Positions 1 through 37,132 of a stretch of 37,132 nucleotides of DNA are shown one piece after another. The DNA is from Natronomonas salinimetallica (GTDB taxonomy: Archaea > Halobacteriota > Halobacteria > Halobacteriales > Haloarculaceae): NCBI RefSeq assembly GCF_013839515.1, contig NZ_JACDNQ010000007.1:145013-182144 (forward strand). The letters run 5' to 3'. The notes under the pieces were generated by a model. That model was given only the letters and a program-made list of their open reading frames with translations, did no database searches and had not been told where the DNA came from. The first letter of the stretch is position 1; the number at the start of each line of letters is the position of its first letter. The translations under genes and the position numbers were made by a program.

Positions 1-248
1 AGAGGCGTGTGGACTGCGGGACGTGTAGCTTGCGAAAGCGGCGGGGCGGTTCGTGGCTGGTTCGGAGGCCCAGCCCGGCCGGGACCGATGTGAAGCCGGG
101 CAATACCTACCGGAGGGGCCGGATCGAAGCCCAGCCATACCTGAAGCAACCGGTGACCGGGCGAAGAGTCCAGCACAGCCTCCGAGGGATGCAAATATCC
201 CGACTCACAGGAACCACCTCCCCGCCGGCGAACCGATCCGGAGCGACA
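1..248 (+). other. possible structured RNA, unidentified
   Basis: This GC-rich stretch has no convincing coding frame but contains several short local hairpins: 55-60 with 70-75, about 76-79 with 95-98, and 186-190 with 197-201 (GGGAT/ATCCC around a 6-base loop). It ends just before the TATA-like box of the tRNA-Leu gene. I looked for the conserved core of SRP RNA (GGAAGG...AGCAGC) and of RNase P RNA (GAGGAAAGUCC, ACAGAA) and found neither, so no family is assigned. It could be the 3' part of an RNA gene starting outside the window, or only GC-rich spacer. Confidence 0.25.
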
Positions 249-258
249 GCTATTTTTG
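249..258 (+). promoter_or_regulatory. TATA-like box of tRNA-Leu
   Basis: The T-rich element GCTATTTTTG stands about 25-33 bases before the first base of the tRNA, the usual spacing for an archaeal TATA box when transcription begins at or just before the mature 5' end. It is the only A/T-rich patch between the GC-rich upstream stretch and the tRNA. Confidence 0.5.
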
Positions 259-282
259 GGTGACTCCGGTACGGGAGACTGC

Positions 283-367
283 GCGCGGGTTGCCGAGCCA
301 GGCCAAAGGCGCAGCGCTTAGGACGCTGTCCCGTAGGGGTCCGCCGGTTCGAATCCGGTCCCGCGCA
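283..367 (+). tRNA. tRNA-Leu (anticodon UAG)
   Basis: The acceptor strands GCGCGGG (283-289) and CCCGCGC (360-366) pair perfectly, with A367 as discriminator. The D arm starts TTGCCGAGCC, the anticodon stem is CAGCG/CGCTG around the loop CTTAGGA (anticodon TAG), and the T arm contains GGTTCGAATCC. The long variable arm and the 85-base length identify a class II tRNA, fitting leucine. The encoded gene has no CCA end and no intron, so it should decode CUN leucine codons after processing. Confidence 0.96.
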
Positions 368-594
368 CTGAGCAACGGAGCGTAGCGACCGAGCGAACGA
401 GCAGGCACGGATGCGAACCTCGTCAGTCGCGCACAGCGAAGCGAGCACGGCTGATAATTTGGAGGAGGATAGAAACGAAACGTGGTACGTCATTTCGTAG
501 AGAATGACGGTATGAAAGAGTGTGTCGCAAGTGGTGAAACAAGACACAGAATGAGACATCGTATCGGAGTGTACGACTGGAATCAGCCGCCGAA

Positions 595-1056
595 CTATTT
601 GGAACGACTATCGGTGCAGTTTGCCGCCAGATCACAGGCTGTGTCTACGCACTCGTGTTTCGGAAACGGAGCAGGCTGCACGCTGTACGTGTAGCGATAC
701 GGACGTTCATCTGCGTCCAGTTTGAGATCGTAGGCGTAAATGATGCCATCTTCGACGCCGAGTTGGAGCGTTCCGTTGATCGGTGGTGGCGCTTGGGAGT
801 CCGGATCCGTCCCGGTCACTTGATATGTGATAACCGGGACGTCGTAGCGAGCCGTTGTATTGGTCGCCTCCCAAGTATACGAATCGAGGAGCATCGTATG
901 CCGACCGATATTTGTGGGTGCAATTTCCCCATAATATCGATAGTATGCATCAGTGGTTTGGGCGAGAGACGACCGTACGTTCGGGCGAATCGCGGGAGAC
1001 GGCGACGGCTTCGAGTCGGTCTCGAGCCGTCCCGAATACGACGTGGAGAAATATAT
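595..1056 (-). pseudogene. 5'-truncated secreted or lipoprotein remnant
   Basis: An open minus-strand frame runs about 153 codons from just inside a stop at 1057-1059 to a stop at 595. It has no ATG until 894 and no signal peptide. The translated text (for example LLDSYTWEATNTTARYDVPV, then TGTDPDSQAPPPINGTLQLG and KLDADERPYRYTYSVQPAP) has the composition of the C-terminal half of a haloarchaeal exported beta-rich lipoprotein, possibly the DUF7537-like group (inference). The missing N-terminus, the A/T-rich upstream DNA and the absence of a promoter suggest a decayed remnant. A short real gene starting at 894 (99 residues) is the alternative. Confidence 0.45.
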
Positions 1057-1059
1057 CTA

Positions 1060-1661
1060 CAATCTGTGTGTTTTGTTATTTCATACTTCAAATTATATAT
1101 TAAACGGCGTTCCGACTCCTCTGTCACGCCACTCGAAGCGGATAGCCACCTTCACCGAGAACTGCTCCGACGTCGTCCCCGCCAGCGGCCCGAGAATCCA
1201 CGCCTCTGGGCCGGTACTGCCGGTATAATTCGGTTCGAACCCGTCACGCTGTTCGCTTTGCCGCGGTCGAATAGCGGCGTAGGTGGTGACCCCCGCTCGC
1301 ATACGGGTCGACCGCGGATCGCTCCCCCGGAACGGTCGGGATCACTCGGGACCGACCCGATGGGTCCAGCCGTCGATAGCGACGTGACTCCGGCCGATAG
1401 CATAGAAGACGTGTCTCCGCTACTGCGCGAAAATATATTTATCGAATACAGTCAAAAAATTTGAGTGTTTGGGTGAATCGATCGGGACCGAACGGCGGTT
1501 CACAACCGGTATACATCTCGTACTGGCGGCCGTATGGCGGCTGTACCGACCTGGAGTACCACGACGGACATCCCCGTTTGAAACCGTTTTCGCCATGTCG
1601 ACCCACCGCGGAAACGTGGCTTCGAGCCCACGCCGTCCGGTGGAAGCATACCCGACCTCCG
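1060..1661. other. gene-poor stretch, possible second remnant
   Basis: No confident gene lies here. A 69-codon minus-strand frame (1302-1093) ends in text that looks protein-like (GPEAWILGPLAGTTSEQF, SVKVAIRFEWRD) but has no start context, signal or promoter, so it may be the tail of another decayed exported protein. Around it are A/T-rich patches (about 1050-1110 and 1430-1462) and otherwise unremarkable spacer. The T-arm-like string GGTTCGAACCC at 1232-1242 falls inside that frame and is not part of a tRNA. Confidence 0.3.
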
Positions 1662-2045
1662 TTATGTGATCCGCGAGCCGTAGGCCTCGGGCGGGAGTAA
1701 CTCGTCGAATCCCGATTCGGCGGCCGGTTCGATTTCGAGCATCCAGCCGTCCCCGAAGGGGTCGTCGTTGAGGAGGGCGGGCGTATCGGTGAGCTCCCCG
1801 TTGACGGCTCTGACATCGCCGGAGATCGGCGCATAGAGATCGGAGATGGATTTGACCGATTCGATGACGCCGAACGGGTCGCCCGCCTCGACCGTCTCGC
1901 CGACCGACGGGAGTTCGACGAACACGATCTCGCCGAGTTCGTTCCGGATGAACGCCGTGATCCCAACCCGTACGGTGTCGCCCTCACGGCGGGCCCACTC
2001 GTGAGTCTCCAGATACCGACGATCACTCGGTGGCTCAGAGTTCAT
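1662..2045 (-). CDS. gcvH: glycine cleavage system H protein (lipoyl carrier)
   Basis: This 127-residue protein matches the family length. It has the H-protein order: an early THEWAR segment, VGITAFIRNELGEIVFVELP, and the lipoylation loop GVIESVKSISDLYAP with the modified lysine at about residue 65. In the glycine cleavage complex H protein shuttles the aminomethyl arm between GcvP, GcvT and Lpd. No gcvT or gcvP is in the window, while lipA and lpd are immediately upstream on the same strand. Here it may serve mainly as the carrier on which lipoate is built and then passed to other enzymes, a role known for GcvH in some organisms (inference). It starts 110 bases after lipA ends. Confidence 0.95.
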   Translation of the reverse strand: MNSEPPSDRRYLETHEWARREGDTVRVGITAFIRNELGEIVFVELPSVGETVEAGDPFGVIESVKSISDLYAPISGDVRAVNGELTDTPALLNDDPFGDGWMLEIEPAAESGFDELLPPEAYGSRIT

Positions 2046-2155
2046 GGATGTGTCGTTCTCGGGTTACCCTCCGCGTCGGTCCGGTTTAAGCGGTTCGGTG
2101 GATGACTCACGACGATGGGGCGCGGCGATCAATCACCCTCGGTCACGCCCCCGCA

Positions 2156-3082
2156 TCAGCTTCGATCCGCCACGTCCCTGGCGTCCTCGATCGGTATCCC
2201 GTCCTGAAGCAGGGCCTTCACGAAGAACTCCCCGGCTTTGAACGACGAGCGGACCATCGGGCCGGACGCGGAGTAGAGGAAATCGAACTCCTCCTCGGCG
2301 ATCCGCTTCCAGATGTCGAACTTATCGGGGTGGACGTATTCGAACACTTCGAGGTGCCGCGTTGACGGCTGAAGGTACTGACCGAAGGTGACGATGTCGA
2401 CGCCGACCGACCGGAGGTCGCTCAGTGTCCGATACACCTCGTGGTCGTACTCGCCGACCCCGAGCATCAGCGACGTCTTCGTGTAACTGTCGGACGTACG
2501 GCCGAGCTCCCGGAGGACCGAGAGCGACTGTTCGTAGGACGCACGCCGATCGCGGACGGGCCACTGGAGGCGGCTGACGGTCTCGACGTTGTGGGCGATG
2601 ACGTCCGGGTCGGCGTCGGTGATCTTTCGGACCAACTCCGGTTCACCCTGAAAATCCGGGATCAGGACCTCGATGAGCGTATCCGAATTGCGGCGGCGGA
2701 TCTCCCGGATCGTCCGCGCGAAGTGGCCGGCCCCCTGATCGGGCAGATCGTCGCGGTCGACGCTCGTCAACACGACGTACTCCAAACCGATCTTGCTGAC
2801 CGCGCTCGCGACGTTTTCGGGCTCATCGGGGTCGAGGGGGTCCATGCCACCCGTTTCAACGTCACAGAAGTTACAGCCCCGAGAGCAGCGATCGCCCATC
2901 AACATGAACGTCGCGGTTCCGGGACCGTCGCGGCCGCTCCAACAGTCCCCGAGGTTCGGGCAGTTCGCTTCCTCACAGACGGTGTGAAGACCGTGATCGC
3001 GCAGGACGGATTTGATTTCGGTGAAGCGCTCGCCAGCCGGCGGCCGAACCTTCAACCACTCCGGCTTTTGAGAACGGCTCAT
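2156..3082 (-). CDS. lipA: lipoyl synthase (radical SAM)
   Basis: LipA inserts two sulfur atoms into a protein-bound octanoyl chain to make the lipoyl cofactor, at the cost of its auxiliary iron-sulfur cluster. The 308-residue protein shows both cluster motifs: C36-EEAN-C41-PNLGD-C47 for the auxiliary cluster and C66-SRG-C70-NF-C73 for the radical SAM cluster. The late RSSFKAGEFF segment matches the conserved RSS motif that supplies a serine ligand. It lies between lpd and gcvH on the same strand, so the enzyme, its likely carrier protein and the lipoamide reductase are clustered. No lipB or lplA is visible, so octanoyl loading must be encoded elsewhere. Confidence 0.97.
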   Translation of the reverse strand: MSRSQKPEWLKVRPPAGERFTEIKSVLRDHGLHTVCEEANCPNLGDCWSGRDGPGTATFMLMGDRCSRGCNFCDVETGGMDPLDPDEPENVASAVSKIGLEYVVLTSVDRDDLPDQGAGHFARTIREIRRRNSDTLIEVLIPDFQGEPELVRKITDADPDVIAHNVETVSRLQWPVRDRRASYEQSLSVLRELGRTSDSYTKTSLMLGVGEYDHEVYRTLSDLRSVGVDIVTFGQYLQPSTRHLEVFEYVHPDKFDIWKRIAEEEFDFLYSASGPMVRSSFKAGEFFVKALLQDGIPIEDARDVADRS

Positions 3083-3164
3083 ACCCGCAGTTACTCGACG
3101 AGGAACAAAAAGGTATGGTCACGAGACCGGGGATCCGAGCGCCGAAAGCGCCGACGCGGGCCGT

Positions 3165-4583
3165 TCACTCGTTAAGGGTATGGATCGCCTCGTTTCGAGC
3201 GTTCGCGGCCGCCTCCATGACCGCCTCACCGAGCGTCGGGTGGGTGTGTACGGTTCTTGCGACGTCGGCCGCGGTCGCCCCCATCTCGATGGCTACGGAG
3301 ATCTCGGCACCCAGTTCCGATGCCTCGGGGCCGACTATCTGTGCGCCGAGGATCGTTCCGGTGGTCCCGTCCGCGACGATCCGCACGAACCCCTCGGTCT
3401 CGCCGATGGTAAGCGCACGCCCCGACGCGCGCATCGGCATGCGTCCGACGGCGGGGTCTTTTTCCGCCGCCTTCGCGTCGGCTTGGGTCATCCCGATCGT
3501 ACAGATCTCCGGATCGGTGAACACAGCGGCGGGAATCGCCGCTGGGGTATGCGGCTCTCCGTTGCCCGTGATGACGTCGGCTGCAATCTCGCCCTCGTTG
3601 CTCGCTTTGTGTGCGAGCATCGGCTCGCCGGCGACGTCACCGACAGCGAAGATTCCGTCGGTACTCGTCCGGGTCCGCTCGTCCGTCCGGATGAACCCCC
3701 GCTCGTCCGTGTCGATGCCCGCGTTCCCCGGATCGATCGTATCCGTGACCGGCTCTCTGCCGACCGCCACGACGACGGCGTCCGCCTCGTACTCGGATCG
3801 CTCGCCGGCTTCCGTCTCGGTTGTGAGACGCGTCCCGCCGTCGATCGGCGTCCAGTCCGTCGCTCCCTCGCCGAAGCGGAACTCCACGCCGAACTCCTCC
3901 GCTCGCCGTCTGACTATCCGGGCGACGTCCCGTTCGTACTCCGGCAGTGCTCGATCAAGCATCTCGATGACCGTCACGTCGACACCCGCCTTCGCGAGGA
4001 CCGTCGAAAGCTCCATGCCGATGTACCCGGCACCGACGACGAGCAGCCGCCCCGGACGCTCCCCGAGTTTGAGGACGTCGGTCGACGAGAGGACGTGCTC
4101 GCCGTCGAATTCGACGCCGGGTAGCCTGATCGGGCGTGACCCCGTAGCGATGACGGCGCTGTCGAACGCGATCGACCCCCGCTCCCGACCGTCCTTTCGG
4201 ATCCGAACCGCCCGTTCGCTCGCGAACTCCGCGACGCCGTCGACCAGCGTCACCCCGTTCGCGTTACACAGCTTCTCGATCCCCCCTGTGAGCCGTTTCA
4301 CCACGCCGTCCTTCCAGTCGATCATCCCGCCGAAGTCCACCGCGACGTCGCCGTGGATGCCCATCCGCTCGGCGTTGTTTGCGTGATAGGCGACGTCAGT
4401 CGCCGCGATGAGTGCCTTCGACGGGATGCAGCCGACGTTGAGGCATGTTCCGCCGTAGGCGTCTCTCTCGACGAGGGCCACCTCCTGGCCGGACTGTGCT
4501 GCCCGGATCGCGGCCACGTATCCGCCGGGACCCGCACCGATAACGACCGTATCCACGTCTTTCGGGAACGTCTGTGCAGACAT
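3165..4583 (-). CDS. lpd: dihydrolipoamide dehydrogenase (E3)
   Basis: A flavoprotein of 472 residues that reoxidises dihydrolipoyl groups with NAD+. The N-terminal FAD site reads VIGAGPGGYVAA (residues 14-25). The redox disulfide is C47-LNVG-C52 in GGTCLNVGCIPSKA, a second Rossmann motif is VVGAGYIGMEL, and the C-terminal HTHPTLGE carries the catalytic His-Glu pair contributed across the dimer. It is the first gene of an lpd-lipA-gcvH minus-strand set (82 bases to lipA, then 110 to gcvH). It could serve the acetoin dehydrogenase complex encoded 5-8 kb away and the glycine cleavage system. An A/T-rich patch (4594-4602) lies closer to the start than a usual leaderless TATA box. Confidence 0.97.
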   Translation of the reverse strand: MSAQTFPKDVDTVVIGAGPGGYVAAIRAAQSGQEVALVERDAYGGTCLNVGCIPSKALIAATDVAYHANNAERMGIHGDVAVDFGGMIDWKDGVVKRLTGGIEKLCNANGVTLVDGVAEFASERAVRIRKDGRERGSIAFDSAVIATGSRPIRLPGVEFDGEHVLSSTDVLKLGERPGRLLVVGAGYIGMELSTVLAKAGVDVTVIEMLDRALPEYERDVARIVRRRAEEFGVEFRFGEGATDWTPIDGGTRLTTETEAGERSEYEADAVVVAVGREPVTDTIDPGNAGIDTDERGFIRTDERTRTSTDGIFAVGDVAGEPMLAHKASNEGEIAADVITGNGEPHTPAAIPAAVFTDPEICTIGMTQADAKAAEKDPAVGRMPMRASGRALTIGETEGFVRIVADGTTGTILGAQIVGPEASELGAEISVAIEMGATAADVARTVHTHPTLGEAVMEAAANARNEAIHTLNE

Positions 4584-4671
4584 CGTACGACTACATTATA
4601 TCGGTGGGCAATAACTCCAGGGGGTGTTTTTTATGCGGATGCTCCTCCCGAGGACGTCCTCACGAAAGATA

Positions 4672-4681
4672 CAATTATACG
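4672..4681 (+). promoter_or_regulatory. TATA-like box of the esterase gene
   Basis: CAATTATACG is centred about 33 bases before the ATG at 4710. This spacing fits an archaeal promoter with a very short or absent leader and helps choose the 4710 start over longer in-frame extensions, which would run into the divergent lpd gene. Confidence 0.45.
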
Positions 4682-4709
4682 TTTCTATACGAATGACACG
4701 AACGAAGCG

Positions 4710-5651
4710 ATGACATCCACACTTGATCCCCAAGTCGAGGACTATCTCCACGGACTCTCCGAACAGGGGCTCCCACCGCTGCACCGACTGTCCCTCCGGG
4801 ATGCCCGCGAGACGTATCGCGAACTCAGCGTGCCCGACGAGCCGCCGAGCAGCGTCGCGTCCGTGACGGATCGCACCGTGCCCGGTCCAGGTGGGGAGAT
4901 CCCGATCCGCGTCTACGAACCGGCCGCCGACGGGGCGTTGTGTCCCCTCGTGTTTTTCCACGGCGGCGGGTGGATGCTCGGGGATCTGGAGACGCACGAC
5001 GCGCTGTGTCGAGCCCTCGCGAACAGTACCGAATGTATCGTGGTCTCCGTCGACTACCGGCTCGCGCCGGAACACCGGTTCCCGTCCGGACTCGAAGACT
5101 GTTATGCGGTGACACGATGGGTCGCGAACAACGCCGAGACGATCGGGTGTGGATCGGATACGTTGGCCATCGCCGGCGACAGCGCGGGGGCGGCCCTCGC
5201 GGTGGGTGTCAGCCTGCTCTCCCGGGACAGGGACGGCCCTGCGATAGCCTACCAGGTTCTGGCGTATCCGGCGACCGATTACGCGTTCGATACGTCCTCC
5301 TACGACGAGAACGCCCAGGGGTACTTTCTCACCCGGAAGGACATGGAACGGTTCTGGAAGGGCTACCTCCGGAGCGAGCGAGACGGCACCCACCCGTACG
5401 CCTCGCCGCTTCGCACGGAACGTCTGGACGGGCTCCCGCCGTCGTGCGTCCTGACGTGTGGGTTCGACCCGCTCCGGGACGACGGACGCAGGCTCGCCGA
5501 CCGTCTGGCCGAGGCGGGCGTTCCGACCCGACACATCCAGTACGACGACATGATTCATGGGTTCTTGACGATGCTGTCCGATCCGAGGCTCGACCGGGCC
5601 GACGAGGCCATCGAAGAGATCGGTACCGAGGTCCGAAACGAGCTGTATTGA
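4710..5651 (+). CDS. alpha/beta hydrolase, HSL-type esterase
   Basis: A 313-residue member of the hormone-sensitive lipase (family IV) esterases, which cleave short- to medium-chain carboxylic esters. The oxyanion-hole motif is HGGG at 84-87, the nucleophile elbow GDSAG places Ser158, and the triad is completed by about Asp253 (CGFDPL) and His283 (MIHGF). YRLAPEHRFP at 117-126 is also typical of the family. There is no signal peptide, so it is probably cytoplasmic. It is the only plus-strand gene between lpd and the acyl-CoA synthetase, which it meets tail to tail with a 161-base gap. The natural substrate cannot be told from the sequence. Confidence 0.93.
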   Translation: MTSTLDPQVEDYLHGLSEQGLPPLHRLSLRDARETYRELSVPDEPPSSVASVTDRTVPGPGGEIPIRVYEPAADGALCPLVFFHGGGWMLGDLETHDALCRALANSTECIVVSVDYRLAPEHRFPSGLEDCYAVTRWVANNAETIGCGSDTLAIAGDSAGAALAVGVSLLSRDRDGPAIAYQVLAYPATDYAFDTSSYDENAQGYFLTRKDMERFWKGYLRSERDGTHPYASPLRTERLDGLPPSCVLTCGFDPLRDDGRRLADRLAEAGVPTRHIQYDDMIHGFLTMLSDPRLDRADEAIEEIGTEVRNELY

Positions 5652-5812
5652 CCCGGCGCTCGACGAGTCGTACGAACGGGCCATCGACCGGACGATACCG
5701 ACGGGCCGCCGTCGACGGCGGTGTCCCGCAGATCTCGGTGTGGGGTCTCCGAACGCCCCCGTCCGTTGGAACCCGAATGCGACGGCTGGCGGGGACCGAA
5801 ACCGCGTCCGCC

Positions 5813-7462
5813 TCACTCCGTTCGGTGGTCGGCGCGTTCGGGTGCAGCCCCTTCGATCAACGCCTCGTCGGCGTACCGTTCGCGGACGACCGCCTTCGAA
5901 AACTTTCCGGTCGTGGTCTTTGGGATCTCCTCGAGATACTCGATTGCGTCCGGCAGCCACCACCCCGGATACTCCGCCCCGAGGCGGTCTAGGATCGTCT
6001 CGGATAGCGCGTCCGGATCGGCTCCGTCGGTCGGAACGACGAACGCGACGGGCCGTTCTTGGTATTTCTCGTGGGAGACGCCGACGACGACGGCCTCGGC
6101 GACGTCGTCGGTGGCCATGATCGCGTCCTCGAGTTCGATCGATGAGATCCACTCGCCGGCCGATTTGATGACGTCCTCTGCCCGGTCGACGACGTCGACG
6201 TATCCCTCTTCGTCGACGGTAACGATGTCGCCGGTCTTCAGCCACCCTCCCTCGAAGTCCGCCTCATCGGTGGCGGGGCGTCCGAAGTACTCCGTCGTGA
6301 CCCACGGACCGCGGATCCATAGCTCACCGAACGCCTCGCCGTCCCACGGGACCTCCTCGCCCTCGTCGTCGACGACCCGTATCTCGAGGCCGGGGAGGAC
6401 CAGCCCCTGTGTCGTACGGCGTCGGAGCCGGGTCTCGTAGTCGGCGTCCGCGAGCGTGTACTTCGGATTGGAGACCGTCCCGATCGGGGACAGCTCGGTC
6501 ATACCCCACGCGTGAACGATCTCGACGTCGCGGTCATCGAACCACCGGATCATCGATTCGGGGGCCGCGGCCCCGCCGACGGCGATCGTCTCGAGATCGG
6601 CGAGACCGACGTCGGCGTCCTCGACGTAATCGATGAGGTCGAGCCAGACCGTCGGAACGCCGGCCGTGATCGTGACACCCTCCTCCCGAATGAGTCTCAC
6701 GACGTCCTCCGGATCAGGCGAGGGGCCGGGATAGACGTGTTTGGCACCGGCGGCGGTCGCGGCGAATGGGAACCCCCACGCATTGACGTGAAACATCGGC
6801 ACGACTGGCATAACCGTGTCACCGTCATCTATCGGAATTCCCTGCGGCGTCAGCGTCGCCATCGTGTGGCTCCACAGCATCCGGTGGGTGTACTCGACGC
6901 CCTTCGGCTCGCCCGTCGTCCCCGAGGTGTAACACAGCCCCGCGGGCTGTGTCTCTTCGATCTCGGGCCAGTCGTACTCGCTGGAACGACCGGCTATGAA
7001 CGCCTCGTAGGATACCCCCTCGACGGTGTCGGATTCGGTTTCGCCCATCAGGACGAACTCGATCCCCTCGAACTCGGGTGCGCCCGAGGCCACCGCCGCG
7101 AGTTTCGGTGCGAGCGAGTGATCGACGAAAATCAACTGATCGTCGGCCTCGTCGACGATGTGGCGGATGTGCGTGTCGGGAAGCAGTGGGTTGATCGTAT
7201 GGAGCTGTGCGCCGATCGACGGGACGGAAAAGTACGTCTCGAAGTGGCGGTGGTGGTTCCAACAGAACGTTCCGACCCGGTCACCCTTTTCGATGCCGTA
7301 CGCCGAGAGGGCGTTGGCAAGTCTGGCCGTCCTCTCGCCGTACTCTTTATACGTGTACCGGGTCCTCCCCTCGTGGGTCCGTGAGACGACCTCTCGGTCC
7401 GGATAGAGATTCACCGCACGCCACAGAAACGATCGTAACGTCTGGCTCGTTTTGTCTGACAT
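5813..7462 (-). CDS. acyl-CoA synthetase (AMP-binding, fatty acid ligase type)
   Basis: A 549-residue ANL-superfamily enzyme that activates a carboxylic acid through an acyl-AMP and then forms the CoA thioester. The P-loop-like motif YTSGTTGEPKG is at 178-188. Further motifs are GMTELSP, GWLKTGD with the later DRAEDVIKSAGEWIS, and a C-terminal PKTTTGKFSK containing the adenylation lysine. These are typical of medium/long-chain fatty acid ligases. I chose the ATG at 7462 because a TATA-like box (7487-7494) sits 25-32 bases before it; the frame stays open upstream to 7582 but would overlap the divergent promoter. The substrate is unknown. Its place beside the acetoin genes hints at short acids, but that is inference. 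Confidence 0.93.
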   Translation of the reverse strand: MSDKTSQTLRSFLWRAVNLYPDREVVSRTHEGRTRYTYKEYGERTARLANALSAYGIEKGDRVGTFCWNHHRHFETYFSVPSIGAQLHTINPLLPDTHIRHIVDEADDQLIFVDHSLAPKLAAVASGAPEFEGIEFVLMGETESDTVEGVSYEAFIAGRSSEYDWPEIEETQPAGLCYTSGTTGEPKGVEYTHRMLWSHTMATLTPQGIPIDDGDTVMPVVPMFHVNAWGFPFAATAAGAKHVYPGPSPDPEDVVRLIREEGVTITAGVPTVWLDLIDYVEDADVGLADLETIAVGGAAAPESMIRWFDDRDVEIVHAWGMTELSPIGTVSNPKYTLADADYETRLRRRTTQGLVLPGLEIRVVDDEGEEVPWDGEAFGELWIRGPWVTTEYFGRPATDEADFEGGWLKTGDIVTVDEEGYVDVVDRAEDVIKSAGEWISSIELEDAIMATDDVAEAVVVGVSHEKYQERPVAFVVPTDGADPDALSETILDRLGAEYPGWWLPDAIEYLEEIPKTTTGKFSKAVVRERYADEALIEGAAPERADHRTE

Positions 7463-7486
7463 ACTGCATCCATATCGGTGCCGTGA

Positions 7487-7494
7487 CTTTATCC
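7487..7494 (-). promoter_or_regulatory. TATA-like box of the acyl-CoA synthetase gene
   Basis: On the minus strand this reads GGATAAAG, about 25-32 bases before the ATG at 7462. It supports that start and a leaderless transcript. It shares a 125-base divergent intergenic region with the promoter of the E2-like gene. Confidence 0.45.
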
Positions 7495-7555
7495 TGCCGG
7501 CTGTTTCCCCCGTCCGAGGGAGGACGAGCGAGCCGCCTCCAGATAAGAGATACGT

Positions 7556-7565
7556 TTTAGTATAC
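7556..7565 (+). promoter_or_regulatory. TATA-like box of the E2-like lipoyl gene
   Basis: TTTAGTATAC lies 23-32 bases before the ATG at 7588, a good archaeal TATA position for a leaderless transcript. The E2-like gene therefore has its own promoter and is not part of the minus-strand acoABX transcript. Confidence 0.55.
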
Positions 7566-7587
7566 CGCCATTCATACACCATTTATA

Positions 7588-8907
7588 ATGGCAACTATCG
7601 TCAAGATGCCAAAGCTTGGGCTGGAAATGGAACAGGGAACCGTTCTGGAGTGGTTCTTCCGAACGGGTGAGGAAGTGTCCGAGGGCGACAAGATCGCCGA
7701 GGTCGAATCCGAAAAAAGCATTGGCGAAGTCGATGCGCGCGAAAGCGGAGCCATCCGACGTATCTATATCGAGGCCGGGGAGTCCGTTCCACCAGGTACG
7801 CCGATCGGCATTCTCGCGGACAGCGACGCGGACGTTTCCGAACTCGAAGCCGAGGCCGAGGCCGAACTTGAAGGGGACGTCGACGATGAAAGCGGCTCCG
7901 ATCCGGAGCCGACGGGCGCGCAGGCGGAGGACGCCGAAGCGACGGATCGGTCGGAGCCACCCGAACCGGCGGCCTCGTCCGCCGACGAGACCGACCAGAT
8001 AAAGGCATCCCCGCGGGCGAAAAAGCGCGCCGAGGAACTCGGCGTCGACCTCGCGGGCGTGGACGGGACCGGCCCGATGGACTCGATCACCGCTGACGAC
8101 GTCGAGGCCGCGAGCGATGACGGGGGCGAGACCGACCAGATAAAGGCATCCCCGCGGGCGAAAAAGCGCGCCGAGGAACTCGGCGTCGACCTCGCGGGCG
8201 TGGACGGGACCGGCCCGATGGACTCGATCACCGCCGACGACGTCGAGGCCGCCGCCGAGACCGAACCGACCGGGATCCGGACGGGGACGTCGGAAACGAC
8301 GGCGGGACGGTACCGACGGGTCACGGCTGTCGCCGGTCCCGCTGCGGGGAACGCCCTGCTCGAAACCACGGAGTCGGTCCGATCGGCGTTCGAAGAGCAC
8401 GTCACGGTCACTGACGTGCTGTTGGTCGTGACCTCGGATGCGCTTGCGGATCGGCCCCTGCTGAACGGAACGTACACCGAGTCGACACATCAGGTCCAAG
8501 CGCGTCAAGACGTCGCGCTGGTCACCGAACGGGACGGTGAACCGGTCGCCGGCGTCATCCCGGACGTCGAAACCAAGTCGCTGACCGGGATCGTCGCGGA
8601 ACGCGAGGCGATCGAGGAGGACGCCGGGGGACGGCCGACATTCACGCTCGAGAACACGGCCGACTCGGACGCCGATGGCCCCCGTCTCATCCCCCCGAGT
8701 GTCGCTGCCCTCGAGGTCGATCCGTCGGGACAGCGAGCGGTCCCGGACGACGGCGGTGTCGACCTCCAACCGCTCGTGACGGCCAGTCTGAGCTACGATA
8801 CCCGCGCCCTCGGCCGGCGTGAGGCCGAATCCTTCCTCGAACGGCTGTTCGATTCGTTCGAGCGGGCCTCCGAGCTCGCCCTCCAGTCGTACCGCGGTAC
8901 CGAGTGA
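7588..8907 (+). CDS. E2-like lipoyl protein, duplicated E3-binding domain, degenerate acyltransferase
   Basis: The 439-residue protein has the layout of a 2-oxoacid or acetoin dehydrogenase E2. An N-terminal lipoyl domain (1-80) carries its lysine at about 43 in ESEKSIGEV. An acidic linker follows, then peripheral-subunit-binding domains at about 134-176 and 181-223, and an acyltransferase-like C-terminus (about 240-439). The two binding domains are near-identical in protein and DNA. In the C-terminus the E2 active-site signature DHRVxDG is replaced by DTRALGR (about 404-410), so the catalytic His and the paired Asp are absent. It should still carry a lipoyl group and bind E3 or E1, but acyl transfer to CoA is doubtful. 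It is the only E2 candidate near acoA/acoB and lies on the opposite strand, so I treat it as AcoC-like without giving the symbol. Confidence 0.9.
   Translation: MATIVKMPKLGLEMEQGTVLEWFFRTGEEVSEGDKIAEVESEKSIGEVDARESGAIRRIYIEAGESVPPGTPIGILADSDADVSELEAEAEAELEGDVDDESGSDPEPTGAQAEDAEATDRSEPPEPAASSADETDQIKASPRAKKRAEELGVDLAGVDGTGPMDSITADDVEAASDDGGETDQIKASPRAKKRAEELGVDLAGVDGTGPMDSITADDVEAAAETEPTGIRTGTSETTAGRYRRVTAVAGPAAGNALLETTESVRSAFEEHVTVTDVLLVVTSDALADRPLLNGTYTESTHQVQARQDVALVTERDGEPVAGVIPDVETKSLTGIVAEREAIEEDAGGRPTFTLENTADSDADGPRLIPPSVAALEVDPSGQRAVPDDGGVDLQPLVTASLSYDTRALGRREAESFLERLFDSFERASELALQSYRGTE
7986..8252 (+). repeat. tandem 126-bp duplication inside the E2-like gene
   Basis: Bases 7986-8111 and 8127-8252 are two copies with a 141-bp period (47 codons). 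I found a single difference, a silent T/C change in an alanine codon near the end. Each copy encodes one peripheral-subunit-binding domain (KASPRAKKRAEELGVDL, then GTGPMDSITADDVEA). Near-identity even at silent positions points to a recent duplication or ongoing gene conversion. Confidence 0.95.
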
Positions 8908-9031
8908 GACGGACTGTTGTCGTCCGGGAGCACTCGCCGTCCGCACCGTTCAGGTGGTGACCGCCCCATCGGGACACCGTTCCGTGTGAATCCCCCGGAA
9001 TCCGTCCGCGAGGGCTTCCGCCCGTTCCACT

Positions 9032-9058
9032 GATAAAAAAGCGCCCGTCGTGGTTTTT
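9032..9058. terminator. bidirectional T-run terminator region
   Basis: Between the convergent E2-like gene (ends 8907) and acoX (ends at 9066) lies GATAAAAAAGCGC, which on the minus strand reads GCGCTTTTTTATC, and on the plus strand GGTTTTTCG at 9052-9060. Archaeal terminators are commonly oligo-T runs after GC-rich DNA, so the first would stop the acoABX transcript and the second the E2-like transcript. Confidence 0.5.
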
Positions 9059-9065
9059 CGGACGT

Positions 9066-10067
9066 CTACCGTTCTTCGATCAGGATTCCCGCCTCCGCGG
9101 CGGCTTCGAGTGTGGCGTCGACGTCGACGAGGCGCGGTCCGTCGTCGGTCAGCGTCATCGTCACGGTCGCGTCGGCGAGTTCGACCTCGCGTTCGCCGTC
9201 GGCCCCGATCACGCCGTCCACGACGTCGAACGTCGCGGACGCCCCGGCGTCGAGTGGCGCGTGCTCTGTTATGCCGATCGTCGTCGTCACTCCCGGCGCG
9301 AGTACGGCCCGGACGGAGCGGGCGGTCGCGTCGGGGGGTCCAAGCCGGAGTGCGGCGCCGCCGGAGGCCTCCGGCGCGACCGGTTCGATACATCCCGCGA
9401 CGCTCGGGAGGCCGATGTCGGACGGATGAGCCCGCGAAACGACGCCGCCGAGCAGTTCGGACGGGTCGATGATGGCCCGCGTCCCGACGAAAGGGCGGTC
9501 GGTGATCCCGACGGTCGCCAGTCCCGAAAGGCGCGTTTCGCCGGAAACGTCGTCCGCCCTGACATCGATCCTTCCGTGTCGATACGTTACGGCTTCCCGG
9601 TCGACTAGACCCGCCGCGACGACCGCCGCCGCCGCCCCGGCGACGGTTCCATCGACGGGCATCGGGACGACGTTGTTCGTGCCGGTCGAGACGGGTACGA
9701 TGGGTACGTCGCCGACCCTCATCGCGACGTCGCGGCTCGTTCCGTCGCCGCCGAGGACGACGACGACGTCGGCGTCGTCCCGGAACCGTTCAGCCGCACG
9801 TCGGGTGTCGGCGGCCGTCTCCTCGACGGTCATATCGACCGATTCGACGTCCAGTTCCGCCGGTGCCTCCTCGACGGCGTGGGATGCGATACCGACCCTG
9901 TCCGGCATGACCGCCACGCTCGGCGGATCCCCGACGATGGTCAGACCACCGAGGACACACTCGGCGACGCGGCGTTTCGCGTAGTTGTCAACGACGCTCG
10001 CACCGCCAGTGAGGCGGCGGATGTCGCGGCCGGCCGACGGATTTACGATGAGTCCAACGTGGGCCAC
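9066..10067 (-). CDS. acoX: AcoX-type ATP-NAD kinase-like protein
   Basis: The 333-residue protein starts with the NAD-kinase-like segment LIVNPSAGRDIRRLTGGAS and carries the diacylglycerol/NAD kinase signature VVLGGDGTSRDVA (about 103-115) with STGTNN following. This composition matches AcoX, a protein of unknown exact role encoded in many bacterial acetoin dehydrogenase operons. It begins 6 bases after acoB ends on the same strand, which fits an acoA-acoB-acoX operon. Whether it phosphorylates NAD or has another role is not known from the sequence; other ATP-NAD kinase paralogues are possible, but the neighbourhood favours AcoX. Confidence 0.88.
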   Translation of the reverse strand: MAHVGLIVNPSAGRDIRRLTGGASVVDNYAKRRVAECVLGGLTIVGDPPSVAVMPDRVGIASHAVEEAPAELDVESVDMTVEETAADTRRAAERFRDDADVVVVLGGDGTSRDVAMRVGDVPIVPVSTGTNNVVPMPVDGTVAGAAAAVVAAGLVDREAVTYRHGRIDVRADDVSGETRLSGLATVGITDRPFVGTRAIIDPSELLGGVVSRAHPSDIGLPSVAGCIEPVAPEASGGAALRLGPPDATARSVRAVLAPGVTTTIGITEHAPLDAGASATFDVVDGVIGADGEREVELADATVTMTLTDDGPRLVDVDATLEAAAEAGILIEER

Positions 10068-10073
10068 GCGTGA

Positions 10074-11075
10074 TCAGGTTATCCGCCGGATCGCGTCCTT
10101 GACGTCTTCGCCGCCCGGGAGGACTTCCTGCTCCAGTGGCGTGCTAAACGGCATGTGCGTATCGGGTGTCCCGACGCGCTGGATCGGGGCGTCGAGGCTG
10201 AAGAACGCCTCCTCTTGGGCACGGGCGATGATCTCCGCGTGGGTCCCATACGAGAGCGGGCTCTCGTCGGCGACGACCATTCGGCCCGTCTTTTTGACGC
10301 TCTCGACGATCGTGTCGGTATCGAGTGGGTACAGCGAGCGTGGATCGATGACCTCGACGCTCACGTCGCCGGAGAGGCTTTCGGCGACGTCGAGCGCCTC
10401 GCCGACGAGCCGTTGGGTCCCGACGACGGTGACGTCCTCCCCTTCGCGCTCGACCGCCGCCTCGCCGATCGGGATCGTGTACTCCACGTCGGTCGGCACC
10501 TCGCCTTGCTGTTCGTAGATCATCTTGTTCTCGAACACGAACACCGGATCGTCCGATCGGATGGCGGCCTTCGTCAGCCCCTTGGCGGCGGCGGCCGTTC
10601 CGGGTGCAACCGCTTTCAGCCCGGGGAAGTGAGATATCCACGAGTGGATCGTCCCGGAGTGTTGGCTTGCCGCGCCCATCCCGCCGCCCTCCGTCGTACG
10701 GACCGTGACGGGCATGTCGGTCTTGCCGCCGAACATGTATCGCATCTTGGCCATCTGGTTCATGATCTGTTCCATCGCGACGCCCGTGAAGTCCGAGAAC
10801 ATGAGTTCGGCGACCGGACGGGTACCCGTCGCCGCCGCGCCCGTCGCGGCACCGATGATCCCGGCCTCGGCGATGGGGGTATCCCGAACCCGTTCTTCAC
10901 CGAACTCCTCATAGAGGTTGCCGGTCACCTCGAGTACGCCGCCGAACGCGCCGACGTCCTCGCCGATGATGTAGACGTCCTCGTCGTGCTCCAGTTCCTC
11001 GCGGAGCGCCTGTCTGATCGACTCGCGGACGGTCATCGTTTCGGTCTGTTCCTGTTCGAGTTCCGCTTGCGCCAT
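10074..11075 (-). CDS. acoB: acetoin dehydrogenase E1 beta subunit (TPP-dependent)
   Basis: A 333-residue transketolase-like beta subunit that pairs with AcoA to form the thiamine pyrophosphate-dependent E1, which cleaves acetoin and passes the acetyl group to a lipoyl arm. Family segments are EDVGAFGGVLEVTGNL, DTPIAEAGIIGAATGAA, EGGGMGAASQHSGTIHSW and the C-terminal IQRVGTPDTHMPFSTPLE. Its ATG overlaps the stop of acoA (TAATG on the minus strand), so the two are translationally coupled. Pyruvate or branched-chain E1 beta subunits are close relatives; the neighbouring acoX and butanediol dehydrogenase favour acetoin as the substrate. Confidence 0.9.
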   Translation of the reverse strand: MAQAELEQEQTETMTVRESIRQALREELEHDEDVYIIGEDVGAFGGVLEVTGNLYEEFGEERVRDTPIAEAGIIGAATGAAATGTRPVAELMFSDFTGVAMEQIMNQMAKMRYMFGGKTDMPVTVRTTEGGGMGAASQHSGTIHSWISHFPGLKAVAPGTAAAAKGLTKAAIRSDDPVFVFENKMIYEQQGEVPTDVEYTIPIGEAAVEREGEDVTVVGTQRLVGEALDVAESLSGDVSVEVIDPRSLYPLDTDTIVESVKKTGRMVVADESPLSYGTHAEIIARAQEEAFFSLDAPIQRVGTPDTHMPFSTPLEQEVLPGGEDVKDAIRRIT

Positions 11076-12118
11076 TATGCGTCACCTCCGTTTGAACCGC
11101 CGTCGGTACGGATCCGCTCCGCGAACGCCTCGATCTCGGGGACCGATTCGCTGAACATGTCGTCGTAGGCTTCCTCCGGTGCGGGGAATTCGGACTCCTG
11201 TGCGTACTCGATCGCGTCGGCGATGGCCTCTTCGATTGCCGCTTGCATCTCCTCGAAGTCGTCTTCGGTCAGTTCGCCACGGTCGATGAGCCGCCGCTTG
11301 AACGAGTCGATCGCGTCGCGCTCTTGCCACTGTTCGAGTTCCTCGTCGGTTCGGTAGTTCTGTTCGTCCCCCTCGTAGTGGCCACGGTATCGGTACGTTT
11401 CGGCCTCGATGAGCGTCGGGCCATCGCCGGCCCGTGCGCGCTTTCGTGCTTCCTTGACAGCCTCGGCGACGGCGGTCACGTCCATGCCGTCGACGGTGAG
11501 ACCGGGGATGTCGTAGGCCTGGGCGGTGTCGCTGAGTTGGCTGAGGTTGTGTTGTTTCTCCACGGGGGTCGCCTCGCCGTAGCGGTTGTTCTCGACGAGG
11601 AAGATCGCCGGGAGATCCCACGTCGAAGCCAGATTTATCGCCTCGTGGACCTGTCCCTGTGCGACCGCGCCGTCACCGAGGAACGCCAGCGCAACCTGAT
11701 CTCGGTCCTGATAATCGATCGAGAGTGCGGCACCGGTGGCCAACGGCGGCCCCGCGCCGACGATGCCGTTCGCGCCCAACATTCCGGACTCGACGTCGGC
11801 GATATGCATCGAACCGCCCTTACCGTTGCAGTAGCCGTCCTCTTTGCCGAACAGCTCTGCCATCATCAATTCGGTGTCCAGCCCCTTCGCGATGCAGTGT
11901 CCGTGTCCCCGGTGCGTACTGGAGATCAAATCGTCGGGATCGAGAGCCGCACACGTCCCGACGGCGACTGCCTCCTCGCCGATGTACAGGTGTACGAACC
12001 CCGGAATCTCCCCGTCCGCGAAGTACTGTCCGGCCTTCGTGTCGAACTCCCGAATCGTCAACATTCGTCGTAGCGATTCACGCCGTCCCGCTTCCGTCTC
12101 TAAGGTATAGTCTGTCAT
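11075..12118 (-). CDS. acoA: acetoin dehydrogenase E1 alpha subunit (TPP-dependent)
   Basis: The 347-residue alpha subunit has the early FADGEIPGFVHLYIGEEAVAVG segment and THRGHGHCIAKG. The thiamine-binding motif runs from GDGAVAQGQ to VENN (about 25 residues later), which holds Mg-TPP. With AcoB it would form the E1 heterotetramer acting in the cytoplasm. A TATA-like box 26-36 bases upstream makes it the first gene of the acoA-acoB-acoX operon. The FVHLYxGEEAxAVG wording is closer to acetoin than to pyruvate dehydrogenase E1 alpha as I remember these families; a 2-oxoacid substrate cannot be excluded. Confidence 0.9.
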   Translation of the reverse strand: MTDYTLETEAGRRESLRRMLTIREFDTKAGQYFADGEIPGFVHLYIGEEAVAVGTCAALDPDDLISSTHRGHGHCIAKGLDTELMMAELFGKEDGYCNGKGGSMHIADVESGMLGANGIVGAGPPLATGAALSIDYQDRDQVALAFLGDGAVAQGQVHEAINLASTWDLPAIFLVENNRYGEATPVEKQHNLSQLSDTAQAYDIPGLTVDGMDVTAVAEAVKEARKRARAGDGPTLIEAETYRYRGHYEGDEQNYRTDEELEQWQERDAIDSFKRRLIDRGELTEDDFEEMQAAIEEAIADAIEYAQESEFPAPEEAYDDMFSESVPEIEAFAERIRTDGGSNGGDA

Positions 12119-12143
12119 GCGACAACGTCTGTTAACGTGTGTT

Positions 12144-12154
12144 GAATAATAATG
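12144..12154 (-). promoter_or_regulatory. TATA-like box of the acoABX operon
   Basis: The minus strand reads CATTATTATTC, 26-36 bases before the acoA ATG at 12118. It is the only A/T-rich element in the acoA upstream region and fits the archaeal promoter position. Confidence 0.5.
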
Positions 12155-12282
12155 TTACCGGTTTATCGTGTAGTACAACCGGGGAATACACCGGTCTGCG
12201 GAGGATCCGGTACGCATACGTACGAGAACATCGGATCGAGGGACGGCATACCTCAAGCGAACGTGGGGTGTTGTCCCCCAGA

Positions 12283-13359
12283 TCACTCGTTCGGTTTGAC
12301 GAGGATCTTCACGTGGTCGCTCTCAGGGTCGATCAGCCGTTCGAACCCGTCCGCTACGATCCCGTCCAGTCCGATCCGACCGGTGACGAACGGGTCGGGA
12401 TCGAGCCGCCCGTCCGCGAGCATGCCGATGACCATTCCGTACTCCTCCTCCGAGCGCGGGCCGCCGAGGTATGCGAGCGTTCCCGTCACCGTTCGTTCGC
12501 CGAGCACGAGGTTGTTCGGATGGGTGCTGACCTCGTTTTCCCAGATGCTCACGACGGTCGTACGGCCGCTCGGAGCGGTACTCTCGATGGCGTCGTTGAA
12601 TGACGCCTCGACGCCCGCGACCTCGAACGCGACGTCTACACCACCGTCCGTGTTCGCGGTGATGTACTCGACGGCGTCCGTACTCGTGGGATCGATGAGA
12701 TCGTCCGCACCGCAGTCCGAGGCGCGCTCACGCCGTGCTTGCCTCGGTTCGGAGACGAGGATCGTCCCCGCCCCCGCCGCGCGGGCGCACTGTATCACGG
12801 ACAGTCCGATCGGGCCGCTACCGAACACGGCGACCGTGTCCCCGGCGCGGAGTCCGGACCGGCGGACCGCGTGTAGCCCGACGCTCAGGGGTTCGACCAG
12901 CGCACCGTACTCGAGTGGGACGTCGTCACCGAGCGGGACCGCGTGTTCCGCGTCCAGTACGACGCTCTCGGCGAACCCGCCGCCGCCACCGGAGAGCCCG
13001 ACGAACCCGATCGAATCACAGATGTGATAGTTCCCCTCCCGGCACTGTCGACACTCCCCGCAGTACAGAATGGGGTTGACGGCGACTGCATCGCCCACAT
13101 CGAGCCCGGATACCCCGTTACCGACCTCGGAGAGCACCCCGCTGAACTCGTGGCCCATTCTGATCGGCGTGGTCTCTCCCGACACCGGATGCGGTTCGTC
13201 ACCGGGGGCGAAGATCGGACCCGCTGTGTACTCGTGAAGATCCGAACCACAGATGCCACACGAGTCGATGTCGATCCGGACCTGGTTCGGCCCGACTGCC
13301 TGCTGTTCTACGTCCGCTACGCGGATGTCCTTTCGGTCGTGGTAGATTGCTGCTCTCAT
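12283..13359 (-). CDS. 2,3-butanediol dehydrogenase, zinc-dependent MDR family
   Basis: A 358-residue medium-chain alcohol dehydrogenase. Zinc ligands are visible: catalytic Cys37 (GICGSD) and His70-Glu71 (GHEFSG), and structural cysteines 100, 103, 106 and 114. The NAD-binding fold shows VAVFGSGPIGLSVI. The segments SCGICGSDLHEY and GFVGLSGGGGGFAE are typical of the (R,R)-butanediol dehydrogenase group, which interconverts butanediol and acetoin. That matches the acetoin cleavage genes just downstream. I chose the start at 13359 because a TATA box lies 26-33 bases before it; the frame is open further upstream but the extension is not protein-like. The exact diol substrate is inferred from context. 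Confidence 0.88.
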   Translation of the reverse strand: MRAAIYHDRKDIRVADVEQQAVGPNQVRIDIDSCGICGSDLHEYTAGPIFAPGDEPHPVSGETTPIRMGHEFSGVLSEVGNGVSGLDVGDAVAVNPILYCGECRQCREGNYHICDSIGFVGLSGGGGGFAESVVLDAEHAVPLGDDVPLEYGALVEPLSVGLHAVRRSGLRAGDTVAVFGSGPIGLSVIQCARAAGAGTILVSEPRQARRERASDCGADDLIDPTSTDAVEYITANTDGGVDVAFEVAGVEASFNDAIESTAPSGRTTVVSIWENEVSTHPNNLVLGERTVTGTLAYLGGPRSEEEYGMVIGMLADGRLDPDPFVTGRIGLDGIVADGFERLIDPESDHVKILVKPNE

Positions 13360-13384
13360 AGCGTTCGACGATACGTATGAAGCG

Positions 13385-13392
13385 ATATAAAC
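13385..13392 (-). promoter_or_regulatory. TATA box of the butanediol dehydrogenase gene
   Basis: The minus strand reads GTTTATAT (continuing CG), 26-33 bases before the ATG at 13359. It is a textbook haloarchaeal position for a leaderless gene and fixes the start codon choice. Confidence 0.65.
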
Positions 13393-13612
13393 GTATGGGC
13401 CGGCGCGGTCGGACCCGTACCCCGAGACCCGGAGCGTCGAGGCGGTACGACGAGTCGGGAAAGCGCGAATGTCGGGGCGAGAACGAGGCTGCGAACGGGT
13501 GTTATACTGGTGGACGAAATCAAATGAAACCGACTCACGAGTGATTCGCCGTTCGCTCCGTCGAACGGCGTGATCCTCGTGCGTCGTGTGTACATTCTTT
13601 TGTTCGTCAGTA

Positions 13613-14377
13613 TTAGTACTCCAAGTTACCCTGTATGACGTCGGCGTACTCCTGTACCGTCTCGGGATACTCCTCGAGGAAGGGTCCGTCGCGAAAACGG
13701 TTCGGCGGGCCGTAGACCGCGATCCCTGCCAAGAGATCGTCCCCCTTGCTCGTGATCGAAACCCCGACCCCGCGCATCCCGTTGAAACACTCTTCGTCGT
13801 CCAGAGCATACCCCTGTTCGCGGATCCGGTCTATCTCCTCCAACAGTGGGTCGACTTCGGTTATCGTGTTCTCCGTCCTCGGATGGAGGCCGTATCGGTC
13901 TGTCACCTCCCGTATCTCCTCGTCGGAGAACTGAGCCAGGATCGCCTTCCCGTAGGCCGTGGTGTTCAACCGCGATTTGACCCCTGGGTACGTGCGGTTG
14001 ACCTGGAGGCGCTTTACCTTCTCCCCCTTCTTCATCGACACCAGTACGCCGGCACGGTCCTCCTCGATCATCAGGCCGGCGAACTCCCCCGTCTGCTCGG
14101 CTAACCGCCGGATCTCGGGCTCCGCCACGTCGTAGACGTTGTGGTTTCGGAGGACCTGATTTCCGATCTCGAGAAACGACGAGCTAACGCGGTAGCGGCC
14201 GTCCGATCGCTTCGTGATGTAATTTATGTTCTCGAGCGTGTTGACGTACTCGTACATCGTGCTCAGGGGCATATCGAACTCCTCGGCGAGTTCGCTGACG
14301 GACGCGGCCTCCATCTCGACGAGTCGCTCGATGATGTGGTTGGCCCGCCGTAACGATTTGAGAAGCTGCGGTGACAT
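13613..14377 (-). CDS. IclR family transcriptional regulator
   Basis: 254 residues, the usual IclR length. The N-terminal winged helix-turn-helix (about 5-70) includes ANHIIERLVEMEAASVSELA and STMYEYVNTLENINY. The C-terminal effector domain includes GKAILAQFSDEEI, and GYALDDEECFNGMRGVGV with the conserved cysteine region. I chose the ATG at 14377 because the next in-frame ATG upstream (14404) falls inside the TATA box. It stands directly upstream of the butanediol dehydrogenase and aco genes on the same strand, so it is the best candidate for their substrate-responsive regulator. The ligand is unknown. Confidence 0.92.
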   Translation of the reverse strand: MSPQLLKSLRRANHIIERLVEMEAASVSELAEEFDMPLSTMYEYVNTLENINYITKRSDGRYRVSSSFLEIGNQVLRNHNVYDVAEPEIRRLAEQTGEFAGLMIEEDRAGVLVSMKKGEKVKRLQVNRTYPGVKSRLNTTAYGKAILAQFSDEEIREVTDRYGLHPRTENTITEVDPLLEEIDRIREQGYALDDEECFNGMRGVGVSITSKGDDLLAGIAVYGPPNRFRDGPFLEEYPETVQEYADVIQGNLEY

Positions 14378-14401
14378 ACCGACGCATACGCTCAGGATGT
14401 G

Positions 14402-14411
14402 CATTATAGTT
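14402..14411 (-). promoter_or_regulatory. TATA box of the iclR-type gene
   Basis: The minus strand reads AACTATAATG, 25-34 bases before the ATG at 14377. It supports a leaderless transcript starting at or near that codon. Confidence 0.6.
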
Positions 14412-15300
14412 CCGGTTATTTCGAAGTGTCTCGACGACGTACCGATCCCCCCCGTCCGTGGCGGACGTCGCAGTCGGGGGCGTCGGTCGAATCGGGCGGC
14501 CACGGCCGCGATGTCCAACAGAATCGATGGAGGCCTCCCCCGGCGGGATTCGATATTGTCGGAATACGTCTCCAATTGTCAACAGCCAGCACGGTATACG
14601 ACAACAGTACCCGCAATCATTCCGGATATGTCGAATCTCTCCGGTTGGCGGGTGCGCCGAAGTGGCGTCTCCGAGATACCCGCGGGCTCGCGCCCTCCGG
14701 AATCGACCACAAATTCCATAACAGAATTAATATAGTTATGGTATTGGGCCGGTCGGGACCCCCGAACGGACAGTAACGCGAGGCACACGCCGGCTCCAGC
14801 GACAGGTCGCGCTGTCCGTTTCGACGACCGATTTCTATTTTTTATATAGTATCTTTATTTTTGATAAGTGTCGTCAGGAGCGGTGCATCGACCGTCCACG
14901 ATCGGATCACGGCTCGGTTGATGAACCCGCAAACCGGATCGACGACGGACACGACCGATACCGTCGGCGATAGCCGTTTCGAGGGGCTCGCGTCACGCCG
15001 TCGTTCACCGCCACGGGCCCGATGCCGGCGCGGAGGACGGGAGCGTCGGAACAGTAGAAATATATCTGTAAGCATATAATATATAGTGATTATCAGTAAT
15101 TGTATACAAATGACCCCGCGGTCGCGGGGTCAGTCTGCCCCCGCGTGCGGACGCGGTGCGATGTACGATGACGGCTCACGGGCGAGGATCGCACGCCCGA
15201 ACACGGTCCGAATGGCGGGGGACTCCCGTTGGGACGGGATGACGGGGGCGGAAATGACAGGGACCGAAAACGTGTTGTCGATGGCGCGTCACGTTCGGCT
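14412..15300. other. long intergenic region with A/T-rich islands
   Basis: About 890 bases without a convincing gene: frames on both strands have no family resemblance, start context or haloarchaeal acidic composition. Two A/T-rich islands stand out, 14833-14872 (TTTTTTATATAGTATC and following) and 15056-15110 (several TATA-like strings), on either side of a GC-rich block. The second island ends at a perfect palindrome. These could be promoters of an unseen small RNA or a protein-binding region. The stretch is unusually long for this window, where most gaps are below 250 bases. Confidence 0.4.
15111..15132. repeat. 22-bp perfect palindrome (10-bp arms)
   Basis: TGACCCCGCG-GT-CGCGGGGTCA has ten perfectly paired bases on each side of a two-base centre. 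It sits directly after an A/T-rich island and about 170 bases before the metalloprotease start. It could be an operator for a dimeric regulator or, as RNA, a hairpin. Confidence 0.85.
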
Positions 15301-16338
15301 ATGGGACTTCGCGTGGTCGCCCTGGCGACGTTGCTCGTCCTCGCCGGCTGTACCACGCCCTTCGGAGCGGGGGGATCCGGCCCGGCGTCGGCCCCGAACG
15401 GAACCGACGGCCCGGACGCCGAGAGGGCGTCCCCGGACACCGCCGCGTCGGCGACGAACCCCTGGGGCAAACCGACGCTGACCGTCGGCGTCGTAAACAC
15501 CGCCGGCCCGTGGCGGGACGTCACCGATCACGTCGCCGATTCGATCGGATACTGGGAGCGTAACGACGCGGCCTACGGCAGATACGAGGTGGACTACGAT
15601 CTCGAACCGAACGCGTCCGACCCCGATATCGTCGTCAAGTACGTCGGGGACGTCAGGGAGTGTGGGCTGCCGGATCGCGACCACGTGGCCGGGTTCGCGC
15701 CGCGCATCACGGCGGAAAATCCGCCGGATCCGCCCGAACGTATCTGTGTTCGCGCGGGGGCCACCAACGGGTCGACCCGCCACGTGATCAAACACGAGTT
15801 CGGGCATCTGTTGGGGATACGCCACGGAGAGCAGCCGGCGGACCTGATGAGTCCCGATTACGGCTACCGGGCGATTCCCCGCCCCGGTCCCGCCCTCCAG
15901 ACCGCCCCTATCGCCCGCGAGAACCTCTCGGTGTATGCCGACCGCTCGACGGTCTTTGCCCGCCGTAACCTGGTGGCCAAACGACAACTCGGCCACGTCT
16001 TCGGGTACTACGAAGCCGGGGCGTCCGGGGCAGTAGAGGGGGTCGATATCACCGCGGCGGACGGGCGGGACACGGCGGACATCGTGATCACCTTCCCCCG
16101 ACAATCCCCCTGTGACAGGCCCAGTGTGGGTTCGTGTGCCACCCTGGAGAACCGCTCGGACGGCCGGCCACGACTCGGCGTCGCGATCACCACGACGCAC
16201 GAGGACACGTTCGGCTGGCACGCCGGCTTCTGGATCGGCTTCGCCCTCGGCATCGACCGACACCGCGACCTCCCGCCCCCGTTCCGGAACGCCTCCTTCG
16301 ACGACAGACGCGGGCCGTGGTGGGCGGATGGGTCCTGA
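15301..16338 (+). CDS. secreted metzincin-like zinc metalloprotease lipoprotein
   Basis: 345 residues. The signal MGLRVVALATLLVLAGC ends in a lipobox with Cys17, so the mature protein should be lipid-anchored outside the cell. HEFGHLLGIRH at 165-175 fits the metzincin zinc motif HExxHxxGxxH, and LMSPDYG with Met183 would be the Met-turn, as in matrixin-like enzymes. The segment SDPDIVVKYVGD before the zinc site is also matrixin-like. I chose the start at 15301 because it places a normal n-region before the hydrophobic core; a longer frame from 15229 would bury the signal. The C-terminal 150 residues, ending in a WWADGS tail, are not recognised. No substrate can be named. Confidence 0.85.
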   Translation: MGLRVVALATLLVLAGCTTPFGAGGSGPASAPNGTDGPDAERASPDTAASATNPWGKPTLTVGVVNTAGPWRDVTDHVADSIGYWERNDAAYGRYEVDYDLEPNASDPDIVVKYVGDVRECGLPDRDHVAGFAPRITAENPPDPPERICVRAGATNGSTRHVIKHEFGHLLGIRHGEQPADLMSPDYGYRAIPRPGPALQTAPIARENLSVYADRSTVFARRNLVAKRQLGHVFGYYEAGASGAVEGVDITAADGRDTADIVITFPRQSPCDRPSVGSCATLENRSDGRPRLGVAITTTHEDTFGWHAGFWIGFALGIDRHRDLPPPFRNASFDDRRGPWWADGS

Positions 16339-16418
16339 TGTGAGTGCCGCCATCACTTATAAAACAGCATCGAACATATTCCCCCGGCTATCCTATTGCG
16401 TGGGAAACACGGCCCCCT

Positions 16419-16430
16419 TATTTTATAATC
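16419..16430 (+). promoter_or_regulatory. TATA box of the CuA-d1 (nir-like) operon
   Basis: TATTTTATAATC lies 31-42 bases before the ATG at 16461, so a short 5' leader is expected. It is the only clear promoter before the five-gene set. No FNR-type palindrome was obvious by eye. Confidence 0.55.
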
Positions 16431-16460
16431 ACACCAGAATCTGCTGGTAGAGGGATCGCA

Positions 16461-18320
16461 ATGTCACAACAGAAGCCACAGACGTTAGACGAGGACCACG
16501 AGGACCGTATCAAGCGCCATCTGAGCGCGACGCGGTCGATCGCACAGAACATGGAATTCGACGACGACCTGGACTTCGAGATGGGACTGCCCGACCCGGG
16601 TCGCCGGACGATGTTGAAGACGGGAGGGGCCGTCGCGCTCGCGGGCATGCTGGCCGGCTGTTCGTCATCGTCGGACTCCGAAGAGTCGCCGGCTCCCGAC
16701 GAGGGGACCGACGAGGGGGAAACAGAGGAGACCGAGGAGCCGGATGCCGAGCGCAGCGAGACGATACAGATGGAGTCCCATCAGTTCCAGTTCAACCCAC
16801 AGCGGATCGAGGTGCAGCCGAACACGGAGCTGACGATCGAGTTCACGAAGTCGACGTTCGAAGAGCAGCCGGACTTCAACCTCCACAGCTTCGCTCTGAC
16901 CGACGGCGAGTACGACATCGGGCCGATCGAGCTGCCCGAGAGCAACGACGACGACGTCATCGAGTCCGTCACGTTCGTCACCGAGCACACGGGGACGTTC
17001 CAGTTCGAGTGTGCTATCTACTGTGGTGACGGCCACGCACAGATGAACGGACAGATGTTCGTCGTCGAGGAGGGCGAGGAGATCCAAGAGATCGACTACA
17101 CGAAGATGGAGACGCTGAAGGACCGCCACGAGGTCTTCATGCCGGAGGACGAACTCCCCCAAGAGCCCGAACACGACCTCGATCTGCGGGACCTCATGGT
17201 CGTGACCGAGCGGAACAACGCGTCGGTGTCGATGATCGACACGGTCAACGACGAGTTCATGGCGCGCGTCGATAACGTCGGGAAGGCGATCCACGTCCAC
17301 GACTTCCACTCGAGCCTGCCCGAGCAGACCCGCGAAGGCGCATACGTCTACACCCAGTCCCGACAGGGCGAGATGTTCAAGATCGACCTGTTCGGATTCA
17401 ATCGGGTCGCGCTGGCCGACGCCGGATCCGACGCCCGTGATATCGCGGTCTCGGAGGAAAGCGATTGGGTCATCGGCGGCTTCTATAACCCCGCCCACCT
17501 CGTCATCTGCGATGCGGATACGATGGAACCGATCAAGCGGATCCCGACCGAGACGACCGATCCCGACGGGAACGAGGTCAAAAGCCGCATCTGCTCGCTC
17601 TACGACGTGCCCGGTCAGGAACTGTTCCTCGCCGGACTCAAGGAGGGCGGCGAGGTCTGGCTCATCGACTACAGCGAAGGGGACACCGGGGAGGATAGCT
17701 TCCCGGTCGTTGCGAAGATACGGACCGGCCGTATCCTCCACGACGGCTTCTTCACCGATGACGGCCGGTACTTCATGATCGCCTCCCAGGAGGACGACCA
17801 GATAGACGTCATCGACTGCGAGGAGATGGAGCACGCCGCCACCGTTCCGATGGACAACGTGCCCCACCCCGGCCCCGGTGCGCTGTACCCGGAGGGGGAC
17901 CTCGCGTTCACCACGCACGCGGGAGCCGGCAGCGTCGGCGTGTGGAGTACGGATACCTTCGAGCGCGAAAAGCTGATCGACACCCGCGGCTCGGGGCTGT
18001 TCATCCAGAAACACAAAGAAAGCGACTACGTGTGGGCCGACGTCATCCTCACCAACTCCCCGGACGACGCCTACGTCTACCTGATCGATCCCGAGAGCTT
18101 AGAGGTCGACCAGGAGATCGACTGCAGCCAGTGGGGCTCGGCCGCCGCCATCCATCCGGAGTTCAGCCGCGACGGCGAGAAGGTGTACATCAGCTCCTGG
18201 CAGGGTGACTTCCAGGGCATCTTCGTGTTCGATCCGAACACGGGCGAGAAGATCGGCGAGATCGGCGACCTCCTGGCACCGACCGGCAAGTTCCTCGGGA
18301 CCCGAGCAGAGGGACACTGA
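16461..18320 (+). CDS. CuA cupredoxin-heme d1 propeller fusion, putative nitrite reductase
   Basis: 619 residues. A 46-residue acidic n-region precedes a twin-arginine signal (RRTMLK, 48-53) and lipobox (AGC, Cys67), so it should be exported folded and lipid-anchored. Residues about 100-205 form a cupredoxin domain with a full CuA ligand set: His142 in LHSF, then C184-AIY-C188-GDG-H192-AQ-M195, as in cytochrome oxidase subunit II. Residues about 240-619 match the NirS d1-heme propeller: His278 (KAIHVH) at the d1 iron-ligand position, His427 (RILHDG) and His469 (PHPGPGA) at the two catalytic histidines, then GLFIQKH and LLAPTGKF. No CxxCH heme c site exists. Expected role: nitrite reduction to nitric oxide with electrons entering through CuA. 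Function is inferred. Confidence 0.88.
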   Translation: MSQQKPQTLDEDHEDRIKRHLSATRSIAQNMEFDDDLDFEMGLPDPGRRTMLKTGGAVALAGMLAGCSSSSDSEESPAPDEGTDEGETEETEEPDAERSETIQMESHQFQFNPQRIEVQPNTELTIEFTKSTFEEQPDFNLHSFALTDGEYDIGPIELPESNDDDVIESVTFVTEHTGTFQFECAIYCGDGHAQMNGQMFVVEEGEEIQEIDYTKMETLKDRHEVFMPEDELPQEPEHDLDLRDLMVVTERNNASVSMIDTVNDEFMARVDNVGKAIHVHDFHSSLPEQTREGAYVYTQSRQGEMFKIDLFGFNRVALADAGSDARDIAVSEESDWVIGGFYNPAHLVICDADTMEPIKRIPTETTDPDGNEVKSRICSLYDVPGQELFLAGLKEGGEVWLIDYSEGDTGEDSFPVVAKIRTGRILHDGFFTDDGRYFMIASQEDDQIDVIDCEEMEHAATVPMDNVPHPGPGALYPEGDLAFTTHAGAGSVGVWSTDTFEREKLIDTRGSGLFIQKHKESDYVWADVILTNSPDDAYVYLIDPESLEVDQEIDCSQWGSAAAIHPEFSRDGEKVYISSWQGDFQGIFVFDPNTGEKIGEIGDLLAPTGKFLGTRAEGH

Positions 18321-18386
18321 CGCCGGACGCAGCGGGCGCATCGAGTACCAACCAACCGATCACGACCACCCACGGAGCCCCCGGAG

Positions 18387-19535
18387 ATGACACACACGTC
18401 GACCAACCGCGACGACCGACCCGCGCCAGTAGCCGAGCCGCTCGCCCTCGTCAAGCACCTGCGAAGCGAGGGGTTCACGGTCATCGACGCGAACCGCCAC
18501 GAGCCACTGGCGCAGGTCGGGACGGGCCGCCAGCCCCACGCCCTTGCGGTCCATCCCGGCGGTCGGTGGGGCTACGTTCCCTACATGGCGTCGAACGCGC
18601 TGGAGGTGGTCGACCTGTGGTCTCTCGAGGTGAGTACGCGTATCGAACAAGAGCGGGTCGGAACGGCTCCGGTGGGGGCTGCACTCACGCGGACCGGGGA
18701 GTACCTGTTCGTCAGTTCCTACGGCACGCTTCCGGACCACGATTCGCCGGGACTCGCCGTCTTCGAGACGACCGGCCGTGGCGACGTCGCGCTCACAGAG
18801 CAGTTGCCGGTCGGGAAGGCCGGCGGCGTCGTCGTCGACGTCCGCAACGACGTCTGGCTCGCGTTGAAAGACGAGAACGACGTCGTCAGGCTGGCGGGAA
18901 CCCCTCCCTTCGAGGAGACCGGCCGATTCGCGGTTCCCGGCGACCCACAGGACATGGCCTACGCGGCCGCCTTCGGGTTACTGGGCGTGAACAACGTCGC
19001 CGACGGGAGCGTGACGTTCATCGATACCCTCGCGGGCGAGCGACGGGGGACGGTGTCGGCACCGAACCCGCGTGGTGGTACCGCCGTTCCGGCGGCCGAC
19101 CGCTGGTTCGTCGGGGACACCGAGGGCGACGGCGTGACGGCGATCGACGTGGACGCGGTCCGGGCCGGAAACGGTGACCGACTCGTCGGTGCCGCCGAAC
19201 GCGTCACGTTCGGTACGCCGACCGCCTTTACCGACGCGACGCCGGACGGAGCCCTGCTCGCGATAGACGCGTACGAGGATGACCGGGTCACGTTCCTCGA
19301 TCCGGCCACCCTCGACGTGGTCGCGAGAGTCCAGACCGGCCAGACGCCACACCACCCGCAGTTCAGCGCCGACGGTCAGATCTGTTACGTCCCGAACACC
19401 GACGCGGACACCGTGACCGTCCTCGACACGCAGGCCCTCCAGGAGGGCGACGGTCACGCGTCGGTCGTCACCACGATCGACCTCCCCGAGGGGTCCGCCC
19501 CATCGGGCTGTTTCCGTACCGACAGGAGGGAATGA
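18387..19535 (+). CDS. NirF-like cytoplasmic beta-propeller protein (first copy)
   Basis: 382 residues with no signal peptide, made of repeated propeller blades (LEVVDLW, VTFIDTL, VTAIDVD, VTFLDPAT, VTVLDTQ). The first blade, PHALAVHPGGRWGYV followed by LEVVDLWSLE, resembles the d1-binding blade of NirS and NirF, with candidate ligand histidines at 51 and 56. NirF acts late in heme d1 synthesis. The gene starts 66 bases after the CuA-d1 gene and overlaps the next by ATGA. A general YVTN-type propeller is the alternative, but the position and first-blade wording favour a role in making or inserting heme d1. Unlike many bacterial NirF proteins it has no export signal. Confidence 0.75.
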   Translation: MTHTSTNRDDRPAPVAEPLALVKHLRSEGFTVIDANRHEPLAQVGTGRQPHALAVHPGGRWGYVPYMASNALEVVDLWSLEVSTRIEQERVGTAPVGAALTRTGEYLFVSSYGTLPDHDSPGLAVFETTGRGDVALTEQLPVGKAGGVVVDVRNDVWLALKDENDVVRLAGTPPFEETGRFAVPGDPQDMAYAAAFGLLGVNNVADGSVTFIDTLAGERRGTVSAPNPRGGTAVPAADRWFVGDTEGDGVTAIDVDAVRAGNGDRLVGAAERVTFGTPTAFTDATPDGALLAIDAYEDDRVTFLDPATLDVVARVQTGQTPHHPQFSADGQICYVPNTDADTVTVLDTQALQEGDGHASVVTTIDLPEGSAPSGCFRTDRRE

Positions 19536-19537
19536 CC

Positions 19538-20686
19538 ATGACAACCAACACCACGATCGAACCGGACGAGGACGGAGAACGGACGGCGAAGCGACCGACG
19601 ATAATCAAGAACGCCGCGAGCAGCTACTTCACGGCGCTCGATCCCGAGAGCGGGCAGGTGCTCGGAGAAGTCGGCAGCGGCCAGTACCCACACACCGCAC
19701 TGTTCCATCCGGACCTCCCCGTCGCCTATCTGCTGTATATTTCCAGTGCGCACCTCGAGGTGCTCGATTTGGCGTCCCTCGAGACGATACAGCGGGTCGA
19801 GCAGGTGGGGATGACACCCATCGGCAGCGCGCTCGGCTCGAACGCGGAGTACCTCTTCGTCGGCACGGCCATCGATCTGCCGGGCACCGACGACCCCGGC
19901 GTGTTGACGCTGTCGATAGACGGGGATGACGGGACGGTCGAACACGCCGGCCAACGGACGCTGTCGCGCTGTTCGGGGATGCGTGTCGGCCCCGACGGGG
20001 ACCTCTACGTCGCACAGAAACGAGAACGGGAGGTTCTCGCGTTGAGTGCCGACGACGAACTCGCGGTTCGGGATCGGATCCCGACCGGCGAGGAGCCACA
20101 CGACATGTACGTCCTCGCCGAGGACGGGCTGTTGGTCGTGAACAACAGCGGGGAGTCCCTCGCGACGTTCATCGACCCCGAAGCCGGAACGGTCCGGGCC
20201 GAAGCCGAGACCGGCCGGAACCCCCACGGGTTCGCGGTGGCGGACGGCCCGGACTACCGATACGGGCTCGTTCCCGCCCGCGACGAGGAGCGGTTCGCCG
20301 TCATCGATCTCGACGCCGCCGCGGCGGGTGCGGAGGCACCGACCGAGGCACTCCTCGACGTGGGAACGACTACCGGTTTCGCCGGGACGACGCCGGACGG
20401 ACGCTACGCCGTCATCGACTCCTACGACGAACCGTTCGTGACCATCCTCGGATTGACCGAGCTAACCGTCGAGGGCCGAGTCGAGATCGGCGGCGAACCG
20501 CTCCACGTCGTCTTCTCGGACGACGGCGAGGAGTGTTACGTCGGGAACATGGACCGAAACGAACTCGCGGTGCTCGATACGTCGCCTCTCGCCGACGGTC
20601 GGCCGGAGGACGTCGCCGTCGCCCGGCGGATCGGAGGGCTGGGCGAGAAGCCGAGCGGGATCTTCCAACCGGAGGGACACTCATGA
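19538..20686 (+). CDS. NirF-like cytoplasmic beta-propeller protein (second copy)
   Basis: 382 residues from this start, paralogous to the preceding protein with the same blade order; the first blade reads YPHTALFHPDLPVAYLLY, then LEVLDLASLE, with histidines at 52 and 57. AGGAGG at 19524-19529 sits 8 bases before this ATG but only 2 before the alternative ATG at 19532, which overlaps the previous stop; I prefer 19538. There is no signal peptide. Two adjacent propellers suggest a heteromer or two separate steps in heme d1 handling (NirF- and NirN-like), but this is inference. The gene overlaps the radical SAM gene by ATGA. Confidence 0.73.
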   Translation: MTTNTTIEPDEDGERTAKRPTIIKNAASSYFTALDPESGQVLGEVGSGQYPHTALFHPDLPVAYLLYISSAHLEVLDLASLETIQRVEQVGMTPIGSALGSNAEYLFVGTAIDLPGTDDPGVLTLSIDGDDGTVEHAGQRTLSRCSGMRVGPDGDLYVAQKREREVLALSADDELAVRDRIPTGEEPHDMYVLAEDGLLVVNNSGESLATFIDPEAGTVRAEAETGRNPHGFAVADGPDYRYGLVPARDEERFAVIDLDAAAAGAEAPTEALLDVGTTTGFAGTTPDGRYAVIDSYDEPFVTILGLTELTVEGRVEIGGEPLHVVFSDDGEECYVGNMDRNELAVLDTSPLADGRPEDVAVARRIGGLGEKPSGIFQPEGHS

Positions 20687-21900
20687 TCGATCTCACACGC
20701 CTCATCAGGGGACTGGACAACCGACCCGAACAGATACGCTACGAGGAACGCCACGTCGAGGACGCGCTCGTCCCGCTTGTCGTCTGGAACACGACGCCGG
20801 CGTGCAACCTCAAGTGCAAGCACTGCTATTTCGGCGCCTGTGACGAACGCGACAGCGAGGAGCTGTCGACGGAGGAGGCCAAATCGTTCGTCGACACGCT
20901 GGCCGAGGCGAACGTCCCGGTGTTGGTGTTCAGCGGCGGCGAGCCCTTCTTCCGGGAGGACATAGCGGAGCTCACCCGGTATGCGACCGAGCAGGGGATC
21001 CGCCCGATCGCGTCCAGCAACGGCACCTTCCTCACCGAGGAGCGCGCCCAGGCGGTGGCCGATGCCGGCATGCAGTACGTCGGCGTCTCACTCGACGGTA
21101 TCGGCGAGACGAACGACGAGTTCCGCGGTGTCGACGGGGCCTTCGACCGCGCGCTCGAGGGTCTTCGCAACGCCCGCGACGCCGGCATGGGGACGGGTAT
21201 CCGGTGTACGATGACCGAAACCACCGTCGATGACGTCCCCGAAGTCGTCGACCTCCTGATCAAGGAGGACATAGACCGGGTGAACGTCTTCCATCTCATT
21301 TACTCCGGACGGGGCGGCGATATCACCGACGCGGACCTGTCCCTCGAGAAGGCCCGCGAAATGCTCGATTACCTCTACGAGCGGACGAAAGAGATCGCCG
21401 ACAGCCACCCGGACAAACAGCTGTTGACGGCGGGGAACTACACGGACGCGGTCTATCTCTACCACAAGATCCGAGAGGACCTCCCGGACCACGAAGAGCG
21501 GGCGCGTGAACTCCTGTTCGCGGACGGCCCCGGACGCGTCGTCAAAAACGGCGACGCCGGCCCGAAGGTCGTGAACGTCGACCACCGCGGCGACGTCCAC
21601 CCGAGCATGTTCTTATCACAGTACACGATGGGGAACATTCGGGAGCAGCGCCTGGATACGATCCTCGAGGGGAGCGACCTCTGGAAGAAGCTGGCGGAGC
21701 CGTCCAAACACCTGAAGGGACGATGTGGCGAGTGTCCGTGGAAGGAGGTCTGTGGCGGCAACTCCCGGGCCCGTGCGGCCGCGGTCCACGACGACCTCTG
21801 GGCATCTGACCCCCGGTGTTATCTGACCGACGAAGAACTCGGGTTCGCCGACGGTACCGAGTCGATCCCTGGGCTCGACGAACCGATACTCATCCCGTAG
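20683..21900 (+). CDS. NirJ-like radical SAM heme d1 biosynthesis enzyme
   Basis: 405 residues. The radical SAM cluster motif C41-NLK-C45-KH-C48 is followed by the SAM-binding FSGGEPFF. A C-terminal cysteine set (C348, C351, C357 and C379, in CGECPWKEVCGG and later) marks a SPASM-type auxiliary cluster. This combination is shared by NirJ and its heme-pathway relatives AhbC and AhbD. NirJ removes two propionate side chains from didecarboxysiroheme on the way to heme d1. Haloarchaea also need AhbC/D for ordinary heme, but its position inside an operon led by a d1-propeller gene favours NirJ. It starts by ATGA overlap with the second propeller. GGAGGG at 20671-20676 serves as ribosome site. Confidence 0.8.
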   Translation: MIDLTRLIRGLDNRPEQIRYEERHVEDALVPLVVWNTTPACNLKCKHCYFGACDERDSEELSTEEAKSFVDTLAEANVPVLVFSGGEPFFREDIAELTRYATEQGIRPIASSNGTFLTEERAQAVADAGMQYVGVSLDGIGETNDEFRGVDGAFDRALEGLRNARDAGMGTGIRCTMTETTVDDVPEVVDLLIKEDIDRVNVFHLIYSGRGGDITDADLSLEKAREMLDYLYERTKEIADSHPDKQLLTAGNYTDAVYLYHKIREDLPDHEERARELLFADGPGRVVKNGDAGPKVVNVDHRGDVHPSMFLSQYTMGNIREQRLDTILEGSDLWKKLAEPSKHLKGRCGECPWKEVCGGNSRARAAAVHDDLWASDPRCYLTDEELGFADGTESIPGLDEPILIP

Positions 21901-21904
21901 AACG

Positions 21905-23302
21905 ATGACCAAAGAACAGCCTCTCCAGCGCGGCGAGAAGCCGGCGTACGACGACCGACAGGCACCGACGAAACCGGACGGACCGGACCGGAATGTGGTG
22001 GCCGCCGACGTGTGTGACTCCGTCGACGTCGGGGGGCCTACCGATGCGGGGGAGACGGAGCAGGCTGTGCCACGGAGCCTCAGACGGCTTACCTGTCTGA
22101 GCGTCACCAACCGTACGCACTCGATCGATCGGGTGTGTGAACTCGCCCCGGAGGATCCACTCGCTCTCGCCCGCGCCGTCCAGTCGACGGACCGCGTGAC
22201 CGAGGCGATGGTCCTGTCGACGTGCAACCGGATCGAGGTGTACGTCGCCACCCGGACACCCGATCCGGCGGACCGCGAGGTGGCCCTCGAGGCGGCGACC
22301 GACGGACTCGCGCTCCCGCCGGACGCGCGGGTCTACTCCGGACGGGACGTCGTGACCCACCTCGCCCGGGTGACGGCTGGCATCGAGAGTGCGGTACTCG
22401 GCGAGGACGAAATCGTCGGCCAGGTGAGCGACGCCCTGGCGGCGGCCAAGGAGGCCGGGGTGGTCGCCAGCGTGTTGGATCGGGTCGGCAACGCGGCGTT
22501 ACGTGCCGGCCGGACGTGTCGGGCCGAGACGGATATCGGCGAGGGGCCGGCCGGCTACGGGAGCGCCGTCTGCCGGGTCATCGCCGAGGAGCTCGGGGGG
22601 GCCCCCGGCCAGGTACTGATCGTCGGCGCGGGCGAGATGGCGAGTACGATCGCTCGGACGGTCCGACGTCGCTGGGACGTCCGTATCGACGTGGCAAACC
22701 GCAGTCCGGCCCACGAGCTGACGACCGAGTGTGGAACGTGGTGGACGCTGGACGACCTGGCGGCGGCCGTCGGCGAGGCCGACGCGGTCGTGACGGCGAC
22801 CGGTGCCGACCGTTGGATCTTCGCCGAGGCACACGCCCGCCGGTGTGTGGGTACCGTTCCGGTCGTCGATCTGGCGACCCCTCCCGACGTCTCGGCCGGT
22901 GCGCGCGCTCACCCGAACACCAGCGTCACCGACCTCGAGGAACTCGCGGCGGCGGTGCGCTCGGTGATGGGCCGTCGCCGAGCGGCCGTCGCCGAGGCCG
23001 AATCCGTCATCTCGGACGCGGTTGATCGGCTCGTCGAGTGCGAGCGGGAGAACCGGGCCGAAGGCGTCATTCGCGAGCTACACCGCGAGGCTGCGGACGT
23101 CCGCGAGGCGGAACTGGACCGGGCGAAACAGCGTCTGGCCGACGGCGAGGCCGCCCCCGAGGAGGTACTCGAGGACTTCGCGAGCGCGCTGACGGGCCGC
23201 CTGCTCGGACCCCCCACCGACGAACTCCGGACCGCGGCCCGCGAGCGGGACGAGACCGCGCTCCGGGCCGCTCGGCGGCTGTTCGACGTCGACGGGACGT
23301 GA
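21905..23302 (+). CDS. hemA: glutamyl-tRNA reductase (extra copy in the nir-like operon)
   Basis: 465 residues. It reduces glutamyl-tRNA to glutamate semialdehyde, the first committed step to tetrapyrroles. The catalytic STCNRIEVY with Cys107 is intact, and GIESAVLGEDEIVGQV, VLIVGAGEMAS (NADPH fold) and DLATPPDVS follow. The C-terminus is helical as in the family. An unusual N-terminal extension of about 55 polar residues precedes the catalytic domain. The gene begins 4 bases after the NirJ-like gene and closes the operon, so it probably boosts precursor supply when heme d1 is made. The housekeeping heme pathway copy would be elsewhere. I keep the name hemA by family only. Confidence 0.92.
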   Translation: MTKEQPLQRGEKPAYDDRQAPTKPDGPDRNVVAADVCDSVDVGGPTDAGETEQAVPRSLRRLTCLSVTNRTHSIDRVCELAPEDPLALARAVQSTDRVTEAMVLSTCNRIEVYVATRTPDPADREVALEAATDGLALPPDARVYSGRDVVTHLARVTAGIESAVLGEDEIVGQVSDALAAAKEAGVVASVLDRVGNAALRAGRTCRAETDIGEGPAGYGSAVCRVIAEELGGAPGQVLIVGAGEMASTIARTVRRRWDVRIDVANRSPAHELTTECGTWWTLDDLAAAVGEADAVVTATGADRWIFAEAHARRCVGTVPVVDLATPPDVSAGARAHPNTSVTDLEELAAAVRSVMGRRRAAVAEAESVISDAVDRLVECERENRAEGVIRELHREAADVREAELDRAKQRLADGEAAPEEVLEDFASALTGRLLGPPTDELRTAARERDETALRAARRLFDVDGT

Positions 23303-23402
23303 GCGCTCGAACGTACCGGAGGTTCATACTGTCGGCTATAATTTCGTGAAGCTATCGCGTCACCGTCGCACGAATAACTTGAAATAGGTATACCCGACAG
23401 TA

Positions 23403-24251
23403 TCAGCGGTCGGGCTTTCGCCCTTCGATAGTCGCGGAGACGATATACTCGCTGACGTCCCGCTCGTCGTCCCACTCCCGGATGAACTCCTCGCTGTCAC
23501 CCTTCGGATCGATGGAGACGTCGACACCCCCGGCGTCCTCCAGCATCGATTCGAGTTCCGGGATGGGCGCGGCCCCCGCGACGCATCCGGCCACGGACGA
23601 CGGGTTCGTGCGAACCGCCGCGGGGAGCGGTGCCGTCTGAACGACGTCGGAGATCGCGAGCCGTCCGCCGGGACGAAGCACGCGAAACGCCTCGTCGAAC
23701 ACCCGCTGTTTGTCCGGCGAGAGGTTGATGACGCAGTTCGAGATGATCACGTCGACAGCCCCATCGGCGACCGGGAGGTGTTCGATTTCGCCGAGTCGGA
23801 ACGACACGTTTTCGGCGTCGTCCGTCGCGGCGTTCTCGCGGGCTTTCTCGACCATCTCGGGCGTCATGTCGACGCCGATGACCCGACCCTCGGGTCCGAC
23901 CTTCCGGGCCGCGAGAAAACAGTCGAAGCCCGCCCCGGAGCCGAGATCGAGGACAACTTCCCCCCGTTCGAGACCTGCGATCGCGGTCGGAGTGCCACAT
24001 CCGAGCCCCAGGTTCGCCCCGGATTCGACCTCGTCGAGTTCCGCATCGGAGTACCCAAGCAGGCGCGATCGGTCGTCGTGGTCGGTTTCCCCACGGGTGT
24101 CACCGCCACAGCAGGCGGACCCGCTCGTCTCCCCACAACAGGACGCTTCGCTCGTGGCGATCTCGCCGTATCGGTCCCGCACGGTGTGTCGTCGTTCGGC
24201 CGCGCCGACCCCGCCGTCGTCGGAGTCAGGCACGTTCGTATCGTCAGTCAT
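23403..24251 (-). CDS. arsM: arsenite S-adenosylmethionine methyltransferase
   Basis: 282 residues. The SAM motif is VVLDLGSGAGFDCFLAARKVG with GVDMTPEMVEKAREN, as in ArsM. Cysteines expected to hold arsenite are visible: CC pairs in SEASCCGE and SACCGG, then NLGLGCGTP, ISNCVINLSP and VAGCVAG. It would methylate As(III) to volatile or less toxic forms in the cytoplasm. It overlaps the upstream arsR-type gene by eight bases, so the two form one transcript. Convergent with the nir-like operon, 100 bases away. Confidence 0.93.
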   Translation of the reverse strand: MTDDTNVPDSDDGGVGAAERRHTVRDRYGEIATSEASCCGETSGSACCGGDTRGETDHDDRSRLLGYSDAELDEVESGANLGLGCGTPTAIAGLERGEVVLDLGSGAGFDCFLAARKVGPEGRVIGVDMTPEMVEKARENAATDDAENVSFRLGEIEHLPVADGAVDVIISNCVINLSPDKQRVFDEAFRVLRPGGRLAISDVVQTAPLPAAVRTNPSSVAGCVAGAAPIPELESMLEDAGGVDVSIDPKGDSEEFIREWDDERDVSEYIVSATIEGRKPDR

Positions 24252-24618
24252 CGTCGTGTGATCGCGTTTCGTCGAGTACGTCCAACAGCCGCTCCGCCCG
24301 CGGCGTCACGCTGTAGTACCGCCAGCGGCCGTCCTTTCGCCGCGCGAGGAGTCCGGCGGCGTACAGCCGCGAAAGCGCCTGGCTGACCGCCCCCTGGCTC
24401 ACGCCGAGTGCGGGCTCTAACTCACAGCCGCAGGCCCCGTCTTCGGCCTCCGCGATGAGACGGAGCGCCTCGTATCGGGTCTCGTTTCCCACCGCCGCAA
24501 GCGTCCGGATGTCCGCCGCTAGCTCCCGGTCAGTCAGCGGGTGTTCGGCTTCACCACAGCACGAGGGCCGTCCGGGAGACGATCGGGGCGCGTCGCCGTC
24601 CGATATCTGTTCAGCCAT
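24244..24618 (-). CDS. ArsR/SmtB family metalloregulator
   Basis: 124 residues with one winged helix-turn-helix domain (ALRLIAEAEDG, then LGVSQGAVSQALSRLYAAGLL and a GRWRYYSV wing). A CxC motif (GACGCEL) at the metal-binding helix and a CC pair near the N-terminus (RPSCCGE) fit an arsenite or similar thiophilic ligand. I chose the ATG at 24618; a GTG at 24630 would start inside the operator. It lies immediately upstream of arsM and should repress it until metal binds. Confidence 0.9.
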   Translation of the reverse strand: MAEQISDGDAPRSSPGRPSCCGEAEHPLTDRELAADIRTLAAVGNETRYEALRLIAEAEDGACGCELEPALGVSQGAVSQALSRLYAAGLLARRKDGRWRYYSVTPRAERLLDVLDETRSHDDD

Positions 24619-24619
24619 G

Positions 24620-24652
24620 TTAGCGTACACTAATATTAGCGTACTCTAATAT
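24620..24652. promoter_or_regulatory. tandem ArsR-type operator
   Basis: Two copies of the 17-base element TTAGCGTAC(A/T)CTAATAT start at 24620 and 24636, a 16-bp period with one mismatch. Each is an imperfect palindrome (TTAGcGTACaCTAA) of the kind bound by dimeric ArsR repressors. The array directly abuts the arsR ATG and covers the likely transcription start, so binding would block the arsR-arsM transcript. Confidence 0.8.
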
Positions 24653-24690
24653 AGGGGTTTCGGCCGGTGGTACCGGGGGTGTGCGGAGTA

Positions 24691-24848
24691 ACCGAAATGA
24701 AAGACGTGAGTGACCGAAATGGAAGGCGTGAATGACCGAAATGGAAGGCGTGAATGACCGAAATGGAAGGCGTGAGTGACCGAAATAAAAGACGTGAATG
24801 ACCGAAATGGAAGGCGTGAGTGACCGAAATAAAAGACGTGAATGACCG
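24691..24848. repeat. 22-bp minisatellite, seven copies plus a partial
   Basis: The unit ACCGAAATGGAAGGCGTGAATG recurs with starts at 24691, 24713, 24735, 24757, 24779, 24801 and 24823, plus a partial at 24845. Variant positions are shared (GGAAGG or AAAAGA or GAAAGA; GTGAATG or GTGAGTG) and are distributed between copies. The 22-bp period is not a multiple of three, so it is not a coding repeat. It lies between the ars operator and the serpin stop at 24932. Confidence 0.95.
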
Positions 24849-24931
24849 GATCCGGCGGATCGCCCGGACCGATACCAACGAGGTCGGCGTTCACCATCCC
24901 GAACGCGGAACCGCCCCGTGAGTCGGTCGGA

Positions 24932-26290
24932 CTACCCCCGAGCAGCACCCGCGTCCGTCACCCGGCCGAAAAAGAGGACCGCGTCGGTCGGGCGGTCGCG
25001 GATACAGAAGAGAAACGGACGGTCGAGCGTCAGATCGAACGACTCGGGGGGCTGGCTTTCGACCATGTCGACGGCGGTCGCGGCAGCCGCCTCCGTCCCC
25101 TCCTCGTCGACGCTTACGAACGCTTTGTGAAACACGTCGTCGATTCCGGGGCCACCCCCGCTCTCGACCATGTTCGAGAAATCGGCACCGGGTCCGAGCG
25201 CCGCCTCCATGCCCAGTTCCCCGAGGACATCACGGAGTTCGGCGTCGAAGTCGTATTCGAACCTCGGCATTCGGAGGTCGCCATCGGCGGCCCCGAGCGC
25301 CTCGAACGCCCCGAACAGTGTCGGGCCCGATAGCTCCGCTTCTATCGCCTCGAACGCCCCCTCGTCGGGGACGATCAGTACCATCGATACCTCGCCGCCG
25401 ACGTACGGGAGTTCGATCACCTGCGTGTCGGGGAGATCGGCGTACTCGGTCCGCAGGCTCTGTTCCATCATCGGGACGGCCGATTCCGTGCCGTCGAGCG
25501 CGGTGAACGTCGCGTCCGTCGTATCGCCGGGATCGAACGCGTGTCGCCATCCCGCCAGAAAGTAGACGGCGTTCGTCAACACCAGGACCGTCTGTGGCGA
25601 CAGCCCGTTCTCCGGGATCAGTTCCTCGATCCGACCTTCGGTCGCGTTCGAGACCCACTGATTGATACGCTCGCGTTCGGCCTCGTGGTCGTTCGCGAAG
25701 TTCGCCTCGTTGAAACCGCCCTCGTAGTACTGCTCGATCAGGCCGAGGTAGTCCTCCGAAAACCGGTATTCGGCCTCCCCCCACAGCGCGTTCGCGACGT
25801 CCAGCCGAAACGCCTCGATCTCGTCCGCCTCTGAGCCGGGGCCGGCATCGGCCGTCGTCCGGGCGTCGAGTCGGTCTTGTAACTCCGCGAACGCGAGGTG
25901 GGTCTCCTCGCCTGGCGAGAACCCGAGCGTTTCCCGCATCGCCGCCTCGGCGTCCCCGCCGGCACCCGCATACGTCATCGCGAGCGCCACCGAGACGCTG
26001 TACGGGGACACGAACACGTTGTCGGCGTCCCCAGCCGCCGTAAGCCGACCGTGGAGGTCGAGTGCGAATTCCGCGTTGCCCGCGATCAGCCCGCGTAGCC
26101 GCTCGTTCGGTGAGGAAGGCGACCCCTCGGGGAGGGACCCGTCGGACCCATCGGAGGGCGTTTCCGTCGGTTCCTCGGTCGGCGTCCCGGACGGGGGGTC
26201 GGTAGGCTCATCCGTATCGTCGCCGCTACAGCCTGCGAGCGCCGCTGCTGCAGCCATGCCGGTCGCGGCGAGTAGGCCGCGTCGGTTCAT
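24932..26290 (-). CDS. serpin-family protease inhibitor lipoprotein
   Basis: 452 residues. The signal MNRRGLLAATGMAAAAALAGC with twin arginines and lipobox Cys21 is followed by an acidic low-complexity linker (about 22-65), then a full serpin fold. Family segments are NVFVSPYSVSVALAMTYAGA, LTNAVYFLAGW and the C-terminal DRPFLFCIRD, then AVLFFGRV. The reactive loop hinge EEGTEAAAATAV (396-407) has the small residues needed for loop insertion, so it should be inhibitory. The scissile bond lies a few residues later, near VDMVESQP. It is probably tethered outside the cell to protect against secreted proteases; the target is unknown. Confidence 0.95.
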   Translation of the reverse strand: MNRRGLLAATGMAAAAALAGCSGDDTDEPTDPPSGTPTEEPTETPSDGSDGSLPEGSPSSPNERLRGLIAGNAEFALDLHGRLTAAGDADNVFVSPYSVSVALAMTYAGAGGDAEAAMRETLGFSPGEETHLAFAELQDRLDARTTADAGPGSEADEIEAFRLDVANALWGEAEYRFSEDYLGLIEQYYEGGFNEANFANDHEAERERINQWVSNATEGRIEELIPENGLSPQTVLVLTNAVYFLAGWRHAFDPGDTTDATFTALDGTESAVPMMEQSLRTEYADLPDTQVIELPYVGGEVSMVLIVPDEGAFEAIEAELSGPTLFGAFEALGAADGDLRMPRFEYDFDAELRDVLGELGMEAALGPGADFSNMVESGGGPGIDDVFHKAFVSVDEEGTEAAAATAVDMVESQPPESFDLTLDRPFLFCIRDRPTDAVLFFGRVTDAGAARG

Positions 26291-26309
26291 CGGAGGTCCC
26301 CGCGTCGGT

Positions 26310-27869
26310 TCATTTGACGTATCCGGTCAGATCCATCGGCTCCTCGCGGAACAGCGCTCGGGACATCTCCCCGAGGTCGTCCGCGACCGTGGGTTCGAAG
26401 GCCATCTGTCCGAGCACGTCCGTCTCGACGTCGACGCCCGGCGCGACCTCCGTCAACACCAGCCCATCGTCGGCGAGGTCGAAGACGGCCCGCTCCGTTA
26501 CGTACCGGATGGGCTGGTCGATTTCGAGGGCGTATTCGCCGCTGAACGTGATCTGTTCGATCTCGTCGAGGAACTTCGGCCGCGCCCCCTCCGAGACGAT
26601 CTCCAGCGTCCCGTCGCCGATATCGACGTCTAACCCGCCGTTGGTGAACGTCCCACAGAAGACTACCTTCTCCGCGTTCTGTGTGATGTTGATGAAGCCA
26701 CCGCAACCGGGGAGCTGTGAGCCGAACCGGCTGACGTTGATGTTGCCCGCTTTGTCGACCTGCGCCATGCCGAGATAGCCGATATCGAGTCCGCCGCCGT
26801 CGTAGAAATCGAACTGCTCGGGGGAGGTGACGAGCGCCTGGTGGTTGCGGGCGGTGCCGAAACTGATGCCGCCGGACGGCGATCCACCGATGGGACCGGA
26901 CTCGACGGTCTGGATGATCTCATCGCTGATGTTCCCCTCCTCGGCGACCTGCGGTATCGTCTCCGGGACGCCGACGCCGAGGTTCAACACGGCGTTGGGT
27001 ACCAGTTCCATCGCCGCACGACGGGCGATGACCGTCCGTTCGGTAAGCGGCGGTCGGTCGGCGTCGTCGTCCACCGGGACCCGGATCTCACCGCCGAGCG
27101 CGCCGCTGTAGGCTTCGCCGTAGGTCTGTTTGTGGTGAGACGCGGGGGCTTCGACGACCGTATCGACGACGACGCCGGGGATGTCGACGTCACGCGCGCG
27201 GAGCGTACCGGACTCCGTCACACGTTCGACCTGTGCGATGACCGTCCCGCCGGAGTTGTGGGCGGCCTGTGCCATCGCCAACATGTTCGACGTGACCGCT
27301 TCGCGCTCCATCGTGACGTTCCCGTTTTCATCGGCAGTCGTCCCGCGGACGATGGCGACATCGATCGGCGTCGCGTGGTAGAACAGATACTCCTCCCCGT
27401 CCAGCGTGACGACCTCGATGACGTCCTCCGTCGTCTCGTCGTTGGCCTTGGCCCCCTCTCGGCGCGGATCGACGAACGTCCGCAGGCCGACGTTGGTGAT
27501 CGTCCCCGGCTTCCCGGCGGCGGTGTCCCGAAGGACGTGATCCATCGCTCCGAAGGGGAGATTATACGCTTCGACGTCACCGGCGACGATCCGTTCCATG
27601 ATGTCGGGAACGAACCCCCAGTGGCTGCCGATGACCCGCTTCAGCATCCCGTCCTGTGCGAGGTGTGAGATGCCGTTGCCCTGTCCGTCGCCCTCCGCTG
27701 CGGGATGATACAGGGTGAGATCCCTCGGAGCCCCGGTCTCGGCGTATCGGGTACCCAGCGCCTCGAGGACGTGTTCGGGTATCCCGACGGCGACAAACCC
27801 CCCGACTCCGACCGTATCCCCGTCGTCAATGCACCGTATCGCCTCCTCGACAGACCGAACCAGTGTCAT
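26310..27869 (-). CDS. family I CoA-transferase (acetate/propionate type)
   Basis: 519 residues in a single chain containing both CoA-transferase halves: the alpha-like half with DDGDTVGVGGF near the start, and the beta-like half with LNLGVGVPETIPQ. The catalytic glutamate is likely Glu323 in TVESGPIGG. Such enzymes move CoA between acyl-CoA and a free acid by way of a glutamyl-CoA intermediate. Single-chain proteins of this length include propionate and acetoacetate CoA-transferases (YdiF/Pct type). A TATA-like box 25-34 bases upstream supports the 27869 start. It could balance acetyl-CoA and short acids with the acetoin pathway, but the substrates are not determined. Confidence 0.92.
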   Translation of the reverse strand: MTLVRSVEEAIRCIDDGDTVGVGGFVAVGIPEHVLEALGTRYAETGAPRDLTLYHPAAEGDGQGNGISHLAQDGMLKRVIGSHWGFVPDIMERIVAGDVEAYNLPFGAMDHVLRDTAAGKPGTITNVGLRTFVDPRREGAKANDETTEDVIEVVTLDGEEYLFYHATPIDVAIVRGTTADENGNVTMEREAVTSNMLAMAQAAHNSGGTVIAQVERVTESGTLRARDVDIPGVVVDTVVEAPASHHKQTYGEAYSGALGGEIRVPVDDDADRPPLTERTVIARRAAMELVPNAVLNLGVGVPETIPQVAEEGNISDEIIQTVESGPIGGSPSGGISFGTARNHQALVTSPEQFDFYDGGGLDIGYLGMAQVDKAGNINVSRFGSQLPGCGGFINITQNAEKVVFCGTFTNGGLDVDIGDGTLEIVSEGARPKFLDEIEQITFSGEYALEIDQPIRYVTERAVFDLADDGLVLTEVAPGVDVETDVLGQMAFEPTVADDLGEMSRALFREEPMDLTGYVK

Positions 27870-27893
27870 ACGATGTGGGCCGTGGTCTGCCCC

Positions 27894-27903
27894 GGATATA
27901 CGG
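27894..27903 (-). promoter_or_regulatory. TATA-like box of the CoA-transferase gene
   Basis: The minus strand reads CCGTATATCC, 25-34 bases before the ATG at 27869, a normal leaderless promoter position. Confidence 0.5.
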
Positions 27904-27961
27904 TTTGCTACTCCCGGCGGATGGGACCACGGGCGACTGTGACTCTGCTATACAACACCAC

Positions 27962-28186
27962 TCACGTCGTCCGCGTATCGTCGCGGGCCGGCTCCGTGTC
28001 CCGGCCGCACCTCGAGAGGAGGCGCTCGGCCGGGCAGACGCCGGTGAAACTACTCTGTAACAGGTTCGCACCCGCGAACACTGCGAGGAGGAAGAACCAC
28101 CGATTGACGGCGATTCCCAGCCCGATACCGGTCAGAACGACGGTTCCCGCGAGGCGACGAACTCGGTTTTCACAGCTGTTTGCCAT
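27962..28186 (-). CDS. small YgaP-type membrane protein (DUF2892)
   Basis: 74 residues with two hydrophobic segments (about 12-27, LAGTVVLTGIGLGIAV, and 29-43, RWFFLLAVFAGANLL) followed by FTGVCPAERLL and a polar tail. The pattern of a short N-terminus, two helices and a FTGxCPxxxLL motif is that of DUF2892, the membrane part of YgaP-like proteins. A TATA-like box lies 25-33 bases upstream. The molecular role of the stand-alone domain is not established; the cysteine after helix two is conserved in the family. Confidence 0.85.
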   Translation of the reverse strand: MANSCENRVRRLAGTVVLTGIGLGIAVNRWFFLLAVFAGANLLQSSFTGVCPAERLLSRCGRDTEPARDDTRTT

Positions 28187-28210
28187 TGTGTTGTATTGTG
28201 TATACAGCGC

Positions 28211-28219
28211 AATATATTA
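28211..28219 (-). promoter_or_regulatory. TATA box of the DUF2892 gene
   Basis: TAATATATT on the minus strand lies 25-33 bases before the ATG at 28186, an ideal leaderless distance. Confidence 0.6.
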
Positions 28220-28397
28220 AAACCTGTCGACGGCGCGGCCAGCCGGTCGCCCACGTACTCGGCGCACCCCGGTGAAGTACCTCGGGGGCAAGTGATTCGA
28301 GAGACGCCGTCTCTCGTCATCACGGAAGACGTCGTCTTCCGTACGACCCCGAGGCACTCGCCCTGTTCAGTCTGTAGAAACGTCGCCTCGGAGCGTG

Positions 28398-29909
28398 TCA
28401 CCGTGCGATCGGCAACTCGACGACGAATACCGCGCCCTCGGGATCGCGGTCGGTCTGTGGCTGACCGTCCGAGGGACGCCGTTTCTCTCTGTCCTCGACC
28501 CACGCGGCACCGCCGTAACTGTCGAGAAGCGACTGGACCAGATACAGCCCGATCCCCGTCCCCGCACTTTCGAGTCCTTTCTGTCCCTTCCCGAAGATCT
28601 CGTCCTTTCGTGCGTCCGGAACGCCCGGACCGTTGTCCGCGGTCCGAACCGTGACCGTGTCGTCGTGTCGTTCGGCGGAGACCGTGACCCTCGGCGTAGC
28701 CTTGTCGTTGTGCTGGACGGCGTTGTTCAGGAGGTTCTGAAACACCGAGGTAAGCATCGAATCGGCGATCACCGCCACGTCCGGGACCGACCCACGGAGT
28801 TCGATCACCGCGTCGCCGTGTGCGGCACGGCTCTCTTCGAGTTGCCCCCGAAGCGTCGACCCGAGATCGACGGTCGTGTTCTCGCTGTCCGATTTGAGCA
28901 TTACGTCGGCCAGATCACGCGCGCTTTCGGTGAGCGCGATCGCGTTGTCGGTGCGTTCGCGGATAGTCCTGAGGTCGTCGTCTCCCGCCTCGTCGACGTG
29001 TTCGGCGAGGAGGTCGGTATATCCCCTCACGAGCTGTAGATCGTTGCGGATGTCGTGGCGGACGACCTGGTTGAGCAACTCCAGGTCGTCGCGCTGTTCT
29101 TCGAGCCGTCGCTCGTAGCGCTTGCGCTCGGTGACGTCCTGGGCTACCGCAACGAACGCCTCGGTCTCCCCCCGGCCGTTCAGGACGGGCGAGACCGTCT
29201 GTTCGAGGACGATCCGCTCGCCGTCCTTGCGTACGTCGATCATCTCACCTTGCCACGATTTGCCGCTGTGGATCGTAGTCCAGAGCTCCTCGTACAGGTC
29301 GTCGTCGTACTCGCCGGATTGGAGCATGCTCGGCTGCTTCCCGAGCGCCTCCGCGCGGTCGTATCCGGTGATCTCCTCGAAGGCGGGGTTGACGTATTCG
29401 ATCACGCCGTTGCGGTCCGTGACGTAGATCGCGTGGCCGGACGCCTCGGCGACCTTCCGGAACAGCCGGAGTTCGTTCGTCTGCGTCCGCAGTTCCAGCG
29501 ACTGCCCCCGAAGCCGAAGCAGCGTCTTGATCCGCCATTTCAGCTCCGCCTGCCGGATCGGCAGCGAGACGACCTCGTCGACCGCCGAACCGGCATCGTC
29601 GGCGATGGTGGGGTGGTCCGTACCGAGCTCCTCCGAACGGCGTTCGGAACCCAACAACAGGACCGGCAACAACACGGGGCGAGCCTCGGATTTGATCTCG
29701 ACGAGTTCGTCTCTGTGCCGTCGTAACCCCTCCCGATCGACGATACAGAGGTCGAAGTCGGCCTCCGTTATCGGGACGTCGTCCCCGGCGAGGGTGTACG
29801 GGCCGTGGTCGGCCAGCCAGTCGCCGAGGACGCGTCGGTTGCCCTCGTCCGAGACGAGCGGGTAGATGATCGTGGCGCTTTCGGGTGTCGTCTGGGCGTT
29901 ATCGTACAT
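28398..29909 (-). CDS. PAS-domain sensor histidine kinase
   Basis: 503 residues, no membrane segment, so cytoplasmic. Residues 1-135 form a receiver-like fold (YPLVSDEGNRRVLGDWL, FDLCIVDREGL, then an LPVLLLGS strand) without a clear phosphoacceptor Asp arrangement. A PAS domain spans about 150-265 (YVNPAFEEITGY), then HisKA with His285 in RHDIRND, and a HATPase domain (NNAVQHN, DNGPGV, GTGIGLYL). I chose the ATG at 29909 because it gives the same N-terminal start as the adjacent paralogue. It lies just downstream of that paralogue on the same strand, with an 86-base gap. The signal is unknown. Confidence 0.92.
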   Translation of the reverse strand: MYDNAQTTPESATIIYPLVSDEGNRRVLGDWLADHGPYTLAGDDVPITEADFDLCIVDREGLRRHRDELVEIKSEARPVLLPVLLLGSERRSEELGTDHPTIADDAGSAVDEVVSLPIRQAELKWRIKTLLRLRGQSLELRTQTNELRLFRKVAEASGHAIYVTDRNGVIEYVNPAFEEITGYDRAEALGKQPSMLQSGEYDDDLYEELWTTIHSGKSWQGEMIDVRKDGERIVLEQTVSPVLNGRGETEAFVAVAQDVTERKRYERRLEEQRDDLELLNQVVRHDIRNDLQLVRGYTDLLAEHVDEAGDDDLRTIRERTDNAIALTESARDLADVMLKSDSENTTVDLGSTLRGQLEESRAAHGDAVIELRGSVPDVAVIADSMLTSVFQNLLNNAVQHNDKATPRVTVSAERHDDTVTVRTADNGPGVPDARKDEIFGKGQKGLESAGTGIGLYLVQSLLDSYGGAAWVEDREKRRPSDGQPQTDRDPEGAVFVVELPIAR

Positions 29910-29995
29910 CTGTTTCGGGTGGGTGCGTTCGGGGCATCCGGGGGACGTGGATTCGGAAGTCGGGTCCCCGAGCAGCCCCGGGCGTCCGTCCGCGG

Positions 29996-31810
29996 TCACT
30001 CCTCGGCATACGTCCCCCGCGGAAGGCTGATCGTAACGTCGGTTCCCTGCGGCTCCGGATCGCTCACGGCGATCGAACCGCCGGATCGGCTCACGATCCA
30101 GTACACCAACCACAGTCCGAGCCCGCTTCCGTGGTACATGTCGTCGATCGCCTGGCCGGTCTCCAGGACGGCCCTGTCCATCTCCGGGATCCCGGGGCCG
30201 TCATCGATCACGCTCACCGTCACCGCCTCGTCGGTCGTCGCGACCCGGATCTCGATGGACGGGACGTCTCTATCGCTGTGGATGACGGCGTTTCTGACTA
30301 GCTCTTCGATCGCCTCTCGGATCTTGAGCGTCGTCGAGGCGACCGCGCGCTCGGGCATATTCGCGTCGAGGCGCACGTTCGCTCGAACCGCCGTGAGTCC
30401 GTCGACGACGGACCGGATCACGGACGTGACGTCGATCGATCCGGGAGTCGGGTCCTCGCTGAGCAGATCCGTAATCGACCGTGACTTTTCGCCCGTCGAC
30501 ATCAGGTCGTCGGTGTGCGTTAGGATCGTCTCGGCCGTGTCGGCGACGTCTCCCGACGTCCGTCCCCGAATCTGGTCGGCCAGACCGCGGATGATCGTCA
30601 GGTCGTTACGGAGGTTGTGCCGAAGGATGTTGTCGATCACGTGTAACTGTCGCGTCCGCTCTTCGAGATCGGTCACGTCCCGACAGATCGCGAACGTCCC
30701 CGTGAGCTCGCCGTCCCCGTCGTAGTACGGATACCGGTTCGTACTGAACGTCGCGTTCCGGTCCGACCGCTCGAAATCGGGGGAGATGGTGTACGTGATG
30801 GGCTGTTCGGCTTCCATCACCTCGGCCTTTTTTCGTTCGATCCTCGTGGCCGCCTCCTCGTTCATGAATCGGTGTTCGGTCTCGCCGAGGAGCTCCTCCT
30901 TGGAGAGCCCGGCGAAGTCGGCCAACGCCTCGTTGACCAGCCTGAACGTCCCGTCCTCGTCCTGTAGCATGATCGGATCCTCGAGCCGCTGGACGACCTC
31001 CCGGTGACGTTTGAGCCCCTTCCGGAGTTCCTTTCGCGCCGTAACGTCGGTCTGGACGGCGACGAACGCGCTCACCCCGCCCTCGCCGTCGGGGATCGGC
31101 GCGACCGTCTGATAGGCGCTATAGTACGTCCCGTCCTTTTTTTGGTCGACGATCTCCGCCTCCCAGCGGTCGCCCGAGGTGATGGTGTTCCAGAGGTCTT
31201 CGTAGTACGCGTCGGACATCTCCCCGGATTTCAACTGCCGTGGCGTCCCGCCGAGGACCTCCGCCCGGCCGTATCCGGTGATCTCCTCGAAGGCGGGGTT
31301 GACGTACTCGAAGACCCCATCGGGATCGGTAATGAATATCGCGTGGCCGGAGGCGTCGACGGCCTCGCGAAACCGCCGGAGTTCGTCCGTTTTCGACTGC
31401 AGTGTCAGCGACTGGTTCCGGAGCCGGAGCAGCGCCTGGATTCGCCACTCGAGTTCGGCCTGTTGCATCGGGAGCGAAACGATCTCGTCGACGGTGGACA
31501 CCAGGACGCTGTCGGCGATCTCGCCCCGATCCGTCTCGATGATATCGGGCGTGTGTTCGGAGAGAACCAACAGGACCGGCAACAGCGCGGGCTGGGCGTC
31601 GGATTTAACCTCGTCGAGTTTCGCCGCGTGTCGCTGTAGGCCCGCCTCGTCGACGATACAGAGATCGAACTCGGCCTCCGCCACGGGAACGTCCGCCTCG
31701 ACGGCCGTATACGAGTCGTGGTCGGCCAGCCAGTCGCCGAGGACGCGCCGGTTACCCTCGTCCGAGACGAGTGGGTAGACGACCACGGGACCGTCGGGTA
31801 GTGACGTCAT
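29996..31810 (-). CDS. double-PAS sensor histidine kinase, paralogue of neighbour
   Basis: 604 residues. The same receiver-like N-domain (VYPLVSDEGNRRVLGDWLA, FDLCIVDEAGL) as in the downstream kinase is followed by a first PAS (about 145-260, FEYVNPAFEEITGY) and a second PAS (about 265-382, RLVNEALADFAGLS). HisKA follows with His398 (RHNLRND), then HATPase (RNAVIHS, DDGPGI, GSGLGLWLV). Start choice is between 31810 and an in-frame ATG at 31828; 31810 aligns better with the paralogue and with a CAATACAA box about 34 bases upstream. It follows the KaiC-like gene on the same strand and was probably duplicated to give the downstream kinase, with one gaining or losing a PAS. Confidence 0.92.
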   Translation of the reverse strand: MTSLPDGPVVVYPLVSDEGNRRVLGDWLADHDSYTAVEADVPVAEAEFDLCIVDEAGLQRHAAKLDEVKSDAQPALLPVLLVLSEHTPDIIETDRGEIADSVLVSTVDEIVSLPMQQAELEWRIQALLRLRNQSLTLQSKTDELRRFREAVDASGHAIFITDPDGVFEYVNPAFEEITGYGRAEVLGGTPRQLKSGEMSDAYYEDLWNTITSGDRWEAEIVDQKKDGTYYSAYQTVAPIPDGEGGVSAFVAVQTDVTARKELRKGLKRHREVVQRLEDPIMLQDEDGTFRLVNEALADFAGLSKEELLGETEHRFMNEEAATRIERKKAEVMEAEQPITYTISPDFERSDRNATFSTNRYPYYDGDGELTGTFAICRDVTDLEERTRQLHVIDNILRHNLRNDLTIIRGLADQIRGRTSGDVADTAETILTHTDDLMSTGEKSRSITDLLSEDPTPGSIDVTSVIRSVVDGLTAVRANVRLDANMPERAVASTTLKIREAIEELVRNAVIHSDRDVPSIEIRVATTDEAVTVSVIDDGPGIPEMDRAVLETGQAIDDMYHGSGLGLWLVYWIVSRSGGSIAVSDPEPQGTDVTISLPRGTYAEE

Positions 31811-31866
31811 AGGACCGTCGGATCGCATAGTGTTCCGTCCATTGTATTGAATCTGAGATCGAACGG

Positions 31867-33324
31867 TCAGTCCTCGTCGTGCCACTCCGGCGTCCCCGTT
31901 AAGATTCCACGCAGGTCCGACAGCGGTTCGCCGACGAGCAGCCCGTCCTCGGTGAACTCCAGCATGCGAAGTCCCTTCTCGAAGTCGCTCGTCCGCATTT
32001 TCAACACGCCGATGACCTTCCGGAGTTCGCCTTTGTACTCGACGTGACGGAGCAATACGATGCTGTCGGCGAGGTGGCTCATGCGCTGTTCGGTAGCCCG
32101 GAAGTCGCCGGTGATCTGGTGTACCTCGTTCGTTATCAGGCCGGTCACGTTCATGTTACGCAGGTAACGTCCGATCTTCGCCAAGCGGTGGGTCGGGCCG
32201 TCGTCGGTCCGCTTAAACGCCCGCTGGTAGCCGGTGACGCCGTCGATCATCACGATCTCCGCGTCGTTTTCTTCGACCTCCGTCCGGATCCGGTGGGTGA
32301 ACTCATCGAGCGTGAGTTCGTCCGGCGTGATCTCTTCGATGACGAGCGATCCGTCGTGTAGCATCTCCCGGACCGGGATACCGATCGACTCCGACCGCGA
32401 GAGCATCGTGCGGGGTTTCTCCTCGAAGCTGTAGAGGACGGACTGCCGACCGTGACGGGCAGCCTCGCTGATGAACTGGAGGCCGGTCGTCGTTTTGCCG
32501 GCCCCGGTCGGCCCGCTCAAAAACGTGACCGTCCCGGTCGCGATACCGCCGTCGAGGAGGGCGTCGAGTTCGTCGACGCCCGAGGAGAGCGTTTCGAGGG
32601 GACCGTCCCGCTGGTACAGGGTGGGATCGAGTTTGGGCCACACGCACATCCCGTCTTCGCGTATCGTGACGGTGTGTGGGCCGTCCCTCGCGCTCGAGCC
32701 ACGGAACTTCGAGACGTCCAGCGTCCGCCGCCCCGCGCCGGCACCCAGATTCAACACGGTGTCGACGAGAAACTGGAGGTCGTCGTCGGGGATCGACGGT
32801 GCCGCCTGTGAGGTCAAGAGGATCGTCGCTCCCTGGGCCTTGAGAAAGTCGATCAGGCCTAACACCTGCGTCCGGAACTGACGCTCGTTCGGGGTGAGAT
32901 GTCTGATCTCGGTGATCGGGTCGATCATCACGCGATCGGGACCGATCGCTTCGACCTCCTCGCGGATCGACGCCACCAGCGAGGGGGTTTCGACCTCGCC
33001 CGAATGAAAGAGGTCGTACGTACTGTCGGTTTGAAACTGGGATCCCGAGGGGGAGAGATCCAGAAATTCGACGGCGTCCGTCTCCAGCCCGAACCCGCTG
33101 GCGGTCGCTTCGATGTACGCTTCGGGCTCGCCGAGATTTATGTACAGTTCCGTCTCGCCCGACTCGCTTCCCGCGGTGAGAAAGTGGAGTCCGAAGATCG
33201 TCTTTCCCGCACCGGGGGTCCCTCTGACGAGCGTCGCCGACTCCGGGAGCAACCCGCCGTCGAGGACCTCGTCTGCCCGGGGAACGCCGGTCCGAACCCG
33301 GCCCCGGTCGGCCGATGATGTCAT
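31867..33324 (-). CDS. KaiC-like double RecA-fold ATPase
   Basis: 485 residues with two RecA-type domains. Walker A motifs are GTPGAGKT (35-42) and GPTGAGKT (271-278), with Walker B-like DRVMIDP and AEIVMIDG and KaiC-like LHFLTAGSESGETELYINL and LYSFEEKP segments. Haloarchaeal KaiC-like proteins are signalling ATPases often encoded beside histidine kinases, as here with two kinases on the same strand 57 bases downstream. I chose the ATG at 33324 because upstream codons run into the minisatellite and encode an Arg-rich nonsense tail. No kaiA or kaiB is present, so a clock role is not implied. Confidence 0.92.
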   Translation of the reverse strand: MTSSADRGRVRTGVPRADEVLDGGLLPESATLVRGTPGAGKTIFGLHFLTAGSESGETELYINLGEPEAYIEATASGFGLETDAVEFLDLSPSGSQFQTDSTYDLFHSGEVETPSLVASIREEVEAIGPDRVMIDPITEIRHLTPNERQFRTQVLGLIDFLKAQGATILLTSQAAPSIPDDDLQFLVDTVLNLGAGAGRRTLDVSKFRGSSARDGPHTVTIREDGMCVWPKLDPTLYQRDGPLETLSSGVDELDALLDGGIATGTVTFLSGPTGAGKTTTGLQFISEAARHGRQSVLYSFEEKPRTMLSRSESIGIPVREMLHDGSLVIEEITPDELTLDEFTHRIRTEVEENDAEIVMIDGVTGYQRAFKRTDDGPTHRLAKIGRYLRNMNVTGLITNEVHQITGDFRATEQRMSHLADSIVLLRHVEYKGELRKVIGVLKMRTSDFEKGLRMLEFTEDGLLVGEPLSDLRGILTGTPEWHDED

Positions 33325-33406
33325 ACCGCCGATACGGCAGTGACGCATATAACGAACACGGTAGTGGCTGGGCGTACAACGCCGCCAGGAGGCATCGAAC
33401 CGCCGT

Positions 33407-33550
33407 CGTCGCTCCTCTCTCACGACTCGCTATCGTCGCTCCTCTCTCACGCCTCGCTATCGTCGCTCCTCTCTCACGACTCGCCGTCGTCGCTCCTCTC
33501 TCACGCCTCGCTATCGTCGCTCCTCTCTCACGACTCGCCGTCGTCGCCGT
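33407..33550. repeat. 27-bp minisatellite, five copies plus a degenerate one
   Basis: The unit CGTCGCTCCTCTCTCACGAC, then TCGCTAT, recurs with starts at 33407, 33434, 33461, 33488 and 33515, with a weaker copy at 33542. Two positions vary between copies (ACGAC/ACGCC and CTAT/CCGT), in an alternating pattern. On the minus strand each full copy contains the in-frame string GAGTCGTGA, ending Glu-Ser-stop, so the array repeats the last codons and stop of the gene at 33528-33860. Confidence 0.95.
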
Positions 33551-33860
33551 CTCCCTCTACGTCCGCCAGCCCCTCGGGCGACAGTTCGTCCATCCGCCCG
33601 GCGAGCGTTGCGGCGTCCCCGGCGACCGTCGCCGGTTCGACACCGGCCTCGTTCGCGACGATCCGGACGTGGGCCGCAAGCAGCGAGAGCGCCTGTAGTC
33701 CCTCCTGTTGGGGGCCGTCGGCCGTCTGTGCGAACGTCGTATCGACCGTCTCGCCGTCGTCGACGACGCCGATATAGAACGCGGTGAGCGAGTCGTCATC
33801 GAGCAGTTCCTGTGCGGCCAGTCGCTCCGCGTCGAACGCCTCCGCCGAATCGTCAGCCAT
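33528..33860 (-). CDS. small acidic haloarchaeal protein, unknown function
   Basis: 110 residues, strongly acidic, with no signal or membrane segment. Text such as LLDDDSLTAFYIGVVDDGE and QQEGLQALSLLAAHVRIVA reads as a compact alpha/beta protein; I do not recognise the family. I chose the ATG at 33860 over a GTG six bases upstream. Its C-terminus (GDGDDGES-stop) lies at the edge of the 27-bp minisatellite, so expansion of the repeat has copied its tail and stop codon. Its start is 138 bases from the VOC protein's tail end on the same strand. It may be a subunit or regulator of something nearby, but nothing shows this. Confidence 0.75.
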   Translation of the reverse strand: MADDSAEAFDAERLAAQELLDDDSLTAFYIGVVDDGETVDTTFAQTADGPQQEGLQALSLLAAHVRIVANEAGVEPATVAGDAATLAGRMDELSPEGLADVEGDGDDGES

Positions 33861-33921
33861 ACTCACACTGGGTGGCCGACGCCCAAAAGTCCGCGGACGG
33901 GCGGGCCGATACCGACCGTCG

Positions 33922-34920
33922 TTATCGGTCGTTCGCGTCGGCGGTTTCGGCCCGCGGAACCGTCACGTCGGGGAGGGCGTCCTCGATCGCCCCGCGTCGG
34001 TCCTCGAACGGTCCGGGGAGGACGAGCCGTTCGCCGAGTTCGTCGAGGGGTTCGTCGCTCGTGTACCCCGGGGCGTTCGTTGCGAGTTCGAACAGCACGC
34101 CGGCGAACTCCCGGAAGTAGACCGACCGGAACCAGTGACGGTCGATCTGTTGTGTCGGACGCAGCCCCGCCGACTGGACGGCCTCACGCATCGCCGCCTG
34201 GTCCTCGTCGGTCGGCGTCTGGAAGGCGACGTGGTGGACCGTCCCGTGGCCCTGTCGCCCGCTCTCGTCCGCCCGAACCACGTCGACGTATGCACCGACG
34301 GGGCCGGCGGCCGCAAAGCGGGTCCGTTCGTCACCCGGATCGTCCGCCGGTGTCGGTTCGGTGTCGCGCTCTTCTAGACCCATCGTACGGAGCAGTTCCC
34401 CGGTCGGTTTCGGATCGGCGAGCCACAGCGTCACCGAGTGAAACCCCCGGATCGCGGCGGACTCGGGGACGAACTCGGTCCACGGGACGGTCGGATCGTC
34501 GCCGTCGATCCGGGCTTCGACCAGCTCGACCGGCAGGCCGTCCGGATCCCGAAACGGCAACACGGTTTCGCCGAAGCGCTCGATTCGGTCGCCGTAATCG
34601 ACGCCGTGGGCGTCGAAGCGCTCCTCCCAGTAGTCGAGGCATCCCGCCGGGACACGGAAGGCGGTCCGAGAGACCTGTCCGGTCCCGACCGCACCCCGTG
34701 GGAGGCTCTCCCACGGGAAGAAGGTCATACTTGTCCCGGGCGTCCCCTCGGCGTCGGCGAAAAAGAAGTGGTACGTACCGGGGTCGTCCTGGTTGACGGA
34801 GCGCTTGACGAGTCGGAGCCCGAGCGTCCCGGCCCAAAAATCGACGTTCCGCTGTGGGTCGCCCGCGATACACGTCACGTGGTGGATCCCCGGTGTCGGT
34901 GTCGGTGTCGGATCGGTCAT
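33922..34920 (-). CDS. VOC-superfamily ring-cleaving dioxygenase-like protein
   Basis: 332 residues with two vicinal-oxygen-chelate domains: one starting HHVTCIAGDPQRNVDFWAGTLGLRLV (about 13-38), the second starting GFHSVTLWLADP, followed by VHHVAFQTPTDEDQ and FREFAGVLFELATNAPGY. The order matches the MhqO/LinE-like ring-cleaving dioxygenases, where His/His/Glu bind a metal and which act on hydroquinones or related aromatics. Ligands are plausibly His14, the HHVAF His and the FELAT Glu. No pathway partners are adjacent. A detoxification role is likely but unproven. Confidence 0.9.
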   Translation of the reverse strand: MTDPTPTPTPGIHHVTCIAGDPQRNVDFWAGTLGLRLVKRSVNQDDPGTYHFFFADAEGTPGTSMTFFPWESLPRGAVGTGQVSRTAFRVPAGCLDYWEERFDAHGVDYGDRIERFGETVLPFRDPDGLPVELVEARIDGDDPTVPWTEFVPESAAIRGFHSVTLWLADPKPTGELLRTMGLEERDTEPTPADDPGDERTRFAAAGPVGAYVDVVRADESGRQGHGTVHHVAFQTPTDEDQAAMREAVQSAGLRPTQQIDRHWFRSVYFREFAGVLFELATNAPGYTSDEPLDELGERLVLPGPFEDRRGAIEDALPDVTVPRAETADANDR

Positions 34921-34997
34921 CGACCGACAGTAGGATGCCGATGTACTTGAGTTACCGCAGACCCGAGTGTTACCGGGACCGCCCCCGGACGGAGCCG

Positions 34998-35624
34998 TCA
35001 GAGCCGGCGCTCGATCGCGTCGCCGATTCCGTCGAGGTCGACCTGCTCGTCGTCGACGAACACCGTCGGGGTTCCTCTGACACCCCAGTTTTCGCCCCGT
35101 CGGCGGTCGGCGTCGAGGCGCTCCCGATACGTCCCCTCGGACGCGGCCGTCCGGGCCGCCTGCCCGACGTCGGCGGCCTCGTCGGCGATTTCCTCGAAGA
35201 CGTCGAGCGAGTAGTCCCGTTGCTCTTCGATCTTGGCTTCGAAGAGGCTCCGCAGGAACCGCCAGAAGGCGTCGTTGCCGGCCTCCTCGAAGACGGCGTA
35301 GCCCGCGTTCGCCGCGGGGTACGACCAGTCGTCGACCGGGATCGGGAAATCGGCGTGTAGATACCGGACGTCACCGGGTTCGACGTACTGTTGGACGATC
35401 GTCGGCGTCGTCTGTAGCGTAAATCGCTGGCAGTGCGGACAGCTAAAGTCCTCGAAGACGGTCACCGTGACCGGTGCCGCCTCGTCGCCGAGCCCCGGTC
35501 GGGATCCGTCGTCGATCTCGCTCCCAGCGGTCCCCGACTCGTCGGCCGAACAGCCGGCGAGGGCTGTCACGGCGGCTGCGCCGCCAACCGCGAGAAACGA
35601 CCGTCGAGACGTTCTATCTTCCAT
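34998..35624 (-). CDS. DsbA-like thioredoxin-fold lipoprotein
   Basis: 208 residues. A twin-arginine signal (TSRRSFLAVGG) with a lipobox ending at Cys25 exports it and anchors it outside. The redox site is C62-PH-C65 in FEDFSCPHCQRF, and the cis-proline loop is GVRGTPTVFV near the C-terminus, as in DsbA/DsbG-like disulfide enzymes (Thioredoxin_4 group). It probably makes or corrects disulfides in secreted proteins. I chose the ATG at 35624, which gives a normal Tat signal; a longer open frame upstream only translates the minisatellite. A TATA-like box lies 23-33 bases upstream. Confidence 0.93.
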   Translation of the reverse strand: MEDRTSRRSFLAVGGAAAVTALAGCSADESGTAGSEIDDGSRPGLGDEAAPVTVTVFEDFSCPHCQRFTLQTTPTIVQQYVEPGDVRYLHADFPIPVDDWSYPAANAGYAVFEEAGNDAFWRFLRSLFEAKIEEQRDYSLDVFEEIADEAADVGQAARTAASEGTYRERLDADRRRGENWGVRGTPTVFVDDEQVDLDGIGDAIERRL

Positions 35625-35646
35625 ACGATCGACAACGCGGCGAGTA

Positions 35647-35657
35647 CAATTAAATAT
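35647..35657 (-). promoter_or_regulatory. TATA box of the DsbA-like gene
   Basis: The minus strand reads ATATTTAATTG, 23-33 bases before the ATG at 35624. It supports the chosen start and shows that the tandem repeats lie upstream of the promoter core. Confidence 0.6.
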
Positions 35658-35670
35658 CCGGATCGTCGGA

Positions 35671-35712
35671 CCGCATCGGTGTTCCGGCCCGTCTGGCCGC
35701 ATCGGTGTTCCG
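35671..35712. repeat. 16-bp direct repeat pair in the divergent region
   Basis: CCGCATCGGTGTTCCG occurs at 35671-35686 and again at 35697-35712, a 26-bp period. It lies between the TATA box of the DsbA-like gene and the 27-bp minisatellite, a position suitable for an activator or repressor site. Confidence 0.8.
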
Positions 35713-35720
35713 ATCCATCG

Positions 35721-35816
35721 GCGTCCGACAGGATCGCGGGGACGGAGGCGTCCGACAGGATCGCGGGGACGGAGGCGTCCGACAGGATCGCGGGGACGGA
35801 GGCGTCCGACAGGATC
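35721..35816. repeat. 27-bp minisatellite, about 3.5 copies
   Basis: GCGTCCGACAGGATCGCGGG, then GACGGAG, starts at 35721, 35748, 35775 and (cut short) 35802. The three full copies are identical as read. The array sits between the divergent DsbA-like and methyltransferase genes, so it occupies the whole upstream region of both. Open frames through it on either strand only translate the repeat. Confidence 0.95.
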
Positions 35817-35844
35817 AAACACGCGGAAGGTGACACGGATACAC

Positions 35845-36564
35845 ATGAAAGACGCGATCCGCGACAACTTCGACGAGAGCCCGAACGCCTACGACGAGTA
35901 CGAACGGCGAACGGGCCGGTTCGAAGCGCTCGCCGATCGGCTATACGACGAACTGGACCGGCGTACGTCCCGTATCGGAGCTCTCCTGGACGCCGGGGCC
36001 GGGTCCGGCGTCAGTACTGCGGTCTTCGACGAACGAGGGGCGGCCCCGATCGCGTTCGACCTCAGCGGCCGAATGCTGCGGGAGTGTCCGGGTACGATCG
36101 CCCCACGGGTACAGGGGGATTTCGACGAACTCCCGTTCGTCGGGGAGGCCTTCGATGCCGTCGTCTTTACCGCATCGCTGTTTTTGACGCCGGACCCGGC
36201 TCGGGCCGCCCGCGAGGCCCGCCGGGTACTCCGTCCCGGCGGCGGCGTCGGTGCCGTTGCGCCCCTCGGCTGGACGACGCTCGACGGCGACGACGTGTTC
36301 GCGCCGCTGGCGCGGGACTCGCGCTCGCCGACGGGGGCGGACGACGTCGCCGATGCGCTGGATGCGAACTTCGGCGTCGAGAGCGGGGAGTGGGCGTTTC
36401 GGACGACCGCCGAGGACCTCCGGGCGTTTCACGCCGTTCCCGCGATGGCCGCCCGGCTCTACCCACGGCTCGATCCCGACGAGCGGCTCGGACGGGCGCG
36501 GGAGCTGCTTTCGGACGTCGAGGGGCCGTTAGAACAGCGCTGGCGGTGGTTCGTCGGCGTGTAG
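35845..36564 (+). CDS. SAM-dependent class I methyltransferase
   Basis: 239 residues. The SAM-binding motif I is ALLDAGAGSGVSTAVF (about 47-62), an acidic motif II follows in IAFDLSGRML, then a motif such as DAVVFTASLFLTPDPARA and the RRVLRPGGGVGAVAPLGW segment typical of small-molecule methyltransferases (UbiE/Methyltransf_11). I chose the ATG at 35845, preceded by GGAAGGTGA (35826-35834) as a possible ribosome site; the upstream frame runs through the 27-bp repeats and would be spurious. The substrate is unknown. It is divergent from the DsbA-like gene with the repeats in between. Confidence 0.88.
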   Translation: MKDAIRDNFDESPNAYDEYERRTGRFEALADRLYDELDRRTSRIGALLDAGAGSGVSTAVFDERGAAPIAFDLSGRMLRECPGTIAPRVQGDFDELPFVGEAFDAVVFTASLFLTPDPARAAREARRVLRPGGGVGAVAPLGWTTLDGDDVFAPLARDSRSPTGADDVADALDANFGVESGEWAFRTTAEDLRAFHAVPAMAARLYPRLDPDERLGRARELLSDVEGPLEQRWRWFVGV

Positions 36565-36652
36565 TGGGATCGTCCGGAGTGCAGCGAGCCCGTCCCCGCA
36601 GTAGTCTATGGACGAGCGTGTCATAGAAAGCCTCCCGTAGGGGGCCGCAGGT

Positions 36653-36880
36653 TTGGAAACTATATCCAGCAGTACCAACGCCCCGCAAGACGTGGCTTCG
36701 GTCGACGACTGCTTGAATGTCGCGGCGACCGAGACAGTACCGCTGTTTGAGCATCTCTCTTTCGAGGTCCTACTGGAGTACGACGTGTTCGTTTCCGCTT
36801 GTCGGGGCGAATACGGTCTCACGAGCCACCAGATCTCTTTCGCGGCTTTCTGTACTGCTATTACGAAAACGAAGCCATGC
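36653..36880 (+). pseudogene. broken haloarchaeal transposase (N-terminal fragment)
   Basis: The frame starting at 36653 (TTG) reads VAATETVPLFEHLSFEVLLE, then YDVFVSACRGEYG. The text then continues in a different frame as RSHEPPDLFRGFLYCYYENE (from 36814). Together they match, from memory, the N-terminus of a common haloarchaeal transposase (LFEHLxFExLxExDVFxPA, then HxPPxLxRGFLHCYYxD; ISH9/ISHwa16 type, label uncertain). A frameshift near 36814 and loss of everything after about 36880 show that it is dead. No intact ends were seen. Confidence 0.6.
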
Positions 36881-36893
36881 GGACGCATATCCA

Positions 36894-37025
36894 GCATTCA
36901 TCCTCGAAGTCTCCTGATCGGTCACACGTCGCCTCGTTGACAAATGGTATGTTCCCGTCGAGTTCACGCAGGAAGGCGGCATCGTTCAGACTGCCAATGA
37001 TCGTTACCAAGTCGTCTTCCCGCAT
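36894..37025 (-). pseudogene. possible PAS-domain gene fragment
   Basis: From an ATG at 37025 the minus strand reads MREDDLVTIIGSLNDAAFLR, then ELDGNIPFVNEATCDRSGDF, which resembles the first half of a PAS domain (AFLxDLDGxIxFVNEA). It runs into the transposase fragment after about 44 residues, and its upstream side is the insertion-sequence-like end starting at 37037. It is most simply the 5' end of a sensor or regulator gene cut off on its 3' side by the mobile-element debris. The match is short and may be chance. Confidence 0.3.
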
Positions 37026-37036
37026 TAGGTTTAATT

Positions 37037-37132
37037 GGCTCTGTTGAATCACTAGACAGCGGCGGGATCGGTCGCTAAATCAAAGGAATTGAAGCGGGAG
37101 GCTTCCGTTGTCCATGACGCAAATCTCCCGCT
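37037..37132 (+). mobile_element. left end of an insertion sequence, cut by window end
   Basis: GGCTCTGTTGAATCACTAGA at 37037-37056 looks like an insertion-sequence terminal repeat, and about 77 bases later an ATG begins a frame (next entry) matching a haloarchaeal transposase N-terminus. Inside it AGCGGGAG (37093-37100) and CTCCCGCT (37125-37132) form an 8-bp inverted pair around the start codon. The right end is outside the window, so the element type is not certain. Confidence 0.45.
37114..37132 (+). CDS. start of an IS5-type transposase (truncated by window)
   Basis: The last bases encode MTQISR, the same opening as many haloarchaeal IS5-family transposases (MTQISRF in my memory), preceded by an insertion-sequence-like end. 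Only six codons are visible, so the assignment rests on this opening and its position about 77 bases inside the putative end. Confidence 0.4.

Follow-up and report, generated by a model that had tools for sequence, protein, structure and literature searches.

Background

Cytochrome cd1 is a textbook enzyme with decades of work on the transfer of electrons from its heme c to its heme d1. In terminal reductases CuA domains serve for the entry of electrons, as established for cytochrome oxidase (subunit II, COX2) and NosZ.

Haloarchaea were reported to carry NirK only (PMC8400030). Table 6 of another study gives 21 haloarchaeal genomes with both nirK and nirS, and these include genera found here (PMC11052009). 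A 2024 phylogeny of Nir proteins contains a 'Halophilic archaea NirS-like clade' without the cytochrome c domain, which was used as an outgroup and excluded from the counts (PMC10999283). Natrinema, Halobiforma, Halorubrum salipaludis, Halorubrum amylolyticum and a Natronomonas are listed in these two papers, all with nirK. Their main texts go no further than to record that the cytochrome c domain is lacking or that nirS is present, and do not mention a CuA domain. Outside the archaea, open reading frames of the form cupredoxin-C1-C2-NirS, with a copper-type domain N-terminal to NirS, have been described from Chloroflexi (PMC8756737).

Here we describe a haloarchaeal gene whose product joins a CuA-type cupredoxin to a d1 propeller. 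A preliminary description of this DNA had presented the architecture as one not known to be characterised. Our literature search, which covered the main texts of open-access papers, yielded no account of a CuA-d1 fusion, but the clade itself had very probably been seen before, as nirS in the 21 genomes of Table 6 and as the NirS outgroup.

Results

The CuA-d1 gene and its product

The window is a stretch of 37,132 nucleotides from Natronomonas salinimetallica. The CuA-d1 gene lies on its forward strand at 16461 to 18320, from an ATG at 16461 to a stop codon that ends at 18320 (the coordinates are those first proposed), and encodes 619 amino acids. The reading frame stays open back to a GTG at 16344. 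The ATG is preferred because M1 and S2 of the product are conserved among homologues and because a TATA-like TTTATAATC is found approximately 30 bp upstream. The protein consists of an n-region, a twin-arginine at residues 48-49, a lipobox with Cys67, a linker, the CuA cupredoxin at about 97-210 and the d1 propeller at 241-613. Both the twin-arginine and Cys67 are invariant across the family, and the product is therefore predicted to be an exported, membrane-anchored Tat lipoprotein.

In all CuA-d1 proteins approximately 45 conserved residues (RIKRHLSA...; 16461 to 16600 of the window) precede the twin-arginine motif. This is unusually long for a Tat n-region, and the stretch may be a binding site for a chaperone or a proofreading factor. 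Just upstream of the gene, at 15301 to 16338, the window encodes a matrixin-like (M10) lipoprotein protease that is not part of the conserved cassette described below.

The CuA domain

Residues from about 97 to 215 (16749 to 17105, forward strand) contain the complete set of five CuA ligands, H142, C184, C188, H192 and M195, with the C-x3-C-x3-H-x2-M spacing of COX2 and NosZ and a His upstream. The five ligands are invariant in an 11-sequence alignment (A1), and so are the adjacent Glu183 and Tyr187; the CuA ligands and d1 histidines alike are kept in haloarchaeal homologues as distant as 46% identity. The CxxCH motif is absent from the protein and from every aligned homologue, whereas it is present in all sampled NirS and NirN. 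The full ligand set and the missing CxxCH had both been noted in the preliminary description, and both observations extend to the family.

A profile of the domain matches Thermus CuA (3.9e-6) and NosZ (5e-5) and ranks CuA proteins above other cupredoxins. All of the non-d1 matches listed for this profile contain CxxxCxxxHxxM and are of the oxidase subunit II type, eNOR subunit II or NosZ. Modelled alone, the domain has a cupredoxin fold (pLDDT 74.6), and its best Foldseek matches are the CuA domains of Thermus ba3 oxidase and NosZ (1.4e-5). Because the VIA Z of approximately 9 is tied among cupredoxins, the copper type is assigned from the ligand motif and the sequence profiles. On this basis the domain is a cupredoxin nearest in sequence to CuA domains and would hold a CuA site. 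Identity with NosZ was rejected: the CuA part alone matches the clade II NosZ model, at 23.5 bits against a cut-off of 625.

The d1 propeller

Residues 241 to 613 (17181 to 18299, forward strand) match Pfam Cytochrom_D1 at 1.8e-69. H278, H427 (in LHDG) and H469 (in PHPGPGA) align with the pocket histidines of NirS and are invariant in the 11-sequence alignment, in agreement with the three histidines first recognised in this part of the protein. The closest sequences in the PDB are NirN (1.4e-39), NirS (approximately 2e-34) and NirF (6e-27). An AlphaFold2 model of the protein, made from ten family members (pLDDT 78.9, pTM 0.82), matches cd1 nitrite reductase with a Z of 47.6 and an rmsd of 3.0 over 428 residues, in line with an eight-bladed propeller of the d1 type. 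The corresponding values are Z 45.0 for NirN, 38.0 for NirF and approximately 32 or less for unrelated propellers. These residues and this fold suggest that the propeller would hold a heme of the d1 type. At the position of H427 the sampled NirN-like sequences have LDDF in eight of nine cases; in the ninth both LDDF and LHDG are missing.

Distribution, selection and phylogeny

A census found matches in 12 of 242 sampled haloarchaeal genomes, each with the full-length fusion. In a phylum-wide sample of 197 genomes no CuA-d1 protein was found beyond the haloarchaea already known to carry it. No relative was found on the viral contigs searched, and none of the plasmids searched carries the full fusion, the best match being a d1-only protein at 42%. 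A scan of named genomes places the fusion in species of Natrinema, Halorubrum and Halobiforma. The distribution is patchy. The preliminary description had called a d1-type enzyme unusual for haloarchaeal denitrifiers, which are known for NirK; every carrier has NirK as well.

The fusion is far beyond chance, because 15 homologous full-length loci keep the reading frame intact and dN/dS, computed between close pairs, ranges over 0.10-0.18 in the CuA domain and over 0.04-0.10 in the d1 domain. Such values indicate that both domains are under purifying selection.

In a midpoint-rooted tree of 50 d1-domain sequences, NirS and NirN form a supported group (98/95) that excludes the haloarchaeal clade. 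The nearest bacterial sequence found is the NirS of Ruegeria, at 36% identity, and in the Ruegeria nirS operon NirT and a cupredoxin gene are adjacent. The CuA-d1 family is very probably the same clade as that in the 2024 phylogeny and in Table 6 cited above. A second d1 copy without CuA is present in 7 of the 12 carriers. These copies nest within the CuA-d1 clade (93/95), which suggests that they arose by loss of the CuA domain. The d1-only paralogue (loci L057-L063) is approximately 419 amino acids long and apparently cytoplasmic, keeps all three d1 histidines and is absent from the window genome.

The downstream cassette

The genes downstream of CuA-d1 lie on the same strand, with 4-base overlaps or gaps of a few to 66 bases. 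F1a (18387 to 19535, 382 amino acids) and F1b (19532 to 20686, 384 amino acids), which overlap by 4 bases, encode cytoplasmic beta-propellers that are NirF-like candidates. The hhalign match to NirF is 98.5%, which is weak since propellers match one another, and a firm NirF assignment was rejected for this reason. Two F1 copies are present in 12/12 carriers and in 0/12 tested non-carriers, congeners included.

The next gene (20683 to 21900, 405 amino acids) encodes a radical SAM/SPASM enzyme of the NirJ/AhbC superfamily. Copies 69-85% identical to it show the same distribution, all 12 carriers and none of the 12 tested non-carriers; radical SAM enzymes of more distant kinds, AhbC-like (approximately 45%) and AhbD-like (approximately 36%), occur in almost every genome. 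It scores 384 bits against the NirJ1 model TIGR04054 (cut-off 650) and falls under every NirJ/Ahb cut-off. The tree places it in a third clade beside NirJ and AhbC (44% identity to AhbC-like proteins and 35-39% to NirJ), and by these comparisons it is neither clearly NirJ nor clearly AhbC.

The gene for HemA, the glutamyl-tRNA reductase of the tetrapyrrole entry step, follows at 21905 to 23302 on the forward strand (TIGR01035, 225.8 bits, cut-off 209.6) and in most carriers adjoins the cassette. No gene resembling NirN or NirE was seen in or near the cassette. Elsewhere the window genome encodes two siroheme decarboxylase proteins, each with two domains and of the AhbA/AhbB (NirDL/NirGH) type, and therefore didecarboxysiroheme, the precursor common to heme and heme d1 (PMC3403918), should be available.

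Other genes surround the cassette. In Natrinema and Halorubrum a divergent gene of approximately 146 amino acids (locus L046, 11447-11887, and equivalents) lies upstream and is absent from the window. Further along the window are an arsenite methyltransferase beside a small Cys-containing regulator-like gene (23403 to 24618) and a serpin-family protein with a lipoprotein-like N-terminus (24932 to 26290; Pfam 1.4e-102).

Denitrification genes in the carriers

NirK is present in all CuA-d1 carriers, split across contig ends in one draft genome, and is enriched in them relative to the class (Fisher p 4e-4). NosZ is present in 8 of the 12, the window genome among them. The replacement of NirK by CuA-d1 was therefore rejected; the CuA-d1 gene would be an addition in denitrifiers that, by their gene content, are already equipped with NirK. 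The constant presence of NirK might mask a loss of CuA-d1 function.

In three Halobiforma-type genomes (loci L056, L076 and L077) and in one Natrinema (L051) the cassette adjoins a Cu-ATPase gene and the genes for a heme-copper subunit I and a CuA subunit II. In L051 subunit I has HGTQQ, with Gln replacing the Tyr of oxidases, as described for eNOR. The pair is taken as subunits I and II of a CuA-type nitric oxide reductase (eNOR). In the window genome NirK, eNOR and a halocyanin-like protein form an island on a contig other than that of the cassette.

Directly 3' of the cassette in Natrinema is a pair of genes for a molybdoenzyme of the type II DMSO-reductase family (L046, 1096-4257 and 2-1096; also L049, L050, L053 and L054). 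It was first read as the nitrate reductase NarGH. The alpha subunit scores 452 bits against DMSO reductase type II (cut-off 985) and 190 against narG (cut-off 1084), and orthodox NarGH was rejected on these scores, all cases being from one genus. NirK matches in many species of one genus (loci L042-L044; genomes G153, G083 and others) have a single in-frame TGA inside the matched stretch, close to where the model ends C-terminally. They probably encode a shorter protein, with matching sequence past the stop.

Discussion

A probable copper-fed nitrite reductase

The best explanation of the CuA-d1 protein, to which we give a probability of roughly two in three, is a nitrite reductase that forms NO and in which CuA stands where cytochrome cd1 has its heme c domain. 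CuA would be reduced by a blue copper protein, for example halocyanin, and would pass one electron to a d1-type heme that has H278 of the propeller as its ligand. The ferrous heme would bind nitrite, H427 and H469 would donate protons, and NO and water would be released. The NO could be passed on to eNOR or to a quinol NOR. As for the heme itself, the dedicated radical SAM enzyme would make it out of didecarboxysiroheme, and the two NirF-like propellers would aid its loading.

This reading is backed by the strictly co-occurring candidate heme-biosynthesis cassette, the siroheme decarboxylase proteins of the window genome, the neighbouring eNOR subunits and Cu-ATPase, the enrichment of NirK and the presence of NosZ in most carriers, together with the d1 family match, the three NirS histidines, the cd1 fold, the invariant CuA ligands, the CuA profile matches and purifying selection on both domains. 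Counted against it are the position outside the NirS clade, the ever-present NirK, the radical SAM enzyme with its own clade and its scores under the NirJ/Ahb cut-offs, the absence of NirN-like or NirE-like genes near the cassette, and the separate contigs of the cassette and the NirK-eNOR island in the window genome. The protein most likely works like cytochrome cd1 and is not a member of NirS, because it has no heme c domain and falls outside the NirS clade. The copper-entry cd1 nitrite reductase proposed in the preliminary description therefore stands as an architecture, on sequence, conservation, fold and profiles; its nitrite reductase function is the best explanation, and its clade lies outside bacterial NirS.

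Alternative roles

The propeller could instead hold another siroheme-derived heme, and the redox reaction fed by CuA might then differ from cd1 nitrite reduction. The third clade of the radical SAM enzyme, a cassette that lacks NirN and NirE, and the separate haloarchaeal clade are in accord with this. We consider it unlikely, given that all three histidines of the d1 pocket are kept and the fold is so similar to cd1. In its most far-reaching form, the protein would belong with neither NirK nor cd1 but to a third class of nitrite reductases that form NO. Here CuA would feed a non-d1 siroheme-derived heme made by a dedicated archaeal pathway (the radical SAM enzyme and the paired propellers), and the enzyme would form, with eNOR, a copper-wired branch of denitrification free of cytochrome c beside NirK. 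We regard this version as unlikely.

Alternatively, a d1 heme protein could have another role beside a respiratory NirK, such as scavenging of NO or nitrite, oxygen reduction or redox sensing. Cytochrome cd1 can reduce oxygen, and both the presence of NirK in all carriers and the patchy distribution of the fusion would fit such a role. The eNOR neighbours in Halobiforma and one Natrinema, and the entry of electrons into terminal reductases through CuA domains, make it rather improbable. A NirN-like maturation protein (a dihydro-heme d1 dehydrogenase serving another enzyme) is very improbable: NirN tops the PDB chains both in sequence and in Foldseek E-value and has no gene in the cassette, but the LHDG histidine missing from NirN is invariant in the CuA-d1 family, and the window genome has a single PF02239 match at E 1e-6 and so no other d1 enzyme to serve.

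Implications

If the copper-fed nitrite reductase is real, this natural replacement of heme c by CuA would allow the role of the entry centre to be separated from the chemistry of d1. It would also suggest that a d1-type heme remains usable by organisms that depend on copper proteins rather than cytochrome c. The fusion and its own apparent cofactor genes suggest a second, differently wired route from nitrite to NO in some haloarchaea. Surveys that give haloarchaea NirK alone (PMC8400030), or nirS counts that leave out the clade (PMC10999283), would then miss a possible source of NO in hypersaline environments.

Comparison with known systems

The CuA-d1 protein has in common with cytochrome cd1 NirS the d1 propeller fold, the proximal and two distal histidines, predicted export, and candidate NirF-like and NirJ-like neighbours. 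It differs in that a CuA cupredoxin replaces the heme c domain, in its separate clade, and in having two NirF-like propellers and no NirN. NirN is a related d1 propeller, but has heme c and LDDF where the CuA-d1 protein has LHDG and no CxxCH. NirF is likewise related, but is without the distal histidine pair. The cupredoxin-C1-C2-NirS proteins of Chloroflexi keep two cytochrome c domains, whereas the CuA-d1 protein has none. In NosZ a CuZ propeller is N-terminal and CuA is C-terminal, the reverse of the domain order found here. With the CuA domains found in NosZ and in subunit II of cytochrome oxidase and of eNOR, the cupredoxin part shares the ligand spacing, the predicted fold and, as proposed, the role in electron entry; in the CuA-d1 protein the CuA domain is instead fused N-terminal to a d1 propeller.
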